Position numbers and translations under genes: made by a program. Shown piece after piece: positions 1 to 48,099 of a stretch of 48,099 nucleotides of DNA (within the stretch, counting starts at the first letter, position 1; the number at the start of each line of letters is the position of its first letter). Location of the stretch: NCBI GenBank assembly GCA_017379935.1, contig JAFNVC010000021.1, positions 1 through 48,099 of the forward strand, in the 5' to 3' direction. The notes beneath the pieces are model-generated. The model had not been told where the DNA came from and made no database searches. It worked only from the letters and a program-made list of their open reading frames with translations. The DNA is from Clostridia bacterium. Its GTDB lineage: Bacteria; Bacillota; Clostridia; Oscillospirales; Acutalibacteraceae.

Positions 1-2
1 AG

Positions 3-488
3 GCACTCGTTGAGACAATCGGTTGCTCAGGTATGACTCACTCAGCTGCTATGGCATCTGAAATTCTTCCGGGCAAGACAATCCTTGAAGCTCTCAACAC
101 AGACCTTGTTTGCGATGCTATCAACACAGCTATGAGAGAGCTCTTCCTTCAGATTGTTTACGGCCGTTCACAGTCAGCTTTCTCAGACGACGGTCTTTCA
201 GTAGGCGCAGGTCTTGAAGACCTCGGTAAGGGTCTCCGTTCACAGGTTGGTACAATGTACGGCACAAAGGTTAAGGGCGTTCGTTATCTTGAAATGGCTG
301 AAGGCTATGTTACAAGACTTGCTCTTGACGAAGACAATCAGGTTATCGGTTACGAGTTCGTATCACTCGGCAAGATGACTGATTTCATCAAGAAGGGCGA
401 CACACCCAACGATGCATACAACAAGGCAATCGGTACTTACGGCAGATTTGCAGATGCTGCTAAGTACATCGACCCGAGAAAAGAATAA
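3..488 (+). CDS. Iron-sulfur cluster assembly scaffold protein, NifU/IscU-like (5' end outside window)
   Basis: The reading frame is open from the first bases, so the start codon lies upstream of the window; the ATG at 33 is internal. The visible 161 residues include a Cys in the stretch GCSGMTHSAAMASEILPGKT, which resembles the NifU/IscU N-terminal signature (Gly-Cys, small residues, then a G-K-T turn). The C-terminal half is unlike classical NifU and matches the scaffold-like partner usually found beside GGGtGRT proteins. That gene follows after 20 bases with its own ribosome site (GAGGAGG), so the two probably form one operon. Cluster assembly or carrying is inferred from family and neighbour; the substrate is unknown. 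Confidence 0.8.
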   Translation, partial: ALVETIGCSGMTHSAAMASEILPGKTILEALNTDLVCDAINTAMRELFLQIVYGRSQSAFSDDGLSVGAGLEDLGKGLRSQVGTMYGTKVKGVRYLEMAEGYVTRLALDEDNQVIGYEFVSLGKMTDFIKKGDTPNDAYNKAIGTYGRFADAAKYIDPRKE

Positions 489-508
489 GTAAGAGGAGGT
501 AAATTACA

Positions 509-1507
509 ATGGCATTATTTGAAAGCTACGAGAGACGTATTGATAATATCAATGCTGTTCTTGCTGAATACGGTATTTCTTCAGTTGAAGAATGTAAGGA
601 AATCACTCTTGCAAAGGGTATCGATTGCGATAAAATCGTAAGAGAGACACAGCCGATCTGCTTCGAAAACGCAGTATGGGCTTACACAGTAGGTTGCGCT
701 ATCGCAATCAAGATGGGCTGCACAAAGGCTGCTGACGCTGCTGCAGCTATCGGTATCGGTCTTCAGGCATTCTGCATCAAGGGCTCAGTTGCTGACAACC
801 GTAAGGTTGGTCTTGGCCACGGTAACCTTGGTAAGATGCTTCTTTCAGACGAGACAGAGTGCTTCTGCTTCCTTGCAGGTCACGAGTCATTCGCTGCTGC
901 TGAAGGCGCAATCAAAATTGCTCTTAACGCTAATAAGGTCAGAACAAAGCCTCTCCGCGTTATCCTCAACGGTCTTGGTAAGGACGCTGCTATGATCATT
1001 TCAAGAATCAACGGCTTCACATACTGCAAGACAGAGTTTGATCCTTACTCAGAGACAGTTAAGGTTGTTGAAGAGAAGGCATATTCAAACGGCCCGAGAG
1101 CAGATGTAAGATGCTACGGTGCAGATAACGTTCCCGAAGGCGTTGCAATCATGAAGCTTGAGAATGTTGGTGTTTCCATCACAGGTAACTCAACAAACCC
1201 GACACGCTTCCAGCATCCCGTTGCAGGCACATACAAGAAGTGGTGTGTTGAGAACGGCGTAAACTACTTCTCAGTTGCATCAGGCGGCGGCACAGGCCGT
1301 ACACTTCATCCGGATAATATGGCAGCAGGTCCTGCTTCCTACGGTATGACAGATACAATGGGCCGTATGCACTCAGACGCACAGTTCGCAGGTTCTTCAT
1401 CAGTTCCCGCACACGTAGAGATGATGGGTCTCATCGGTGCAGGTAACAACCCGATGGTTGGTATGACAGTTGCATGCGCAGTTGCAGTTGAAGAAGCAAG
1501 CAAATAA
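509..1507 (+). CDS. GGGtGRT protein
   Basis: A 332-residue protein carrying the family-defining motif SGGGTGRTLHPDN near residue 255. The family is found in anaerobes, especially Clostridia, and is usually paired with an NifU-like scaffold, as here. Its biochemical role is not established; a link to Fe-S cluster biogenesis is inferred from the pairing. Several conserved-looking cysteines occur in the N-terminal 130 residues. The ATG follows GAGGAGGTAAATTACA, a strong ribosome site. The codon bias (CTT, GGT, AAG-rich) resembles that of rpsB and tsf in this window, suggesting high expression. The hairpin at 1561-1602 is the likely transcription end. Confidence 0.9.
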   Translation: MALFESYERRIDNINAVLAEYGISSVEECKEITLAKGIDCDKIVRETQPICFENAVWAYTVGCAIAIKMGCTKAADAAAAIGIGLQAFCIKGSVADNRKVGLGHGNLGKMLLSDETECFCFLAGHESFAAAEGAIKIALNANKVRTKPLRVILNGLGKDAAMIISRINGFTYCKTEFDPYSETVKVVEEKAYSNGPRADVRCYGADNVPEGVAIMKLENVGVSITGNSTNPTRFQHPVAGTYKKWCVENGVNYFSVASGGGTGRTLHPDNMAAGPASYGMTDTMGRMHSDAQFAGSSSVPAHVEMMGLIGAGNNPMVGMTVACAVAVEEASK

Positions 1508-1560
1508 AGGCTTTCAGGTCTTTCGGCTTGTAAACAACAAATTTAATCATTGATAAAAAG

Positions 1561-1608
1561 TTAGACACATCATTTGACGAGTTCGTCATATGATGTGTCT
1601 AATGTTTT
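1561..1608 (+). terminator. Long hairpin after GGGtGRT gene, left copy of a paired hairpin
   Basis: Perfect 13-bp arms (TTAGACACATCAT at 1561-1573, its complement at 1590-1602) enclose a 16-base centre that itself folds (GACGA/TCGTC). TGTTTTTG follows, so it can act as a rho-independent terminator. The inner 11 bp of each arm and the 16-base spacing recur at 4926-4963, at the other end of the accessory block. Confidence 0.75.
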
Positions 1609-1642
1609 TGCGTAAATTCTATCAAATTGGGGTCAAGTTTTT

Positions 1643-2590
1643 ATGAAGAAATTATCAATGATTAGTCAATTCAGCATCACTTTTGAACAAGGTTGTGATA
1701 GGTACATCCTTAATTGCAAACAGAGGAATTTACGGCAAGGAACAATCAATCACTACAAACAAAGTTACGTTCAGTTTTACAAATACTTTGACCGTAATAT
1801 GTTGTTGAGTGAGATCACCGAAAGAACGTACAAAGACTATGTTGTTTACTTGTGCGATACCCTCGAAAACGATGTGAGCGTGAACTCATATTTGCGTGAT
1901 CTGATTACCACTTTCCACTTCTGGATGAACGAAGGGTACATTCCGCATTTCAAAATGCAGGCAATCAAAGTTGACAAACACAGTATCGAAACCTATTCAG
2001 ACGGAGAACTTAAAATCCTGCTCCAAAAGCCAGATTTGAGAAAATGCAAATTCACAGAGTACCAGTGTTGGGTGCAGACGAACTTCTTGTTCTCAACGGG
2101 AGTCAGACAACGCAGTTTAATCAATATCAGAGTGAAAGATGTTGATTTATTCAATAACATAGTTAATGTCAATGTTACGAAAAGCAGAAAAGCGTTGGTT
2201 GTGCCGATTAGCCAGACGATGGCGAACATTCTCAAAGAGTATTTAACTTACCGACAGCATGAAACAACAGACGATTATTTGTTTTGTAACGTGTTCGGCA
2301 AACCATTAACCAAGAGTGCAAACTATCATCAACTTTATGTTTACAACAAAAACAGAGGAGTTGAAACAACAGGTATTCACCGATACAGACATACTTTTGC
2401 AAAACAATGGATTCTGAACGGCGGAAATGTTGTTGCTCTCCAAAAGATATTAGGACACAGCAATCTTGCAATAACGCAGAACTATATCAATATGTTAGTC
2501 AGTGAGACCGCAGAAGAAGTGAATAACATCAACCTCATAGACAAGTTCGTTGAAAATCGTACATACAAAATGAATATGCGTAGACAATGA
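1643..2590 (+). CDS. Tyrosine-type site-specific recombinase/integrase
   Basis: A 315-residue phage-integrase family protein. An N-terminal SAM-like core-binding domain covers about residues 10-105; the catalytic domain follows. All expected catalytic residues are visible: Arg155 (STGVRQR), Lys180 (TKSRKA), His246 and Arg249 (HRYRHTF), His272 (LGHSN) and the nucleophile Tyr281 (TQNYIN). It therefore looks intact. The gene is AT-rich compared with the flanking housekeeping genes, consistent with recent acquisition. The start at 1643 has no strong ribosome site; an internal ATG at 1658 is possible. It converges on the WYL remnant with a shared terminator. No excisionase, relaxase or phage gene lies beside it, so its element is either minimal or decayed. 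Confidence 0.9.
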   Translation: MKKLSMISQFSITFEQGCDRYILNCKQRNLRQGTINHYKQSYVQFYKYFDRNMLLSEITERTYKDYVVYLCDTLENDVSVNSYLRDLITTFHFWMNEGYIPHFKMQAIKVDKHSIETYSDGELKILLQKPDLRKCKFTEYQCWVQTNFLFSTGVRQRSLINIRVKDVDLFNNIVNVNVTKSRKALVVPISQTMANILKEYLTYRQHETTDDYLFCNVFGKPLTKSANYHQLYVYNKNRGVETTGIHRYRHTFAKQWILNGGNVVALQKILGHSNLAITQNYINMLVSETAEEVNNINLIDKFVENRTYKMNMRRQ

Positions 2591-2591
2591 A

Positions 2592-2616
2592 AAAAGCCTG
2601 CTTTATGCAGGCTTTT
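2592..2616. terminator. Bidirectional terminator between recombinase and WYL genes
   Basis: AAAAGCCTGC (2592-2601), a five-base loop and GCAGGCTTTT (2607-2616). Both strands end in a T run, fitting two convergent genes. Confidence 0.85.
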
Positions 2617-2618
2617 AA

Positions 2619-3178
2619 TTATTCATACTCATATAGTGTTGTGATTTTTCGTACATACTCCTGAAAAGCATCAACCTGTTCCTGCGGTTCGATGACTTTT
2701 GCTCTATTTCCAAAAGTACAAAGCCAACCGTAAAACTGTTCGTTTATACCTGTTCGCATTTCTACCGTGAAATGACCGTTGTCAAAATTCTGGTATTTGA
2801 TTTTATCTGTTCCGATTTTCTCAACAACGGCATTCATACAAGTGTTTACAAATTTGATTGTGATAAACTTGTTTTCACCCTCGAACATAGAAAAGTTTGT
2901 TTTTGCGTATTCGGTTGCGTTGAAGTCATAGAAGTGTTCTGCACCCTCGCGTTTTTCCTCTTTGAGTTGTTTGACATTCTCCATTCGGTCTACACGGTAT
3001 GTCCATTTCTTTTGGTTCTTTTCGTCAAAGCAAATCAGGTAGTAATTACCGTCATTGATTAGCAGGTGATACGGACTGACGATGTATTTCTCATCTTTTC
3101 TGCCGTACTTCAATTTCGGCTTGTCTGTTCCTTCTGGAATGTAATAATTGTTGTAGTTGAAATCAACTTTACATCTTG
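2619..3178 (-). pseudogene. WYL-domain transcriptional regulator, N-terminal part missing
   Basis: The minus-strand frame encodes a WYL ligand-sensing domain (KYIVSPYHLLINDGNYYLI, WTYRVDRMENV) and a C-terminal WCX-like region. Family members normally have a winged-helix domain plus linker before this. Here recognisable WYL sequence starts at about 3175 (CKVDFNYNNYY). The frame stays open to 3302, but those 40 residues resemble no HTH and lie antisense to the neighbouring surface-protein gene. The simplest reading is loss of the 5' half at a junction near 3175-3180. Whether the remnant is translated is unknown; without its DNA-binding domain it should not act as a normal repressor. Confidence 0.6.
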
Positions 3179-4912
3179 CGGTATGAAGATTATATAAATG
3201 AATATGGTTATTGGAATTATGAAACAGGTAAAGTTGATGGTGCTTTTTGGAATCTGAATATATTAGAAATAGAAAAAGATTTTGTTTTATATGAATTTTC
3301 ATATCGTGGTCATTCTGTAAATTTCACCGCCAAACACGTGGATAAATACATTAAGAGCGTTTCCGTTTTATCTGAGCCGACATCAACAAATTGTTCAGGT
3401 GCATTGATTGAGATTGCATACTCTGATAATACCGTAGCAACAGCAAAAATTTTAAATTTTGATGGAAGATTCGGCGATAATCATGATGGTTATTGCTATG
3501 CTGGTGGTTTTGTTAGAACGGATGTAGGTATATTTGATGGATTTTATGCTTACGAAAATTTGTTTGAAACAGAAAAAGCTTGCTTTGCGCTTGGGCTGGG
3601 AACCTATGATTTTGTTGAAGAAACACCCCGGTATACTGATTTTTATAAATATTTTGCTTTAGTAAGAACTAATGAATTAGCTTGGTCTTTGGGCGGTGGA
3701 TACAATTGGGAGTTCTCTCTCGACAGACAAATATTTGAGGGAGAACTGACAAACAAAAATATTGATGCGATGATGTATACTGCGCGCTATCTTGTTGGTT
3801 ATTTGTATGATGTTGATTATAGTACAAAAGAAATTAGCGGTGACATTGCGAGGGCAATGTTGGCGAAAATTTTTAACGTCAGAAATATCGATTTGACTCT
3901 TTCCAATTTCTATAATCCAAACGAAGATATATATGAATTTGCTGTATTTGATAGCGGCTGGGGTGATGGTGGTATACTTGAGACTTACGATATAGATATA
4001 TATGGTGATTGTTACTATATAACCAAAATCGTAGATGATTTAAAAGGAGAACACTTGTATACCTATTATGCATTCTTCGAATCAGATGGAAGATGTTCAT
4101 ATTTCAACTCAACTCCTAAAAAATTCACTTCACTTGAAATAGAAACACTTCCGAATAAAACTGAATATTTTGTCGGTGATACCATTGATCTCGGTGGCTT
4201 GAAACTGAAATACACTGATGAATTCGATCAGGTAACTATAATTGAAACTGAATTTGACACCAATATAACTATTTTAGATTCAACAGAGATTAAGGATATT
4301 ACAATTACTTACAAGGGTTTAGATGTTAAAATTCCTGTAAATGTTAAATCGTTGGAACTTACAAAAATTTCTGTAAATGCCTTACCGAACAAACTCTATT
4401 ATAAATGTGGAGATATGTTCGACTCAACAGGATTGAAGCTGTTGCTTACTCATAATAGTGGTAAAACAGAAATAATCGATTCAGGATTTATTTGTATTCC
4501 TGAATTGCTGTCGGTAGCAGGCAATCAGGTGGTTGCTGTAATGTATGGTGGCTTAACAACAACGTTTACAGTTAATGTTTCTGAAGCAGGAAATGTTGTT
4601 AATGGCAAAGTCAACAGTGTATCTGTATCAGATACATCACTCGCTTACAAGGCTACAACAACAATCACACCGACAATCAGTGCTGATGCAGGAGTTGAGT
4701 ACACTGTTACTTATTCTTCATCAAATCCGTCAGTAGCATCAGTTGACGAAAACGGTAAAGTAACAACAGGCAAGACCGGTTCTGCAACAATCACAGTTAC
4801 AGTAACAGACGAATACGGCAACACGGTCACAGACACTTGCGACGTTTCAGTTAATTATAACTGGTGGCAGTGGATTATCGTTATCGTTCTCTTCGGCTGG
4901 ATCTGGTATTAA
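3176..4912 (+). CDS. Ig-like domain surface protein, probably 5'-truncated
   Basis: The frame begins about ten bases after an upstream stop, has only a TTG at 3176 as candidate start, no ribosome site, and no in-frame ATG for almost 600 bases. No signal peptide is present although the rest looks extracellular. An uncharacterised N-terminal region covers about residues 1-315. Two Big_3-type Ig-like domains (about 317-393 and 394-473, each with PNK..Y..GD) and one Big_2-type domain (about 482-560) follow. The protein ends in a 17-residue aromatic, hydrophobic tail (WWQWIIVIVLFGWIWY). The same tail ends the unlinked protein at 27551-29053. I infer that the promoter and signal peptide were lost at the junction with the WYL remnant. 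Confidence 0.65.
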   Translation: MRYEDYINEYGYWNYETGKVDGAFWNLNILEIEKDFVLYEFSYRGHSVNFTAKHVDKYIKSVSVLSEPTSTNCSGALIEIAYSDNTVATAKILNFDGRFGDNHDGYCYAGGFVRTDVGIFDGFYAYENLFETEKACFALGLGTYDFVEETPRYTDFYKYFALVRTNELAWSLGGGYNWEFSLDRQIFEGELTNKNIDAMMYTARYLVGYLYDVDYSTKEISGDIARAMLAKIFNVRNIDLTLSNFYNPNEDIYEFAVFDSGWGDGGILETYDIDIYGDCYYITKIVDDLKGEHLYTYYAFFESDGRCSYFNSTPKKFTSLEIETLPNKTEYFVGDTIDLGGLKLKYTDEFDQVTIIETEFDTNITILDSTEIKDITITYKGLDVKIPVNVKSLELTKISVNALPNKLYYKCGDMFDSTGLKLLLTHNSGKTEIIDSGFICIPELLSVAGNQVVAVMYGGLTTTFTVNVSEAGNVVNGKVNSVSVSDTSLAYKATTTITPTISADAGVEYTVTYSSSNPSVASVDENGKVTTGKTGSATITVTVTDEYGNTVTDTCDVSVNYNWWQWIIVIVLFGWIWY

Positions 4913-4925
4913 TTTATAATTTAAC

Positions 4926-4970
4926 AGACACATCATTTTGGAGCTTTCCTTGATGATGTGTCTTGCTTTT
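4926..4970 (+). terminator. Hairpin after surface protein, right copy of the paired hairpin
   Basis: Arms AGACACATCAT (4926-4936) and ATGATGTGTCT (4953-4963) enclose 16 bases and are followed by TGCTTTT. Arm sequence and spacing match the hairpin at 1563-1600, while the 16-base centres differ. Confidence 0.75.
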
Positions 4971-4992
4971 CCCTTTGTTCAAGTGGTATAAT
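4963..4992 (+). promoter_or_regulatory. Possible promoter of the FAD oxidoreductase
   Basis: TATAAT at 4987-4992 with an upstream TG (extended -10) and a weak TTGCTT at 4963-4968 with an 18-base spacer. It overlaps the T run of the preceding terminator. Confidence 0.45.
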
Positions 4993-5027
4993 TGTTCATA
5001 TAAATCCTGAAAACACGGGGTGTTATT

Positions 5028-6272
5028 ATGAAATACAATCTTGTTGTTGCGGGCGGAGGTCTCAGCGGTGTTGCGGCGGCGGTCAGTGCGGCGCGCGAGG
5101 GACTTAAGGTTCTGCTCGTTGAAAAATCGGGCTGTCTCGGAGGTGCGATTGCAAACAATCTCGTCTATCCGTTTATGCCCTATTGGACAAAGGTGGATAA
5201 TGATAAAAAGTATCTTTCGCAGGGCATTTTAAAGGAAATCAAGGCGCGGCACGACGAATATGTCGACGATTGCAAGGATCACGAGTTCAATTCAGAATAT
5301 TTAAAAATAGTTCTTGATGATATGACGGCCGAGGCGGGCGTTGACGTTCTTTTTCACGCTGTTGTCTATGACGTGAAAACCGAAAGCAGACGGGTGTCAT
5401 CCGTTGAGATTACTGCAAAGGCGCAGAAAATAACCGTGGAAGCAGATTTCTTTATTGATGCAACGGGTGACGGTGAGTTGTTTTATCTCGCAGGCTGCGA
5501 CTATCAGCTTGGTCGTGAAAGTGACAGCCTTTGCCAACCGATGACAACGTGCTTCAGAATGAGCGGCGTTGACCTCGATTTGTTTACCGAAGAAAGACCT
5601 ATGCTCCAACAGCTTTATAAGGAAAAGCAGGCAAGAGGTGAAATCAAAAATCCGCGCGAGAATATACTTGTTTTCTTCGGCGTAGGGGAGGATGTACTGC
5701 ATTTCAACTCAACCCGCGTCGTGATGCTTGACCCGACAAATCCGTTTGATGTGAGTAAGGCTGAGGTCATAGCAAGAAAGCAGATTCACGAGCTTATCAG
5801 CTTTCTGAAGGAGAATTCAGGGGCATTTGAGGAAAGTGCGCTGATTTCGGTTGCAATCAATATCGGTGTAAGAGAGAGCAGGAAGCTCAAGGGTGTCCAT
5901 ATTCTTACGGGGGACGAGCTTATCAGCTGCACTCGCTTTGAGGATTCCATAGCCCTCGGCAATTATGACATTGACATTCACAGTCCTACGGAAACGGGCA
6001 CGAGCCACAGATATTTCTCGGAAGGAGAGTACTATACAATACCGTACCGTTCACTCTTACCGAAGGAATATGATAATCTTCTTGTTGCCGGCCGTTGCAT
6101 TTCGGCAACGCACGAGGCGCAGGCATCGGTCAGAATAATGCCGATTTGCTGTTGTCTCGGTGAGGCGGCAGGCATGGCTGTTGCCGTTGCGTATAAAACG
6201 AATACCGATGTTCATTCCGTCGATGTTCCCTTACTGCAGCAAAAGCTTAAAAATAACGGAGCGGTCTTGTGA
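5028..6272 (+). CDS. FAD-dependent oxidoreductase (FAD_oxidored family)
   Basis: A 414-residue flavoprotein with an N-terminal dinucleotide-binding motif (VVAGGGLSGVAAAVSAAREG, ending in VLLVEK) and a second conserved block DFFIDATGDGEL around residue 142. The C-terminal part has the FAD-contacting segment LLVAGRCISATHEAQASVRI followed by GEAAGMAVA. This pattern is typical of the PF12831 family often annotated near sugar-degradation genes, but the substrate cannot be read from sequence. No signal peptide is present, so it should be cytoplasmic. The gene stands alone between two terminators. A moderate ribosome site (GGGGTG) precedes the ATG. Confidence 0.85.
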   Translation: MKYNLVVAGGGLSGVAAAVSAAREGLKVLLVEKSGCLGGAIANNLVYPFMPYWTKVDNDKKYLSQGILKEIKARHDEYVDDCKDHEFNSEYLKIVLDDMTAEAGVDVLFHAVVYDVKTESRRVSSVEITAKAQKITVEADFFIDATGDGELFYLAGCDYQLGRESDSLCQPMTTCFRMSGVDLDLFTEERPMLQQLYKEKQARGEIKNPRENILVFFGVGEDVLHFNSTRVVMLDPTNPFDVSKAEVIARKQIHELISFLKENSGAFEESALISVAINIGVRESRKLKGVHILTGDELISCTRFEDSIALGNYDIDIHSPTETGTSHRYFSEGEYYTIPYRSLLPKEYDNLLVAGRCISATHEAQASVRIMPICCCLGEAAGMAVAVAYKTNTDVHSVDVPLLQQKLKNNGAVL

Positions 6273-6310
6273 TTTACGGTAAAAAATAACGATGAATTGA
6301 AGATGTGAAA

Positions 6311-6344
6311 AAAGTCCTGTCTTACTTAAGTCAGGACTCTTTTT
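6311..6344 (+). terminator. Terminator of the FAD oxidoreductase
   Basis: AGTCCTG (6313-6319) pairs with CAGGACT (6332-6338), followed by CTTTTTG. The next 90 bases are AT-rich with nothing recognised. Confidence 0.8.
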
Positions 6345-6434
6345 GTCGGAATATTAAATAAATACCATATATGTTTTTTTATGATACACTGATTTATTTT
6401 GTTTGATAATTTGAAAGTTTGCAGGGTTCTTTTG

Positions 6435-6549
6435 CCACCTCATCCGCCTCGTTCCTCGGCACCTTCCCCTCGAGGGGAAGGCTCTGGAAATCACTGCTAA
6501 TCAAGGCTTCTCCTTGAGGAGAGGCTCCGCCGTAGGCGGTGGTGAGGTG
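6435..6549. repeat. REP/MITE-like intergenic repeat with terminal inverted ends
   Basis: About 115 bp lie between imperfect inverted ends (CACCTCATCCGCCT on the left, AGGCGGTGGTGAGGTG on the right). Inside are a perfect 20-bp palindrome (CCTTCCCCTCGAGGGGAAGG, 6462-6481) and a second hairpin (CTCC..GGAG, about 6510-6525). A short GGTTGC/GCAACC hairpin follows at about 6552-6566. It encodes nothing plausible. Similar CACCTTCCCC..GGGGAAGG elements are common between genes of gut Clostridia; that comparison is from memory. Confidence 0.7.
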
Positions 6550-6623
6550 TAGGTTGCAACGCAACCGTTACCCCGACAAATTTAAATTTACACATTACCT
6601 TCAATGAATCTGAATTCAGACAA

Positions 6624-6653
6624 CAAAAAAGCCTTGCCGGACGGCAAGGCTTT
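6624..6653 (-). terminator. Terminator of guaB
   Basis: GCCTTGCCGG/ACGGCAAGGC stem at 6631-6650; on the minus strand it is followed by TTTTTT. Confidence 0.9.
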
Positions 6654-6665
6654 CGTAATATCTTA

Positions 6666-8144
<1,479 letters not shown>

Positions 8145-8185
8145 CTAAACTGTTTCCGTTTCTTGTCTATTTTTTAAATTACACT

Positions 8186-8214
8186 ATTATAACGCGAATT
8201 CTTGAAAAAAGCAA
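8186..8214 (-). promoter_or_regulatory. Promoter of guaB
   Basis: Minus-strand TTGCTT (8209-8214) and TATAAT (8186-8191) with a 17-base spacer. Confidence 0.75.
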
Positions 8215-8271
8215 TCACTAAAACTATAAATTTTTAAAAAATGTATAGAAAAATTTACTTATTTTTACAAA

Positions 8272-9123
8272 TTAAAACAGTCCCGCATCTCTTCCGTTTT
8301 TCTGATGCTGTGACAGCGTGCTTGCATAGTAGAAATCCTCTCCTGTCGGGTCAGTCAGGAAGTAGTAATAATCTGTATCTGCAGGGTTTACAGCGGCTTC
8401 AATTGCTTTTCTGCCGGGGTTGCAGATAGGTCCGGCGGGCAGACCGCGGCAATAATATGTGCTGTAAAGGCCCATATATTTCTTAACGGTATCGTTCTGA
8501 TTGTCGAGCCTGACGTCCTTCTGATATCCGAGCTGCTCACCGAGCTTCTGTGTAATATAAAATGTTGTTACATCGCTCTGCAGAAGGGGGAAGGAAGGGC
8601 TTTTCAGCCTGTTGTGAAAGACGGAGGAAACCGCCGCACATTCGGCAATATCCTTGTCACATTCCTTCTGAATGATTGATGCAAGCGTGAGCATTTCGTC
8701 CATTGTGTAGCCTAATGCCTGAGCCTTTGCTTTGATTTCGGTTGTTACCTTTTTGTTGTAATTGTCGATGAATTTATCAAGCACCGTCTTAGGATCGGAG
8801 TTGAAGTAAAATTCGTATGTGTCGGGGAAAATGTATCCCTCGAGAAGGTAGATTCTCTCATCCGCGTTATCGATTTCAATACCCTCGTAGGGTTGGTTGC
8901 AGATTTCAAGGAACTCTGTCTCCGAGCAGACATTATTTTCGGCAAGTCTTTTTGCAATATCAACAACGGTGAAGCCCTCAGGGAAGGTGACCGTTACCGT
9001 GTTTTTGACCGTTGTTGTCGAGCTTTTTGTTGTAAGGAAGGGGACGCCCTCACCCGCATCACACGCGGAAAAAGTAAGCATTACCAGAATACAACAAATT
9101 ATGGCAGAAAATGTCTTTTTCAT
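8272..9123 (-). CDS. mltG: Endolytic transglycosylase MltG (YceG family), lipoprotein-like
   Basis: Membrane-associated enzyme that cleaves nascent peptidoglycan strands and sets glycan length. The 283 residues include an N-terminal hydrophobic signal ending LTFSAC, with Cys21 as possible lipid attachment site, instead of the usual transmembrane anchor. A LysM-like region (VTVTFPEGFTVVDIAKRL) follows, then the YceG domain with catalytic Glu152 (LASIIQKECD), LQSDVTTFY and GLPAGPICNPG. The C terminus has the usual YYYFLTD..YAST..H pattern. The protein is shorter than the roughly 340 residues common in the family, mostly at the N terminus. It is transcribed alone, divergently from the small gene at 9214. 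Confidence 0.93.
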   Translation of the reverse strand: MKKTFSAIICCILVMLTFSACDAGEGVPFLTTKSSTTTVKNTVTVTFPEGFTVVDIAKRLAENNVCSETEFLEICNQPYEGIEIDNADERIYLLEGYIFPDTYEFYFNSDPKTVLDKFIDNYNKKVTTEIKAKAQALGYTMDEMLTLASIIQKECDKDIAECAAVSSVFHNRLKSPSFPLLQSDVTTFYITQKLGEQLGYQKDVRLDNQNDTVKKYMGLYSTYYCRGLPAGPICNPGRKAIEAAVNPADTDYYYFLTDPTGEDFYYASTLSQHQKNGRDAGLF

Positions 9124-9153
9124 ACTTTACCTCTGAATTTTTTCATTTTATTT

Positions 9154-9182
9154 ATGATACATTAAATTTATTTTTATGTCAA
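9154..9182 (-). promoter_or_regulatory. Promoter of mltG
   Basis: Minus-strand TTGACA (9177-9182) and TATCAT (9154-9159) with a 17-base spacer. Confidence 0.75.
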
Positions 9183-9213
9183 TTGTGCAAACAATAATCA
9201 TGGAGGTGAGATT

Positions 9214-9378
9214 GTGGAGAAAAAGAATAAAAATGAAAAAAAGAAGCCGAAGCTGTCTCCGCTTGTCGAAGCAATTATTGCTGATTGGGAGACAGCGTCC
9301 GAAAGCGATGTCCTCGGCAGCTATACGGGTAATCCCGAAAAGGATGAGATGCCTGTTCAGGATGCGGACGATCTGTAA
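9214..9378 (+). CDS. 54-residue conserved-looking small protein (GTG start)
   Basis: GTG at 9214 follows GGAGG (9202-9206) with 7-base spacing, and the frame closes at TAA 9376-9378. The product has a lysine-rich start (KKNKNEKKKPK), a short amphipathic stretch (SPLVEAIIADWE) and an acidic C terminus ending GSYTGNPEKDEMPVQDADDL. The SYTG..P....PVQDADDL ending resembles a small protein of unknown function common in Clostridia (recalled, not searched). A longer overlapping frame starts at 9176 but lacks a ribosome site and has an implausible composition. The terminator at 9403-9437 follows. No function is proposed. Confidence 0.75.
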   Translation: MEKKNKNEKKKPKLSPLVEAIIADWETASESDVLGSYTGNPEKDEMPVQDADDL

Positions 9379-9402
9379 AATATAGTTTATCCGTTCAAAG
9401 AA

Positions 9403-9437
9403 AAAATCACCCGAAAAAGATTTTCTTCTTCGGGTGA
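9403..9437. terminator. Bidirectional terminator between the small gene and the membrane-protein gene
   Basis: TCACCCGAA (9407-9415) pairs with TTCGGGTGA (9429-9437); A and T tracts flank both sides. Confidence 0.8.
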
Positions 9438-9443
9438 GAGATA

Positions 9444-10793
9444 TTATTTTTTGATTTTCTTAATCTGCACCGCGCTCCAGAGGATTATCAATGCTGCCGA
9501 AGCTGTGACAAGAATATTGTGAATCATACCGATGCTTGTGTAGTTCTGATACTCCGCACAGCCGATGAACATATATGCGATGTAAACGTATACCGTGAAG
9601 CAGGGGAGAGCAGCCGCGCAGAATTTGCCGTAAGGGATTTTTTCGAGCGCACAGCCATATTTCTTGGCGATTACGGCAACGATTGCGATTGCAGCGATAA
9701 CGGAAATAATTGTGTAAATAATCATATTATCCGAATTGTCAAAGCGTTCAAGAACAGGTCTTACAACGCTGATGCCGATCATACCGATATAACCGAGAAG
9801 GAAGGTGAAAATTGTCTTTACCTTTTCGGGAAGCATAGCGAATGCCGGCTCGGGGATATCGTCCCTTTTCTTCATCATAACGAGGAAGGCTGTAATGATT
9901 CCGCCTGCGATGAAGCCGGTGAAATACTCCCAGAGTGACCATGCTGCATAGGTTTCGGGCACTGCATAGCCCTTGGCATCAAACCAGAAGAAGAGGTCAG
10001 CGAGCGTGATTGCGAATGAGAATGCACAGCAGGTAACGAGACCTGTAAGAGCCGCGCGCTTATCCTTGATAACGAAGCGTGTTGTGATGAGAACGGCGAT
10101 TGCGCTGATTGCAGAAGAAATTGTCATAATGCTCTGGAAATAGTTTCTGCCGGCAACGCTGATTCTGCCGAGTGCATCCTGAGTGAATTTCTTTGCCCAG
10201 GCGTCGTTATCAAAGTGCTTCATATATACATCATAAACGCTGTCCTCAATACCGACAAGCTTAAGGTCAGCCGCAAGTGCTTCAGCCGCCTCGGGCTGAA
10301 CCGCCTGAAGAATAAGGTGCGAAACGGTTGCCTTTGCAAGGTAGCCTACAGCGTAAAAGACTGCAACGAGAACAATAACGTGCCAGAGCTTCCATTGCTT
10401 GTCACTGTAGCCTCTGCCGAGCATAACACCGAATATCGAAGCCAGACCGAAGCCGAGACAAAGCATCATAAAGACACCCGACCACGGTGAGATTGTATAA
10501 ACTGTTCCGTCAAAATCAAGAACGCCTGTAATCTGCTTTAAAAGCGTTCCCCACGCCGGTACGGTCAGCATAAACGAAAGAGCGGTGAGTGATGTCCATG
10601 CAAGATTCATTTTCTTTCTTTCGCCGATTGCAACGGCAAGGAACAGAACGAACACGATTCCTGCATTAAGAAGTCCCCAGGATGAGCCCCATCCGTGAGT
10701 ACCGCGTACGCGCCACAGGAATCCCATAAGCAACGCGCCGATAATAACGACGGCTGTACTGTAAAGCTTTGATTGAGAATTATTTTTTACCAT
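9444..10793 (-). CDS. Uncharacterised polytopic membrane protein (449 aa)
   Basis: About ten to twelve hydrophobic segments are spread over the whole length, e.g. AVVIIGALLMGFLW, AGIVFVLFLAVAIG, GVFMMLCLGFGLASIFGVML and FLLGYIGMIGISVV. The first loop carries RVRGTHGWGSSWGLLN, rich in Gly, Trp and His, a possible functional motif. A larger soluble loop of about 60 residues (about 165-225) lies between segments. I do not recognise the family; it resembles neither a typical MFS transporter nor an ABC permease. It has its own promoter at 10814-10842 and a clear ribosome site (AGGAGGGATATT). No partner gene hints at its substrate. Confidence 0.8.
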   Translation of the reverse strand: MVKNNSQSKLYSTAVVIIGALLMGFLWRVRGTHGWGSSWGLLNAGIVFVLFLAVAIGERKKMNLAWTSLTALSFMLTVPAWGTLLKQITGVLDFDGTVYTISPWSGVFMMLCLGFGLASIFGVMLGRGYSDKQWKLWHVIVLVAVFYAVGYLAKATVSHLILQAVQPEAAEALAADLKLVGIEDSVYDVYMKHFDNDAWAKKFTQDALGRISVAGRNYFQSIMTISSAISAIAVLITTRFVIKDKRAALTGLVTCCAFSFAITLADLFFWFDAKGYAVPETYAAWSLWEYFTGFIAGGIITAFLVMMKKRDDIPEPAFAMLPEKVKTIFTFLLGYIGMIGISVVRPVLERFDNSDNMIIYTIISVIAAIAIVAVIAKKYGCALEKIPYGKFCAAALPCFTVYVYIAYMFIGCAEYQNYTSIGMIHNILVTASAALIILWSAVQIKKIKK

Positions 10794-10813
10794 AATATCC
10801 CTCCTATATTTGG

Positions 10814-10842
10814 ATTATAGCACAATAATCATAAGATATCAA
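10814..10842 (-). promoter_or_regulatory. Promoter of the 449-aa membrane protein
   Basis: Minus-strand TTGATA (10837-10842) and TATAAT (10814-10819) with a 17-base spacer. Confidence 0.75.
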
Positions 10843-10855
10843 CAAGTATGTTTTG

Positions 10856-10884
10856 TTGACAAAAAAGCCGCGGTATAGTATAAT
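10856..10884 (+). promoter_or_regulatory. Promoter of the tarI/tarJ-like operon
   Basis: TTGACA (10856-10861) and TATAAT (10879-10884) with a 17-base spacer, a consensus housekeeping promoter 14 bp from the divergent one at 10814-10842. Confidence 0.85.
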
Positions 10885-10920
10885 TTTATCGGTGAAAATT
10901 TTGAAAAGAGGTAATGTTTT

Positions 10921-11628
10921 ATGAATATAGCAGTTGTTCTTGCAGGCGGCTCAGGCAGCCGTATGGGTATGGTTGACAGACCCAAGCAGTTTATTGACAT
11001 TTACGGCAAGCCTGTAATTATCCACACTCTTGAGGCATTTGAAATAAATGAAAAGATCGATGCAATCTGTGTCGTATGCGTCAAGGAGTGGCAGGATGAT
11101 CTCTCACTCTGGCTCAAGGAGTACGATATCCGCAAGGTGCGCTGGATTGCGAATGCAGGCGCATCACGTCAGGAATCATCTCTTAATGCGCTCGATGCAA
11201 TCAAGGAGGTCTGCGGTGACGACGATTACGTTATCATCCACGATGCGGCAAGACCCCTTATTTCACAGAAGATTATCAATGAAAATATCGTCAAGGTGCG
11301 CGAATACGGTGCCTGCGATACGGTCGTTCCCGCTCACGATACAATCATCAGAAGCATTGACGGTGATACTCTCGACTCAATCCCTGCCCGTAAGGAGCTT
11401 TATATGGGCCAGACACCGCAGTCCTTTAAGTATTCTATCGTAAGAAAGGCTTATGACGATTACTTCGCACTTCCCGAAAACGAGCGTCCCGAAATGACAG
11501 ACGACTGTGGCCTTGTTCTGCACAGCGGTGTTAAAATCGGAATGGCAATGGGTGATAAGCTCAATATGAAGATTACAACGATGGAGGACTTGCTTCTTGT
11601 TAAGTCTATCGTAAGAACAGGCAGATAA
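10921..11628 (+). CDS. tarI: D-ribitol-5-phosphate cytidylyltransferase (TarI-like; IspD superfamily)
   Basis: A 235-residue cytidylyltransferase of the IspD/TarI fold. It shows the CTP-binding glycine-rich motif LAGGSGSRMG near residue 8, RPKQF, HDAARPL around residue 122, and the late TDDCGLV region. Sequence alone does not cleanly separate IspD (MEP pathway) from TarI (CDP-ribitol). The next gene, 12 bases downstream, is a TarJ-like dehydrogenase, and this pairing is characteristic of CDP-ribitol synthesis, so TarI is preferred. CDP-ribitol feeds teichoic-acid or capsule polymers, but no polymerase gene is in the window. Promoter and GAGG ribosome site are clear. Confidence 0.8.
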   Translation: MNIAVVLAGGSGSRMGMVDRPKQFIDIYGKPVIIHTLEAFEINEKIDAICVVCVKEWQDDLSLWLKEYDIRKVRWIANAGASRQESSLNALDAIKEVCGDDDYVIIHDAARPLISQKIINENIVKVREYGACDTVVPAHDTIIRSIDGDTLDSIPARKELYMGQTPQSFKYSIVRKAYDDYFALPENERPEMTDDCGLVLHSGVKIGMAMGDKLNMKITTMEDLLLVKSIVRTGR

Positions 11629-11640
11629 GGAGGTATTATC

Positions 11641-12687
11641 TTGTTTGCTAAAAGCTACAAAATAACCGAGCCGAAAAGATTTGAAATTTTCGTTGAGGAT
11701 ATTCAGAATAACGATGTACTTGTGCGTCCCGAATATCTCGCGGTCTGCAAGGCAGATATCCGCTATTACCTCGGCAACAGAAGCCTCAACGTGCTTAAAA
11801 GAAAGTTCCCGATGAGCCTCATCCACGAGGCAACGGGCGTTGTTGTCAAGGATAAGAACGGCGTTTTTGAAGCCGGACAGCGCGTTGTTATGCTCCCGTG
11901 CCGTAAGGCTGATGACTGCGACGGTACAAAGTGCGACGAATGCGTAAGAGACAATCCTCATCTTCTTGATAACTACTGTCCCGATTCAAAGTTCTGCTCA
12001 AGCAATTTTGACGGCTTCAGTAAGGAGCTTATGGATATCGCTGCAGATTATCTTGTTCCGATTCCCGAGGAGGTCGGCGCGGAGGCTGTTTTCTCAGAGC
12101 TTATCTCTGTCGGCTGCTGTGCGCTCAGACGTGCGGGACTTGACAAGTCCAATGCGCCGAAGAATATCGCCATCTGGGGCGACGGTATTATGGGATATAT
12201 CATTGCACTTGTTGCAAAATACAGCCTCGGCTGTGAGGTTGATGTTATCGGACTTAGCAAAGAAAAGCTTGCCGAGTTTGATTTTGCAAACATCTATTAT
12301 TCAAACGATATTGAGGATTTACCGCGTATGACAGTTGCTATTGAGGCTGTCGGCGGTAACGCTTCGGGTATTGCCGCAAATCAGGCTATCGATAAGCTTT
12401 ACTCGGGCGGAAAGCTCATTCTCTGCGGCGTTGCAAACGATAACATCCCGCTTAACACGAGAATGGTGCTCGAGCACGGACTTTCCATCAGAGGTACGAC
12501 AAGAAGCACCCGCTGTGATTTTGAGCAGGCACTCGAGCTTCTTAAAATCAAGGATTTCCGCGAGCGTGTACTCAGACTTCTTATCTCGACTGTTGAGGTT
12601 GACGATATCAAAAAATACTATGCGGTATTTGAAAAGGAATCAAAGTCAACGGCACTTGGCAAGAATATAATGAAAATATCATTCTGA
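11641..12687 (+). CDS. tarJ: Ribulose-5-phosphate reductase / ribitol-5-phosphate dehydrogenase (TarJ-like)
   Basis: A 348-residue medium-chain dehydrogenase of the zinc alcohol dehydrogenase superfamily, expected to reduce ribulose 5-phosphate to ribitol 5-phosphate for the cytidylyltransferase encoded just upstream. The N-terminal catalytic domain has Cys in AVCKADIRYY and a Cys-rich lobe (PCRKADDCDGTKCDEC). The Rossmann part has IAIWGDGIMGYIIALVAKY, a G-D-G-x-M-G variant of the usual glycine motif. The start is TTG at 11641 behind AAGGAGG. Tight spacing to tarI implies one transcript. The glycoside hydrolase downstream may be cotranscribed (18-base gap, no terminator seen). Confidence 0.8.
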   Translation: MFAKSYKITEPKRFEIFVEDIQNNDVLVRPEYLAVCKADIRYYLGNRSLNVLKRKFPMSLIHEATGVVVKDKNGVFEAGQRVVMLPCRKADDCDGTKCDECVRDNPHLLDNYCPDSKFCSSNFDGFSKELMDIAADYLVPIPEEVGAEAVFSELISVGCCALRRAGLDKSNAPKNIAIWGDGIMGYIIALVAKYSLGCEVDVIGLSKEKLAEFDFANIYYSNDIEDLPRMTVAIEAVGGNASGIAANQAIDKLYSGGKLILCGVANDNIPLNTRMVLEHGLSIRGTTRSTRCDFEQALELLKIKDFRERVLRLLISTVEVDDIKKYYAVFEKESKSTALGKNIMKISF

Positions 12688-12705
12688 TAAAAAGGCGTGA
12701 GATTT

Positions 12706-14682
12706 ATGCGTTTTAAACGACTTATCAGCTGCGGTCTTTGTGTACTTCTGGCTTTAATGCCGATGAGTATCACTGCGGGCGCGAGAGCAGATGAAGGAAG
12801 TACAGATTTCAGTATTTCCTCGATAGGGGATTTCACGGGCTCAGTTCTGAGCGTTATCTTCAGAGAATGGAATAAGCTGTTCAAGAAAAATGAGCAGACC
12901 ATTCCGACGCCGACAGTCAATTCGCCATCGTGGGAAAGCCACGGTGGCGAAATTATTGAAAATCCCCAACAGATAATAGAAGCTCAGAGTTGGGTTGCAG
13001 AAGAGGTAGTCTTTGAAAGTGAAAAGCTTTATGCAGACCCGTTCAACGATATCAGCGTTGATCTGATTCTTTTCGGAAACGGCAGAAAATATAAAATTCC
13101 TGCCTTCTGGGACGGAGGTAATGTCTGGAGGGTGCGCTTTGCGTGTCCGTCAGCAGGCGAATGGTATTTTACAACAGTCTGCACGGATGAAGAAAACTAT
13201 TCTCTTAATAACCGAACGGGTAAGGTTATCTGCTCGGAGTATGACGGTGAACACGACGTTTATAAGCACGGCTTCGTGACGGTGAATCAGGGCAAAAAGT
13301 ATTTTACTTATGATGACGGTACACCGTTTTTCTATCTCGGCGATACTCATTGGAGCCTCGGCGGTGAAACGACAGACATGGTGAAAACCATTTGTGAAAA
13401 AAGAGTTTCGCAGGGCTTTACGGTTATTCAGAGTGAGCCGATAGACGAGCTGTTTGATTTCGGGGACGGCATAGCCGAGAACGATATGGCAGGTCTTCAC
13501 CGTTATGACGAGAAATTTGCGATTATCGCAGAAAACGGACTTACCCACGCGAATGCTCAGTTCTTCTTCCCTTATTCTATGGAGTTGCTGATAAATAATT
13601 TCGGCGGTGTTACCGAAAACGGTGAGATGTCGGTGGGCGTCAAGGCTTATCTTGAAAAGATATCCCGCTATTGGGTTGCAAGGTACGGTGCTTATCCCGT
13701 TATCTGGACACTCGGCCAGGAGGTCGATAACGATTTCTACTGGAGTGACACCAATCACCCAATGTGGAGCTATAAAAACAATCCGTACAAGCTCGTAGCG
13801 GAATATGTTGCAAAATATGATGCTTATGACCATCCGCTTTCTGCGCATCAGGAAAATACAGGCGCTACCGCTGCTTACGGTAACGGCGAGGGTGTCTCGG
13901 AAACATGCACGGTGTATAACAAAAACGCGTTGCCCTCAGCCTTCCGTGATGTAAAGGAGCATAACTTCTATGCGGCGCAATGGTCACCGTCAAAAACCGA
14001 GCAGACGGATTTCTGTGTTGAAAAGGATTTATGGTACAATTCTCAGGGAAAGCCTGTAATAAATTACGAGGGACAGTACTGCTACCTCTGGACGAAGAAT
14101 TTCGGCGCAAGAATGCAGGGCTACCTTGCCTTCCTTAACGGTATGTACGGCTACGGCTGGGGCGGTCACGATACGTGGAGCTACCTCAATATCTATGATG
14201 AAGAAAACGATAGCTCGGACGGTGTTGATACAATCACAAGTGAAGAAAAAATAAACGCAACCTGGCAGGATGCACTTGAATATGCAAGCTCGTATCAGGT
14301 CGGATATATGCGTGATTTTCTTGAAACAACACAGTGGTATAACCTTATACCGCGATTCGACAATAAATCGTATTTCATTCCCTCGGGTAAAGTGTACTAT
14401 ACTTATGCAAGCAACGCCGACAATTCGGAAATCGTGATTTATTTCTATTCGTTCACGGATGAATCGGTTGCAGAAAAGGCAAACACGAGACGCAAGGGCG
14501 GAATAAAAACGGGCGTTGTCGGCAACCTCGAGCCGGGTGCAAGCTATACCTATCAATGGTTTGATCCGATTTCGGGCGAGCTTTCCGAAAAAACGGAGTT
14601 CACGGCAACTGTTTTCGGTACTGCTTGTCCCGGAAACAAGCCAAAGGCAACGGATATGGCTCTGCTCATTCAAAAGGTATAA
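12706..14682 (+). CDS. Secreted DUF5060/DUF4038 glycoside hydrolase (apiosidase-like, GH140-type)
   Basis: Starting at ATG 12706, the protein has a signal peptide (CGLCVLLALMPMSITAGARA). A DUF5060-type beta domain covers about residues 85-170, and a DUF4038 TIM barrel follows (DGTPFFYLGDTHWSL, TVIQSEP, VIWTLGQEVDND). The C-terminal region resembles the collagen-binding-like beta domain. Glu339 in LGQEVDN and Glu455 in INYEGQY are the best catalytic candidates. DUF4038 includes apiosidases acting on pectin side chains, but specificity cannot be assigned here. A GTG at 12697 is in frame but has worse ribosome spacing. No anchor motif is visible, so the enzyme is probably released. Confidence 0.82.
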   Translation: MRFKRLISCGLCVLLALMPMSITAGARADEGSTDFSISSIGDFTGSVLSVIFREWNKLFKKNEQTIPTPTVNSPSWESHGGEIIENPQQIIEAQSWVAEEVVFESEKLYADPFNDISVDLILFGNGRKYKIPAFWDGGNVWRVRFACPSAGEWYFTTVCTDEENYSLNNRTGKVICSEYDGEHDVYKHGFVTVNQGKKYFTYDDGTPFFYLGDTHWSLGGETTDMVKTICEKRVSQGFTVIQSEPIDELFDFGDGIAENDMAGLHRYDEKFAIIAENGLTHANAQFFFPYSMELLINNFGGVTENGEMSVGVKAYLEKISRYWVARYGAYPVIWTLGQEVDNDFYWSDTNHPMWSYKNNPYKLVAEYVAKYDAYDHPLSAHQENTGATAAYGNGEGVSETCTVYNKNALPSAFRDVKEHNFYAAQWSPSKTEQTDFCVEKDLWYNSQGKPVINYEGQYCYLWTKNFGARMQGYLAFLNGMYGYGWGGHDTWSYLNIYDEENDSSDGVDTITSEEKINATWQDALEYASSYQVGYMRDFLETTQWYNLIPRFDNKSYFIPSGKVYYTYASNADNSEIVIYFYSFTDESVAEKANTRRKGGIKTGVVGNLEPGASYTYQWFDPISGELSEKTEFTATVFGTACPGNKPKATDMALLIQKV

Positions 14683-14685
14683 AAT

Positions 14686-14723
14686 AATAACGGATATAAA
14701 GCGAAAGCCTTATATCCGTTATT
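14686..14723. terminator. Bidirectional terminator overlapping the PHP gene stop
   Basis: 14-bp arms AATAACGGATATAA (14686-14699) and TTATATCCGTTATT (14710-14723). The right arm includes the last codons of the minus-strand PHP gene. Confidence 0.85.
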
Positions 14724-15444
14724 TTAGCTTTGGTAAACTTTTGATGTAATCAATAACCGCCCTTGCGCTGCTTTCGGGCAGGTCGATTATATTTTCCGCA
14801 TCCTTCAGGTTTTCAAGGTAGTGCGCATCGGAATCGACAAAAACCTTCGCCCCGTCAAGTATGGGGTGATTTTTTACGAGCGCTTCTCTGTCAGCGTCGG
14901 CTGTCATCTCTACGGCATTGAAGCCCATATCCTCCGTTATCATACCAAGGTTGGAAATGACGCTGTAGGAGCTTCGGTCTATGTGTGCGGGGTAGCATAC
15001 ACCGCCGTAGCCTTCGACAAGCCCGCATACATTGCTGATGCTGACCGAGCTTGCAAGAGTCAGAAGAATTTCCTCCGTGCCGATGATATTGTCCTCCTCG
15101 TCCATAACCGATTGCTCACCGAAAATATCGGGGCGGTTCTTTACGGGCGGCATCGTCGTGTGAATGTAATCTGAAAAATTCATCGCACTCTCGCAGTCAG
15201 GGAAGAGGCATACAACGTGAACCTCCTCCGCAGTGCAAAGCTCCATTCCGGGAATGACCGTCAGCCCGATTGCCTCACCGACCTTTACCGCCGCCTCACA
15301 GTTGCGGCAGGTGTTGTGGTCGGTCAGCGCAATGATATCGAGCCCGAGAATCTTTGCCATATTCACAAGGTTATACGGTGTCATATCCGTGTCACCGCAC
15401 GGTGAAAGGCACGAATGAGTGTGAAAATCGTAATAAAGCTTCAT
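14719..15444 (-). CDS. PHP-domain phosphoesterase-like protein
   Basis: A 241-residue PHP-domain protein. Metal-binding motifs are in the usual order: DFHTHSCLSPCGD (residues 6-18), LTDHNTC (about 41-47), a central PAHIDRSSY and a terminal DSDAHY. Family members are metal-dependent phosphoesterases or polymerase-linked domains; the substrate here is unknown. The ATG follows the stop of the DRTGG gene in TAAAATG, implying translational coupling. This is the last gene of a five-gene leftward cluster also found beside hydrogenase genes in other Clostridia. A role in processing a signalling nucleotide is an inference only. Confidence 0.85.
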   Translation of the reverse strand: MKLYYDFHTHSCLSPCGDTDMTPYNLVNMAKILGLDIIALTDHNTCRNCEAAVKVGEAIGLTVIPGMELCTAEEVHVVCLFPDCESAMNFSDYIHTTMPPVKNRPDIFGEQSVMDEEDNIIGTEEILLTLASSVSISNVCGLVEGYGGVCYPAHIDRSSYSVISNLGMITEDMGFNAVEMTADADREALVKNHPILDGAKVFVDSDAHYLENLKDAENIIDLPESSARAVIDYIKSLPKLK

Positions 15445-15445
15445 T

Positions 15446-15772
15446 TTAAATCAACTGTGAGATAGCGGCAGCCATCTGATAGGAATTCTTTTCTGTCTGA
15501 AGGATGATAACGTCGTTCTGCTTTGCACGGTTAAGCGCGTCTGCATCGAGTGCGGCGTTTTCCGTCAGCACGATGCAGGCAACGTCTGCAAGCACAGCAA
15601 CTCCGATTGAGTTGATGTTGCCCATAACCGTCAACCATATATCACCTTCCTGCGCGCGCGACATAACCCAGCTGAGCAGATCACCGCAATAGCAGCCGTT
15701 AATATTTTTACTGAAATCCTCACCGCAAAGCACCTTAAGGTCAAGCTTTTCAATAAGTTCTTTTACGTCCAT
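15446..15772 (-). CDS. DRTGG-domain protein (second copy in cluster)
   Basis: A 108-residue protein built almost entirely of one DRTGG domain, the ligand-binding fold also seen in some CBS-domain and phosphotransacetylase proteins. Characteristic parts are VKELIEKLDLKVLCGEDF at the start and IACIVLTENAALD-like beta strands later. It overlaps the hydrogenase-like gene by 10 bases, so expression is coupled. It is paralogous to the 116-residue DRTGG protein that opens the operon. The ligand is unknown; pairing of two DRTGG proteins with an ATPase suggests nucleotide or phosphorylation sensing (inference). Confidence 0.82.
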   Translation of the reverse strand: MDVKELIEKLDLKVLCGEDFSKNINGCYCGDLLSWVMSRAQEGDIWLTVMGNINSIGVAVLADVACIVLTENAALDADALNRAKQNDVIILQTEKNSYQMAAAISQLI

Positions 15773-17097
15773 TTCAATTTCTCCTCATCTATACCGCGGA
15801 AGGGTACGGGAATTAGCTTATCAATATCGTTGTCGTTGAGCTCCGTTGAGGATGCCATTTCGTTACGGATACGGAAAATGCAGTCATCAACGCTCGCATA
15901 TCCGCGGACGATATCCTCTGCCAATGCACGGCAGGTCGGCGCACCGCACGTTCCGCAATCGAGACCGGGGAAGCTCTTGACCATTTCGGAAACCTGATTC
16001 ATAAGCTTCATCGAATCCGTAACATTATCGGCAAGCTTAAGGACAGAAAGCGGCTCAAGGGGATAATCCCAGCCGAGCTCCTTCGGGATGTCCTGCTCAA
16101 TATGATTGCACGAAACGGGAAGATATTTCTTGAGCGTTGTCAGCCTTGTCTTTGCTACAAAGTTGTTTGCAACGGTCAGACAACCGCCGACACATCCGCC
16201 CGTACAGGCGTTAAGCTCGATAAATTCAATGTCATTTAGCTTTTCGTCCTCAACCTCTTCAAGGATTTTTATAACGTTTTCGATGCCGTCTGCGGCTATG
16301 TATTTTTCGGTAAGTGATGCCGAAGCCTCACCGCCGCTTGCCGCCCAACCGACACCGATTCTGCCCGACTGCTCAAGGGCCTCCAGCTTTTCGCGGTCGA
16401 GCTTATCCATCTTCTGCACGAGAAGGGGATAAACCTCGCTTATCGCAATCGCACCGTTGACGTCGGTATGGTCAGCGGCGAGAGGTGACTTGATAGCCGT
16501 GATTTTTGCGGGGCAGGGTGTGATGAAAAATACGCCGATATCCTTATCGTCAAGTCCCGTTTTCTCTCTCGCCTCAATACGCGCAAGGCGTGCGGACTCA
16601 TCCATCGGCGTTTTGAGCGTGATGAGATTATCGATAAGCTCAGGATAACGGACACGGACGAGGCGGATAACTGCAGGGCATGCCGTGGAGATAACAGGCT
16701 TGATAAGATTCTGATTTTTAAGCATTCTTCTCGTTGCGTCGGAAACAATTTCAGCTCCCTTAGCAACCTCGAAAACGCTGTCGAAGCCAATCTGAAGAAG
16801 TGCTGTCAGCACGAAATTCACGTCATCAAGGTTGTTGAACTGACCGTAGAGTGACGGTGCAGGCAACGCGATTTTATATTTATACTCTTCGATGGATGAA
16901 AGAGGGTCGCTCATTGCTGATTTAGCGTGGTGCGGACAGATTCTGATACATTCACCGCAGTCGATACAGCGCTCGGATATAATCGTCGCCTTACCTCTGC
17001 GGACTCGGATTGCCTGAGTAGGACAGCGTTTGATACAGTTCATACAGCCGAGACACTTGTCTTTGTCAAGGCTAACTGAATGAAACACGGTACTCAT
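15763..17097 (-). CDS. Sensory-type [FeFe]-hydrogenase-like Fe-S protein (HydS-like)
   Basis: A 444-residue protein with two N-terminal 4Fe-4S ferredoxin clusters (Cys15/18/21/25 and Cys44/47/50/54), an [FeFe]-hydrogenase large-subunit domain (about residues 75-335) and a C-terminal 4Fe-4S motif (Cys381, 384, 389, 406). The H-cluster cysteines are retained: Cys140 (STACPA), Cys195 (TPCPAK, with Lys198) and Cys298/Cys302 (NACTGGC). The cysteine that relays protons in catalytic enzymes is Ala139. That substitution is reported for sensory HydS-type enzymes, so a sensor of H2 or redox state is more likely than a bulk catalyst. Genes for DRTGG proteins, an anti-sigma-like ATPase and a PHP protein surround it; hydEFG and hydABC are absent from the window. 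Confidence 0.85.
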   Translation of the reverse strand: MSTVFHSVSLDKDKCLGCMNCIKRCPTQAIRVRRGKATIISERCIDCGECIRICPHHAKSAMSDPLSSIEEYKYKIALPAPSLYGQFNNLDDVNFVLTALLQIGFDSVFEVAKGAEIVSDATRRMLKNQNLIKPVISTACPAVIRLVRVRYPELIDNLITLKTPMDESARLARIEAREKTGLDDKDIGVFFITPCPAKITAIKSPLAADHTDVNGAIAISEVYPLLVQKMDKLDREKLEALEQSGRIGVGWAASGGEASASLTEKYIAADGIENVIKILEEVEDEKLNDIEFIELNACTGGCVGGCLTVANNFVAKTRLTTLKKYLPVSCNHIEQDIPKELGWDYPLEPLSVLKLADNVTDSMKLMNQVSEMVKSFPGLDCGTCGAPTCRALAEDIVRGYASVDDCIFRIRNEMASSTELNDNDIDKLIPVPFRGIDEEKLKWT

Positions 17098-17121
17098 TTT
17101 GCTCCTCCTTTTCGGAATGTT

Positions 17122-17544
17122 TTATCTGTTGTAGATTTTAAGTGTGATTGTTGTACCGACACCGATTTCGGTATCGATTGTCATTTCGTCGGTATATTTT
17201 TTGATATTCGGCAGACCCATACCTGCGCCGAAGCCGAGCGAACGCACATTTTCGGGGGCTGTTGAATAGCCCTCCTGCATCGCAAGCTCAACGTCGGGGA
17301 TACCGGGACCCTTATCGGCAAGGACAACGGTTATGCATTCGGGTGTTATTGTAGAATCGATAACACCGCCCTCAGCGTGGATAACCATATTGATTTCTGC
17401 CTCGTATACGGCGATTGCCACTCTTCGGACGAGCGAAGCATCAAAGCCGAGGTCCTTGAGGGAACGCTTGAGCTTACCCGAGGCCTCACCCGCACATGTG
17501 AAGTCGTAGGCATTGACGTCATAATGCAGTTTTACTTCTTCCAT
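17122..17544 (-). CDS. Anti-sigma-factor-like ATP-binding protein (HATPase_c)
   Basis: A 140-residue GHKL-type ATPase domain like RsbW/SpoIIAB. The N box is visible (AVYEAEINMVIHA), as are the G1 box (VLADKGPGIPD) and the G2 region (GFGAGMGLPNIKK). The ATG at 17544 overlaps the upstream stop codon as TAATG, which fixes the start; a longer in-frame extension upstream is simply the overlapping DRTGG gene in another frame. RsbW-like proteins phosphorylate an antagonist on Ser/Thr. The partner here could be one of the two DRTGG proteins (inference). It belongs to the hydrogenase-like sensor operon. Confidence 0.85.
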   Translation of the reverse strand: MEEVKLHYDVNAYDFTCAGEASGKLKRSLKDLGFDASLVRRVAIAVYEAEINMVIHAEGGVIDSTITPECITVVLADKGPGIPDVELAMQEGYSTAPENVRSLGFGAGMGLPNIKKYTDEMTIDTEIGVGTTITLKIYNR

Positions 17545-17894
17545 TACTTTCCGCTGCCTCCTCGAAGACCGTGAGCGTAAAGCTTGCCGCAAGAGGTAAA
17601 CATTTCAAGGTCAGTTTTTATAAGCACGATTTCGCGTTCCTCAGCAAGGTCGATCATACCCATATCGGGCGATTTGCCGCGGACGAAAACGATACATTTC
17701 ATATCCATCATTTCAGCCGTTCTGACAACCTGCGGATTAACGAGACCCGTCAGCAGAACAGCCTGCTCCTTAACGTAAGCGAGAACGTCACTCATCATAT
17801 CACTGCCGCAGGCCTTGAAAACCTCGCGGTCAAGGAAGTCCTCACCGTAAACGATAGTGCCGTCAAGAATTTCTACAATTTCTTTTACCGTCAT
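17544..17894 (-). CDS. DRTGG-domain protein (first gene of the redox-sensor cluster)
   Basis: A 116-residue single DRTGG domain (VKEIVEILDGTIVYGEDFLD at the start, then LLTGLVNPQVVRTAEMMDM and IVFVRGKSPDM). It starts the operon after GGAGGGTTAAAA and is translationally coupled to the ATPase by TAATG. A minus-strand TATAAT at 17921-17926 is a plausible -10, with only a weak -35 (TTTTAC, 17944-17949). It is about 30-35% similar by eye to the second DRTGG protein of the cluster. The ligand is unknown. Confidence 0.83.
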   Translation of the reverse strand: MTVKEIVEILDGTIVYGEDFLDREVFKACGSDMMSDVLAYVKEQAVLLTGLVNPQVVRTAEMMDMKCIVFVRGKSPDMGMIDLAEEREIVLIKTDLEMFTSCGKLYAHGLRGGSGK

Positions 17895-18019
17895 TTTTAA
17901 CCCTCCATGAGAATTATTACATTATATGATACCATACCTTACGGTAAAAATCTACATAATTTTCTGTATTTTTAACTAAAAAATGTTAATTTTTAATGAA
18001 TATAGCCTTGCTGAATATA

Positions 18020-18048
18020 AAAATAAAAGGGACGGATTTCCGTCCCTT
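18020..18048 (-). terminator. Terminator of trpS
   Basis: AGGGACGG/CCGTCCCT stem (18028-18047), with TTTTATTTTT following on the minus strand. Confidence 0.8.
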
Positions 18049-18054
18049 AAATCT

Positions 18055-19065
18055 TTATTTCTTAATCTGCCAGAAGCCGACCTTTTTCATTACCTTGTTA
18101 AGTGTCTTGTTCGCAACGTAGGATGCCTTCATCGCACCCTCTGCGGCACACTTTTCGATATATGCCTTATCGTTCATCAGCTCGTAATATTTGTCCTGAA
18201 CGGGCTTGATGCTCTCGATAACACTTTCTGCTACGGCTGATTTGAAATCGCCGTAGCCTTTGCCGTCAAATTCCTTTTCGATTGCGTCGTAGTCGAGACC
18301 TGTACAGCAGGAATAAATCGACATAAGGTTGTTGATTCCGTCCTTGCCGTCAGCGTAGCGTACCTTCGCCTCGGAGTCGGTAACCGCAGACCTGAACTTC
18401 TTGCGGATATCGTCGGGAGTGTCAAGAAGTGCAACGGAAGCCTTCGGATTCGGATCTGACTTTGACATCTTCTTTGTCGGGTCCTGAAGTGACATAACCC
18501 TTGCACCTGCCTTGCCGATATACGGCTGAGGAATGGTGAAGGTAGGGGAATAGATGCCGTTGAAGCGCTCAGCGATATCGCGTGCAAGCTCAAGATGCTG
18601 CTTCTGGTCTGCGCCGATGGGCACATAATCAGCCTGATAAAGAAGAATATCAGCCGCCATAAGCGTCGGGTACGAGAAGAGACCGACGTTGATGTTGTCA
18701 GCGTGCTTTGCGGACTTGTCCTTGAACTGAGTCATTCTTGCCGCCTCGCCGAACTGGGTGTAGCAGTTAAGAATCCATGCAAGCTCTGCATGCTGGTGAA
18801 CGTGAGACTGTGTGAAAATTATATTTTCTTCGGGGTCAAGACCGATTGCGAGAAGCAGAGCATACATCTCAAGTGTCTGCTTGCGGAGCTTTGCGGGATC
18901 CTGACGCACGGTGATTGCGTGAAGGTCGGCAACTGCATAAAGGCAGTCGTTATCCTTGCTCATCGATGCCCAGTTTTTGAGCGCGCCGAGGTAATTGCCG
19001 AGGGTGGGAACGCTTGTCGGCTGAATAGCGCTGAGCACGCGGGCTTTCTTTTCTGTGTTTTCCAT
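18055..19065 (-). CDS. trpS: Tryptophan--tRNA ligase
   Basis: Charges tRNA-Trp with tryptophan. It is 336 residues, normal for a bacterial class Ic enzyme. The HIGH-like motif is TLGNYLGAL (residues 21-29), and KMSKS is at 199-203. QPTSVPTLGN and GADQKQHLELARDIA are further signatures. An in-frame ATG lies five codons upstream, but GGAGG sits right after that codon and correctly spaced for the ATG at 19065, which is therefore chosen. No T-box leader is present; the leader is about 30 bases. The promoter overlaps that of the divergent HAD gene. Confidence 0.96.
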   Translation of the reverse strand: MENTEKKARVLSAIQPTSVPTLGNYLGALKNWASMSKDNDCLYAVADLHAITVRQDPAKLRKQTLEMYALLLAIGLDPEENIIFTQSHVHQHAELAWILNCYTQFGEAARMTQFKDKSAKHADNINVGLFSYPTLMAADILLYQADYVPIGADQKQHLELARDIAERFNGIYSPTFTIPQPYIGKAGARVMSLQDPTKKMSKSDPNPKASVALLDTPDDIRKKFRSAVTDSEAKVRYADGKDGINNLMSIYSCCTGLDYDAIEKEFDGKGYGDFKSAVAESVIESIKPVQDKYYELMNDKAYIEKCAAEGAMKASYVANKTLNKVMKKVGFWQIKK

Positions 19066-19095
19066 AATATTTGCCTCCAAATAATAACTGCGAAT

Positions 19096-19124
19096 ATTCT
19101 ATCACATTTAAACGGGATTGTAAA
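19096..19124 (-). promoter_or_regulatory. Promoter of trpS
   Basis: Minus-strand TTTACA (19119-19124) and TAGAAT (19096-19101) with a 17-base spacer. Its -35 box occupies nearly the same bases as the -35 of the divergent promoter. Confidence 0.65.
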
Positions 19125-19146
19125 TCATAAATATTTGTGTTACAAT
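19118..19146 (+). promoter_or_regulatory. Promoter of the HAD phosphatase gene
   Basis: TTGTAA (19118-19123) and TACAAT (19141-19146) with a 17-base spacer. Confidence 0.65.
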
Positions 19147-19171
19147 ACTTTTTGTGATTGGAGTGATAGAT

Positions 19172-19828
19172 ATGGCAAAATTTGACTGCGTTTTATTCGA
19201 CTTTGACGGCACGGTTGCCGATACCAGTGAGGGAATATTCGAGGGTATACGTTACGGTATAAGAATGGAAAGGCTTCCTATGCCTCATCCCGACGAGATG
19301 CGTACCTTCATCGGGCCGCCGCTCAATGTCGGCTTCCGCAACCATTATCCCGATATCAGCGACGAGCAGGTTGAACAGCTTATTATTCACTACCGCGCGA
19401 AATATTCCGTTGACGGTTATTATAAATTCAAGCTCTACGACGGCATGGAGGAGCTTCTGCTTACCTTGAAGGATAATGGAATCAGGACGGGTATCGCGAC
19501 CTCAAAGCCGCAGGTGTTCATTGACCATATCGTCAAGACCTGTGAGCTTTCGCATCTGTTTGATGTTGTTGTCGGCGCGGATAATGACGTTCTTCACGGC
19601 GGTAAAAAGCAGATTATTGAAAAGGCTATGGAGCTTCTCGCGCCGTACGGATGTCAGAAGCCTCTTATGGTCGGTGACACTAAATATGATATCCTCGGCG
19701 CGGTTGATGCAGGTGTACCCGGAATGGCCGTTACATTTGGATTTGGTGATGTCAACGAGATGATTGTCGCCGGCGCAACCTACGTTGTCAAAAATTGCGA
19801 AGAGATTAAGGATATTGTTTTAGGATGA
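19172..19828 (+). CDS. HAD-superfamily phosphatase (Gph/PpaX-like)
   Basis: A 218-residue haloacid-dehalogenase hydrolase. Motif I is DFDGTVADT (nucleophile Asp in DFD), motif II lies in IATSKPQ, and motif III/IV is MVGDTKYDILGA. An alpha-helical cap of the phosphoglycolate-phosphatase type lies between motifs I and II (FIGPPLNVGF). The likely reaction is dephosphorylation of a small metabolite such as 2-phosphoglycolate or pyrophosphate; sequence does not decide. ATG 19172 is preferred to an ATG 18 bases upstream because GGAG lies 8 bases before it. Monocistronic. Confidence 0.87.
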   Translation: MAKFDCVLFDFDGTVADTSEGIFEGIRYGIRMERLPMPHPDEMRTFIGPPLNVGFRNHYPDISDEQVEQLIIHYRAKYSVDGYYKFKLYDGMEELLLTLKDNGIRTGIATSKPQVFIDHIVKTCELSHLFDVVVGADNDVLHGGKKQIIEKAMELLAPYGCQKPLMVGDTKYDILGAVDAGVPGMAVTFGFGDVNEMIVAGATYVVKNCEEIKDIVLG

Positions 19829-19831
19829 AGT

Positions 19832-19864
19832 AAAACCCGCAGATTTTTCTGCGGGTTAATTTTA
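19832..19864 (+). terminator. Terminator between the HAD gene and the DUF2809 gene
   Basis: AACCCGCAGA (19834-19843) pairs with TCTGCGGGTT (19848-19857), followed by AATTTT. It may also serve the convergent gene. Confidence 0.75.
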
Positions 19865-20245
19865 TGCTTTTTTCTTAAACAATAACCAATCAGATATTCC
19901 TGTAACAACACAGCCGACCGCGTAGCACGCGATATCCGCCCACGCGAAGGACGTACCCATCATCGTGACAAGAACGGGATTTGTAATGCCGAGAAGCTCG
20001 GTGTAATGAAAATACTGTCCGACCTCAACGAGCACGGCAAAAATCATAACATAAAGGCTCATCAGCCTGAATTTATCGGGGAAGATAATTCTCAAAAAGC
20101 TCCACACCACAACGGTCACAATCATATCTCCGACATACGGACGGACAAAGCTGTCGTGCACAAAAAGAGCAATCAGAACCTCGGCCGCAAGCAGTAAAAC
20201 GAATACGGCAAGGAAAGCAAGTCGCATTTTAATTTTCTGATTCAT
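19862..20245 (-). CDS. DUF2809-type small membrane protein
   Basis: 127 residues with four hydrophobic segments (LAFLAVFVLLLAAEVLIALF, GDMIVTVVVWSFL, LMSLYVMIFAVLVEVGQYF, DIACYAVGCVVTGISDWLLF). The RPYVGDMIV and FAWADIACYAVG motifs match the DUF2809 family of unknown function. The ribosome site is GGAGGAGAT, and the promoter is at 20267-20295. It lies between a HAD gene and the Rnf operon terminator without functional clues. Confidence 0.82.
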   Translation of the reverse strand: MNQKIKMRLAFLAVFVLLLAAEVLIALFVHDSFVRPYVGDMIVTVVVWSFLRIIFPDKFRLMSLYVMIFAVLVEVGQYFHYTELLGITNPVLVTMMGTSFAWADIACYAVGCVVTGISDWLLFKKKA

Positions 20246-20266
20246 TCTATCTCCTCCTTGGTTTTT

Positions 20267-20295
20267 ATAATATCATAAATAATAAAAAATGGCAA
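20267..20295 (-). promoter_or_regulatory. Promoter of the DUF2809 gene
   Basis: Minus-strand TTGCCA (20290-20295) and TATTAT (20267-20272) with a 17-base spacer. Confidence 0.65.
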
Positions 20296-20298
20296 ATA

Positions 20299-20330
20299 AA
20301 AAGGCTTACGGGATTTTTTCCGTAAGCCTT
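20299..20330 (-). terminator. Terminator of the apbE-rnf operon
   Basis: GGCTTACGG (20303-20311) pairs with CCGTAAGCC (20320-20328); the minus strand continues TTTTTATTT. Confidence 0.88.
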
Positions 20331-20336
20331 TGAAAT

Positions 20337-21143
20337 TTAATCTTCTAATGTGATCAGATTGATACATTTAACGGGGCAGACATCTGTACATTTGCCGCAG
20401 CCCGTGCACTTTGTAAAATCAACCTTAGCGCAGAAGTTTTCGACCTTGACTGCCTCAAATTCACAAGCCTTGACGCACTTCATACATCCGATACAGCCGA
20501 GCTGACACTCTTTCTTTGTGATAGCGCCCTTGTCCTTGTTGACGCAAAGAACAGCCGCCTTTGCCTCGTGAAGAGGCATCATCTTTATGAGAGCGTTAGG
20601 ACAGGTCTTGACACACATCTTACAAGCCTTGCACATTGCGGGATTAACACGTGCAACACCGTCACAGATGTGGATTGCCTCGTAGGGGCAGGCTCTTGCA
20701 CAGTCGCCGAGACCGATACAGCCGTAGATACATTCCTTCGGACCGCCGAAGAGCTGCTTTGCCATCTGACAGGATTCAACGCCGTTGTAAATCATCTTAG
20801 TGTTTGATTTCTCACAGAAGCCCTGACACATTACGACAGCTGCGGACGGAGCAACATTGCCTGCGGCAAGTCCTGCGATTTCGGCAATCTGAGCCGAAAC
20901 CTCGTTACCGCCGGGGGAGCAGAGTGCGGTGTTTTTGGTGATTCCCTTTGAGAGTGCGGCGGCGTAACCGTCACAGCCCGAGAATCCGCACGCGCCGCAG
21001 TTTGCACCGGGTAAGCATTCGCGGATTGCTTCAGCCTTCTTGTCGACGGGCACAGCCATTACGATTGATGCCACAGCAAGAGCAAGACCTGCGATAAGTC
21101 CGATGACAGAAACGATCAGAACTGCTAAAATAATAGGATTCAT
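20337..21143 (-). CDS. rnfB: Rnf complex subunit B (Fe-S ferredoxin-type)
   Basis: Soluble Fe-S subunit that accepts electrons from ferredoxin. It has an N-terminal transmembrane helix (residues 4-30) and a four-Cys Fe-S motif (Cys43, 49, 52, 57; CLPGANCGACGFSGC). Several ferredoxin clusters follow between about residues 138 and 260 (CIYGCIGLGDC, CKACKMCVKTC, CQLGCIGCMKC, CTGCGKCTDVC). The 268 residues and multiple clusters match clostridial RnfB, which is richer in clusters than the proteobacterial form. It is the last gene of the operon, 14 bases after rnfA. Confidence 0.95.
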   Translation of the reverse strand: MNPIILAVLIVSVIGLIAGLALAVASIVMAVPVDKKAEAIRECLPGANCGACGFSGCDGYAAALSKGITKNTALCSPGGNEVSAQIAEIAGLAAGNVAPSAAVVMCQGFCEKSNTKMIYNGVESCQMAKQLFGGPKECIYGCIGLGDCARACPYEAIHICDGVARVNPAMCKACKMCVKTCPNALIKMMPLHEAKAAVLCVNKDKGAITKKECQLGCIGCMKCVKACEFEAVKVENFCAKVDFTKCTGCGKCTDVCPVKCINLITLED

Positions 21144-21157
21144 TTTTCTGTCCTCCC

Positions 21158-21757
21158 TTATGCAAATATGTTTTCAACGACTCCTGCGAAGCCGAGGAAA
21201 GAAAGTGAAACAAGCGAAGCGGCAACGAGCGTAATCGGAAGTCCCTTGAGGAATTTCGGGATGTCGCAGGACTCGAGTCTTGAACGGACACCTGCGAACA
21301 TAACCATTGCAACAAGGAAGCCGACACCTCCGCCGAGAGCGCAAACCATAGATTCAACGAAGTTGTAGCCGTTATCAATGTTGAGTGTTACAACACCGAG
21401 AACCGCACAGTTCGTCGTGATAAGCGGAAGATAAATTCCCAATGAGCTGTAAAGCGAGGGAATATATTTTTTGAGTACGATTTCAACCATCTGAACAAGT
21501 GCTGCAATAACGAGGATAAACACGATTGTCTGCAGATATTCAAGATTGTTTGCAACGAGAAGATACTTGTTGATGGGGTATGTAACTGCTGTCGCAAGTG
21601 CCATAACAAAGATAACTGCAAGCGACATACCGAGCGCGGTGTCAACCTTCTTTGAAACACCGAGGAAGGGGCAGATACCGAGGAATTTTGCGAGAATAAA
21701 GTTCTGTGTAAGAATCATTGTGAGGAGAATGCTCAATAAACCTTTTGTAAGCTCCAT
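21158..21757 (-). CDS. rnfA: Rnf complex subunit A
   Basis: A 199-residue integral membrane subunit with six predicted helices. It shows the family-typical LTQNFILAKFLGICPFLGVS near residue 18 and ITTNCAVLGVV near residue 113, whose cysteines are in the helix pair that holds a membrane Fe-S cluster with RnfE. Its stop and start are tightly linked to neighbours: the ATG at 21757 shares its first base with the rnfE stop region. It is part of the ion-translocating core coupling ferredoxin:NAD+ electron flow to Na+ or H+ transport. Confidence 0.95.
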   Translation of the reverse strand: MELTKGLLSILLTMILTQNFILAKFLGICPFLGVSKKVDTALGMSLAVIFVMALATAVTYPINKYLLVANNLEYLQTIVFILVIAALVQMVEIVLKKYIPSLYSSLGIYLPLITTNCAVLGVVTLNIDNGYNFVESMVCALGGGVGFLVAMVMFAGVRSRLESCDIPKFLKGLPITLVAASLVSLSFLGFAGVVENIFA

Positions 21758-22500
21758 TATGCTTCAACCTCCTTCTTGTCACAAGCCTCATCCGTCAGTC
21801 TGATTGAGCAGGATTTAGCCATCGGACACTTATCACAGCCCTGAAGCTCAGCCTTTGGCTTACCCTTGGATTCTGCAAGCTTGTTGGCGAGCGCCATAAC
21901 AATACCGAATACGAAGAAGCCGCCCGGAGCGAGGATGAAGATAAGCATCGGGTTTTCGTTAAGGAACGGAATTTTAAAGCCGTCGAAGCTTCCGCCGATA
22001 AGTCCGCTGATGCCTGCCATAAATGAGCCTGCACCGAGGATTTCACGGATTGTCGCCATTACGAACAGCGCAACGGTAAAGCCGATACCCATTCCGAGTC
22101 CGTCAACCGCAGATGCAAGGACTCCGTTTTTACCTGCGAAGGCCTCAGCTCTGCCGAGGATGATGCAGTTAACAACGATAAGCGGAAGGTAAACGCCGAG
22201 CTGTTCGTCAAGAACGGGGACGAATGCCTTAACGAGCATCTGAACGATTGTAACGAAGGATGCGATAACAACGATGTAAGCGGGGATACGCACCTTTGCG
22301 GGGATAACCTTACGGAGTGCCGAAATAACAATGTTTGAACAGATAAGAACTATCGAGGCGGAGATGCCCATACCGATAGCACTTGTAACGGAGGTGGTGG
22401 TTGCAAGCGTCGGGCAAGTACCGAGAACGAGTCTGAGAACGGGGTTTTCGATGATTATACCCTTGGTCAGCTCCTTGCCGAGTGATTTTTTCTCTGCCAT
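21757..22500 (-). CDS. rnfE: Rnf complex subunit E, with Cys-rich C-terminal tail
   Basis: A 247-residue membrane subunit paralogous to RnfA, with LVLGTCPTLATTTS near residue 27 and IVVNCIILGRAEAFA near residue 111. The core resembles standard RnfE of about 200 residues. After the last helix there is a soluble tail with five cysteines (GCDKCPMAKSCSI ... EACDKK), which could bind metal or be oxidised. The start overlaps the rnfG stop (TGATG), showing translational coupling. Confidence 0.95.
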   Translation of the reverse strand: MAEKKSLGKELTKGIIIENPVLRLVLGTCPTLATTTSVTSAIGMGISASIVLICSNIVISALRKVIPAKVRIPAYIVVIASFVTIVQMLVKAFVPVLDEQLGVYLPLIVVNCIILGRAEAFAGKNGVLASAVDGLGMGIGFTVALFVMATIREILGAGSFMAGISGLIGGSFDGFKIPFLNENPMLIFILAPGGFFVFGIVMALANKLAESKGKPKAELQGCDKCPMAKSCSIRLTDEACDKKEVEA

Positions 22501-23069
22501 CAGTTTGCACCTGCCTTTCCTATTGCCTTTTCAAAGTCTGCGAGTGCGGCGTTAACTGCATCTGCAACAGCCTGTGATGTGATTGTAGCACCCGTGAGTG
22601 CGGTGATTTCGTTATTGTCGGGGTTGGAAGAATTCTTCATAACCTTGATTCCGTTTACAAGTCCGAGGAACTGTGAACGGAAATCCTCTTTTGTTGCGTT
22701 CATACCGAGACCTGCGGTGTCGTTGATGCTGAGTAACTCAACACCCGTGACCTTGCCGTCCTGATCGATACCCGTCATAACAAGAATTTCACCGCCGTAG
22801 CTCTTTGCTGTTGTGGTGAAAACATAACCTATCGGTCTGTTGAGTACGGGGTCTGTCTTAATGCCCATAGCATAAGAAATTCCGTTTTGGTTTTGATCTA
22901 AGAATTCGTCCGCCTCAGGCAGAACCTTTTTTCTCGATTCCATTTCAGTCTGCACCGCAAGCTCTTCAATGATAGGAGCGGTTACGCTGTTTGCAAAAGC
23001 AAGAAGCGTTGTTGCAACAAGGCAGATGAGGAACAATGCGATTGTGGGTACTAAAATATTCTTTTTCAT
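22500..23069 (-). CDS. rnfG: Rnf complex subunit G (covalent FMN)
   Basis: A 189-residue protein with one N-terminal helix (LVPTIALFLICLVATTLLAF) and an extracytoplasmic FMN-binding domain. The flavinylation motif LTGAT has Thr162 as the expected FMN acceptor, modified by ApbE, whose gene opens this operon. GYVFTTTAKSYGGEILVMTGID and ETPGLG-like NDTAGLGMNAT segments are typical. It overlaps rnfD by four bases (ATGA type). Confidence 0.95.
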   Translation of the reverse strand: MKKNILVPTIALFLICLVATTLLAFANSVTAPIIEELAVQTEMESRKKVLPEADEFLDQNQNGISYAMGIKTDPVLNRPIGYVFTTTAKSYGGEILVMTGIDQDGKVTGVELLSINDTAGLGMNATKEDFRSQFLGLVNGIKVMKNSSNPDNNEITALTGATITSQAVADAVNAALADFEKAIGKAGAN

Positions 23070-24061
23070 TTTGCCTTAGCCTCCTTCTTTGACTTTTTAG
23101 GAGTGCCGAAGGGCTTGGGAAGAGTGATGTTTTCAATCAGCGGAACAAGGATGTTCATAATGATGATTGAATATGAAACACCCTCGGGAAGATTACCGAA
23201 GAGTCGGATGAGCGATGTTATAACACCGCAGCCGACAGCGAAAATAATCTTGCCCTTGAATGTAATCGGGGAGGTGGTATAGTCTGTTGCCATAAATACG
23301 GCACCAAGCATAAGACCGCCGCCGAGAAGCTCGTAAGCTACAAACTCAAGGTTACCCTTGCCTGCGATAAGCATAATAACTGCAACGGTACCTATGTAGA
23401 TAAGCGGAATAGTCGGGGAGATAACCTTTCTTGCGATAAGGTAGATGCCGCCGAGTATGATTGCGATTGCACAGGTTTCGCCAAGACAGCCTGCGCGCCA
23501 GCCGATGAGCATTTCGAGAAGGCTTGCATCGGGTGTTGTGCCTGCAGAAACCATTGTGTGAATATCAGCAAGGGGAGAAGCTGAGGTCAGTCCGTCAAGA
23601 TTCTGTGCTGACCAGGTAAGCGGTGCTGTCCAGGTTGACATCGCAACGGGGAAGGATGCGAGAAGAACAATTCGTCCTGCGATTGCAGGGTTTACGAAGT
23701 TCTGACCGATACCGCCGAAGAACTGCTTGACAACCACGATAGAAACAACCGCACCGATCATTACCATCCACAAGGGGATGTTGACGGGGAGATTGAAGGC
23801 GAGGAGGAGACCTGTGATAACTGCGCTAAGGTCTCCGATGGTCTGACTGCGCTTCATAACAACACGGCTGATGAACTCTGCGATTACGCAGGTTCCGACA
23901 GAAACGCACTCAACGAGAAGTGCTCTGGGGCCGAAAAATACGACCGATGCAATAAGTGCAGGCACCATTGCAATGATAACGTCGAGCATAATGCTGCGGA
24001 CGGTTTTATGTGAGCGGTCGTGCGGTGAAGCGCTGACCACAAGCTTATTATTCAAGGTCAT
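23066..24061 (-). CDS. rnfD: Rnf complex subunit D (covalent FMN)
   Basis: A 331-residue membrane subunit of the NqrB/RnfD family with about ten helices. GGIGQNFVNPAIAGR around residue 116 and GGGLMLGAVFMATDYTTSP later are typical. At the expected flavin site the sequence is DGLTSASPL (residues 156-164), so Ser162 stands where many RnfD/NqrB proteins have Thr. ApbE accepts Ser in some targets, so covalent FMN remains plausible. The gene follows rnfC directly. Confidence 0.95.
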   Translation of the reverse strand: MTLNNKLVVSASPHDRSHKTVRSIMLDVIIAMVPALIASVVFFGPRALLVECVSVGTCVIAEFISRVVMKRSQTIGDLSAVITGLLLAFNLPVNIPLWMVMIGAVVSIVVVKQFFGGIGQNFVNPAIAGRIVLLASFPVAMSTWTAPLTWSAQNLDGLTSASPLADIHTMVSAGTTPDASLLEMLIGWRAGCLGETCAIAIILGGIYLIARKVISPTIPLIYIGTVAVIMLIAGKGNLEFVAYELLGGGLMLGAVFMATDYTTSPITFKGKIIFAVGCGVITSLIRLFGNLPEGVSYSIIIMNILVPLIENITLPKPFGTPKKSKKEAKAK

Positions 24062-25411
24062 TTATTTTGCACCTGCCTCTCTGATTACTGCCTTTGCAAG
24101 GCGCATATGCTGGACAAGGGGCTTCTTTGCGGGACAGGAATAAGCACAGCTGCCGCATTCCATACAAACCATAACGCCGTCCTTGAGCAAAGCCTCTGCA
24201 TCCTTAGCCTTGGTGTTGCGGACGATTCTCGTCGGAACGAGACTCATCGGGCAGGCTGTTGCACATTTGCCGCAACGGATACAGTCTGTTTCGGTAAATA
24301 CCTTTGCATCCTCCTTCGAGAAGGCGAGGATAGCGTTGTTGCTCTTTGAAAGCGGATGGTCAATGCTTGTGATTGCCGCACCCATCATCGGACCGCCTGC
24401 GATAATCTTGACAGGATCAGCCTTGAAGCCTCCGCAGAATTCGATAATGTCGCTGATGCTTGTACCGATGGGCACGCGGACATTCTTCGGCTCTGCAATA
24501 GCCATACCGTCAACTGTAAGCGAACGGCTGACGAGCGGCTTACCTGTCTTGAGGTAACGCGAAATAAATGCGATTGAGGTAACGTTCATAACCATACAGC
24601 CGACGTCAGACGGAAGCTTTCCGGGAGGAATCTGTCTGCCTGTTGCGGACTGAACCATCATCTTTTCAGCACCCTGAGGATAGCGTGATTCGAGCTGCAT
24701 AATCTTGATTGCGCCGTTTGCACTTGAATCGCCGTCAACGATCTGCTCAAGGATTCTGAAAGCGTCGGGCTTGTTATCCTCAACTGCGATAACAACGTTG
24801 GGAATTTCGAGGAATTCCATCATTGTGCGGATACCTGAATAGATGTCCCATGAATTTTCGATACATTCGCGGTAGTCAACCGTGATATACGGCTCACATT
24901 CTGCAGCGTTGATAACGAGAGTATCAATGTGGCTTTCGAGCGGGACACGGAGCTTGACGTGTGTCGGGAAGCCTGCACCGCCGAGACCGACGAGACCTGA
25001 ATCTCTGATAGCCTTGATGAAATCTTCTTTTGTTTCAACGTGAGGAGCCTTGATACCCTCATACATTTCCATAAGACCGTCAGATTCGATAGTAACGCCC
25101 TGAACCATTGCACCGCCGGGAAGCTTGACGTTACCGATAGCGGTAACGGTACCCGAAACGGATGCGTGGATGGGTGCGCTGACAAACTTGTCGCTGTCAC
25201 CGATAACCTGACCAACCTTAACTGTGTCGCCGACCTTAACTGTAGGTGTGCAGGGTGCACCGATGTGCTGCTGCATAGGTAAAATAACCTGTTTGGGCTC
25301 CGGCATACGCACTACTTCAAGCCCTGCGGTGTTCTTGTGGTGAGCCACCTTAACTCCGCCGCGAACCTTCTTTACTGCCTTTATAACGCCGGGGATGTGA
25401 ATTTTACCCAT
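24062..25411 (-). CDS. rnfC: Rnf complex subunit C (NADH/FMN/Fe-S)
   Basis: A 449-residue soluble subunit that exchanges electrons with NAD. It has an N-terminal barrel-like domain (HIGAPCTPTVKVGDTVKVGQ), a glycine-rich nucleotide/flavin region GLVGLGGAGFPTHVKL around residue 128, and a SLBB-like part. Two C-terminal 4Fe-4S motifs follow (CIRCGKCATACP and CMECGSCAYSCP). It is the first rnf gene, the typical clostridial order rnfCDGEAB, placed after a Gx-transporter-like gene. Confidence 0.96.
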   Translation of the reverse strand: MGKIHIPGVIKAVKKVRGGVKVAHHKNTAGLEVVRMPEPKQVILPMQQHIGAPCTPTVKVGDTVKVGQVIGDSDKFVSAPIHASVSGTVTAIGNVKLPGGAMVQGVTIESDGLMEMYEGIKAPHVETKEDFIKAIRDSGLVGLGGAGFPTHVKLRVPLESHIDTLVINAAECEPYITVDYRECIENSWDIYSGIRTMMEFLEIPNVVIAVEDNKPDAFRILEQIVDGDSSANGAIKIMQLESRYPQGAEKMMVQSATGRQIPPGKLPSDVGCMVMNVTSIAFISRYLKTGKPLVSRSLTVDGMAIAEPKNVRVPIGTSISDIIEFCGGFKADPVKIIAGGPMMGAAITSIDHPLSKSNNAILAFSKEDAKVFTETDCIRCGKCATACPMSLVPTRIVRNTKAKDAEALLKDGVMVCMECGSCAYSCPAKKPLVQHMRLAKAVIREAGAK

Positions 25412-25440
25412 TTATTCAACCCCTTTCAATATTATACAAA

Positions 25441-25959
25441 TTATAAGCTTTTTGAAATTCTGTCCAGAGCGGGGATAACCGCCTTGAGGACAGCACCCGT
25501 GACAAATCCCGTTGCCACGGCAAATATTAACAACAGCGGTCCGTAGCCGAAAATAAGCGACGGGGTGCCCGAGATAAGGCATGCGCTTATCAGCTGACCG
25601 ATATTGTGACAAACGGCACAGATTATTCCGATGCCGATATATCCGATACTATGCTTCTTGCTGCACAGAAGAATACACGCAGCCGCCGTGCTTAAAAGTC
25701 CGCCTGAGGCACTCATCAGCATTGCTGTTGTGCCACGCGTAACACCTGCAAACACAGCCTTCAGAGCTGTGATGAAAAATGCGTCGGCAATTCCTGAGGA
25801 TGCCATAAACATTGTTACTATATTTGAAAGTCCGGGCTTTGCTCCAGGAGGAAGTCCGGGCAGGGCAGGGATGAGCGATTCGAGAAACGAAAGCGCCAAC
25901 GCCAGCGCACCCATAATTCCGAGCATTGCGACCCGTTTTGTGTTTTTGTTTGTTTCCAT
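25441..25959 (-). CDS. Gx transporter family membrane protein (heptaprenyl diphosphate synthase component I-like)
   Basis: About 172 residues with five or six helices. GALALALSFLESLIP, PPGAKPGLSNIVTMF and FGYGPLLLIFAVATGF are the recognisable PF07456 blocks. The family was first named after heptaprenyl diphosphate synthase component I but now mostly counts as an ECF-like or Gx membrane family of uncertain role. Its recurrent partners are NusG-domain-II proteins and ApbE in Firmicutes, as here. ATG 25959 is preferred; an in-frame TTG at 25971 is possible. Confidence 0.85.
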   Translation of the reverse strand: METNKNTKRVAMLGIMGALALALSFLESLIPALPGLPPGAKPGLSNIVTMFMASSGIADAFFITALKAVFAGVTRGTTAMLMSASGGLLSTAAACILLCSKKHSIGYIGIGIICAVCHNIGQLISACLISGTPSLIFGYGPLLLIFAVATGFVTGAVLKAVIPALDRISKSL

Positions 25960-25972
25960 TTTTTGTTCCAAC

Positions 25973-26338
25973 TCAATATGTCATCATATCTGTATTGTCA
26001 GTGCCCTTGATTGTGATAACGATTCTTTCGGGCAGGCACGCGGAGGTCTGACCCTTGGCGGAAAGCCATCCGCGTGCGATGCAAAGCTCGTCCCTGCAGC
26101 AGGCATCCGAAAAACGAAGCCTGCCTCTTGCAACTTCAATTTCCGTTCCGTCCTTCGGTGAGAAGCTGTAAGCTTTTTCTACCGCATCAAGGTCAATTTC
26201 TTCGGTGATTTCACCGTCAACGATAATCTGCGCCGTGAGACCTGTGTCACCGGAAAGCGAAGGGATAAAAAGCAAAAGACTCAATACAAGCACCGCAACG
26301 GTGATTAAAAGGTCTGTTTTTCCGAAAAGTTTTTTCAT
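25973..26338 (-). CDS. NusG domain II-containing extracytoplasmic protein
   Basis: 121 residues with an N-terminal membrane anchor (LLITVAVLVLSLLLFIPSL) and a small beta domain (PF07009). The domain has VEKAYSFSPKDGTEIEVARGRLRF and two Cys around SDACCRDELCIARGWLS, which may form a disulfide or bind metal. Despite the name it is not the transcription factor NusG. It overlaps apbE by four bases (ATGA) and always seems to travel with the Gx gene. It may help flavin handling outside the membrane (inference). Confidence 0.87.
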   Translation of the reverse strand: MKKLFGKTDLLITVAVLVLSLLLFIPSLSGDTGLTAQIIVDGEITEEIDLDAVEKAYSFSPKDGTEIEVARGRLRFSDACCRDELCIARGWLSAKGQTSACLPERIVITIKGTDNTDMMTY

Positions 26339-27369
26339 TCTTTAATCACAAAGCTTTCGTCTGTAAGTGTGAATTTATTCTCAAGTCCGTCAGTAACGCG
26401 GACTGTATTATCCTTGAAAATGAATACTGCCTCGGCATCGTAATTTTTAAGAAGAGCAAGACTGTCATTGTATCCGAGAATGTAGCAGGCTGTCGAAAGT
26501 GCGTCGCTGAGCGTGCCCGAAGAGCATACAACCGTTACGCTCGAAAGACGGCTGTCAGCAGGATGGCCTGTATGTGCATCAAGGATATGGTGATATACCT
26601 TGCCGTCCTTTTCAAAAAATTTTTCATAGCTTCCCGAGGTCGAAACACAGGTATCTGAGAGCTTGAGTGTGCCCATTGATGCCTTGTCGTTTTCGGGGTT
26701 GACGATGCCTATATTAAAGCTTCTGTCGCCGTAAAGAAGGAGACTTCCGCCGACGGAAATAACAGCCGAATCAGTTGATGTTGATGAGAGATAATCTCTG
26801 ACTCTGTCACAGGCGGCCCCCTTGCCGACTGCACCGAGGTCGAGCTTCTGGTTATCGGCAGTCAGGACGGTTGTGTCCGTGATTTTAACAGAGGAGTAGC
26901 TGACAGTACCGAGAGCTTCCGCGATTTCATCATCACCGGGCAGACGCTGGCCTTCACCGCCGAAATCCCACAGATCAGTGAGCTTGCCGACAGTGATGTC
27001 GAAAACACCCTCGCAGTTGCGGGAAACGTCAAGCGCCTTGTTGATGATTTCAACTGTTTCTGTGGATACGGAAGCAGCAGTTCCGGCAGAGGAATTGATT
27101 CTGTTGACATCGGAATCCTTTTCTCTCCACGAGAGCAGGGCTTTTTCTGTTTCGTTGATATTTTCTTCGATTGCGGCAGCAGCTTCTTCGCCCTCGGAGC
27201 CGAAGAGCCGGAGGCTTACAACCGTGCCCATAGCGATGGTTGTATCGGAAAATTCCGAGCGTGAAGCGGCAAAATCAGCCAGCACAATACTGATAACCAG
27301 GATGGCGCAGACGGCGAGAGCAAGCACTGATTTTTTGTTGAATTTTTTCTTGACTTCAGCCGTATTCAA
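26335..27369 (-). CDS. apbE: FAD:protein FMN transferase
   Basis: A 344-residue ApbE. It cleaves FAD and attaches FMN to Thr/Ser in target proteins outside the membrane, here presumably RnfG and RnfD. The N-terminal helix (VLALAVCAILVISIVLADF) anchors or exports it. Family motifs include TIAMGTVVSLRLFG, LDLGAVGKGAACDRV, SVGGSLLLYGDR and HHILDAHTGHPA, with the Mg-binding Asp/Thr in the last. The start is TTG at 27369 after GCAGGTGAA. As first gene of the operon it ensures maturation together with the complex. Confidence 0.95.
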   Translation of the reverse strand: MNTAEVKKKFNKKSVLALAVCAILVISIVLADFAASRSEFSDTTIAMGTVVSLRLFGSEGEEAAAAIEENINETEKALLSWREKDSDVNRINSSAGTAASVSTETVEIINKALDVSRNCEGVFDITVGKLTDLWDFGGEGQRLPGDDEIAEALGTVSYSSVKITDTTVLTADNQKLDLGAVGKGAACDRVRDYLSSTSTDSAVISVGGSLLLYGDRSFNIGIVNPENDKASMGTLKLSDTCVSTSGSYEKFFEKDGKVYHHILDAHTGHPADSRLSSVTVVCSSGTLSDALSTACYILGYNDSLALLKNYDAEAVFIFKDNTVRVTDGLENKFTLTDESFVIKE

Positions 27370-27411
27370 AGAATTTCACCTGCTTATGCCCATAATAATC
27401 TATTATGAATA

Positions 27412-27440
27412 ATTATATAACGAAATCCGTTGAAATTCAA
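27412..27440 (-). promoter_or_regulatory. Promoter of the apbE-rnf operon
   Basis: Minus-strand TTGAAT (27435-27440) and TATAAT (27412-27417) with a 17-base spacer. Confidence 0.75.
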
Positions 27441-27495
27441 TAGAAAAGGCACTAATTAAATATTTAACAAAGAATGTAGAAACTTTAACAATTAT

Positions 27496-27532
27496 AAAAA
27501 ATCACCTGCCCTCAGGGTAAGAGAGCAGGTGT
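27496..27532 (-). terminator. Terminator of the repeat-rich surface protein gene
   Basis: CACCTGC (27503-27509) pairs with GCAGGTG (27525-27531); the minus strand continues ATTTTTTAT. Confidence 0.75.
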
Positions 27533-27550
27533 AAGATATTTATTTAAAAA

Positions 27551-29053
27551 TTAAATGTACCAGATCCATCCGAAGAGGATGTAGATGATAATCCACTGGA
27601 GGAACGAATATTTGACGGTAACCTCACATGTTGCAACAACCGAGCCGTCAGCGGTTGAGGCTGTGATTGTGGCTGTGCCGAGGTTAGCACCGTAAATCTC
27701 ACCGTTTTCGTTTACCGTTGCAACGTTTTCGTCGGATGATGACCAGATAATTTCAGCTGAATAAGCGGCCTCCTCGGGGTAGATGTTAACGAAGAGTCTT
27801 GTTGTGCCTCTGAAGTTCATATTGATTTCTGTCTGATCGAGGACAAGCTGTGAAACCTGAGCGATGAGCTTATCAACCGCGCGCTCCTCATCAATACCGC
27901 AGTTATCGCAGATTCTTCTCTCGATACCCGTTGAGCTGTATGTCGGAGCCTTTACTGTTGCCCAGTCGGACCACTTGTGGCCGGTATGTGTTGCGACCTG
28001 TTCATTCTCAACGCTCTTACAAGCGGGGCAGTATTTACGGATGTAGCCATCCTCTGTGCAGGTCGGGACCTTGACGTCGTCAATCCAGAGGTGGTCTGTC
28101 GGTTCAAGAACAGTTGTGCTTACAACCTCACCGCAGGAGCAGATAAGCTTTTCATAGCCGGGCTCGGTACAGGTCGGGAGCTTAAGGTCACGATTGACAC
28201 CTGTATGCTCGGTAGGCTCAAGTGTTTCTTCTTCTACAACCACGCCGCAGGAGCAGACAACCTTTCTGTAGCCGCTTTCTGTGCAGGTGGGAAGCTGCTC
28301 GTCGATGTGAGTGTCGATATGGCCTGTTGCGCCGAGTGTTGTCTCGGAGATATATTTCTGACAATCGTTACAGAATACCTTTTCAATACCGTCCTCTGTA
28401 CAGGTGGGGTCAGTGGTTTCGGTCTTTGTATTCAGGTGATCTGTTGTGGGAATGCTTTTTGAATCGGCAATTTCGTCGCATTCTGTACAGTAAGCAACCT
28501 CAGTGCCCTCTTCGCCACAGGAAGGAGCCTTTGTCTGAGTCCATTCTGTATCAGCGGTATGAGTATGCTCTGCGGGGATTGCGTTGATGATAACTGTTTC
28601 ATCGGTAACGTCTGTACCGTCAACATCGGCACTGTCGGATTCGATATAGCAGGTAAGGACAGTTACAGCGATGTCACTTGCCTTAACGCCTGCAGCATCA
28701 AGCTTGCTGTAGGTGTAGACAGCGATGTCAGCGGGAGCAATAATATCGTTGGAATTAGCGATACTGATTTTGCCGTTTTCCGTATTTAAGCTGCTTGAAC
28801 CGCCGCAAAGAATTTCGATTGAAGTAAGCTCGAGATTCTCGTTTGATGTGATCTGCATATCAAGGCAGTTAAGAAGATTAGCCGTAAGCTTGACAGTGAG
28901 AACAAGCTCAGTGGTTGTTTCACTTGTCTTTTCAATAGTGATTTCGGGAATTATATCCTCGGCTTCGGCAGCGAGAGCAAAAGCAGGGACAATTGTCAGC
29001 ATCATAAGTACGCTGAGCAATACCGCAAGAGATTTTTGGTATATTTTTTTCAT
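27551..29053 (-). CDS. Secreted cohesin-like / Cys-repeat / Big2 surface protein with LFGWIWY tail
   Basis: 500 residues. A signal peptide covers residues 1-28 (LLSVLMMLTIVPAFALAAEA). A beta-rich region at about 30-155 resembles a cohesin or Ig-like fold (LVLTVKLTANLLNCLDMQI). Between about 165 and 395 lie six tandem units of roughly 40 residues with the pattern H, PTCTExGY, then C-x2-C. Next is a Big_2 domain (about 398-480, IWSSSDENVATVNENGEI). The protein ends in an 18-residue tail (QWIIIYILFGWIWYI). Such Cys-pair repeats are common in gut Firmicutes surface proteins and are of unknown function. Promoter and strong GGAGG site are present. Monocistronic. Confidence 0.85.
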   Translation of the reverse strand: MKKIYQKSLAVLLSVLMMLTIVPAFALAAEAEDIIPEITIEKTSETTTELVLTVKLTANLLNCLDMQITSNENLELTSIEILCGGSSSLNTENGKISIANSNDIIAPADIAVYTYSKLDAAGVKASDIAVTVLTCYIESDSADVDGTDVTDETVIINAIPAEHTHTADTEWTQTKAPSCGEEGTEVAYCTECDEIADSKSIPTTDHLNTKTETTDPTCTEDGIEKVFCNDCQKYISETTLGATGHIDTHIDEQLPTCTESGYRKVVCSCGVVVEEETLEPTEHTGVNRDLKLPTCTEPGYEKLICSCGEVVSTTVLEPTDHLWIDDVKVPTCTEDGYIRKYCPACKSVENEQVATHTGHKWSDWATVKAPTYSSTGIERRICDNCGIDEERAVDKLIAQVSQLVLDQTEINMNFRGTTRLFVNIYPEEAAYSAEIIWSSSDENVATVNENGEIYGANLGTATITASTADGSVVATCEVTVKYSFLQWIIIYILFGWIWYI

Positions 29054-29084
29054 ACGGGTACCTCCAAATTATATATACAGATAT

Positions 29085-29113
29085 ATAATAATATTTTTTC
29101 TGAAAAAGGTCAA
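29085..29113 (-). promoter_or_regulatory. Promoter of the repeat-rich surface protein
   Basis: Minus-strand TTGACC (29108-29113) and TATTAT (29085-29090) with a 17-base spacer. Confidence 0.65.
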
Positions 29114-29210
29114 TGTTTCTTTTAACAAAAAATTACAGTCGGGTTTGGTGCTTTTAACATATTTGTGATATTTCATCCCGCAAAGAAAAGAATAAAGGTG
29201 AGGTGATGGC

Positions 29211-30815
29211 TTGAATAAGCGAATTATTGCAGTGTTTACGGCTTTTGCAATGGTGTACGGTATATGCTGTCTGCGGCTGTATACTCTTTGTGTTGCCAAT
29301 CCGGCGGCTGCATCGAATCAATCAGGAGGGTACACCGTAGAGGTGCAGAAAATCCGCGGAGATATACTCGGCTGCAACGGTGAAAAGCTGGTTTCACGGG
29401 ATTATGAAAATATCGTCGTTGCAAAGCCTACCAATGAAGCTCTGTCTGTGCTTGAAAAGGTGCTTGACAGTCAATCGTATTCGGAAGCGGAAAAACGTAT
29501 GCAGTCGGGCAATGCGGTTTCAGTCAACATCGGCAGGCTGGAAATCGCTCAGACGGCCGATGCCGTTATGCTGAGAAAATATAACAGATATTCTGAAAAT
29601 CAGCTTGCCCGGCATATTATCGGATATCTTGACGGTGAGGGAAGGGGAGTTTCGGGAATTGAAAAAAGCTTTGACAGCCTGCTTTTTACAGAAAAAAGTC
29701 TTTCTGCTACGATGAAATCGGATGTTTACGGAAGGATACTCAGCGGAAAGCGTATCGAAATCCGCAACAGCAGTCCCGAAATCGCTTCTGTTATGCTGAC
29801 CGTTGACAGCCGATTTCAGCTTGTGACGGAAAATGCACTTGATGTCAACGGTGTTGAATGCGGAGGAGCGGTAGTTGTGGAAATCGCGACGGGTGCTGTA
29901 CGCGCGTGTGCATCCCGTCCGGATTTTGATACGTACAATCTTGCTGACAGCCTCAACGATGAAAGCTCTCCGCTTCTTAACCGTACACTCGGTGCGTATG
30001 CGGTCGGCTCTGTGTTTAAGGTTGCTGTTGCCGCCGCGGCACTTGAAGGCGGTATAAACGATTTTTATTATACCTGCAGCGGAAGCTGTGAGGTGGACGG
30101 GATAACCTTCAGCTGTAACGATAAAACAGCCCACGGTGAGCTTGATATTAAGAAGGCACTCGAATGCTCGTGTAATACGTTTTTTATTGAGCTGGCGAAA
30201 AGGACGGGCGCGGAAAATATTCTTGAAACAGCCTCGCTTCTCGGCTTCGGTCAGGAGATAGCTCTTGCGGAGGGGATTGTTTCAAAATCAGGTGTTCTGC
30301 CGACGGCGCAAAAGCTGTCATCGTCGGGTGCACTCGCTAATTTTTCATTCGGTCAGGGTGAATTTACGGCAACTCTCCTGCAGCTTGCCCAGATGATGGC
30401 AGCCGTAGCAGACGGCGGCAGATATATACAGCCTTATATAATAGAAAAGGTGACTTCAGCCGACGGAACGGTTCTGCACACGCACGAAAAACCGTATCCG
30501 ATAACGGCACTGAGCGAAAAAACTGCAGCGAGGCTGACACGGATGCTTACAAGTGTCGTCGAAAACGGCAACGCGCAGAAGGCGAGACTGAAAAACGGAA
30601 TTTCTGCGGCGGGCAAGACTGCGACGGCACAGACAGGCACCTTTAAAAACGGGAAAGAAATCTGCAACACGTGGTTTGCGGGATTTTTTCCTGCGGATAA
30701 TCCGCAATATGCCGTTGTCGTTCTCAAGGAGGGCGGGGAGTCGGGTGCAACGGATTGTGCCCCTGTATTCAGAAGCATTGCAAATAAAATTGCAGACTTG
30801 AAAAATTTTTCATAA
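29211..30815 (+). CDS. Class B penicillin-binding protein (transpeptidase)
   Basis: 534 residues with an N-terminal signal anchor (AVFTAFAMVYGICCLRLY), a dimerisation domain (RGDILGCNGEKLVSRDY) and a transpeptidase domain. Active-site motifs are Ser267-x-x-Lys270 (GSVFK), Ser320-Cys-Asn322 (SCN) and Lys469-Thr-Ala471, so the usual KTG is KTA (GKTATAQTG). It cross-links peptidoglycan outside the membrane; the PBP2/SpoVD subgroup cannot be decided. The start is TTG 29211 behind GAGGTG; an ATG at 29206 is out of frame and closes after two codons. No mreC or rodA neighbour is present. The stop is only 15 bases before the -35 of rpsB. Confidence 0.92.
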   Translation: MNKRIIAVFTAFAMVYGICCLRLYTLCVANPAAASNQSGGYTVEVQKIRGDILGCNGEKLVSRDYENIVVAKPTNEALSVLEKVLDSQSYSEAEKRMQSGNAVSVNIGRLEIAQTADAVMLRKYNRYSENQLARHIIGYLDGEGRGVSGIEKSFDSLLFTEKSLSATMKSDVYGRILSGKRIEIRNSSPEIASVMLTVDSRFQLVTENALDVNGVECGGAVVVEIATGAVRACASRPDFDTYNLADSLNDESSPLLNRTLGAYAVGSVFKVAVAAAALEGGINDFYYTCSGSCEVDGITFSCNDKTAHGELDIKKALECSCNTFFIELAKRTGAENILETASLLGFGQEIALAEGIVSKSGVLPTAQKLSSSGALANFSFGQGEFTATLLQLAQMMAAVADGGRYIQPYIIEKVTSADGTVLHTHEKPYPITALSEKTAARLTRMLTSVVENGNAQKARLKNGISAAGKTATAQTGTFKNGKEICNTWFAGFFPADNPQYAVVVLKEGGESGATDCAPVFRSIANKIADLKNFS

Positions 30816-30830
30816 AATCGAAAAAAATGC

Positions 30831-30859
30831 TTGATTTAAAAAATGTCTTGTGCTATAAT
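30831..30859 (+). promoter_or_regulatory. Promoter of rpsB-tsf
   Basis: TTGATT (30831-30836) and TATAAT (30854-30859), 17-base spacer, TGC just before the -10. A leader of about 98 bases follows, with no motif I can name. Confidence 0.8.
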
Positions 30860-30963
30860 CTATCGGCAATCATTACACACGCAGTGCGTTCAGAGCGAAG
30901 TGCATTGTAAAAATGTCCGCTTTTTAAGCCCTGCGGAGGCAATAACTAAGGAGGAAAAAAATT

Positions 30964-31695
30964 ATGCCGGTAGTATCAATGAAGCAATTACTCGAAGCAG
31001 GTGTTCACTTCGGACACCAGACAAGAAGATGGAACCCGAAAATGGCTCAGTACATTTTCACAGAGCGTAACGGTATCTACATCATCGACCTTCAGAAGAC
31101 AGTTGGTAAGCTTGAGGAAGCTTACATGTTCATCCGTGAGGTTGCTGCAAACGGAGACGAGGTTCTCTTCGTAGGTACAAAGAAGCAGGCTCAGGATTCT
31201 GTTAAGGAAGAAGCAATCCGTTGCGGTATGCCCTACGTTAACGCACGTTGGCTCGGCGGTATGCTCACAAACTTCAACACAATCAAGAGAAGAATCAAGA
31301 GACTTGAGCAGCTCAAGAAGATGGAAGCTGACGGAACATTCGACCTTCTTCCGAAGAAGGAAGTTATCAAGCTCAACCTCGAAATCGAGAAGCTTGAGAA
31401 GTTCATGGGCGGTATCGTTAACATGAAGAAGCAGCCCGCTGCTATGTTCATCGTTGACCCCCGCAAGGAAAGAATCGCAGTTCAGGAAGCAAAGAAGCTC
31501 GGTATTCCCCTTGTAGCAGTTGTTGACACAAACTGTGATCCCGATGAGATCGACTACGTTATCCCCGGTAACGACGACGCTATCCGCGCTGTTCGTCTTA
31601 TCGCAGGTGCAATGGCAGACGCTATCATCGAAGGTCGTCAGGGCGAGCAGACAGAAGCTGCTCCTGCTGAGGCTGAAGAAGCAGTTGCTGAATAA
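30964..31695 (+). CDS. rpsB: 30S ribosomal protein S2
   Basis: 243 residues. The family start [20 protein letters not shown] and the later [14 protein letters not shown] and [20 protein letters not shown] are diagnostic. S2 joins the small subunit late and is needed for S1 binding. The C terminus is an Ala/Glu-rich tail typical of Clostridia. AAGGAGGAAAAAAATT precedes the ATG. The gene is followed by tsf with a hairpin between them, the conserved bacterial order. Confidence 0.98.
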
Positions 31696-31704
31696 TTAAC
31701 TTAT

Positions 31705-31738
31705 AAAATAAGTCCGTGCAAAATGTGCGGACTTATTC
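31705..31738 (+). other. Hairpin between rpsB and tsf
   Basis: AATAAGTCCG (31707-31716) pairs with CGGACTTATT (31728-31737). No T run follows, so it may be a weak attenuator, processing site or stabiliser that sets the S2:EF-Ts ratio (inference). Confidence 0.55.
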
Positions 31739-31770
31739 CAAATTAAGAATTTCGATTGGAGGAAATTAAA

Positions 31771-32871
31771 ATGGCATTTACAGCTAAAGACGTTCAGGCT
31801 CTTCGTGAGAAGACAGGCGTTGGTATGATGGATTGTAAGAAGGCTCTTGTTGAAACAGATGGCGACATCGACAAGGCTATTGATATTCTCAGAGAGAAGG
31901 GTCTTGCTTCTGCTGCTAAGAAGGCAAGCCGTGTTGCTGCTGAAGGCGTTGTTGCAGCATACAACGATGCTAATGCAGGTGCTCTTGTTGAGATTAACTG
32001 TGAAACAGACTTCGTTGCTAAGGGTGCTCCTTTCGTAGAGCTTGCTGCTAAGGTTGTTAAGACTGTTGTTGCTGCAAAGCCCGCTGATGTTGACGCTCTT
32101 CTTGCTACAAAGGCTGTTGATTCAGATAAGACAGTTGAAGAAGAGGTTCAGGAGGTATTCCTTGCTCTTCGTGAGAATATGAAGGTCCGCAGATTTGCTC
32201 TCGTTGAGGGTCACACTGTATCTTACATCCACGCAGGCGGTTCTGTTGGTGTTCTTGCTGCATTTGATGTTGACGATGCAACAGCAGCTAACGATGAGTT
32301 CGTTGCAATGGGTAAGAATATCGCAATGCAGATCGCTGCTATGAATCCTGAGTATCTCGGTAAGGCTGACATTTCAGCTGATGAGCTTGCAAAGATGCAG
32401 TCAATTACAGTTGACAGCGCTCTCAACAAGCCCGAGTCACTTCCCGTGCCCATCCTCAACAGCCTCATTGATGAAGCAATCAATGACAAGAAGTGGAGCG
32501 ATGAGGACGCAGAGACCTACAAGGGTCTCGACCAGAAGCAGAGAAAGAACTTCCCGAACTTCATTTCAAAGGAAGCTATGGCTACTCTTGCAGAAATCGC
32601 AGTTGCACATAAGGCTGAGATTTCTGAGAATAAGATCTTCACAGGTCTTGTACAGGGTCGTCTTTCAAAGCAGATCAAGGAAGTTTGTCTCCTTGAGCAG
32701 GCATTCGTTCGTTCAGACCTCTTCGAGGGTGACGTAAACGGCTACATCAACTCAGTTGCTAAGGCACTCGGCGCAGACATCAAGCTTAAGAGCTTTGTTC
32801 GTTTTGCAAAGGGCGAAGGCATCGAGAAGAAGGTTGACGATTTCGCAGCAGAAATCGCTAGCATGATGTAA
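31771..32871 (+). CDS. tsf: Elongation factor Ts, enlarged form
   Basis: Guanine-nucleotide exchange factor for EF-Tu. ATG 31771 follows TTGGAGGAAATTAAA. The N-terminal UBA-like domain (VQALREKTGVGMMDCKKAL) and the TDFV motif (residues 80-83) are standard. The protein is 366 residues, while many bacterial EF-Ts are near 290-310. The extra roughly 65 residues lie in the C-terminal dimerisation domain (about 219-285) before GLVQGRLSKQIKEVCLLEQAF, where others have a short GKP linker. The frame is intact, so this is an insertion and not an error. Confidence 0.96.
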   Translation: MAFTAKDVQALREKTGVGMMDCKKALVETDGDIDKAIDILREKGLASAAKKASRVAAEGVVAAYNDANAGALVEINCETDFVAKGAPFVELAAKVVKTVVAAKPADVDALLATKAVDSDKTVEEEVQEVFLALRENMKVRRFALVEGHTVSYIHAGGSVGVLAAFDVDDATAANDEFVAMGKNIAMQIAAMNPEYLGKADISADELAKMQSITVDSALNKPESLPVPILNSLIDEAINDKKWSDEDAETYKGLDQKQRKNFPNFISKEAMATLAEIAVAHKAEISENKIFTGLVQGRLSKQIKEVCLLEQAFVRSDLFEGDVNGYINSVAKALGADIKLKSFVRFAKGEGIEKKVDDFAAEIASMM

Positions 32872-32891
32872 TCAACCGCAAGGTAAAAATA

Positions 32892-32922
32892 AAGAGTCAA
32901 TCCGCAAGGGTTGGCTCTTTTT
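32892..32922 (+). terminator. Terminator of tsf
   Basis: GAGTCAATCC (32894-32903) pairs with GGGTTGGCTC (32908-32917), followed by TTTTT. Confidence 0.87.
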
Positions 32923-32956
32923 GTATACCGGTCAACTTGTTGAATGGGCTGTTATC

Positions 32957-32993
32957 ACGGCAGGGTGGGGGCTGATCCCGCCGGAATCTGCCG
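32957..32993. repeat. REP-like GC-rich hairpin element
   Basis: CGGCAG/CTGCCG ends surround GGTGGGGGCTGATCCCGCC. It resembles the elements at 41089, 47714 and 47772 (GGGCGGGGGCTT-type core). Confidence 0.55.
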
Positions 32994-33009
32994 ATACTAT
33001 TGCAAAAAG

Positions 33010-33046
33010 AAAAACCGTGAGGAATTTTCCTCACGGTTTCTTTTTT
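33010..33046. terminator. Bidirectional terminator, mainly for rplU-prp-rpmA
   Basis: AAACCGTGAGGA/TCCTCACGGTTT stem with A/T runs on both sides. Confidence 0.85.
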
Positions 33047-33054
33047 AATAAAGA

Positions 33055-33339
33055 TTACTGCTCAACGGGATATACGCTGACCTTCTTGCGGTCCTTACCC
33101 ATACGCTCGAACTTAACTGTACCGTCAATAAGAGCGAAGAGAGAATCGTCCTTGCCTCTGCCAACGTTGTTGCCCGGATGGATGTGTGTTCCACGCTGCT
33201 TGTAAAGGATGTTGCCTGCGAGAACGAACTGTCCGTCAGCACGCTTTGCACCAAGTCTCTTAGACTCAGAGTCACGTCCGTTACGAGTAGAACCCATACC
33301 TTTCTTATGAGCGAAAAGCTGAATGTTTAACTTAAGCAT
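33055..33339 (-). CDS. rpmA: 50S ribosomal protein L27 (with Prp-cleaved N-terminal extension)
   Basis: 94 residues starting [14 protein letters not shown]. Firmicutes L27 is made with a short N-terminal extension that the protease Prp removes after Ala10 (QLFA/HKKG) so that the mature N terminus reaches the peptidyl-transferase centre. [21 protein letters not shown] and [21 protein letters not shown] are diagnostic. The ATG at 33339 follows GGAGGTGTCAAA; a longer open frame to 33423 lacks a better site. prp lies directly upstream. Confidence 0.97.
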
Positions 33340-33355
33340 TTTGACACCTCCGTAG

Positions 33356-33658
33356 TTAAATAACTTTAATGTTGTCGGGATAATCCCCAGCCAGACTTCC
33401 GAGATGAAGTCTAAGGCCTTCAAGAATTTGCTGCGCTTCGGATAATTTTGTGATAACGGTTATTTTCATAAATCCGTCTTTAACCTCTGCTTCGATTTCA
33501 GAACCGATGATTTCGGTCAGCGTGTTGGCCGCCATATAAGCCGCCGACGAAACGAAGGCACATATAATGTCCTGTCCCGCTTCTGCCGAGCCGGAATGTC
33601 CGCTGATTTCGTATCCGCAGATTTCATTATCCGCCGTGAAAAATCTTGCTTTAATCAT
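33356..33658 (-). CDS. prp: Ribosomal-processing cysteine protease Prp
   Basis: A 100-residue cysteine protease that trims L27. The catalytic pair is His21 (ISGHSGSA) and Cys33 ([10 protein letters not shown]). It sits between rplU and rpmA, the conserved arrangement where L27 has the cleavable extension. The gaps are 5 bases from rplU and 16 bases to rpmA. Confidence 0.95.
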
Positions 33659-33663
33659 AGCAA

Positions 33664-33975
33664 TTATGCGTTGATAGCAGAAATTTCAACCTTAGTGTAG
33701 GGCTGTCTGTGGCCCTTCTTGCGCTTCTCGTTCTTCTTCGGCTTGTAAGTAAATACTGTTACTTTCTTAGCCTTACCATTCTTGATAGCCTTTGCTGTTA
33801 CTGTTGCGCCGTCAACATAGGGTGCGCCTACAACAATGCCATCTTCCTTACCAACAGCTACTACCTTGTCGAAAACAACTTCGCTGTCAGCCTCAACGTC
33901 AAGCTTCTCGATGAAGAGAGTATCTCCTGCTTCAACCTTGTACTGCTTGCCGCCTGTAACGATGATTGCGTACAT
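33664..33975 (-). CDS. rplU: 50S ribosomal protein L21
   Basis: 103 residues. [46 protein letters not shown] and the terminal YTKVEISAI are typical. It binds 23S rRNA domain II. It is the first gene of rplU-prp-rpmA, with a consensus promoter and about 85 bases of leader containing a palindrome. AAGGAAGG is the ribosome site, 9 bases before the ATG. Confidence 0.97.
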
Positions 33976-34031
33976 TCTAACTAACCTTCCTTTATTATGG
34001 ACTCGCTACTTGGGGCGGATAAATCACTTAT

Positions 34032-34045
34032 GTCACATTTGTGAC
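34032..34045. promoter_or_regulatory. Palindrome in the rplU leader
   Basis: GTCACATTTGTGAC is a perfect 14-bp inverted repeat 24 bases inside the transcribed leader. It could be an operator or part of an L21-type autoregulatory leader structure; neither is proven. Confidence 0.45.
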
Positions 34046-34068
34046 GCCCGTAATATGCGGTATTTCGA

Positions 34069-34097
34069 ATTATATCACAACAGTCAACCGTTGTCAA
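34069..34097 (-). promoter_or_regulatory. Promoter of rplU-prp-rpmA
   Basis: Full consensus on the minus strand: TTGACA (34092-34097), 17-base spacer, TATAAT (34069-34074). It begins 9 bases after the pspC stop. Confidence 0.9.
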
Positions 34098-34105
34098 CAG
34101 TTATT

Positions 34106-34336
34106 TTAATCTTTTGTTATGTCGTTTGCATCCGTGTCAACGTATCCGTCATCCTCATCCATAACGAATGCAAGAATGATGTAAAGCACGACGAACGGAA
34201 AGCCTGACGTGAAAACCGCAAGAAGAGCATAAATAACTCTTATAATTGTCGGATCCCAGCCGAAATAATTTGCAACGCCTGCACAAACGCCGCTGATTTT
34301 CTGGTCTGTCGAGCTCTTGTAAAGCTTCTTTTTCAT
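34106..34336 (-). CDS. PspC-domain membrane protein
   Basis: 76 residues. A PspC domain opens the protein (KLYKSSTDQKISGVCAGVANYFGWDPTIIRV, residues 4-34), followed by one transmembrane helix (PFVVLYIILAFVM) and an acidic cytoplasmic tail. Stand-alone PspC proteins are common in Firmicutes and are linked to envelope stress; a specific role here is unknown. It follows folD by 5 bases and may be the last gene of the lgt-folD unit. Confidence 0.88.
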   Translation of the reverse strand: MKKKLYKSSTDQKISGVCAGVANYFGWDPTIIRVIYALLAVFTSGFPFVVLYIILAFVMDEDDGYVDTDANDITKD

Positions 34337-34341
34337 TTTAA

Positions 34342-35196
34342 TTACTCCTTATTATTCTGTATTCTTGTTGCAGTAACCGTGTTCTGCATAAGGGTTGCAA
34401 TGGTCATCGGGCCAACACCGCCGGGAACAGGCGTTATGTAGCTTGCCTTGTCCTTACATGCCTCAAAGTCAACATCACCGCAAAGCTTGCCGTCCTCCAT
34501 ACGGTTGATGCCGACGTCGATGATTACCGCGCCGTCCTTGACCATATCCGCTGTAACAAAGTTCGGTCTGCCGACTGCCGCAACAATAACGTCCGCACCT
34601 GCGACGATTTCCTTGAGATTCTTCGTTCTTGAATGGCAGATTGTAACGGTTGCATTTTCCTTGAGCATAAGCATCGCCATCGGCTTACCGACGATATTGC
34701 TTCTGCCGATTACAACGCAGTTTTTACCGTCAAGGCTGATATCCTCGTAACGGAGCATTTCCATAATTCCTGCAGGAGTGCAGGGGAGGAAATTGAAATC
34801 ACCGATCATAATGTGACCGACGTTTTCGGGATGGAATGCATCAACGTCCTTTTCGGGCTTGATGAGGTTCAACACTGCCTTCTCGTCAAGGTGCTTCGGA
34901 AGCGGAAGCTGACAGAGAATACCGTTGACCGACTTGTCAGCGTTGAGCTTTTCGATAAGTGCGATAAGCTCCTCCTGTGTTGTCTCTGCAGGCATAACGT
35001 ATTCAAGTGAGCGGATACCGCAGAATTCGCACGCCTTTTTCTTGTTGTTGACGTAAACCCTTGATGCGGGGTCGTCTCCGACAAGAATTACTGCAAGACA
35101 AGCCTCGATGCCATCAGCCTTGAGTGCCTTTATTTCGTCCGCAACGCGGCATTTTACCGCCTGCGAAACCTCTTTACCGCTGATAATCTTATACAT
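34342..35196 (-). CDS. folD: Bifunctional methylenetetrahydrofolate dehydrogenase / methenyltetrahydrofolate cyclohydrolase
   Basis: 284 residues, standard length. Catalytic Lys and Tyr motifs are in ASRVYVNNKKKACE. GILCQLPLPKHLDEK, VVIGRSNIVGKPMAMLM and the C-terminal ITPVPGGVGPMTIATLMQNT are diagnostic. It interconverts one-carbon folates for purine and formylmethionine synthesis. The ATG overlaps the lgt stop by 8 bases, so the two are cotranscribed. Confidence 0.97.
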   Translation of the reverse strand: MYKIISGKEVSQAVKCRVADEIKALKADGIEACLAVILVGDDPASRVYVNNKKKACEFCGIRSLEYVMPAETTQEELIALIEKLNADKSVNGILCQLPLPKHLDEKAVLNLIKPEKDVDAFHPENVGHIMIGDFNFLPCTPAGIMEMLRYEDISLDGKNCVVIGRSNIVGKPMAMLMLKENATVTICHSRTKNLKEIVAGADVIVAAVGRPNFVTADMVKDGAVIIDVGINRMEDGKLCGDVDFEACKDKASYITPVPGGVGPMTIATLMQNTVTATRIQNNKE

Positions 35197-36136
35197 TCTG
35201 TTCAGCCTCTTTCTCTTTCTTTAATTCCTCTTCAAGGAAATAGTCGACGCCGTCAATCGGCTTCGGATTTTTTGTGTATTTTACGGTCAGTACAATCAGT
35301 GCTGCAAGACAAATAAGTGCAAGTCCGGCGGAAAGCACCTGAGAAACTCTGAACGGTGTACCCGCGATATAAAGACTGTCTGTGCGGAGTCCCTCAACAA
35401 CGGCACGCTCAATGCCGTACCATAGTCCGTAGCAAAGGAAAATCTGACCGCTGAATTTTCTTGCCTTCTGACAGATCGCAAAAAGCACGAAGAAGCCTAA
35501 AATGCACCATACAGACTCGTAAAGGAATGTCGGATGAACAGCCTTGTTCGGATCCATTGTAATTCCGTTTTCGGCAAATTCGTCCATATGAGATGATATG
35601 TAGGTGGAGACCTTACTGCTCCACATACCCCACGGGAGATCGGTGTTAGTACCGAATGCCTCCTGATTGGCAAAGTTGCCCCAACGGCCGATACCCTGAC
35701 CGATAAGAAGGCTCATTCCGACCATATCGAGCAGATTCCAGAAGTTGAGCTTGCGCACTCTGCAGACGACATAAGCCGCCGCGATACCTCCTATGATACC
35801 GCCGTAGATGGCAAGACCGCCCTCCCATATTTTGAAAATATCAAGCAGGTTATCCTTATACATATCCCACTTGAAAATGCAATAGTAAAGGCGCGCGCCG
35901 ATGATTGCAAAAATCGTACCGTAGATAAGCACATCGAGCATCTTGTCGAGGCTTATCTTCCATTTATAAGCCATTCTTCCGCCGAAAAGCACGGCAAGCA
36001 AAAAGCCGAATGCAATAATTGCGCCGTACCAGCGGATTGTGATTTCCTGTCCGAACAGATTAAACTGCGCGAGGATTGAGGAAACGTTTATACTGCCCTC
36101 AAGGCCGTTGAAATATACTGCTACTGAATCGTTCAT
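35189..36136 (-). CDS. lgt: Prolipoprotein diacylglyceryl transferase
   Basis: 315 residues with about seven helices. The Lgt signature GQGIGRWGNFANQEAFG is present near residue 155. The N-terminal FGQEITIRWYGAIIAFGFLLAV block contains the conserved RWYG. It transfers diacylglycerol from phosphatidylglycerol to the lipobox Cys of prolipoproteins. ATG 36136 is preferred over GTG 36145 because GAGGTGAT lies at proper distance. It follows the M16 gene by ten bases in the same direction. Confidence 0.96.
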   Translation of the reverse strand: MNDSVAVYFNGLEGSINVSSILAQFNLFGQEITIRWYGAIIAFGFLLAVLFGGRMAYKWKISLDKMLDVLIYGTIFAIIGARLYYCIFKWDMYKDNLLDIFKIWEGGLAIYGGIIGGIAAAYVVCRVRKLNFWNLLDMVGMSLLIGQGIGRWGNFANQEAFGTNTDLPWGMWSSKVSTYISSHMDEFAENGITMDPNKAVHPTFLYESVWCILGFFVLFAICQKARKFSGQIFLCYGLWYGIERAVVEGLRTDSLYIAGTPFRVSQVLSAGLALICLAALIVLTVKYTKNPKPIDGVDYFLEEELKKEKEAEQNV

Positions 36137-36146
36137 CGGTATCACC

Positions 36147-37421
36147 TCAATTCGGAAGAATTACGGAAAGTGTACTGTATCTTTCGTCGAGAGTTTTGTC
36201 GAGCATTTCTCTGACATCTTCTACCGTAACAGTCTTGTAGGTTTCGAAGTCTGTGAAAACGTCCTCGTTTGCGAAATATGAAACAGCCATATTGTTTGCA
36301 AGACCGTCAACGTCGTTCATACCCATAATCATTCTGCCGTAAAGCTTTTTCTTTGTACGCTCGAAAACCTTTTCGTCAAAGCCGTTTTCACGGAAAGTCT
36401 TGATTTCCTTTTTAATTTCCTCTGCAACTGTCTTCGGGTCGTTGCTTTCGCCAGCGAAGAGCACGCACGAATAGCCGAAGCCCGTGAAATATTCAAAGCC
36501 GAAATTGTTGTTGATAAGATTTGCATCGAAAAGACGCTTGTAAAGATCGGTTGACGGGCCGGAAATCATATCAAGGAGAATCTCCATTGTGATTTCTTCC
36601 TTTGCCGTTCTTTCGGGAGTGTCCCACTCCTCCTTGAAGCCGAGCATAAACTGCGGAGTAGCAACGGAAAGCTTTTTCTCACAGTAATCGGCAAGCACCT
36701 CGCGCGGCTCTTCGATGACCTTACGCTGTGCCATCTTACCCTCGACGGGCTTCAGCACGCGGTCGGCAACCTCAAGCACCTCTTCAACGGTTGTGTTACC
36801 TGCGATTGCAAGAACCATATTGTTGAGGTTGTAGAAATTATTGTAGCAATCGTAAAGCATATCTGCCGTAATCTGTGCGATTGATTCCTGCGTACCTGCG
36901 ATGTCAATTCTTACGGGCAGGTTGTGGTACATATTGCGCAGACAGTTGAACATAACCTCCCAGTCGGGGATGTCCTTATACATATCAATCTCCTGACCGA
37001 TGATGCCCTGCTCCTTTTCAACAGTTGCCTGTGTAAAATAAGGATTCTGAACAAAATCAAGAAGAATCTCAAGATTTTCCTTGAAATTAGCCGAGCAGGA
37101 GAAGAGATAACCTGTTCTGTCGAAGCTCGTGTAAGCGTTTGCGGAAGCACCTGTCTTGGCAAAGCGCTCGAATGCGTCGAGGTCCTCACTCTCGAAGAGC
37201 TTGTGCTCAAGAAAATGAGCCGTACCCTCGGGAATCTCACGGAAGGAGCCGTCCTTTGTCTCGATCATCGTGTCAATTGAGCCGTATTTGGTTGCGAAAA
37301 TCGCGTATGTGCTGGTGTAGCCGGCCTTCGGCATTATAAGAATTTTAAGTCCCGACGGGTGGTCGATGTCAAAGTACATCTCGCCGAGCAAATCGTTGCG
37401 GATTTCATTAATCTTCATCAT
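36147..37421 (-). CDS. M16 family metallopeptidase (YmfH-like, active)
   Basis: 424 residues. The inverted zinc motif His69-x-x-Glu72-His73 (AHFLEHKLF) is intact. YTSFDRTGYLFSCSANF is typical. M16 peptidases of this bacterial pair degrade peptides after secretion or in the cytoplasm; the exact target is unknown. It overlaps the partner gene by 14 bases and starts ATGATG after GGGGAGG. Together they resemble YmfF/YmfH of Bacillus. Confidence 0.92.
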   Translation of the reverse strand: MMKINEIRNDLLGEMYFDIDHPSGLKILIMPKAGYTSTYAIFATKYGSIDTMIETKDGSFREIPEGTAHFLEHKLFESEDLDAFERFAKTGASANAYTSFDRTGYLFSCSANFKENLEILLDFVQNPYFTQATVEKEQGIIGQEIDMYKDIPDWEVMFNCLRNMYHNLPVRIDIAGTQESIAQITADMLYDCYNNFYNLNNMVLAIAGNTTVEEVLEVADRVLKPVEGKMAQRKVIEEPREVLADYCEKKLSVATPQFMLGFKEEWDTPERTAKEEITMEILLDMISGPSTDLYKRLFDANLINNNFGFEYFTGFGYSCVLFAGESNDPKTVAEEIKKEIKTFRENGFDEKVFERTKKKLYGRMIMGMNDVDGLANNMAVSYFANEDVFTDFETYKTVTVEDVREMLDKTLDERYSTLSVILPN

Positions 37422-38685
37422 CGGCAGCCTCCCCGTTGGATTTTAACATAAATATTGTATCAAGACTGATTGTCTTTGCGGCATTGATAACCTGCTGACG
37501 CTCAACACTCTGAAGCTCGTCGGCGTATTCTTCGGGAGTCTTGAGGCTGCCGCGAAGCATCTGTGTTGCATACCACGCGCAGATGCTTTCAGGTGTATCG
37601 TTGTTGCTGATTATTGAATCTGTCAGGCTTTTAATTGAGGATGAAAAATCATCGTCGGAAAAATCACCCTGTGCAACAAGAGAAAGCTGATTGAGAATTT
37701 CGTTCTTTGCCTTTTCCTCGTTGATGTCCTCAATACCGCTCTGCACCATAACAACGCCCTTCGAAGCAAAGAATGCCGCTGAGCAGTAGTAGCAAAGGCT
37801 CATCTTTTCGCGCACGACGGAGAAAAGCTTGGAATATGTGCCGCCGCCGAAAATGTCAACGGCTATTCTCATCGGAACAGTGTTGTCGTCCTCATTCTGC
37901 ATACCTGTGCGCAAGCCCATAACCAGCTTGCCCTGCTTGATAGGCATTTCCTCACAGACATATTCGGGCTCGCGTACCTTGCTGATGAATTTTGTTCCGA
38001 GCGTTGTCGGCTCGCGTCTGATTGAGGCGAAGCGCTCGCGGAGTATAGCGGCAACGGGATAGACGTCCATGCTGCCGACCATCGTAATCTGAACAACGGC
38101 CTCACGAAGCACATCCTCCCAGGCACGGTATATTTCTTCAGGAGTAAGGGCGTTGACCTCATCAACCGTGCCGAGACGGTTGATTCCGTATGCCTCGTCC
38201 CTGAACATAAGCTCTTCACAGCGCATAAGTGCATAGCGGCGCTTGTCGTTCATTTCGTTTTCGATTGCCTCAACAAGAAGCCTCTTTTCCTGAGCGACGA
38301 TATCGGCAGGGAAGGAGTTGCCGTCCCTGAGCGGGTCAAAAATCATATCGCAGAGAAGCTGAACGCATTCAAGAGCAACCGTGTCGCCGTCAAGTGCGAA
38401 GCGGTCATCAATTGCAGTAAGATTGAAGGAGAGAATATGTGTTTCTCCGCGCTTGAGCACACCGGCGGAAACTGATGCGCCGTAAAGCTCATCAAGCACA
38501 CGGCTGAGTGTGGTGTGATCGGGATATTTTGCACAGCGTCGCTGAAGGATAAACGGAAGGATAGCTCTTGCGGATGTGTCCTTATCAAGAGGCATCGCCA
38601 TACTGATATTGATACGGCAGGTTTTGAATTTATCCGTGCTTTGCGCACACAGACGGACACCGTCTGCTATGTTTTCAAAATGCAT
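37408..38685 (-). CDS. M16 family peptidase-like protein (YmfF-like, no zinc motif)
   Basis: 425 residues of the M16 fold. The N-terminal half has no HxxEH, so it is probably the non-catalytic partner. A conserved C-terminal R/Y pair segment is present (LFSVVREKMSLCYYCSA), which contributes to substrate binding in M16 heterodimers. It is the first gene of the pair. A minus-strand TATACT at 38725-38730 may be the -10, without a clear -35. Confidence 0.9.
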   Translation of the reverse strand: MHFENIADGVRLCAQSTDKFKTCRINISMAMPLDKDTSARAILPFILQRRCAKYPDHTTLSRVLDELYGASVSAGVLKRGETHILSFNLTAIDDRFALDGDTVALECVQLLCDMIFDPLRDGNSFPADIVAQEKRLLVEAIENEMNDKRRYALMRCEELMFRDEAYGINRLGTVDEVNALTPEEIYRAWEDVLREAVVQITMVGSMDVYPVAAILRERFASIRREPTTLGTKFISKVREPEYVCEEMPIKQGKLVMGLRTGMQNEDDNTVPMRIAVDIFGGGTYSKLFSVVREKMSLCYYCSAAFFASKGVVMVQSGIEDINEEKAKNEILNQLSLVAQGDFSDDDFSSSIKSLTDSIISNNDTPESICAWYATQMLRGSLKTPEEYADELQSVERQQVINAAKTISLDTIFMLKSNGEAADDED

Positions 38686-38790
38686 AAATACACAACCTTA
38701 ATTCAAATTTAGTATATTTAAATTAGTATAACACATCGCTGATAAAAATAAAAGAAAAAATATGTTTTTGGTAAAGAAATTTTATCCGCC

Positions 38791-38819
38791 TTGACAAAAG
38801 GTCGCATTTATTCTATTAT
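38791..38819 (+). promoter_or_regulatory. Promoter of the membrane protein at 38870
   Basis: TTGACA (38791-38796) and TATTAT (38814-38819) with a 17-base spacer. Confidence 0.75.
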
Positions 38820-38869
38820 GAGTAAGATAAAATGACTGCTTTACAGTCGGAACATTAAAGGGTGAGATA

Positions 38870-39655
38870 ATGAAAGCTTTTTTTACAGATTATTTTAAAC
38901 GTCTTAAAGAAAATTGCAGGACGTGGGAGGTTATCATCTGGTGGATTTTCCGCGGACTTATGATATATGCTCTTATTCAGAGTCTTATCGATGTTGCTAA
39001 CGGTACAAGAGATATGTCCGATCCGCTTCAGGTGCTTGCAAACCTTGCAGGTATGTTTGCCTGGGAAATCTTTATGATATTCCCCGAAAAATCGATGCTC
39101 CGTCATATTCCGTCATATATCCAGATCGTTTCGATAATAATGCTGTTCTGCGGCTCGTTCGGCGGAAAGTTCCTTAATCTCTATTATGAGCTTCGTCTCT
39201 GGGATTCCGCAATGCATTTTGTCAGCGGTATTCTTACGGTTCTCCTCGGCTATCAGGTTGTTGTTGCGATGCAGAAGCGCGATAAGGTTACCTGCTCGGT
39301 ACCGATTGCTTTGCTTTGCGCACTCGGCTTTTCATTCTTCGTTTCAACCTGCTGGGAGCTTTTCGAATTCACAACGGACCAGGTTATGAGCAACGCTCAG
39401 ACGGGTGCTATCGGTGATGCACAGCATTGGAGCTACGCTCTTGCACAGGGTACTCCGAAGGAGTCAACCCTCTTTGATCCGATTTATCCCGAGCGCTGGC
39501 CGCTTATGGATACAATGGGCGATATTATCCTCAATTCTGTCGGCGCACTCATCGCGTGGGTAGGACTTAAAATCTATCCCTTCCTTCATAAGGGTAAGGA
39601 CGATATCAACAAGGAAATCGAAGCAAAAGCAAAAAAAGAATTTGCAAGAAGATAA
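38870..39655 (+). CDS. Polytopic membrane protein, possibly DUF2238/YjdF-like
   Basis: 261 residues with about six hydrophobic segments. LWDSAMHFVSGILTVLLGYQ (Asp and His in a membrane helix) and FVSTCWELFEFTTDQVM are shared features of DUF2238-type proteins; that match is by memory. A conserved-looking DTMGDIILNSVGALIAW comes near the end, followed by a charged C terminus. Function unknown. Monocistronic with promoter and terminator. Confidence 0.75.
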   Translation: MKAFFTDYFKRLKENCRTWEVIIWWIFRGLMIYALIQSLIDVANGTRDMSDPLQVLANLAGMFAWEIFMIFPEKSMLRHIPSYIQIVSIIMLFCGSFGGKFLNLYYELRLWDSAMHFVSGILTVLLGYQVVVAMQKRDKVTCSVPIALLCALGFSFFVSTCWELFEFTTDQVMSNAQTGAIGDAQHWSYALAQGTPKESTLFDPIYPERWPLMDTMGDIILNSVGALIAWVGLKIYPFLHKGKDDINKEIEAKAKKEFARR

Positions 39656-39660
39656 TGCAG

Positions 39661-39695
39661 AAGGATTGGCAAGGTTATCCCTGCCAATCCTTTTG
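39661..39695 (+). terminator. Terminator of the membrane protein gene
   Basis: GGATTGGCA (39663-39671) pairs with TGCCAATCC (39682-39690), followed by TTTTG. Confidence 0.82.
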
Positions 39696-39700
39696 TATAC

Positions 39701-39729
39701 TTGCAATATTTTTCTGATTGTGTTATTGT
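39701..39729 (+). promoter_or_regulatory. Promoter of the DtxR-type regulator
   Basis: TTGCAA (39701-39706) and TATTGT (39724-39729) with a 17-base spacer. Confidence 0.55.
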
Positions 39730-39747
39730 ATTAACGGAGGTGCAGTT

Positions 39748-40116
39748 ATGCATTTACAGGAATCAGGCGAGATGTATCTCGAAACAATATATGTATTGAC
39801 AAAAAACAGCAGCACCGTCCGCTCAATTGACGTTTGTGAGCATATGGGCTATTCGAAGCCGAGCGTCAGCAGAGCAATCGGACTTCTTAAGAACGGCGGC
39901 TACGTTACCGTAAACGCGGAGGGTTACCTTGCTCTTACACAGGAGGGCAGAGAGGTTGCCGAAAAGATTTTTGAAAGACATACGATGCTTACACAGTTTT
40001 TAGTAAACCTCGGTGTTTCGAAGGAGGTTGCTTCGGAGGATGCGTGTAAAATGGAGCACGTTATCAGTGATGAATCCGTAGAAGCGATAAAGAATTATAT
40101 CGAAGGCAATCGGTGA
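39748..40116 (+). CDS. DtxR/MntR family metal-dependent repressor, iron-type ligands
   Basis: 122 residues: winged helix (about 1-65; SKPSVSRAIGLLKNGGYV is the recognition part) and dimerisation/metal domain, without the SH3 domain of DtxR. By alignment by eye, Met9 stands where DtxR has Met10 and MntR has Asp8. His78, Cys100, Glu103 and His104 (DACKMEHV) match the DtxR ancillary/primary ligands. This favours Fe(II) over Mn(II). ATG 39748 follows GGAGGTG. No metal transporter is adjacent, so its targets lie elsewhere. DUF3006 follows with near-overlap. Confidence 0.9.
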   Translation: MHLQESGEMYLETIYVLTKNSSTVRSIDVCEHMGYSKPSVSRAIGLLKNGGYVTVNAEGYLALTQEGREVAEKIFERHTMLTQFLVNLGVSKEVASEDACKMEHVISDESVEAIKNYIEGNR

Positions 40117-40121
40117 AGGCT

Positions 40122-40340
40122 ATGAAATATTCGGTTGACAGAATTGAAGAGGGTATTGCCGTCTGTGAGGACGAAAACGGCGGGAGCGTTAAGCTTGAAA
40201 TAACAATGCTCCCTGATGGAATCAGGGAAGGGGATTTGTTTCTGATGACAGAGGATAAAACCGAAATTCTCCACGACGAAACCGCAGAGAAGAAAAAGCG
40301 AATGGCAGACCTTCAGAAAAGCATATTCACAAAGAAATAA
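40122..40340 (+). CDS. DUF3006 family small protein
   Basis: 72 residues. The pattern YSVDRIEEGIAVCEDENGG ... LPDGIREGDLF matches DUF3006, small single-domain proteins of unknown function. The C-terminal half is a charged helix (AEKKKRMADLQKSIF). It begins 5 bases after the dtxR-type stop; a GTG at 40113 overlapping that stop is an alternative start. The two are probably cotranscribed. Confidence 0.82.
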   Translation: MKYSVDRIEEGIAVCEDENGGSVKLEITMLPDGIREGDLFLMTEDKTEILHDETAEKKKRMADLQKSIFTKK

Positions 40341-40368
40341 AACAAAACAAAACACAGGGGTGTTGGAT

Positions 40369-41007
40369 GTGAAAAAAATTCTTATTACAGCTTTAACTTT
40401 ATTGCTTGTAACAACCTCGGTCGGTATCTATTTTTTCGGGGATGATAGCCCAAAGGACCCTACTTATGATACCAAAGGCAATTTGGTGAATTATGAATCA
40501 ACGCCGTACTACGGATATTTAGAACAGCTTGATATTTCTTCTGATGAAAGTATACGGGAATGCGTTGATGGTATGTATATATCCGAGGATAATCCTGACT
40601 ATTTAGTAAGTGCTTATGATGACGGTATTTGTATCAATAAGTATTTAGGAACAGAGAAATCTGTAATTATTCCTGAAAAAATTGACGGTAAATCGGTTGT
40701 AAAATTAGGAAACTATTATATGGAAGTAGAAGGTTATTACAGTGACTATACAGCGTTCTGGGCAACCGGTGTGGAGTCAGTTTGTTTACCGTCCGGACTC
40801 AGAGAGATTGTTCATGGTACATTCTGGCAAACAAACAGTCCGGAATTATATTGGAACGATGGTATTTGTGACCCGCAGGGAATTGAGTATACTCTCAAAA
40901 GCATAACGGTAAGCAAAGATAATCCGTATTATGTGTCTGTTGGCGGAACCTTGTTCAGTAGAACCTCATACAAAGTGTTGTGCTCACCGCCACTTTCATA
41001 TTATTGA
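40369..41007 (+). CDS. BspA-like / leucine-rich-repeat surface protein fragment or short form
   Basis: 212 residues from GTG 40369 (AGGGGTG six bases before); other in-frame starts exist at 40360 and 40363. A hydrophobic signal (ILITALTLLLVTTSVGIYFF) leads, then an acidic linker. BspA-type repeats follow: SVIIPEKIDGKSVVKLG, VESVCLPSGLREIVHGTF, and a final ITVSKDNPYYVSVGGTLFS. In longer relatives that last phrase is followed by more repeats, whereas here the frame stops shortly after. The gene may be truncated or a natural short form. It is AT-rich compared with neighbours. Confidence 0.7.
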   Translation: MKKILITALTLLLVTTSVGIYFFGDDSPKDPTYDTKGNLVNYESTPYYGYLEQLDISSDESIRECVDGMYISEDNPDYLVSAYDDGICINKYLGTEKSVIIPEKIDGKSVVKLGNYYMEVEGYYSDYTAFWATGVESVCLPSGLREIVHGTFWQTNSPELYWNDGICDPQGIEYTLKSITVSKDNPYYVSVGGTLFSRTSYKVLCSPPLSYY

Positions 41008-41012
41008 CAGTT

Positions 41013-41046
41013 AAAACACAGAGGCTTCAAAACCTCTGTGTTTTTT
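41013..41046 (+). terminator. Terminator of the BspA-like gene
   Basis: AAAACACAGAGG (41013-41024) pairs with CCTCTGTGTTTT (41033-41044), then TT. Confidence 0.87.
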
Positions 41047-41088
41047 AGTATCAAATTTTAATTTATCAAACAAACTTAAAATCAGCAC

Positions 41089-41157
41089 GGTAGGGCGGGG
41101 GCTTGCTCCCGCCGAAAAATACAAAAAATCCGCGGACGACCAATGGTCGCCCCTACC
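41089..41157. repeat. REP/MITE-like element with two inner hairpins
   Basis: GGTAGGG (41089-41095) and CCCTACC (41151-41157) are inverted ends. Inside are GGCGGG..CCCGCC (41094-41113) and CGACCAATGGTCG. It can fold as a cruciform and encodes nothing. Related hairpins lie at 47714 and 47772. Confidence 0.7.
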
Positions 41158-41242
41158 ACTTGAAGCTAAAATCGTGCTATATAAAAACGCGGCGCAGCCC
41201 CACACTTCTTCACTATTAGTTCTTACTTATTACTTTCGGGGT

Positions 41243-41458
41243 TTATCCCGACTGCTGCTCCTTATTGAATCCCTTATAATGCTTTCTCTTTCTGCTCGTC
41301 GGCAGCCCCTGTGAAATCTTCGGGAAGGAATTGTCCGAATCATTCGTCGGCTGAATTTCATACGTGCCGTATTTGTGCAGAAGCTCGCCGCAGGTCTCGG
41401 GCTGACCGAAAACCGGCTCATCGCGTCTGCGGTAAAGCTTGCCTTCGTTTTCATTCAT
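41243..41458 (-). CDS. Small uncharacterised protein (71 aa)
   Basis: Starts at ATG 41458 with a moderate GGTGAT site. The product is polar: MNENEGKLYRRRDEP, then a segment CGELLHKYGTYEIQPTNDSD and a basic end (TSRKRKHYKGFNKEQQSG). The YGTYEIQPT..D..FP.I.QG phrase looks like a conserved motif of small Clostridia proteins, from memory. The frame could extend to 41518 but lacks support. No function is proposed. It is divergent from mgtC. Confidence 0.6.
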   Translation of the reverse strand: MNENEGKLYRRRDEPVFGQPETCGELLHKYGTYEIQPTNDSDNSFPKISQGLPTSRKRKHYKGFNKEQQSG

Positions 41459-41512
41459 AAAATCACCGTTATCAGTTTTTGCTTTTATGAAATTAAAATA
41501 CACAGAAATGCT

Positions 41513-41540
41513 TGACAAATAAGGAAAAATATAGTATATT
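41513..41540 (+). promoter_or_regulatory. Promoter of the mgtC tandem
   Basis: TTGACA (41513-41518) and TATATT (41535-41540) with a 16-base spacer. Confidence 0.65.
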
Positions 41541-41553
41541 TCTCATATTATCT

Positions 41554-41583
41554 CGGCGGATGTGAAATTTCTCACGTCCGCTG
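41554..41583 (+). promoter_or_regulatory. Leader hairpin of the mgtC tandem
   Basis: GCGGATGTGA (41556-41565) pairs with TCACGTCCGC (41572-41581) with one G-U. It lies about 10 bases after the likely transcription start and 30 before the ATG. No T run follows. It could be an RNA switch, protein site or stabiliser; function not shown. Confidence 0.5.
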
Positions 41584-41611
41584 AATATGTTATATAAAGG
41601 AGGTTTGTTGT

Positions 41612-42349
41612 ATGATGGATTCATTGATTCCGTGGCTTGATCCTTTCCGTGAGGTCACGATGCCTGCATTGGTTATCAAAATTCTGCTTGCCGTTTTCTT
41701 CGGCGGTCTTATCGGTCTTGAACGCGGTCAGAAGCATCGTGCAGCAGGCAGCCGTACTTATATGATAGTCTGTCTCGGCGCGGCACTTACAATGGTGCTC
41801 AGCCAGTATGAGGCTCAGCTGCTTTCAACCGTATGGACGGAAATTGCTTCGGCAGTCGGAATCAAAACCGATGTTTCACGCTTCGGTGCGCAGGTTATCA
41901 ACGGCATCGGCTTCCTCGGCGCGGGTACGATTATCGTTACGGGCAGGCAGGAGGTTAAGGGCCTTACAACGGCGGCAGGTCTCTGGGCATCTGCGTGTAT
42001 GGGACTTGCGATCGGTGCGGGCTTCTATGAATGTGCGATTTTCGGATTTCTGCTCATTCTTATTACTACGACAATCTTCAATAAGCTCGGCGCGTGGGTT
42101 ATTGCCAATGCGAGAAATATGGATTTATACGTTGAGTTCGACCGTATGGATAACCTCGGTGAGATTATCAGCACGATAAAGTCGATGAATATTCAGATTT
42201 TCGACGTTGATACCCACCGTGAAAAGCAGTCAAACGGCGTTGTTATCGGCGCGGTGATTTCAATGGGACTTCCTAAAAACGAAACCCATTCCCACGTCAT
42301 GTCCAAGATTTCAAAATTCGATTATGTCACGCTTGTTGACGAAATATAA
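41612..42349 (+). CDS. MgtC/SapB family membrane protein, first copy
   Basis: 245 residues: four to five helices at the N terminus with the family blocks FFGGLIGLERGQKHRAAGSRTYMI, GFLGAGTII and VKGLTTAAGLWASACMGLAIG, then a cytoplasmic ACT-like domain (about 165-245). MgtC/SapB proteins are linked to magnesium limitation and membrane potential, but the molecular role is debated. AAAGGAGGTTTG precedes ATGATG. The second copy follows after 14 bases. Confidence 0.93.
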   Translation: MMDSLIPWLDPFREVTMPALVIKILLAVFFGGLIGLERGQKHRAAGSRTYMIVCLGAALTMVLSQYEAQLLSTVWTEIASAVGIKTDVSRFGAQVINGIGFLGAGTIIVTGRQEVKGLTTAAGLWASACMGLAIGAGFYECAIFGFLLILITTTIFNKLGAWVIANARNMDLYVEFDRMDNLGEIISTIKSMNIQIFDVDTHREKQSNGVVIGAVISMGLPKNETHSHVMSKISKFDYVTLVDEI

Positions 42350-42363
42350 GGGGAGGGGTCAGA

Positions 42364-43044
42364 GTGTTAGATTTTCTTGATTATTTAAGAGATGTTACCA
42401 CGGTTTCCGTGCTTTTCCGACTTTTCCTTGCCGTTATGTGCGGCGGTCTTATCGGTATTGAGCGTGAGCATAAGCGCCGTCCCGCAGGCTTCAGAACACA
42501 TATCCTTATCTGTCTCGGTGCATCAATGACAACTCTCACCAGCCAGTATCTTTTCTATAATCTCAACCTTTATACAGATATCGGCAGACTCGGCGCACAG
42601 GTTGTTGCAGGTATCGGCTTCATCGGTGCGGGTGCAATTATCGTCACAAAACGCCGTCAGGTCAAGGGTCTTACAACAGCGGCAGGTCTGTGGACCTGTG
42701 CAATCATCGGTCTTGCTGTCGGCGCGGGCTATTACGAGGCGGCAGTTATCTCGACCTTTGTTATTCTCGTTGCGGAGATTCTGTTCGTCAAGTTCGAATA
42801 CTGGGTGCTTGTCAATTCGCGTAACCTCAACATCTATGTTGAGTATGATGACAACGATCATCTTGATAACATCATCCGTCTGATCAAAGGCTACCGTATA
42901 GTTATCATCGACCTTGAAATTACGAAGTCGGGTAATAATTCCTGTGCGATTTTCCAGCTTCAGCTTCCGAAAAAGATTTCTCACGATAAGATTATGACCG
43001 CGATTTCTTCGTCTGAAGGTATAGTTTCTGTCGAAGAATTGTAA
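42364..43044 (+). CDS. MgtC/SapB family membrane protein, second copy
   Basis: 226 residues, paralogous to the preceding protein over its whole length (MCGGLIGIEREHKRRPAGFRTHIL, GFIGAGAIIVTKRRQVKG, LTTAAGLWTCAIIGLAVGAG) but without the insert AVGIKTDV between helices. It ends in a similar soluble domain. It starts at GTG 42364 after GGGGAGGGG. Conserved tandem paralogues suggest a heteromer or alternative forms (inference). Confidence 0.93.
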   Translation: MLDFLDYLRDVTTVSVLFRLFLAVMCGGLIGIEREHKRRPAGFRTHILICLGASMTTLTSQYLFYNLNLYTDIGRLGAQVVAGIGFIGAGAIIVTKRRQVKGLTTAAGLWTCAIIGLAVGAGYYEAAVISTFVILVAEILFVKFEYWVLVNSRNLNIYVEYDDNDHLDNIIRLIKGYRIVIIDLEITKSGNNSCAIFQLQLPKKISHDKIMTAISSSEGIVSVEEL

Positions 43045-43051
43045 TTTCTTG

Positions 43052-43080
43052 TTGTAAAAAGCTTTTGTTTATAGTATCAT
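43052..43080 (+). promoter_or_regulatory. Promoter of the GH78 gene
   Basis: TTGTAA (43052-43057) and TATCAT (43075-43080) with a 17-base spacer. Confidence 0.55.
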
Positions 43081-43098
43081 TTTATCGGAGGCGATACT

Positions 43099-45273
43099 AT
43101 GACACATAAACAGCTTTTTTCTGATGCAAGATGGATTTGTCCGAAGGGTGACGTTGATGCGACACTCTTCCGTTCAACATTTGAAAATAATAAGGCTCAG
43201 TCTGCAGAGATAACTATCTGCGGATTGGGTTATTTTATTTTGTATATCAACGGCGTACGGGTCGGTGACGATGAATTTGCGCCCGCTTATACCGATTATC
43301 ACGAGCGCGCAGATATGGTGCTTTCCTATCCTCTCGATGATATGTGGTCTCACCGTATCCACGTTATGAAATACGATATCACGCCCTACCTTCGCGAGGG
43401 TGAAAATGTCCTCGGCGTTATGGTCGGCGGCGGATTTTATCATCAGCTTCTGCGCAAGGGCGAGGGTAACGTCAGCTACGGCAGAATCAAGCTCTGCTAC
43501 AAAATTGATTTTGAAGACGGCACGAGGGTGATTTCTGATAAGAAAACTCTTTATAAGCAGGGCTTCTTCGTGGCATCGAATCTTTTCCACGGCGAGCGCC
43601 ACGATTACAGCCGCTTTGACCGCAAATGGAATACCTCCGAAGCACAGCTTCACGGCTGGGCTCAGCCCGATATCGTTACTGCGCCGCGCAGTGAGTATTA
43701 TGTCCAGACCTGCCCGTCGGATAAGGTTGTCGAAATTCTTAAGCCTGAGCTTGTCAAAAAATTTGATACATATAATGTATACAAGGTCGAGCGTAATATC
43801 ACGGGCTATCCCGTTGTCCGCTGTGATGAACGCGGCGAGCATATCTGGTTTGAATGTGCCGAGGAGCTGACACCCGATTCCGATATCGACAATATGTCTG
43901 TCGGCTATAATGAGCAAAGACAGAGATTTTTTGCAATAACGGACGATTCAGGCGAGCTTTACCACCCGTATTTCACCTGGCACGGCTTTCAGTATTTTGC
44001 ACTTTCAAACAACTGCGAGCCCGTCGAGGTGCGCGTGATTCATACGGATATGAAGAACACATCATCCTTCGAGTGCAGTGACGAAACGCTCAACTGGCTT
44101 TATAAGGCTTTTATCAATACTCAGGAATCAAACACCCACGGATGTATTCCGTCCGACTGCCCTCACCGTGAGCGTCTCGGCTATACGGGCGACGGTCAGC
44201 TGACCTGCGACGCGGTTATGACCGAGTTTGATGCCGAAGCGATGTACCGCAAGTGGATCGAGGATATCAAGGATTGTCAGGATACCGTAACGGGTCACGT
44301 TCAGCATACCGCACCCTTCGGTGGCGGTGGCGGCGGTCCTGCAGGCTGGGGCGGTGCAATGATTATCGTTCCGTACAATTTCTACCGCCATTACGGCGAT
44401 ATGCAGGCGCTTCGCGACGTTTTCCCGAATATGCAGAAGTTTGTCGAATATATTGAAACCCGTTGCGAAAACGGACTTATAGTGCGCGAGGAGCCGGACG
44501 GCTGGTGCCTCGGCGACTGGTGTACGCCTGAAAGAGTCGCAATTCCCGAGCCTTTTGTGAACACCACACTCTTTATAATTCAGCTGAAGATGCTTGTTTA
44601 TCTCTGCAAGGCTCTCGGCGAGGATTATTTTGAATATGAAAGACTTATCGCGGAGCATACTGAGGCGGTTAAGCGTGAATATGCTGACGGCGACGGCTCA
44701 TTCATCGGCGGTCTGCAAGGAGCCGATGCATTCGCGGCAGAGTGCGGAGCAGGGGACAAGGAAACAATCGCACATCTTGTTGAAAAATACAGCCACAGCT
44801 GTGAATTTGATACAGGCATCTTCGGCACATACAGCCTTCTGAATGTTCTCTATCAGTCGGGCAACGGCGAGCTTGCAACCGGGCTTCTTGCAAACAAAAA
44901 CACCGTTTCGTTCGAAACGATGCGTAAGGCAGGCGCTACGACAATCTGGGAAAACTGGAATGCGGAATCCTCCCATTCCCACCCGATGTTCGGTGCAAGC
45001 ACACTCTATCTTTTCCGCGAAATCCTCGGAATAAAGCAGACAGAGGCATCTGTCGGATATAACGAGGTTGTTATTGAGCCTGTTTTTGCAGAAATGCTCA
45101 CCTTTGCAAAGGGTCACATCACCACACCGCACGGTGAAATTGCCGTTGAGTGGAAGCGCACTGAGGTCGGAACTGAAATAAAAATCAACCTCTGCGAGAA
45201 TACCGTCGCAAGCTTCGTGCATAACGGTACCGAAACAAAGCTTACCGCAGGACTTAACACAATCAGAATCTGA
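43099..45273 (+). CDS. Alpha-L-rhamnosidase, GH78 family
   Basis: 724 residues without a signal peptide, so probably cytoplasmic. N-terminal beta domains (ARWICPKGD, ICGLGYFILYINGVRVGDDEFAP) are followed by an (alpha/alpha)6 barrel. SDCPHRERLGYTGDGQ places the conserved Asp353, Arg357 and Glu358 of the GH78 acid region; a glycine-rich loop follows (FGGGGGGPAGWGGAM). TIWENWNAESSHSHPMFG later carries the second conserved Glu-containing stretch. C-terminal beta domain. It removes terminal rhamnose from glycosides or oligosaccharides imported by a transporter not in the window. Confidence 0.92.
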   Translation: MTHKQLFSDARWICPKGDVDATLFRSTFENNKAQSAEITICGLGYFILYINGVRVGDDEFAPAYTDYHERADMVLSYPLDDMWSHRIHVMKYDITPYLREGENVLGVMVGGGFYHQLLRKGEGNVSYGRIKLCYKIDFEDGTRVISDKKTLYKQGFFVASNLFHGERHDYSRFDRKWNTSEAQLHGWAQPDIVTAPRSEYYVQTCPSDKVVEILKPELVKKFDTYNVYKVERNITGYPVVRCDERGEHIWFECAEELTPDSDIDNMSVGYNEQRQRFFAITDDSGELYHPYFTWHGFQYFALSNNCEPVEVRVIHTDMKNTSSFECSDETLNWLYKAFINTQESNTHGCIPSDCPHRERLGYTGDGQLTCDAVMTEFDAEAMYRKWIEDIKDCQDTVTGHVQHTAPFGGGGGGPAGWGGAMIIVPYNFYRHYGDMQALRDVFPNMQKFVEYIETRCENGLIVREEPDGWCLGDWCTPERVAIPEPFVNTTLFIIQLKMLVYLCKALGEDYFEYERLIAEHTEAVKREYADGDGSFIGGLQGADAFAAECGAGDKETIAHLVEKYSHSCEFDTGIFGTYSLLNVLYQSGNGELATGLLANKNTVSFETMRKAGATTIWENWNAESSHSHPMFGASTLYLFREILGIKQTEASVGYNEVVIEPVFAEMLTFAKGHITTPHGEIAVEWKRTEVGTEIKINLCENTVASFVHNGTETKLTAGLNTIRI

Positions 45274-45281
45274 TGCAAAAT

Positions 45282-45317
45282 AAAAATCCGAGACTCACAC
45301 GAGTCTCGGATAATTTT
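45282..45317. terminator. Bidirectional terminator between GH78 and cysK
   Basis: TCCGAGACTC (45287-45296) pairs with GAGTCTCGGA (45301-45310), with A and T runs on each side. Confidence 0.88.
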
Positions 45318-46244
45318 TTATTCAAAAAGCGGAGTTGAGAAATATCTTTCAGCAGTGTCGGGGAGTACGGTGACGACCGTCTTGCCCTTGCCGAGCTTCC
45401 TTGCGAGCTTCATTGCTGCCGCAACGTTTGTGCCGCTCGAAATTCCGCACATAATACCTTCCTTAGAAGCAAGCTCGCGTGCGGTCTGCAAAGCCTCCTC
45501 ATCCTTTATGATACATACGTCGTTGTAGATAGAGGTGTTGAGAATTGCAGGGATAAGACCGTCGCCGATGCCCATCTGAACGTGTGTGCCGATTGAACCG
45601 CCGGAAAGGATTGCCGCGTGCTCGGGCTCAACCGCCCAGATTTCAATATCGGGGTTAGCGGCTTTGAGTGTTTCACCGATGCCCGTAATCGTACCGCCGG
45701 TGCCGATGCCCGAACAGAAGCCGTGGATCGGTCCGTCAACCTGAGCAAGAATTTCAACACCCGTCTGCTCGCGCTGAATCTGTACGTTTGCGGGATTTTC
45801 AAATTGCTGGGGAACGAAAACGTTCGGGTTTTCGTCACGCATCTTAAGTGCGAGCTTTAAGCATTCGTCGATGCAGTCCCCGATGTTGCCTGCATCGTGA
45901 ACGTAGATAACCTCCGCACCGTAATGCTCAACAATCTTGCGTCTTTCCTCGCTGACCGAGTCGGGCATAATGATGATTGCCTTGTAGCCGCGGACGGCAC
46001 TGACGAGCGCAAGTCCGATGCCCTGATTACCGCTTGTCGGCTCAACGATAATTGTGTCCTTGTTGATAACGCCGCGCTTTTCAGCGTCAACAATCATATT
46101 GTATGCGGTTCTCGTTTTGATAGAGCCGCCGACGTTTAGACCCTCGTACTTGACGAGAATTTCCGCGCTGTCGGGCTCAACCATATTCGAAAGCCTGATG
46201 AGAGGCGTGTTACCCATAGCCTCAAGAACGTTGTTATAGATCAT
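45318..46244 (-). CDS. cysK: Cysteine synthase A (O-acetylserine sulfhydrylase)
   Basis: 308 residues, fold-type II PLP enzyme. PLP lysine is Lys43 (GGSIKTRTAY); TSGNQGIGLA binds the substrate carboxylate; GTGGTITG binds phosphate. It makes cysteine from O-acetylserine and sulfide. The substitution of Asp by Thr after Lys43 (KTR against the usual KDR) is minor. The 258-base region upstream, shared with the divergent Big2 gene, shows no T-box or SAM-type riboswitch that I can recognise. Confidence 0.95.
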   Translation of the reverse strand: MIYNNVLEAMGNTPLIRLSNMVEPDSAEILVKYEGLNVGGSIKTRTAYNMIVDAEKRGVINKDTIIVEPTSGNQGIGLALVSAVRGYKAIIIMPDSVSEERRKIVEHYGAEVIYVHDAGNIGDCIDECLKLALKMRDENPNVFVPQQFENPANVQIQREQTGVEILAQVDGPIHGFCSGIGTGGTITGIGETLKAANPDIEIWAVEPEHAAILSGGSIGTHVQMGIGDGLIPAILNTSIYNDVCIIKDEEALQTARELASKEGIMCGISSGTNVAAAMKLARKLGKGKTVVTVLPDTAERYFSTPLFE

Positions 46245-46408
46245 TTAAACTACTCCCGTTTATCTTTTCACTTGATATATTATTCTGTATGCACAATTTT
46301 GCTACTGCCTTGAAATAAAAACCAACACAGTATACCACATAAAATGTGATATGGCAAGATTTAGATTGAAAAATTTATTAAACGGACATTTTGCCTGAAA
46401 AATGTTGT

Positions 46409-46437
46409 TTGACAAAAAATACCTCTTGTGCTAGAAT
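46409..46437 (+). promoter_or_regulatory. Promoter of the Big2/DUF4474 gene
   Basis: TTGACA (46409-46414) and TAGAAT (46432-46437), 17-base spacer; TTGTGC just before the -10 resembles the rpsB promoter. Confidence 0.8.
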
Positions 46438-46503
46438 ACTCCACGCTTTAATAATATTACATTATAAGGTGCATATAATAATCTGAAAACAGGGGGAATT
46501 ATA

Positions 46504-47655
46504 ATGAAAGCAAAAAGCATTATCGCAAAGCTTATCGCACTCGTTCTCGTGCTGACAACCGTATTTTCTTTCACAAGCGTCGGAGCATCCGCACTCGCGA
46601 AGAGTGTGCCGACCGCTTCTGAGGGTCACGCGCTCGTTATGAAGAGTGAAAGCCTCACGGTTGCAAAGAAAAAGACTGTTCAGATGACGGCAAGCGTAAC
46701 CAATGTTGACGAACAGCCGGTTATATATTGGGCGTCATCGGATGAAAGCATCGCAACCGTTGACGAAACCGGACTCGTAAAGGGCGTTTCTGTCGGTACG
46801 GTCACAATCGCGGCGGCAACCGTCGTTGACGGCGAGGTGCTCAGCGGTGAATTTACGATTAACGTAACAAAGCGCAACAACTTCCTTCGCAATCTGCTCG
46901 AAGAACGTCAGATTCTCAGCTATCAGTACAGCTATGAGGATGACTATTACTATACCAATGATAAGGATGCATGGCAGTATAATTTCGGCTTCGGCAAGAT
47001 TTACGATTTTGCATCACCTTACCTCCTTCTTGAATATGACTATATCCGCATCTTCTTTACCTACGAGGATAAGGACTGGATGCTCCAGATGTGGAAGGGT
47101 CAGTACGGACTTGTTTTCTACGGCGGAGAAATCGGCATTTATACCCGTCCTCACGACGAGAAGGGTATAGGTGCATGGACCTTCTTCAACTGTCCTGCAG
47201 AGGAAGACTGGCTTAAAATGGAAATGACGCTCTGGCACGAGCAGACGGATGGTAGCTGGAACCGTGAGTTCACAAGGGATTACGATTATTACTGGTGGTG
47301 CACAGGCTTCAAGAACGGTCACCTCCGTCAGGAGGAGCCTGCCGATGAGCTTCGTCTTACGGGCAGAATTACCTTCAAGGATGCCGAGATGACATCGCTC
47401 GTTGCCGACGGTCTTGCAGAGTGCGGATTTACCGAAAGCCTCACGAAGGACGGAATTGCACTCGACGGCTTCTATGTTGACGGCAACGATATTCATTTCA
47501 GCTGGCAGAATATCTCCGAGGCTGAAAGCACAATGTGGGTAAAGGTCAGCGCAGGTATTGTAGGTTCACTTCTCCTTCTTCCTGTTGCGCCCTTCCTCCT
47601 TCCATTTGTCGGCGCTTATGCTGCACTTGTTCTTATTGTAGATCTTGTTCTTTAA
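46504..47655 (+). CDS. Big2 / DUF4474 surface protein
   Basis: 383 residues. Signal peptide (IAKLIALVLVLTTVFSFTSVGASA), then a Big_2 Ig-like domain (about 40-125; YWASSDESIATVDETGLVKG), then a DUF4474 domain (about 140-320; DKDWMLQMWKGQYGLVFYGGEIGIYT and YWWCTGFKNGHL). Two hydrophobic C-terminal segments (SAGIVGSLLLLPVAPFLLPFVGAY) could anchor it in the membrane. DUF4474 has no known function. Unlike the other two Ig-like proteins in the window it lacks the LFGWIWY tail. Promoter and terminator are clear. Confidence 0.87.
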   Translation: MKAKSIIAKLIALVLVLTTVFSFTSVGASALAKSVPTASEGHALVMKSESLTVAKKKTVQMTASVTNVDEQPVIYWASSDESIATVDETGLVKGVSVGTVTIAAATVVDGEVLSGEFTINVTKRNNFLRNLLEERQILSYQYSYEDDYYYTNDKDAWQYNFGFGKIYDFASPYLLLEYDYIRIFFTYEDKDWMLQMWKGQYGLVFYGGEIGIYTRPHDEKGIGAWTFFNCPAEEDWLKMEMTLWHEQTDGSWNREFTRDYDYYWWCTGFKNGHLRQEEPADELRLTGRITFKDAEMTSLVADGLAECGFTESLTKDGIALDGFYVDGNDIHFSWQNISEAESTMWVKVSAGIVGSLLLLPVAPFLLPFVGAYAALVLIVDLVL

Positions 47656-47669
47656 TAAAATACGATAAC

Positions 47670-47699
47670 AAAACGCGGACTAACCTCCGCGTTTTTCTT
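47670..47699 (+). terminator. Terminator of the Big2/DUF4474 gene
   Basis: AAACGCGGA (47671-47679) pairs with TCCGCGTTT (47686-47694), then TTCTTTT. Confidence 0.87.
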
Positions 47700-47713
47700 T
47701 TACCTCCACACCC

Positions 47714-47739
47714 GGTAGGGCGGTGGCTTGCTGCCGCCG
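47714..47739. repeat. REP-like hairpin
   Basis: GGTAGGGCGGTGGCTTGCTG then CCGCCG; the stem is GGCGG/CCGCC. It is a near copy of the left half of the element at 41089. Confidence 0.65.
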
Positions 47740-47771
47740 TTTATGTATACAAATACAGATAAAACCCTGAT

Positions 47772-47797
47772 TGTAGGGCAGGGATTTATCCCTGCCG
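47772..47797. repeat. REP-like hairpin, second variant
   Basis: GTAGGGCAGGGATTTATCCC then TGCCG; stem GGCAGGGAT/ATCCCTGCC. It shares the GTAGGGC start with the neighbouring element. Confidence 0.65.
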
Positions 47798-47945
47798 TAA
47801 AAATCAACATATAGATAAAAACAACAAACAAAGCATAACAATCAACATATAGTATACAAAAGGAAAGAAAACAGCTAAATATCCACCGAACACGCGGGAG
47901 GGTTGAAAGAGAGAAAAAATAAGTAAAAAAAGTTTAAAAAAAGTG

Positions 47946-47974
47946 TTGACAATGGGAGATGTGTTTGATATAAT
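47946..47974 (+). promoter_or_regulatory. rRNA operon promoter with A-rich upstream tract
   Basis: Full consensus TTGACA (47946-47951), 17-base spacer, TATAAT (47969-47974). Runs of A and T at about 47915-47945 look like an UP element. The leader contains GCACCTTGAAAATTAAACAA (from about 48016), the phrase that typically precedes 16S rRNA in Clostridia. The 16S gene itself is not in the window. Confidence 0.8.
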
Positions 47975-48099
47975 AGCAAAGCTGTCTCGGGGGAATACCT
48001 CTGAGAAGCGGTTTAGCACCTTGAAAATTAAACAACGATGAAACAAAAACCCTGAAAAGATTTCTAGAGTTTTGCTAATAGCAAAACGTACTTTACAGA

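Follow-up and report, generated by a model that had tools for sequence, protein, structure and literature searches.

A tryptophan-rich C-terminal tail shared by secreted surface proteins of gut Clostridia is most likely a membrane anchor

How are adhesins and cellulosome-like proteins held on the surface of Gram-positive gut bacteria when they carry neither an LPXTG signal nor SLH domains? This question is touched by a 48,099-nucleotide stretch of DNA from a Clostridia bacterium of the family Acutalibacteraceae (contig JAFNVC010000021.1; the whole stretch is called the window here), in which two proteins end in a common aromatic tail. Many secreted surface proteins of one family of uncultured, mostly gut-dwelling Clostridia share this tail of 16 residues; rich in Trp, it most probably anchors them in the membrane.

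Tail proteins of the window and its genome

From its translation and Pfam matches, tail protein 1 (3176..4912, + strand) consists of an N-terminal part without an assigned domain, two Big_3 stretches, a Big_2 domain (4610..4813, +; residues 479–546, E 5.9e-8) and the tail. It ends ...CDVSVNYNWWQWIIVIVLFGWIWY*, and 4862..4909 (+) are exactly its last 16 codons, encoding WWQWIIVIVLFGWIWY with the stop codon next (tail profile 53.5 bits). No signal peptide is visible and a stop codon lies closely upstream; the protein is probably 5'-truncated. A WYL/WCX regulator ORF (2622–3302, −), in which Pfam found no DNA-binding part, overlaps protein 1 (3176–4909 without the stop, +) head to head and, because both ORFs look truncated there, a rearrangement or assembly joint is likely near 3150–3180.

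Tail protein 2 (27551..29053, −) has a signal peptide, a cohesin-like domain, Cys-rich repeats, a Big_2 domain and the tail, as judged from its translation and from alignment to relatives and to the tail protein of contig C28, with which its body shares 29% identity. The cohesin-like N-terminal domain is placed at 28604..28957 (−) by alignment to the C28 protein, whereas the Big_2 domain (27620..27838, −; residues 406–478) is a Pfam match (E 3.5e-8) and is seen in an AlphaFold model. The tail, FLQWIIIYILFGWIWY plus a terminal Ile, occupies 27554..27604 (−; translation and AlphaFold helix), so that the protein ends ...CEVTVKYSFLQWIIIYILFGWIWYI*.

A genome-wide search (1.84 Mb, 36 contigs, approximately 85% complete) gave a third copy, on contig C28 (39371–40204, +), where a 278-residue ORF ends YTVLQWIIVIVLFGWIWY. 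A fourth sequence match, CAGTGGATTATC on contig C8, sits within an unrelated gene, so this 12-mer carries little meaning on its own.

An earlier sequence-only reading held that both window proteins end in Big_2 followed by QWIIxxxLFGWIWY, and translations and Pfam bear this out. Calling the last residues near identical was somewhat strong: QWII and LFGWIWY are common to both proteins, but identity covers 11 of the last 16 positions and protein 2 has a single additional Ile beyond the Tyr, absent in protein 1. Pfam and NCBIfam searches of the two window proteins gave no match reaching the tail. Elsewhere in the window, a Big_2 and DUF4474 protein (46504–47652, +) has a long hydrophobic end, GSLLLLPVAPFLLPFVGAYAALVLIVDLVL, unlike the tail.

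Conservation and distribution of the tail

Relatives of the three tail ends were sought in one genome per species (84,980 genomes) by a scan seeded with LFGWIWY or Y[NST][WFV][LW]QWII and confirmed with a Big_2-containing query, which under-samples tail variants. Genome contigs yielded 201 relatives. The best 80 of these gave loci in which the tail was without exception C-terminal, 0–2 residues from the stop; with so many relatives and so constant a position, the resemblance is more than chance. Further tallies rest on 85 tails: 82 from 79 of the loci and the three copies of the window's own genome, leaving out one locus (L045) that ends GWICY. The stop directly follows the Tyr in 79 of these 85, and the other six add I, K or LK.

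Across 82 distinct tails, V-20, G-5, W-2 and Y-1 were invariant and Q-14, L-7, F-6 and W-4 nearly so, while positions −17 to −15, −12, −10 and −8 varied. At position −10, in the middle of the predicted helix, 20 of the 82 tails have K, R or N, and from −13 to −7 variability alternates in a strand-like manner.

It could be argued that the tails are simply recently copied gene ends with no function of their own. Nearly all copies do follow an Ig-like end in the same register, the copies within the window's genome have many codons in common, and codon use at two positions departs from background: F-6 is TTC in 82% of cases (39% elsewhere in the same proteins) and L-7 is CTC in 51% (15% elsewhere). 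Some recent copying or another constraint is possible on account of these two codons. However, 54% of codon pairs differ at identical residues (Trp and Met excepted), so selection acts mainly on the protein despite the skew at F-6 and L-7. Furthermore, the orthologue of protein 2 at locus L094 is only 37% identical overall, yet LQWIIxYILFGWIWYI is common to both; the tail is kept while the orthologous body diverges. Together, these results make ordinary shared ancestry scarcely credible.

A gene that we take to be rpsB lies near both protein 2 and its L094 orthologue. Tail genes occur near presumed rpsB and/or tsf genes (names assigned by us on recognising the sequences) at five places: window 27554–32868, L019, L023, L045 and L094; the bodies were compared for L094, the protein 2 orthologue, only.

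A 24-position tail profile built from 28 tails was applied at several taxonomic levels, as the sequence-only reading had proposed for exact C-terminal tails after Ig-like domains, with sequences read for those matches that have loci. Matches were found in 18/18 genomes of the window's genus, at 2–16 per genome (E up to 0.01), and in 18/250 genomes and 10/135 genera of the family (E up to 0.001), the 18 family genomes including three of the window's own genus and some weak or deviating matches, such as those in G837 and G853. Samples of 245 genomes from the order and 291 from the class contained no other credible match; two weak order-level candidates, G571 and G427, in frames of 31 and 26 residues, were judged spurious. 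With these genus- and family-wide matches and the 201 relatives, the idea that the motif might occur only in the two window proteins falls. As far as sampled, the tail is lineage-restricted, usually multi-copy and dispersed.

The best 80 of the 201 relatives all come from metagenome-assembled genomes, titled Clostridia, Clostridiales, Oscillospiraceae, Ruminococcaceae or Ruminococcus, and their named sources are mostly ruminant or horse; one of them, UBA1767, is placed by NCBI in the Oscillospiraceae. The tail offers a simple marker by which surface proteins can be picked out in numerous uncultured genomes, chiefly of ruminant and horse gut origin.

Outside the window's genome, an exact DNA pattern gave three matches in 398 genomes of the phylum (L014–L016), none coding such a tail; at L014, FGWIWY is internal to a protein, about a dozen residues from its end. 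A phage origin was considered and rejected: ten relatives on viral contigs all stop at or before query residue 77 of 90, matching the Ig part but not the tail. Plasmids gave no match to protein 1. The string LFGWIWY did not occur in the literature searched, in which no title or abstract opening described the tail; a query for WWQW, FGWIWY or GWIWY returned, among the matches listed, WWQW only.

Big_2 itself is present in 18 of 20 tail-negative relative genomes, and none of the 30 Big_2 loci read there (three without a stop, some duplicating one gene, and one, L323, probably in the wrong frame) ends in this tail. Their ends include transmembrane helices with basic residues, LPxTG-like signals, dockerin-like modules and bare Ig strands. 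The suspicion that the motif is an internal part of Big_2 does not survive these comparisons, as it ends the protein in the 80 returned loci and tail-negative Big_2 proteins lack it; the tail is a suffix, not a portion of Big_2.

The membrane-anchor reading and its alternatives

AlphaFold modelling of the Big_2–tail region of protein 2 (53 sequences) predicted one 16-residue helix, residues 93–108 of 109, directly after the last Ig strand, with pLDDT mostly 89–97 in the Ig part and about 75 in the tail. In the C28 protein (seven sequences) a 15-residue tail helix was predicted, with pLDDT 59–72. A fold search with the Big_2–tail model matched Ig domains (of Big_2 proteins, phages and others) and was uninformative on the tail. 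On an octanol scale, the 85 tails range from −19.8 to −8.7 kcal/mol with a median of −16.6, whereas the best 16-mers from other parts of the same proteins have a median of −3.2 kcal/mol (lowest −11.0, n = 80; the ranges overlap slightly). The tails computed are uniformly hydrophobic, with a low helical or strand moment, and Trp or Tyr stands at both ends, as in WALP peptides. Artificial WALP C-terminal tails anchor a reporter in E. coli membranes, according to the consulted part of PMC6794478.

We consider it reasonably probable that the tail works as a WALP-like membrane anchor, specific to this lineage and portable among secreted surface proteins, which it would hold by their C terminus. The computed basis of this reading comprises position, conservation, passenger types, signal peptides, the predicted helix and the alternation with dockerin described below; the tail would insert into the membrane and would probably be retained rather than cleaved. 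Sec would export the bearer through its N-terminal signal peptide and, at the end of translocation, the 16-residue helix around QWIIxIxLFGWIWY would exit the translocon sideways and remain in the cytoplasmic membrane, with Big_2 as a stiff spacer just outside. Since the helix would stay in the membrane, the passengers (cohesin domains able to hold dockerin-bearing proteins, BspA-type leucine-rich repeats and Ig repeats) would be held on the cell.

Several features sit less easily with a plain anchor. It would not need the invariant or near-invariant Q-14, G-5, W-2 and Y-1, which hint at a specific partner; K, R or N at −10 is awkward for a spanning helix, and 16 residues are short for a bilayer. 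The strand-like variability and the moderate helix pLDDT also count against an anchor, as do modest Kyte–Doolittle values (best 19-residue mean only 1.08 in protein 1 and 1.52 in protein 2) and two weak variants that run past the motif. Because of the invariant residues, the polar position −10, the strand-like alternation and the short length, a specific partner has to be kept in mind.

The same alternation, from −13 to −7, together with beta-branched residues and strong conservation of identity, would suit a non-membrane role in which the tail, donor-strand-like, completes an adjacent Ig domain as a strand for packing or polymerisation. We regard this as quite unlikely, given that AlphaFold predicted a helix in both runs, that the tails computed are uniformly hydrophobic with a low helical or strand moment, and that one bearer (L122) has no Ig strand beside its tail.

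The anchor reading then has to be set against the known sorting signals. For LPXTG, PEP-CTERM and GlyGly-CTERM proteins, the consulted part of PMC3237569 gives a common plan of motif, helix and basic cluster. A simple pattern for LPxTG-like, PEP or SGGS motifs between −80 and −14 matched 0/85 tails, and K or R occurred within the last seven residues in only 2/85, which agrees with the earlier statement that the tail has neither LPxTG nor a positive stop-transfer end and supports the proposal of an undescribed membrane anchor. Like LPXTG signals, the tail is a C-terminal hydrophobic segment on Gram-positive surface proteins in genomes that have sortases; it differs in having no sorting motif or positive end, and sortase presence does not discriminate. 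PEP-CTERM/exosortase and GlyGly-CTERM/rhombosortase resemble it in being suffix-like C-terminal homology domains, several per genome, on varied secreted proteins, as far as the same part of PMC3237569 describes them. Here, in contrast, no motif ahead, basic cluster or matching enzyme was found, and it is the helix itself that is conserved, above all its last seven residues. The tail fits none of these three signals.

Other C-terminal anchors come closer. In function, the nearest are the 'nonSLH-anchoring' scaffoldins proposed in the consulted part of PMC11557425 for cohesin proteins with a C-terminal transmembrane helix, where two species are named with one cohesin plus such a helix. The helix is a generic predicted segment there, whereas the tail is one near-invariant 16-residue sequence on varied surface proteins of several genera, bounded by aromatic residues and lacking a charged tail. 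C-tail anchored exported proteins (PMC10924467) and WALP proteins (PMC6794478) are likewise anchored by C-terminal hydrophobic helices, but those in the consulted parts of these papers are Tat substrates or cytoplasmic-side (N-in) synthetic constructs; tail proteins, by contrast, combine Sec-like signal peptides with a single conserved helix.

Could the tail instead be a recognition signal for dedicated membrane machinery (a transferase, protease or chaperone) that binds the whole helix to sort, process or cluster its bearers? The invariance of G-5, W-2 and Y-1 and near-invariance of Q-14, L-7, F-6 and W-4 would favour this, as would the number of copies (2–16 matches per genome in all 18 of the window's genus, and more than one copy in other genera of the family) and the suffix-like behaviour at an orthologous locus; multiple copies and suffix behaviour are also described for PEP-CTERM and GlyGly-CTERM in the consulted part of PMC3237569. 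Against it, there is no cleavage-type motif or basic cluster, and because the helix follows the last Ig strand nearly at once, there is little linker for a sortase-like cut.

The partner search also went against such machinery, and gave no support to the earlier suggestion of a sorting signal for a dedicated enzyme that might be traced as a co-occurring transmembrane peptidase or transferase. Exosortase (PF09721) was found in 0/41 genomes, 21 of them tail-positive (a control search found it in 1/14 named genomes), and rhomboid (PF01694) in 2/21 tail-positive and 3/20 tail-negative genomes (control 14/14). Sortases, subclasses pooled, were present in 25/25 tail-positive and 28/29 tail-negative genomes. 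None of the three enzymes tracks the tail. Clustering of the ORFs around the tails in the 80 loci, within 4 kb at most and frequently less, brought out no partner by eye in the 25 largest clusters; the largest covered six loci, one of which (L045) itself contains a tail protein. Inspection by eye of the genome's 205 multi-transmembrane proteins gave no obvious candidate. One set among the clustered flanks, L075, L077, L083, L086 and L092, is an orthologous locus.

On balance we doubt, without dismissing it, that the tail is such a recognition signal. Put more broadly, a new sorting system of gut Clostridia, in which a membrane partner binds the whole QWIIxIxLFGWIWY helix to retain, cluster or process varied surface proteins, is a tentative possibility of some substance. 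If the near-invariance does reflect a partner, it would point to undescribed sorting machinery, and a partner for the whole helix would represent a recognition principle unlike those of sortase, exosortase and rhombosortase.

Some tail genes are in sortase loci, which could make the tails substrates of a local sortase. In G641, G772 and G855 a tail gene and a sortase-domain gene are two genes apart, and in G772 and G855 the order is a small PQTG protein, sortase, LytR-CpsA-Psr (Pfam, G772) and tail protein. That the tails are substrates of this local sortase is nevertheless very unlikely: no sortase motif precedes the tail (0/85 by pattern), the G772 and G855 operons code a separate protein with an ordinary PQTG, transmembrane and basic end, a tandem-sortase locus also occurs without an adjoining tail gene (for example in G000, G639, G645 and G650), and sortases are equally common in tail-negative genomes. 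The operons of PQTG-type protein, sortase, LytR-CpsA-Psr and tail gene are at L149 7231–10856 (−) and L150 6279–9832 (−), in two genomes of one genus; Pfam was run on the partner genes of L149 only.

Bearer proteins, dockerin alternation and scaffoldins

If the tail is a membrane anchor, its bearers should be exported, and the N terminus resembles a signal peptide in 55 of 61 tail ORFs closed at the 5' end, compared with 432 of 1,399 ORFs of the genome in the same simple test; of the six that fail, three show one from another start codon, as judged by eye. In 5/85 proteins there was one more strongly hydrophobic stretch (KD19 > 1.8), located after residue 100 and ahead of the tail. Among 64 tail proteins (three from the window's genome, 58 of 76 eligible ORFs and three from sortase loci; 12 5'-open ORFs of a selected 70 were left out of these counts), Pfam found Big_2 in 59, LRR_5 in 25, Flg_new in 10 and Big_3 in 9. 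The bearers are secreted modular surface proteins of BspA-type LRR, Big_2/Big_3 and cohesin kinds. Two tail genes adjoin at L122 in G697 (89–1465 and 1501–3069, −), and one of the G697 tail proteins (L122) ends DRSQWDIWTWICYIFFFGWIWM without an evident Ig strand ahead.

A conserved locus with two sortase-domain genes, beside genes that look to us like thiI and cinA, in some genomes adds a gene for a cohesin-like protein. At no fewer than 5 of 13 such loci (L146 and L148 included) a dockerin- or tail-type gene was present; some of the loci end near a contig end. In the window's genome (G000) the cohesin-like protein has an N-terminal dockerin (Pfam); the G645 and G639 copies are 67–68% identical to it and by that identity are taken to have the same. 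In the G650 copy the dockerin is C-terminal and a Cohesin match falls just below the Pfam cut-off, and the G641 copy, 44% identical to the window-genome protein, ends in Big_2 and the tail. Big_2–tail therefore alternates with dockerin at one orthologous locus. LRR_5 proteins likewise end in a dockerin or, alternatively, in the tail. As dockerins attach proteins to surface complexes, the tail that alternates with them most likely serves attachment too.

The model of the C28 protein shows a cohesin fold, Big_2 and the tail, and matches solved cohesins, so that this protein looks like a minimal anchoring scaffoldin (cohesin–Big_2–tail), which the tail as a marker also flags. Window protein 2 may, by alignment, be an anchoring scaffoldin with a cohesin domain as well. 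Potential ligands are encoded in the same genome: all eight dockerin candidates tested were Pfam Dockerin_1, and one more lies on contig C8. The cohesins of the C28 protein and protein 2 might capture such dockerin proteins.

Many other secreted proteins of the window's genome have, by eye, Phe/Trp-rich and apparently amphipathic C-terminal stretches without LPxTG, for example C24:31047–38090, C1:49394–55012, C31:21407–24895 and C36:4187–5251. These ends may form another, less strict class of C-terminal surface attachment. Three deviating relatives of the tail are perhaps intermediates between the two classes: one in the window's genome (C33:6774–8558, ...VTVEMNAIQVIIHKIKNVFV) and two weak variant matches, L128 in G837 (...FTYWQWILKVLMTLFDLVRSLAKIF), which runs past the motif, and L127 in G853, which runs approximately 35 residues past ...VVQWLCTIFLGGFVW.
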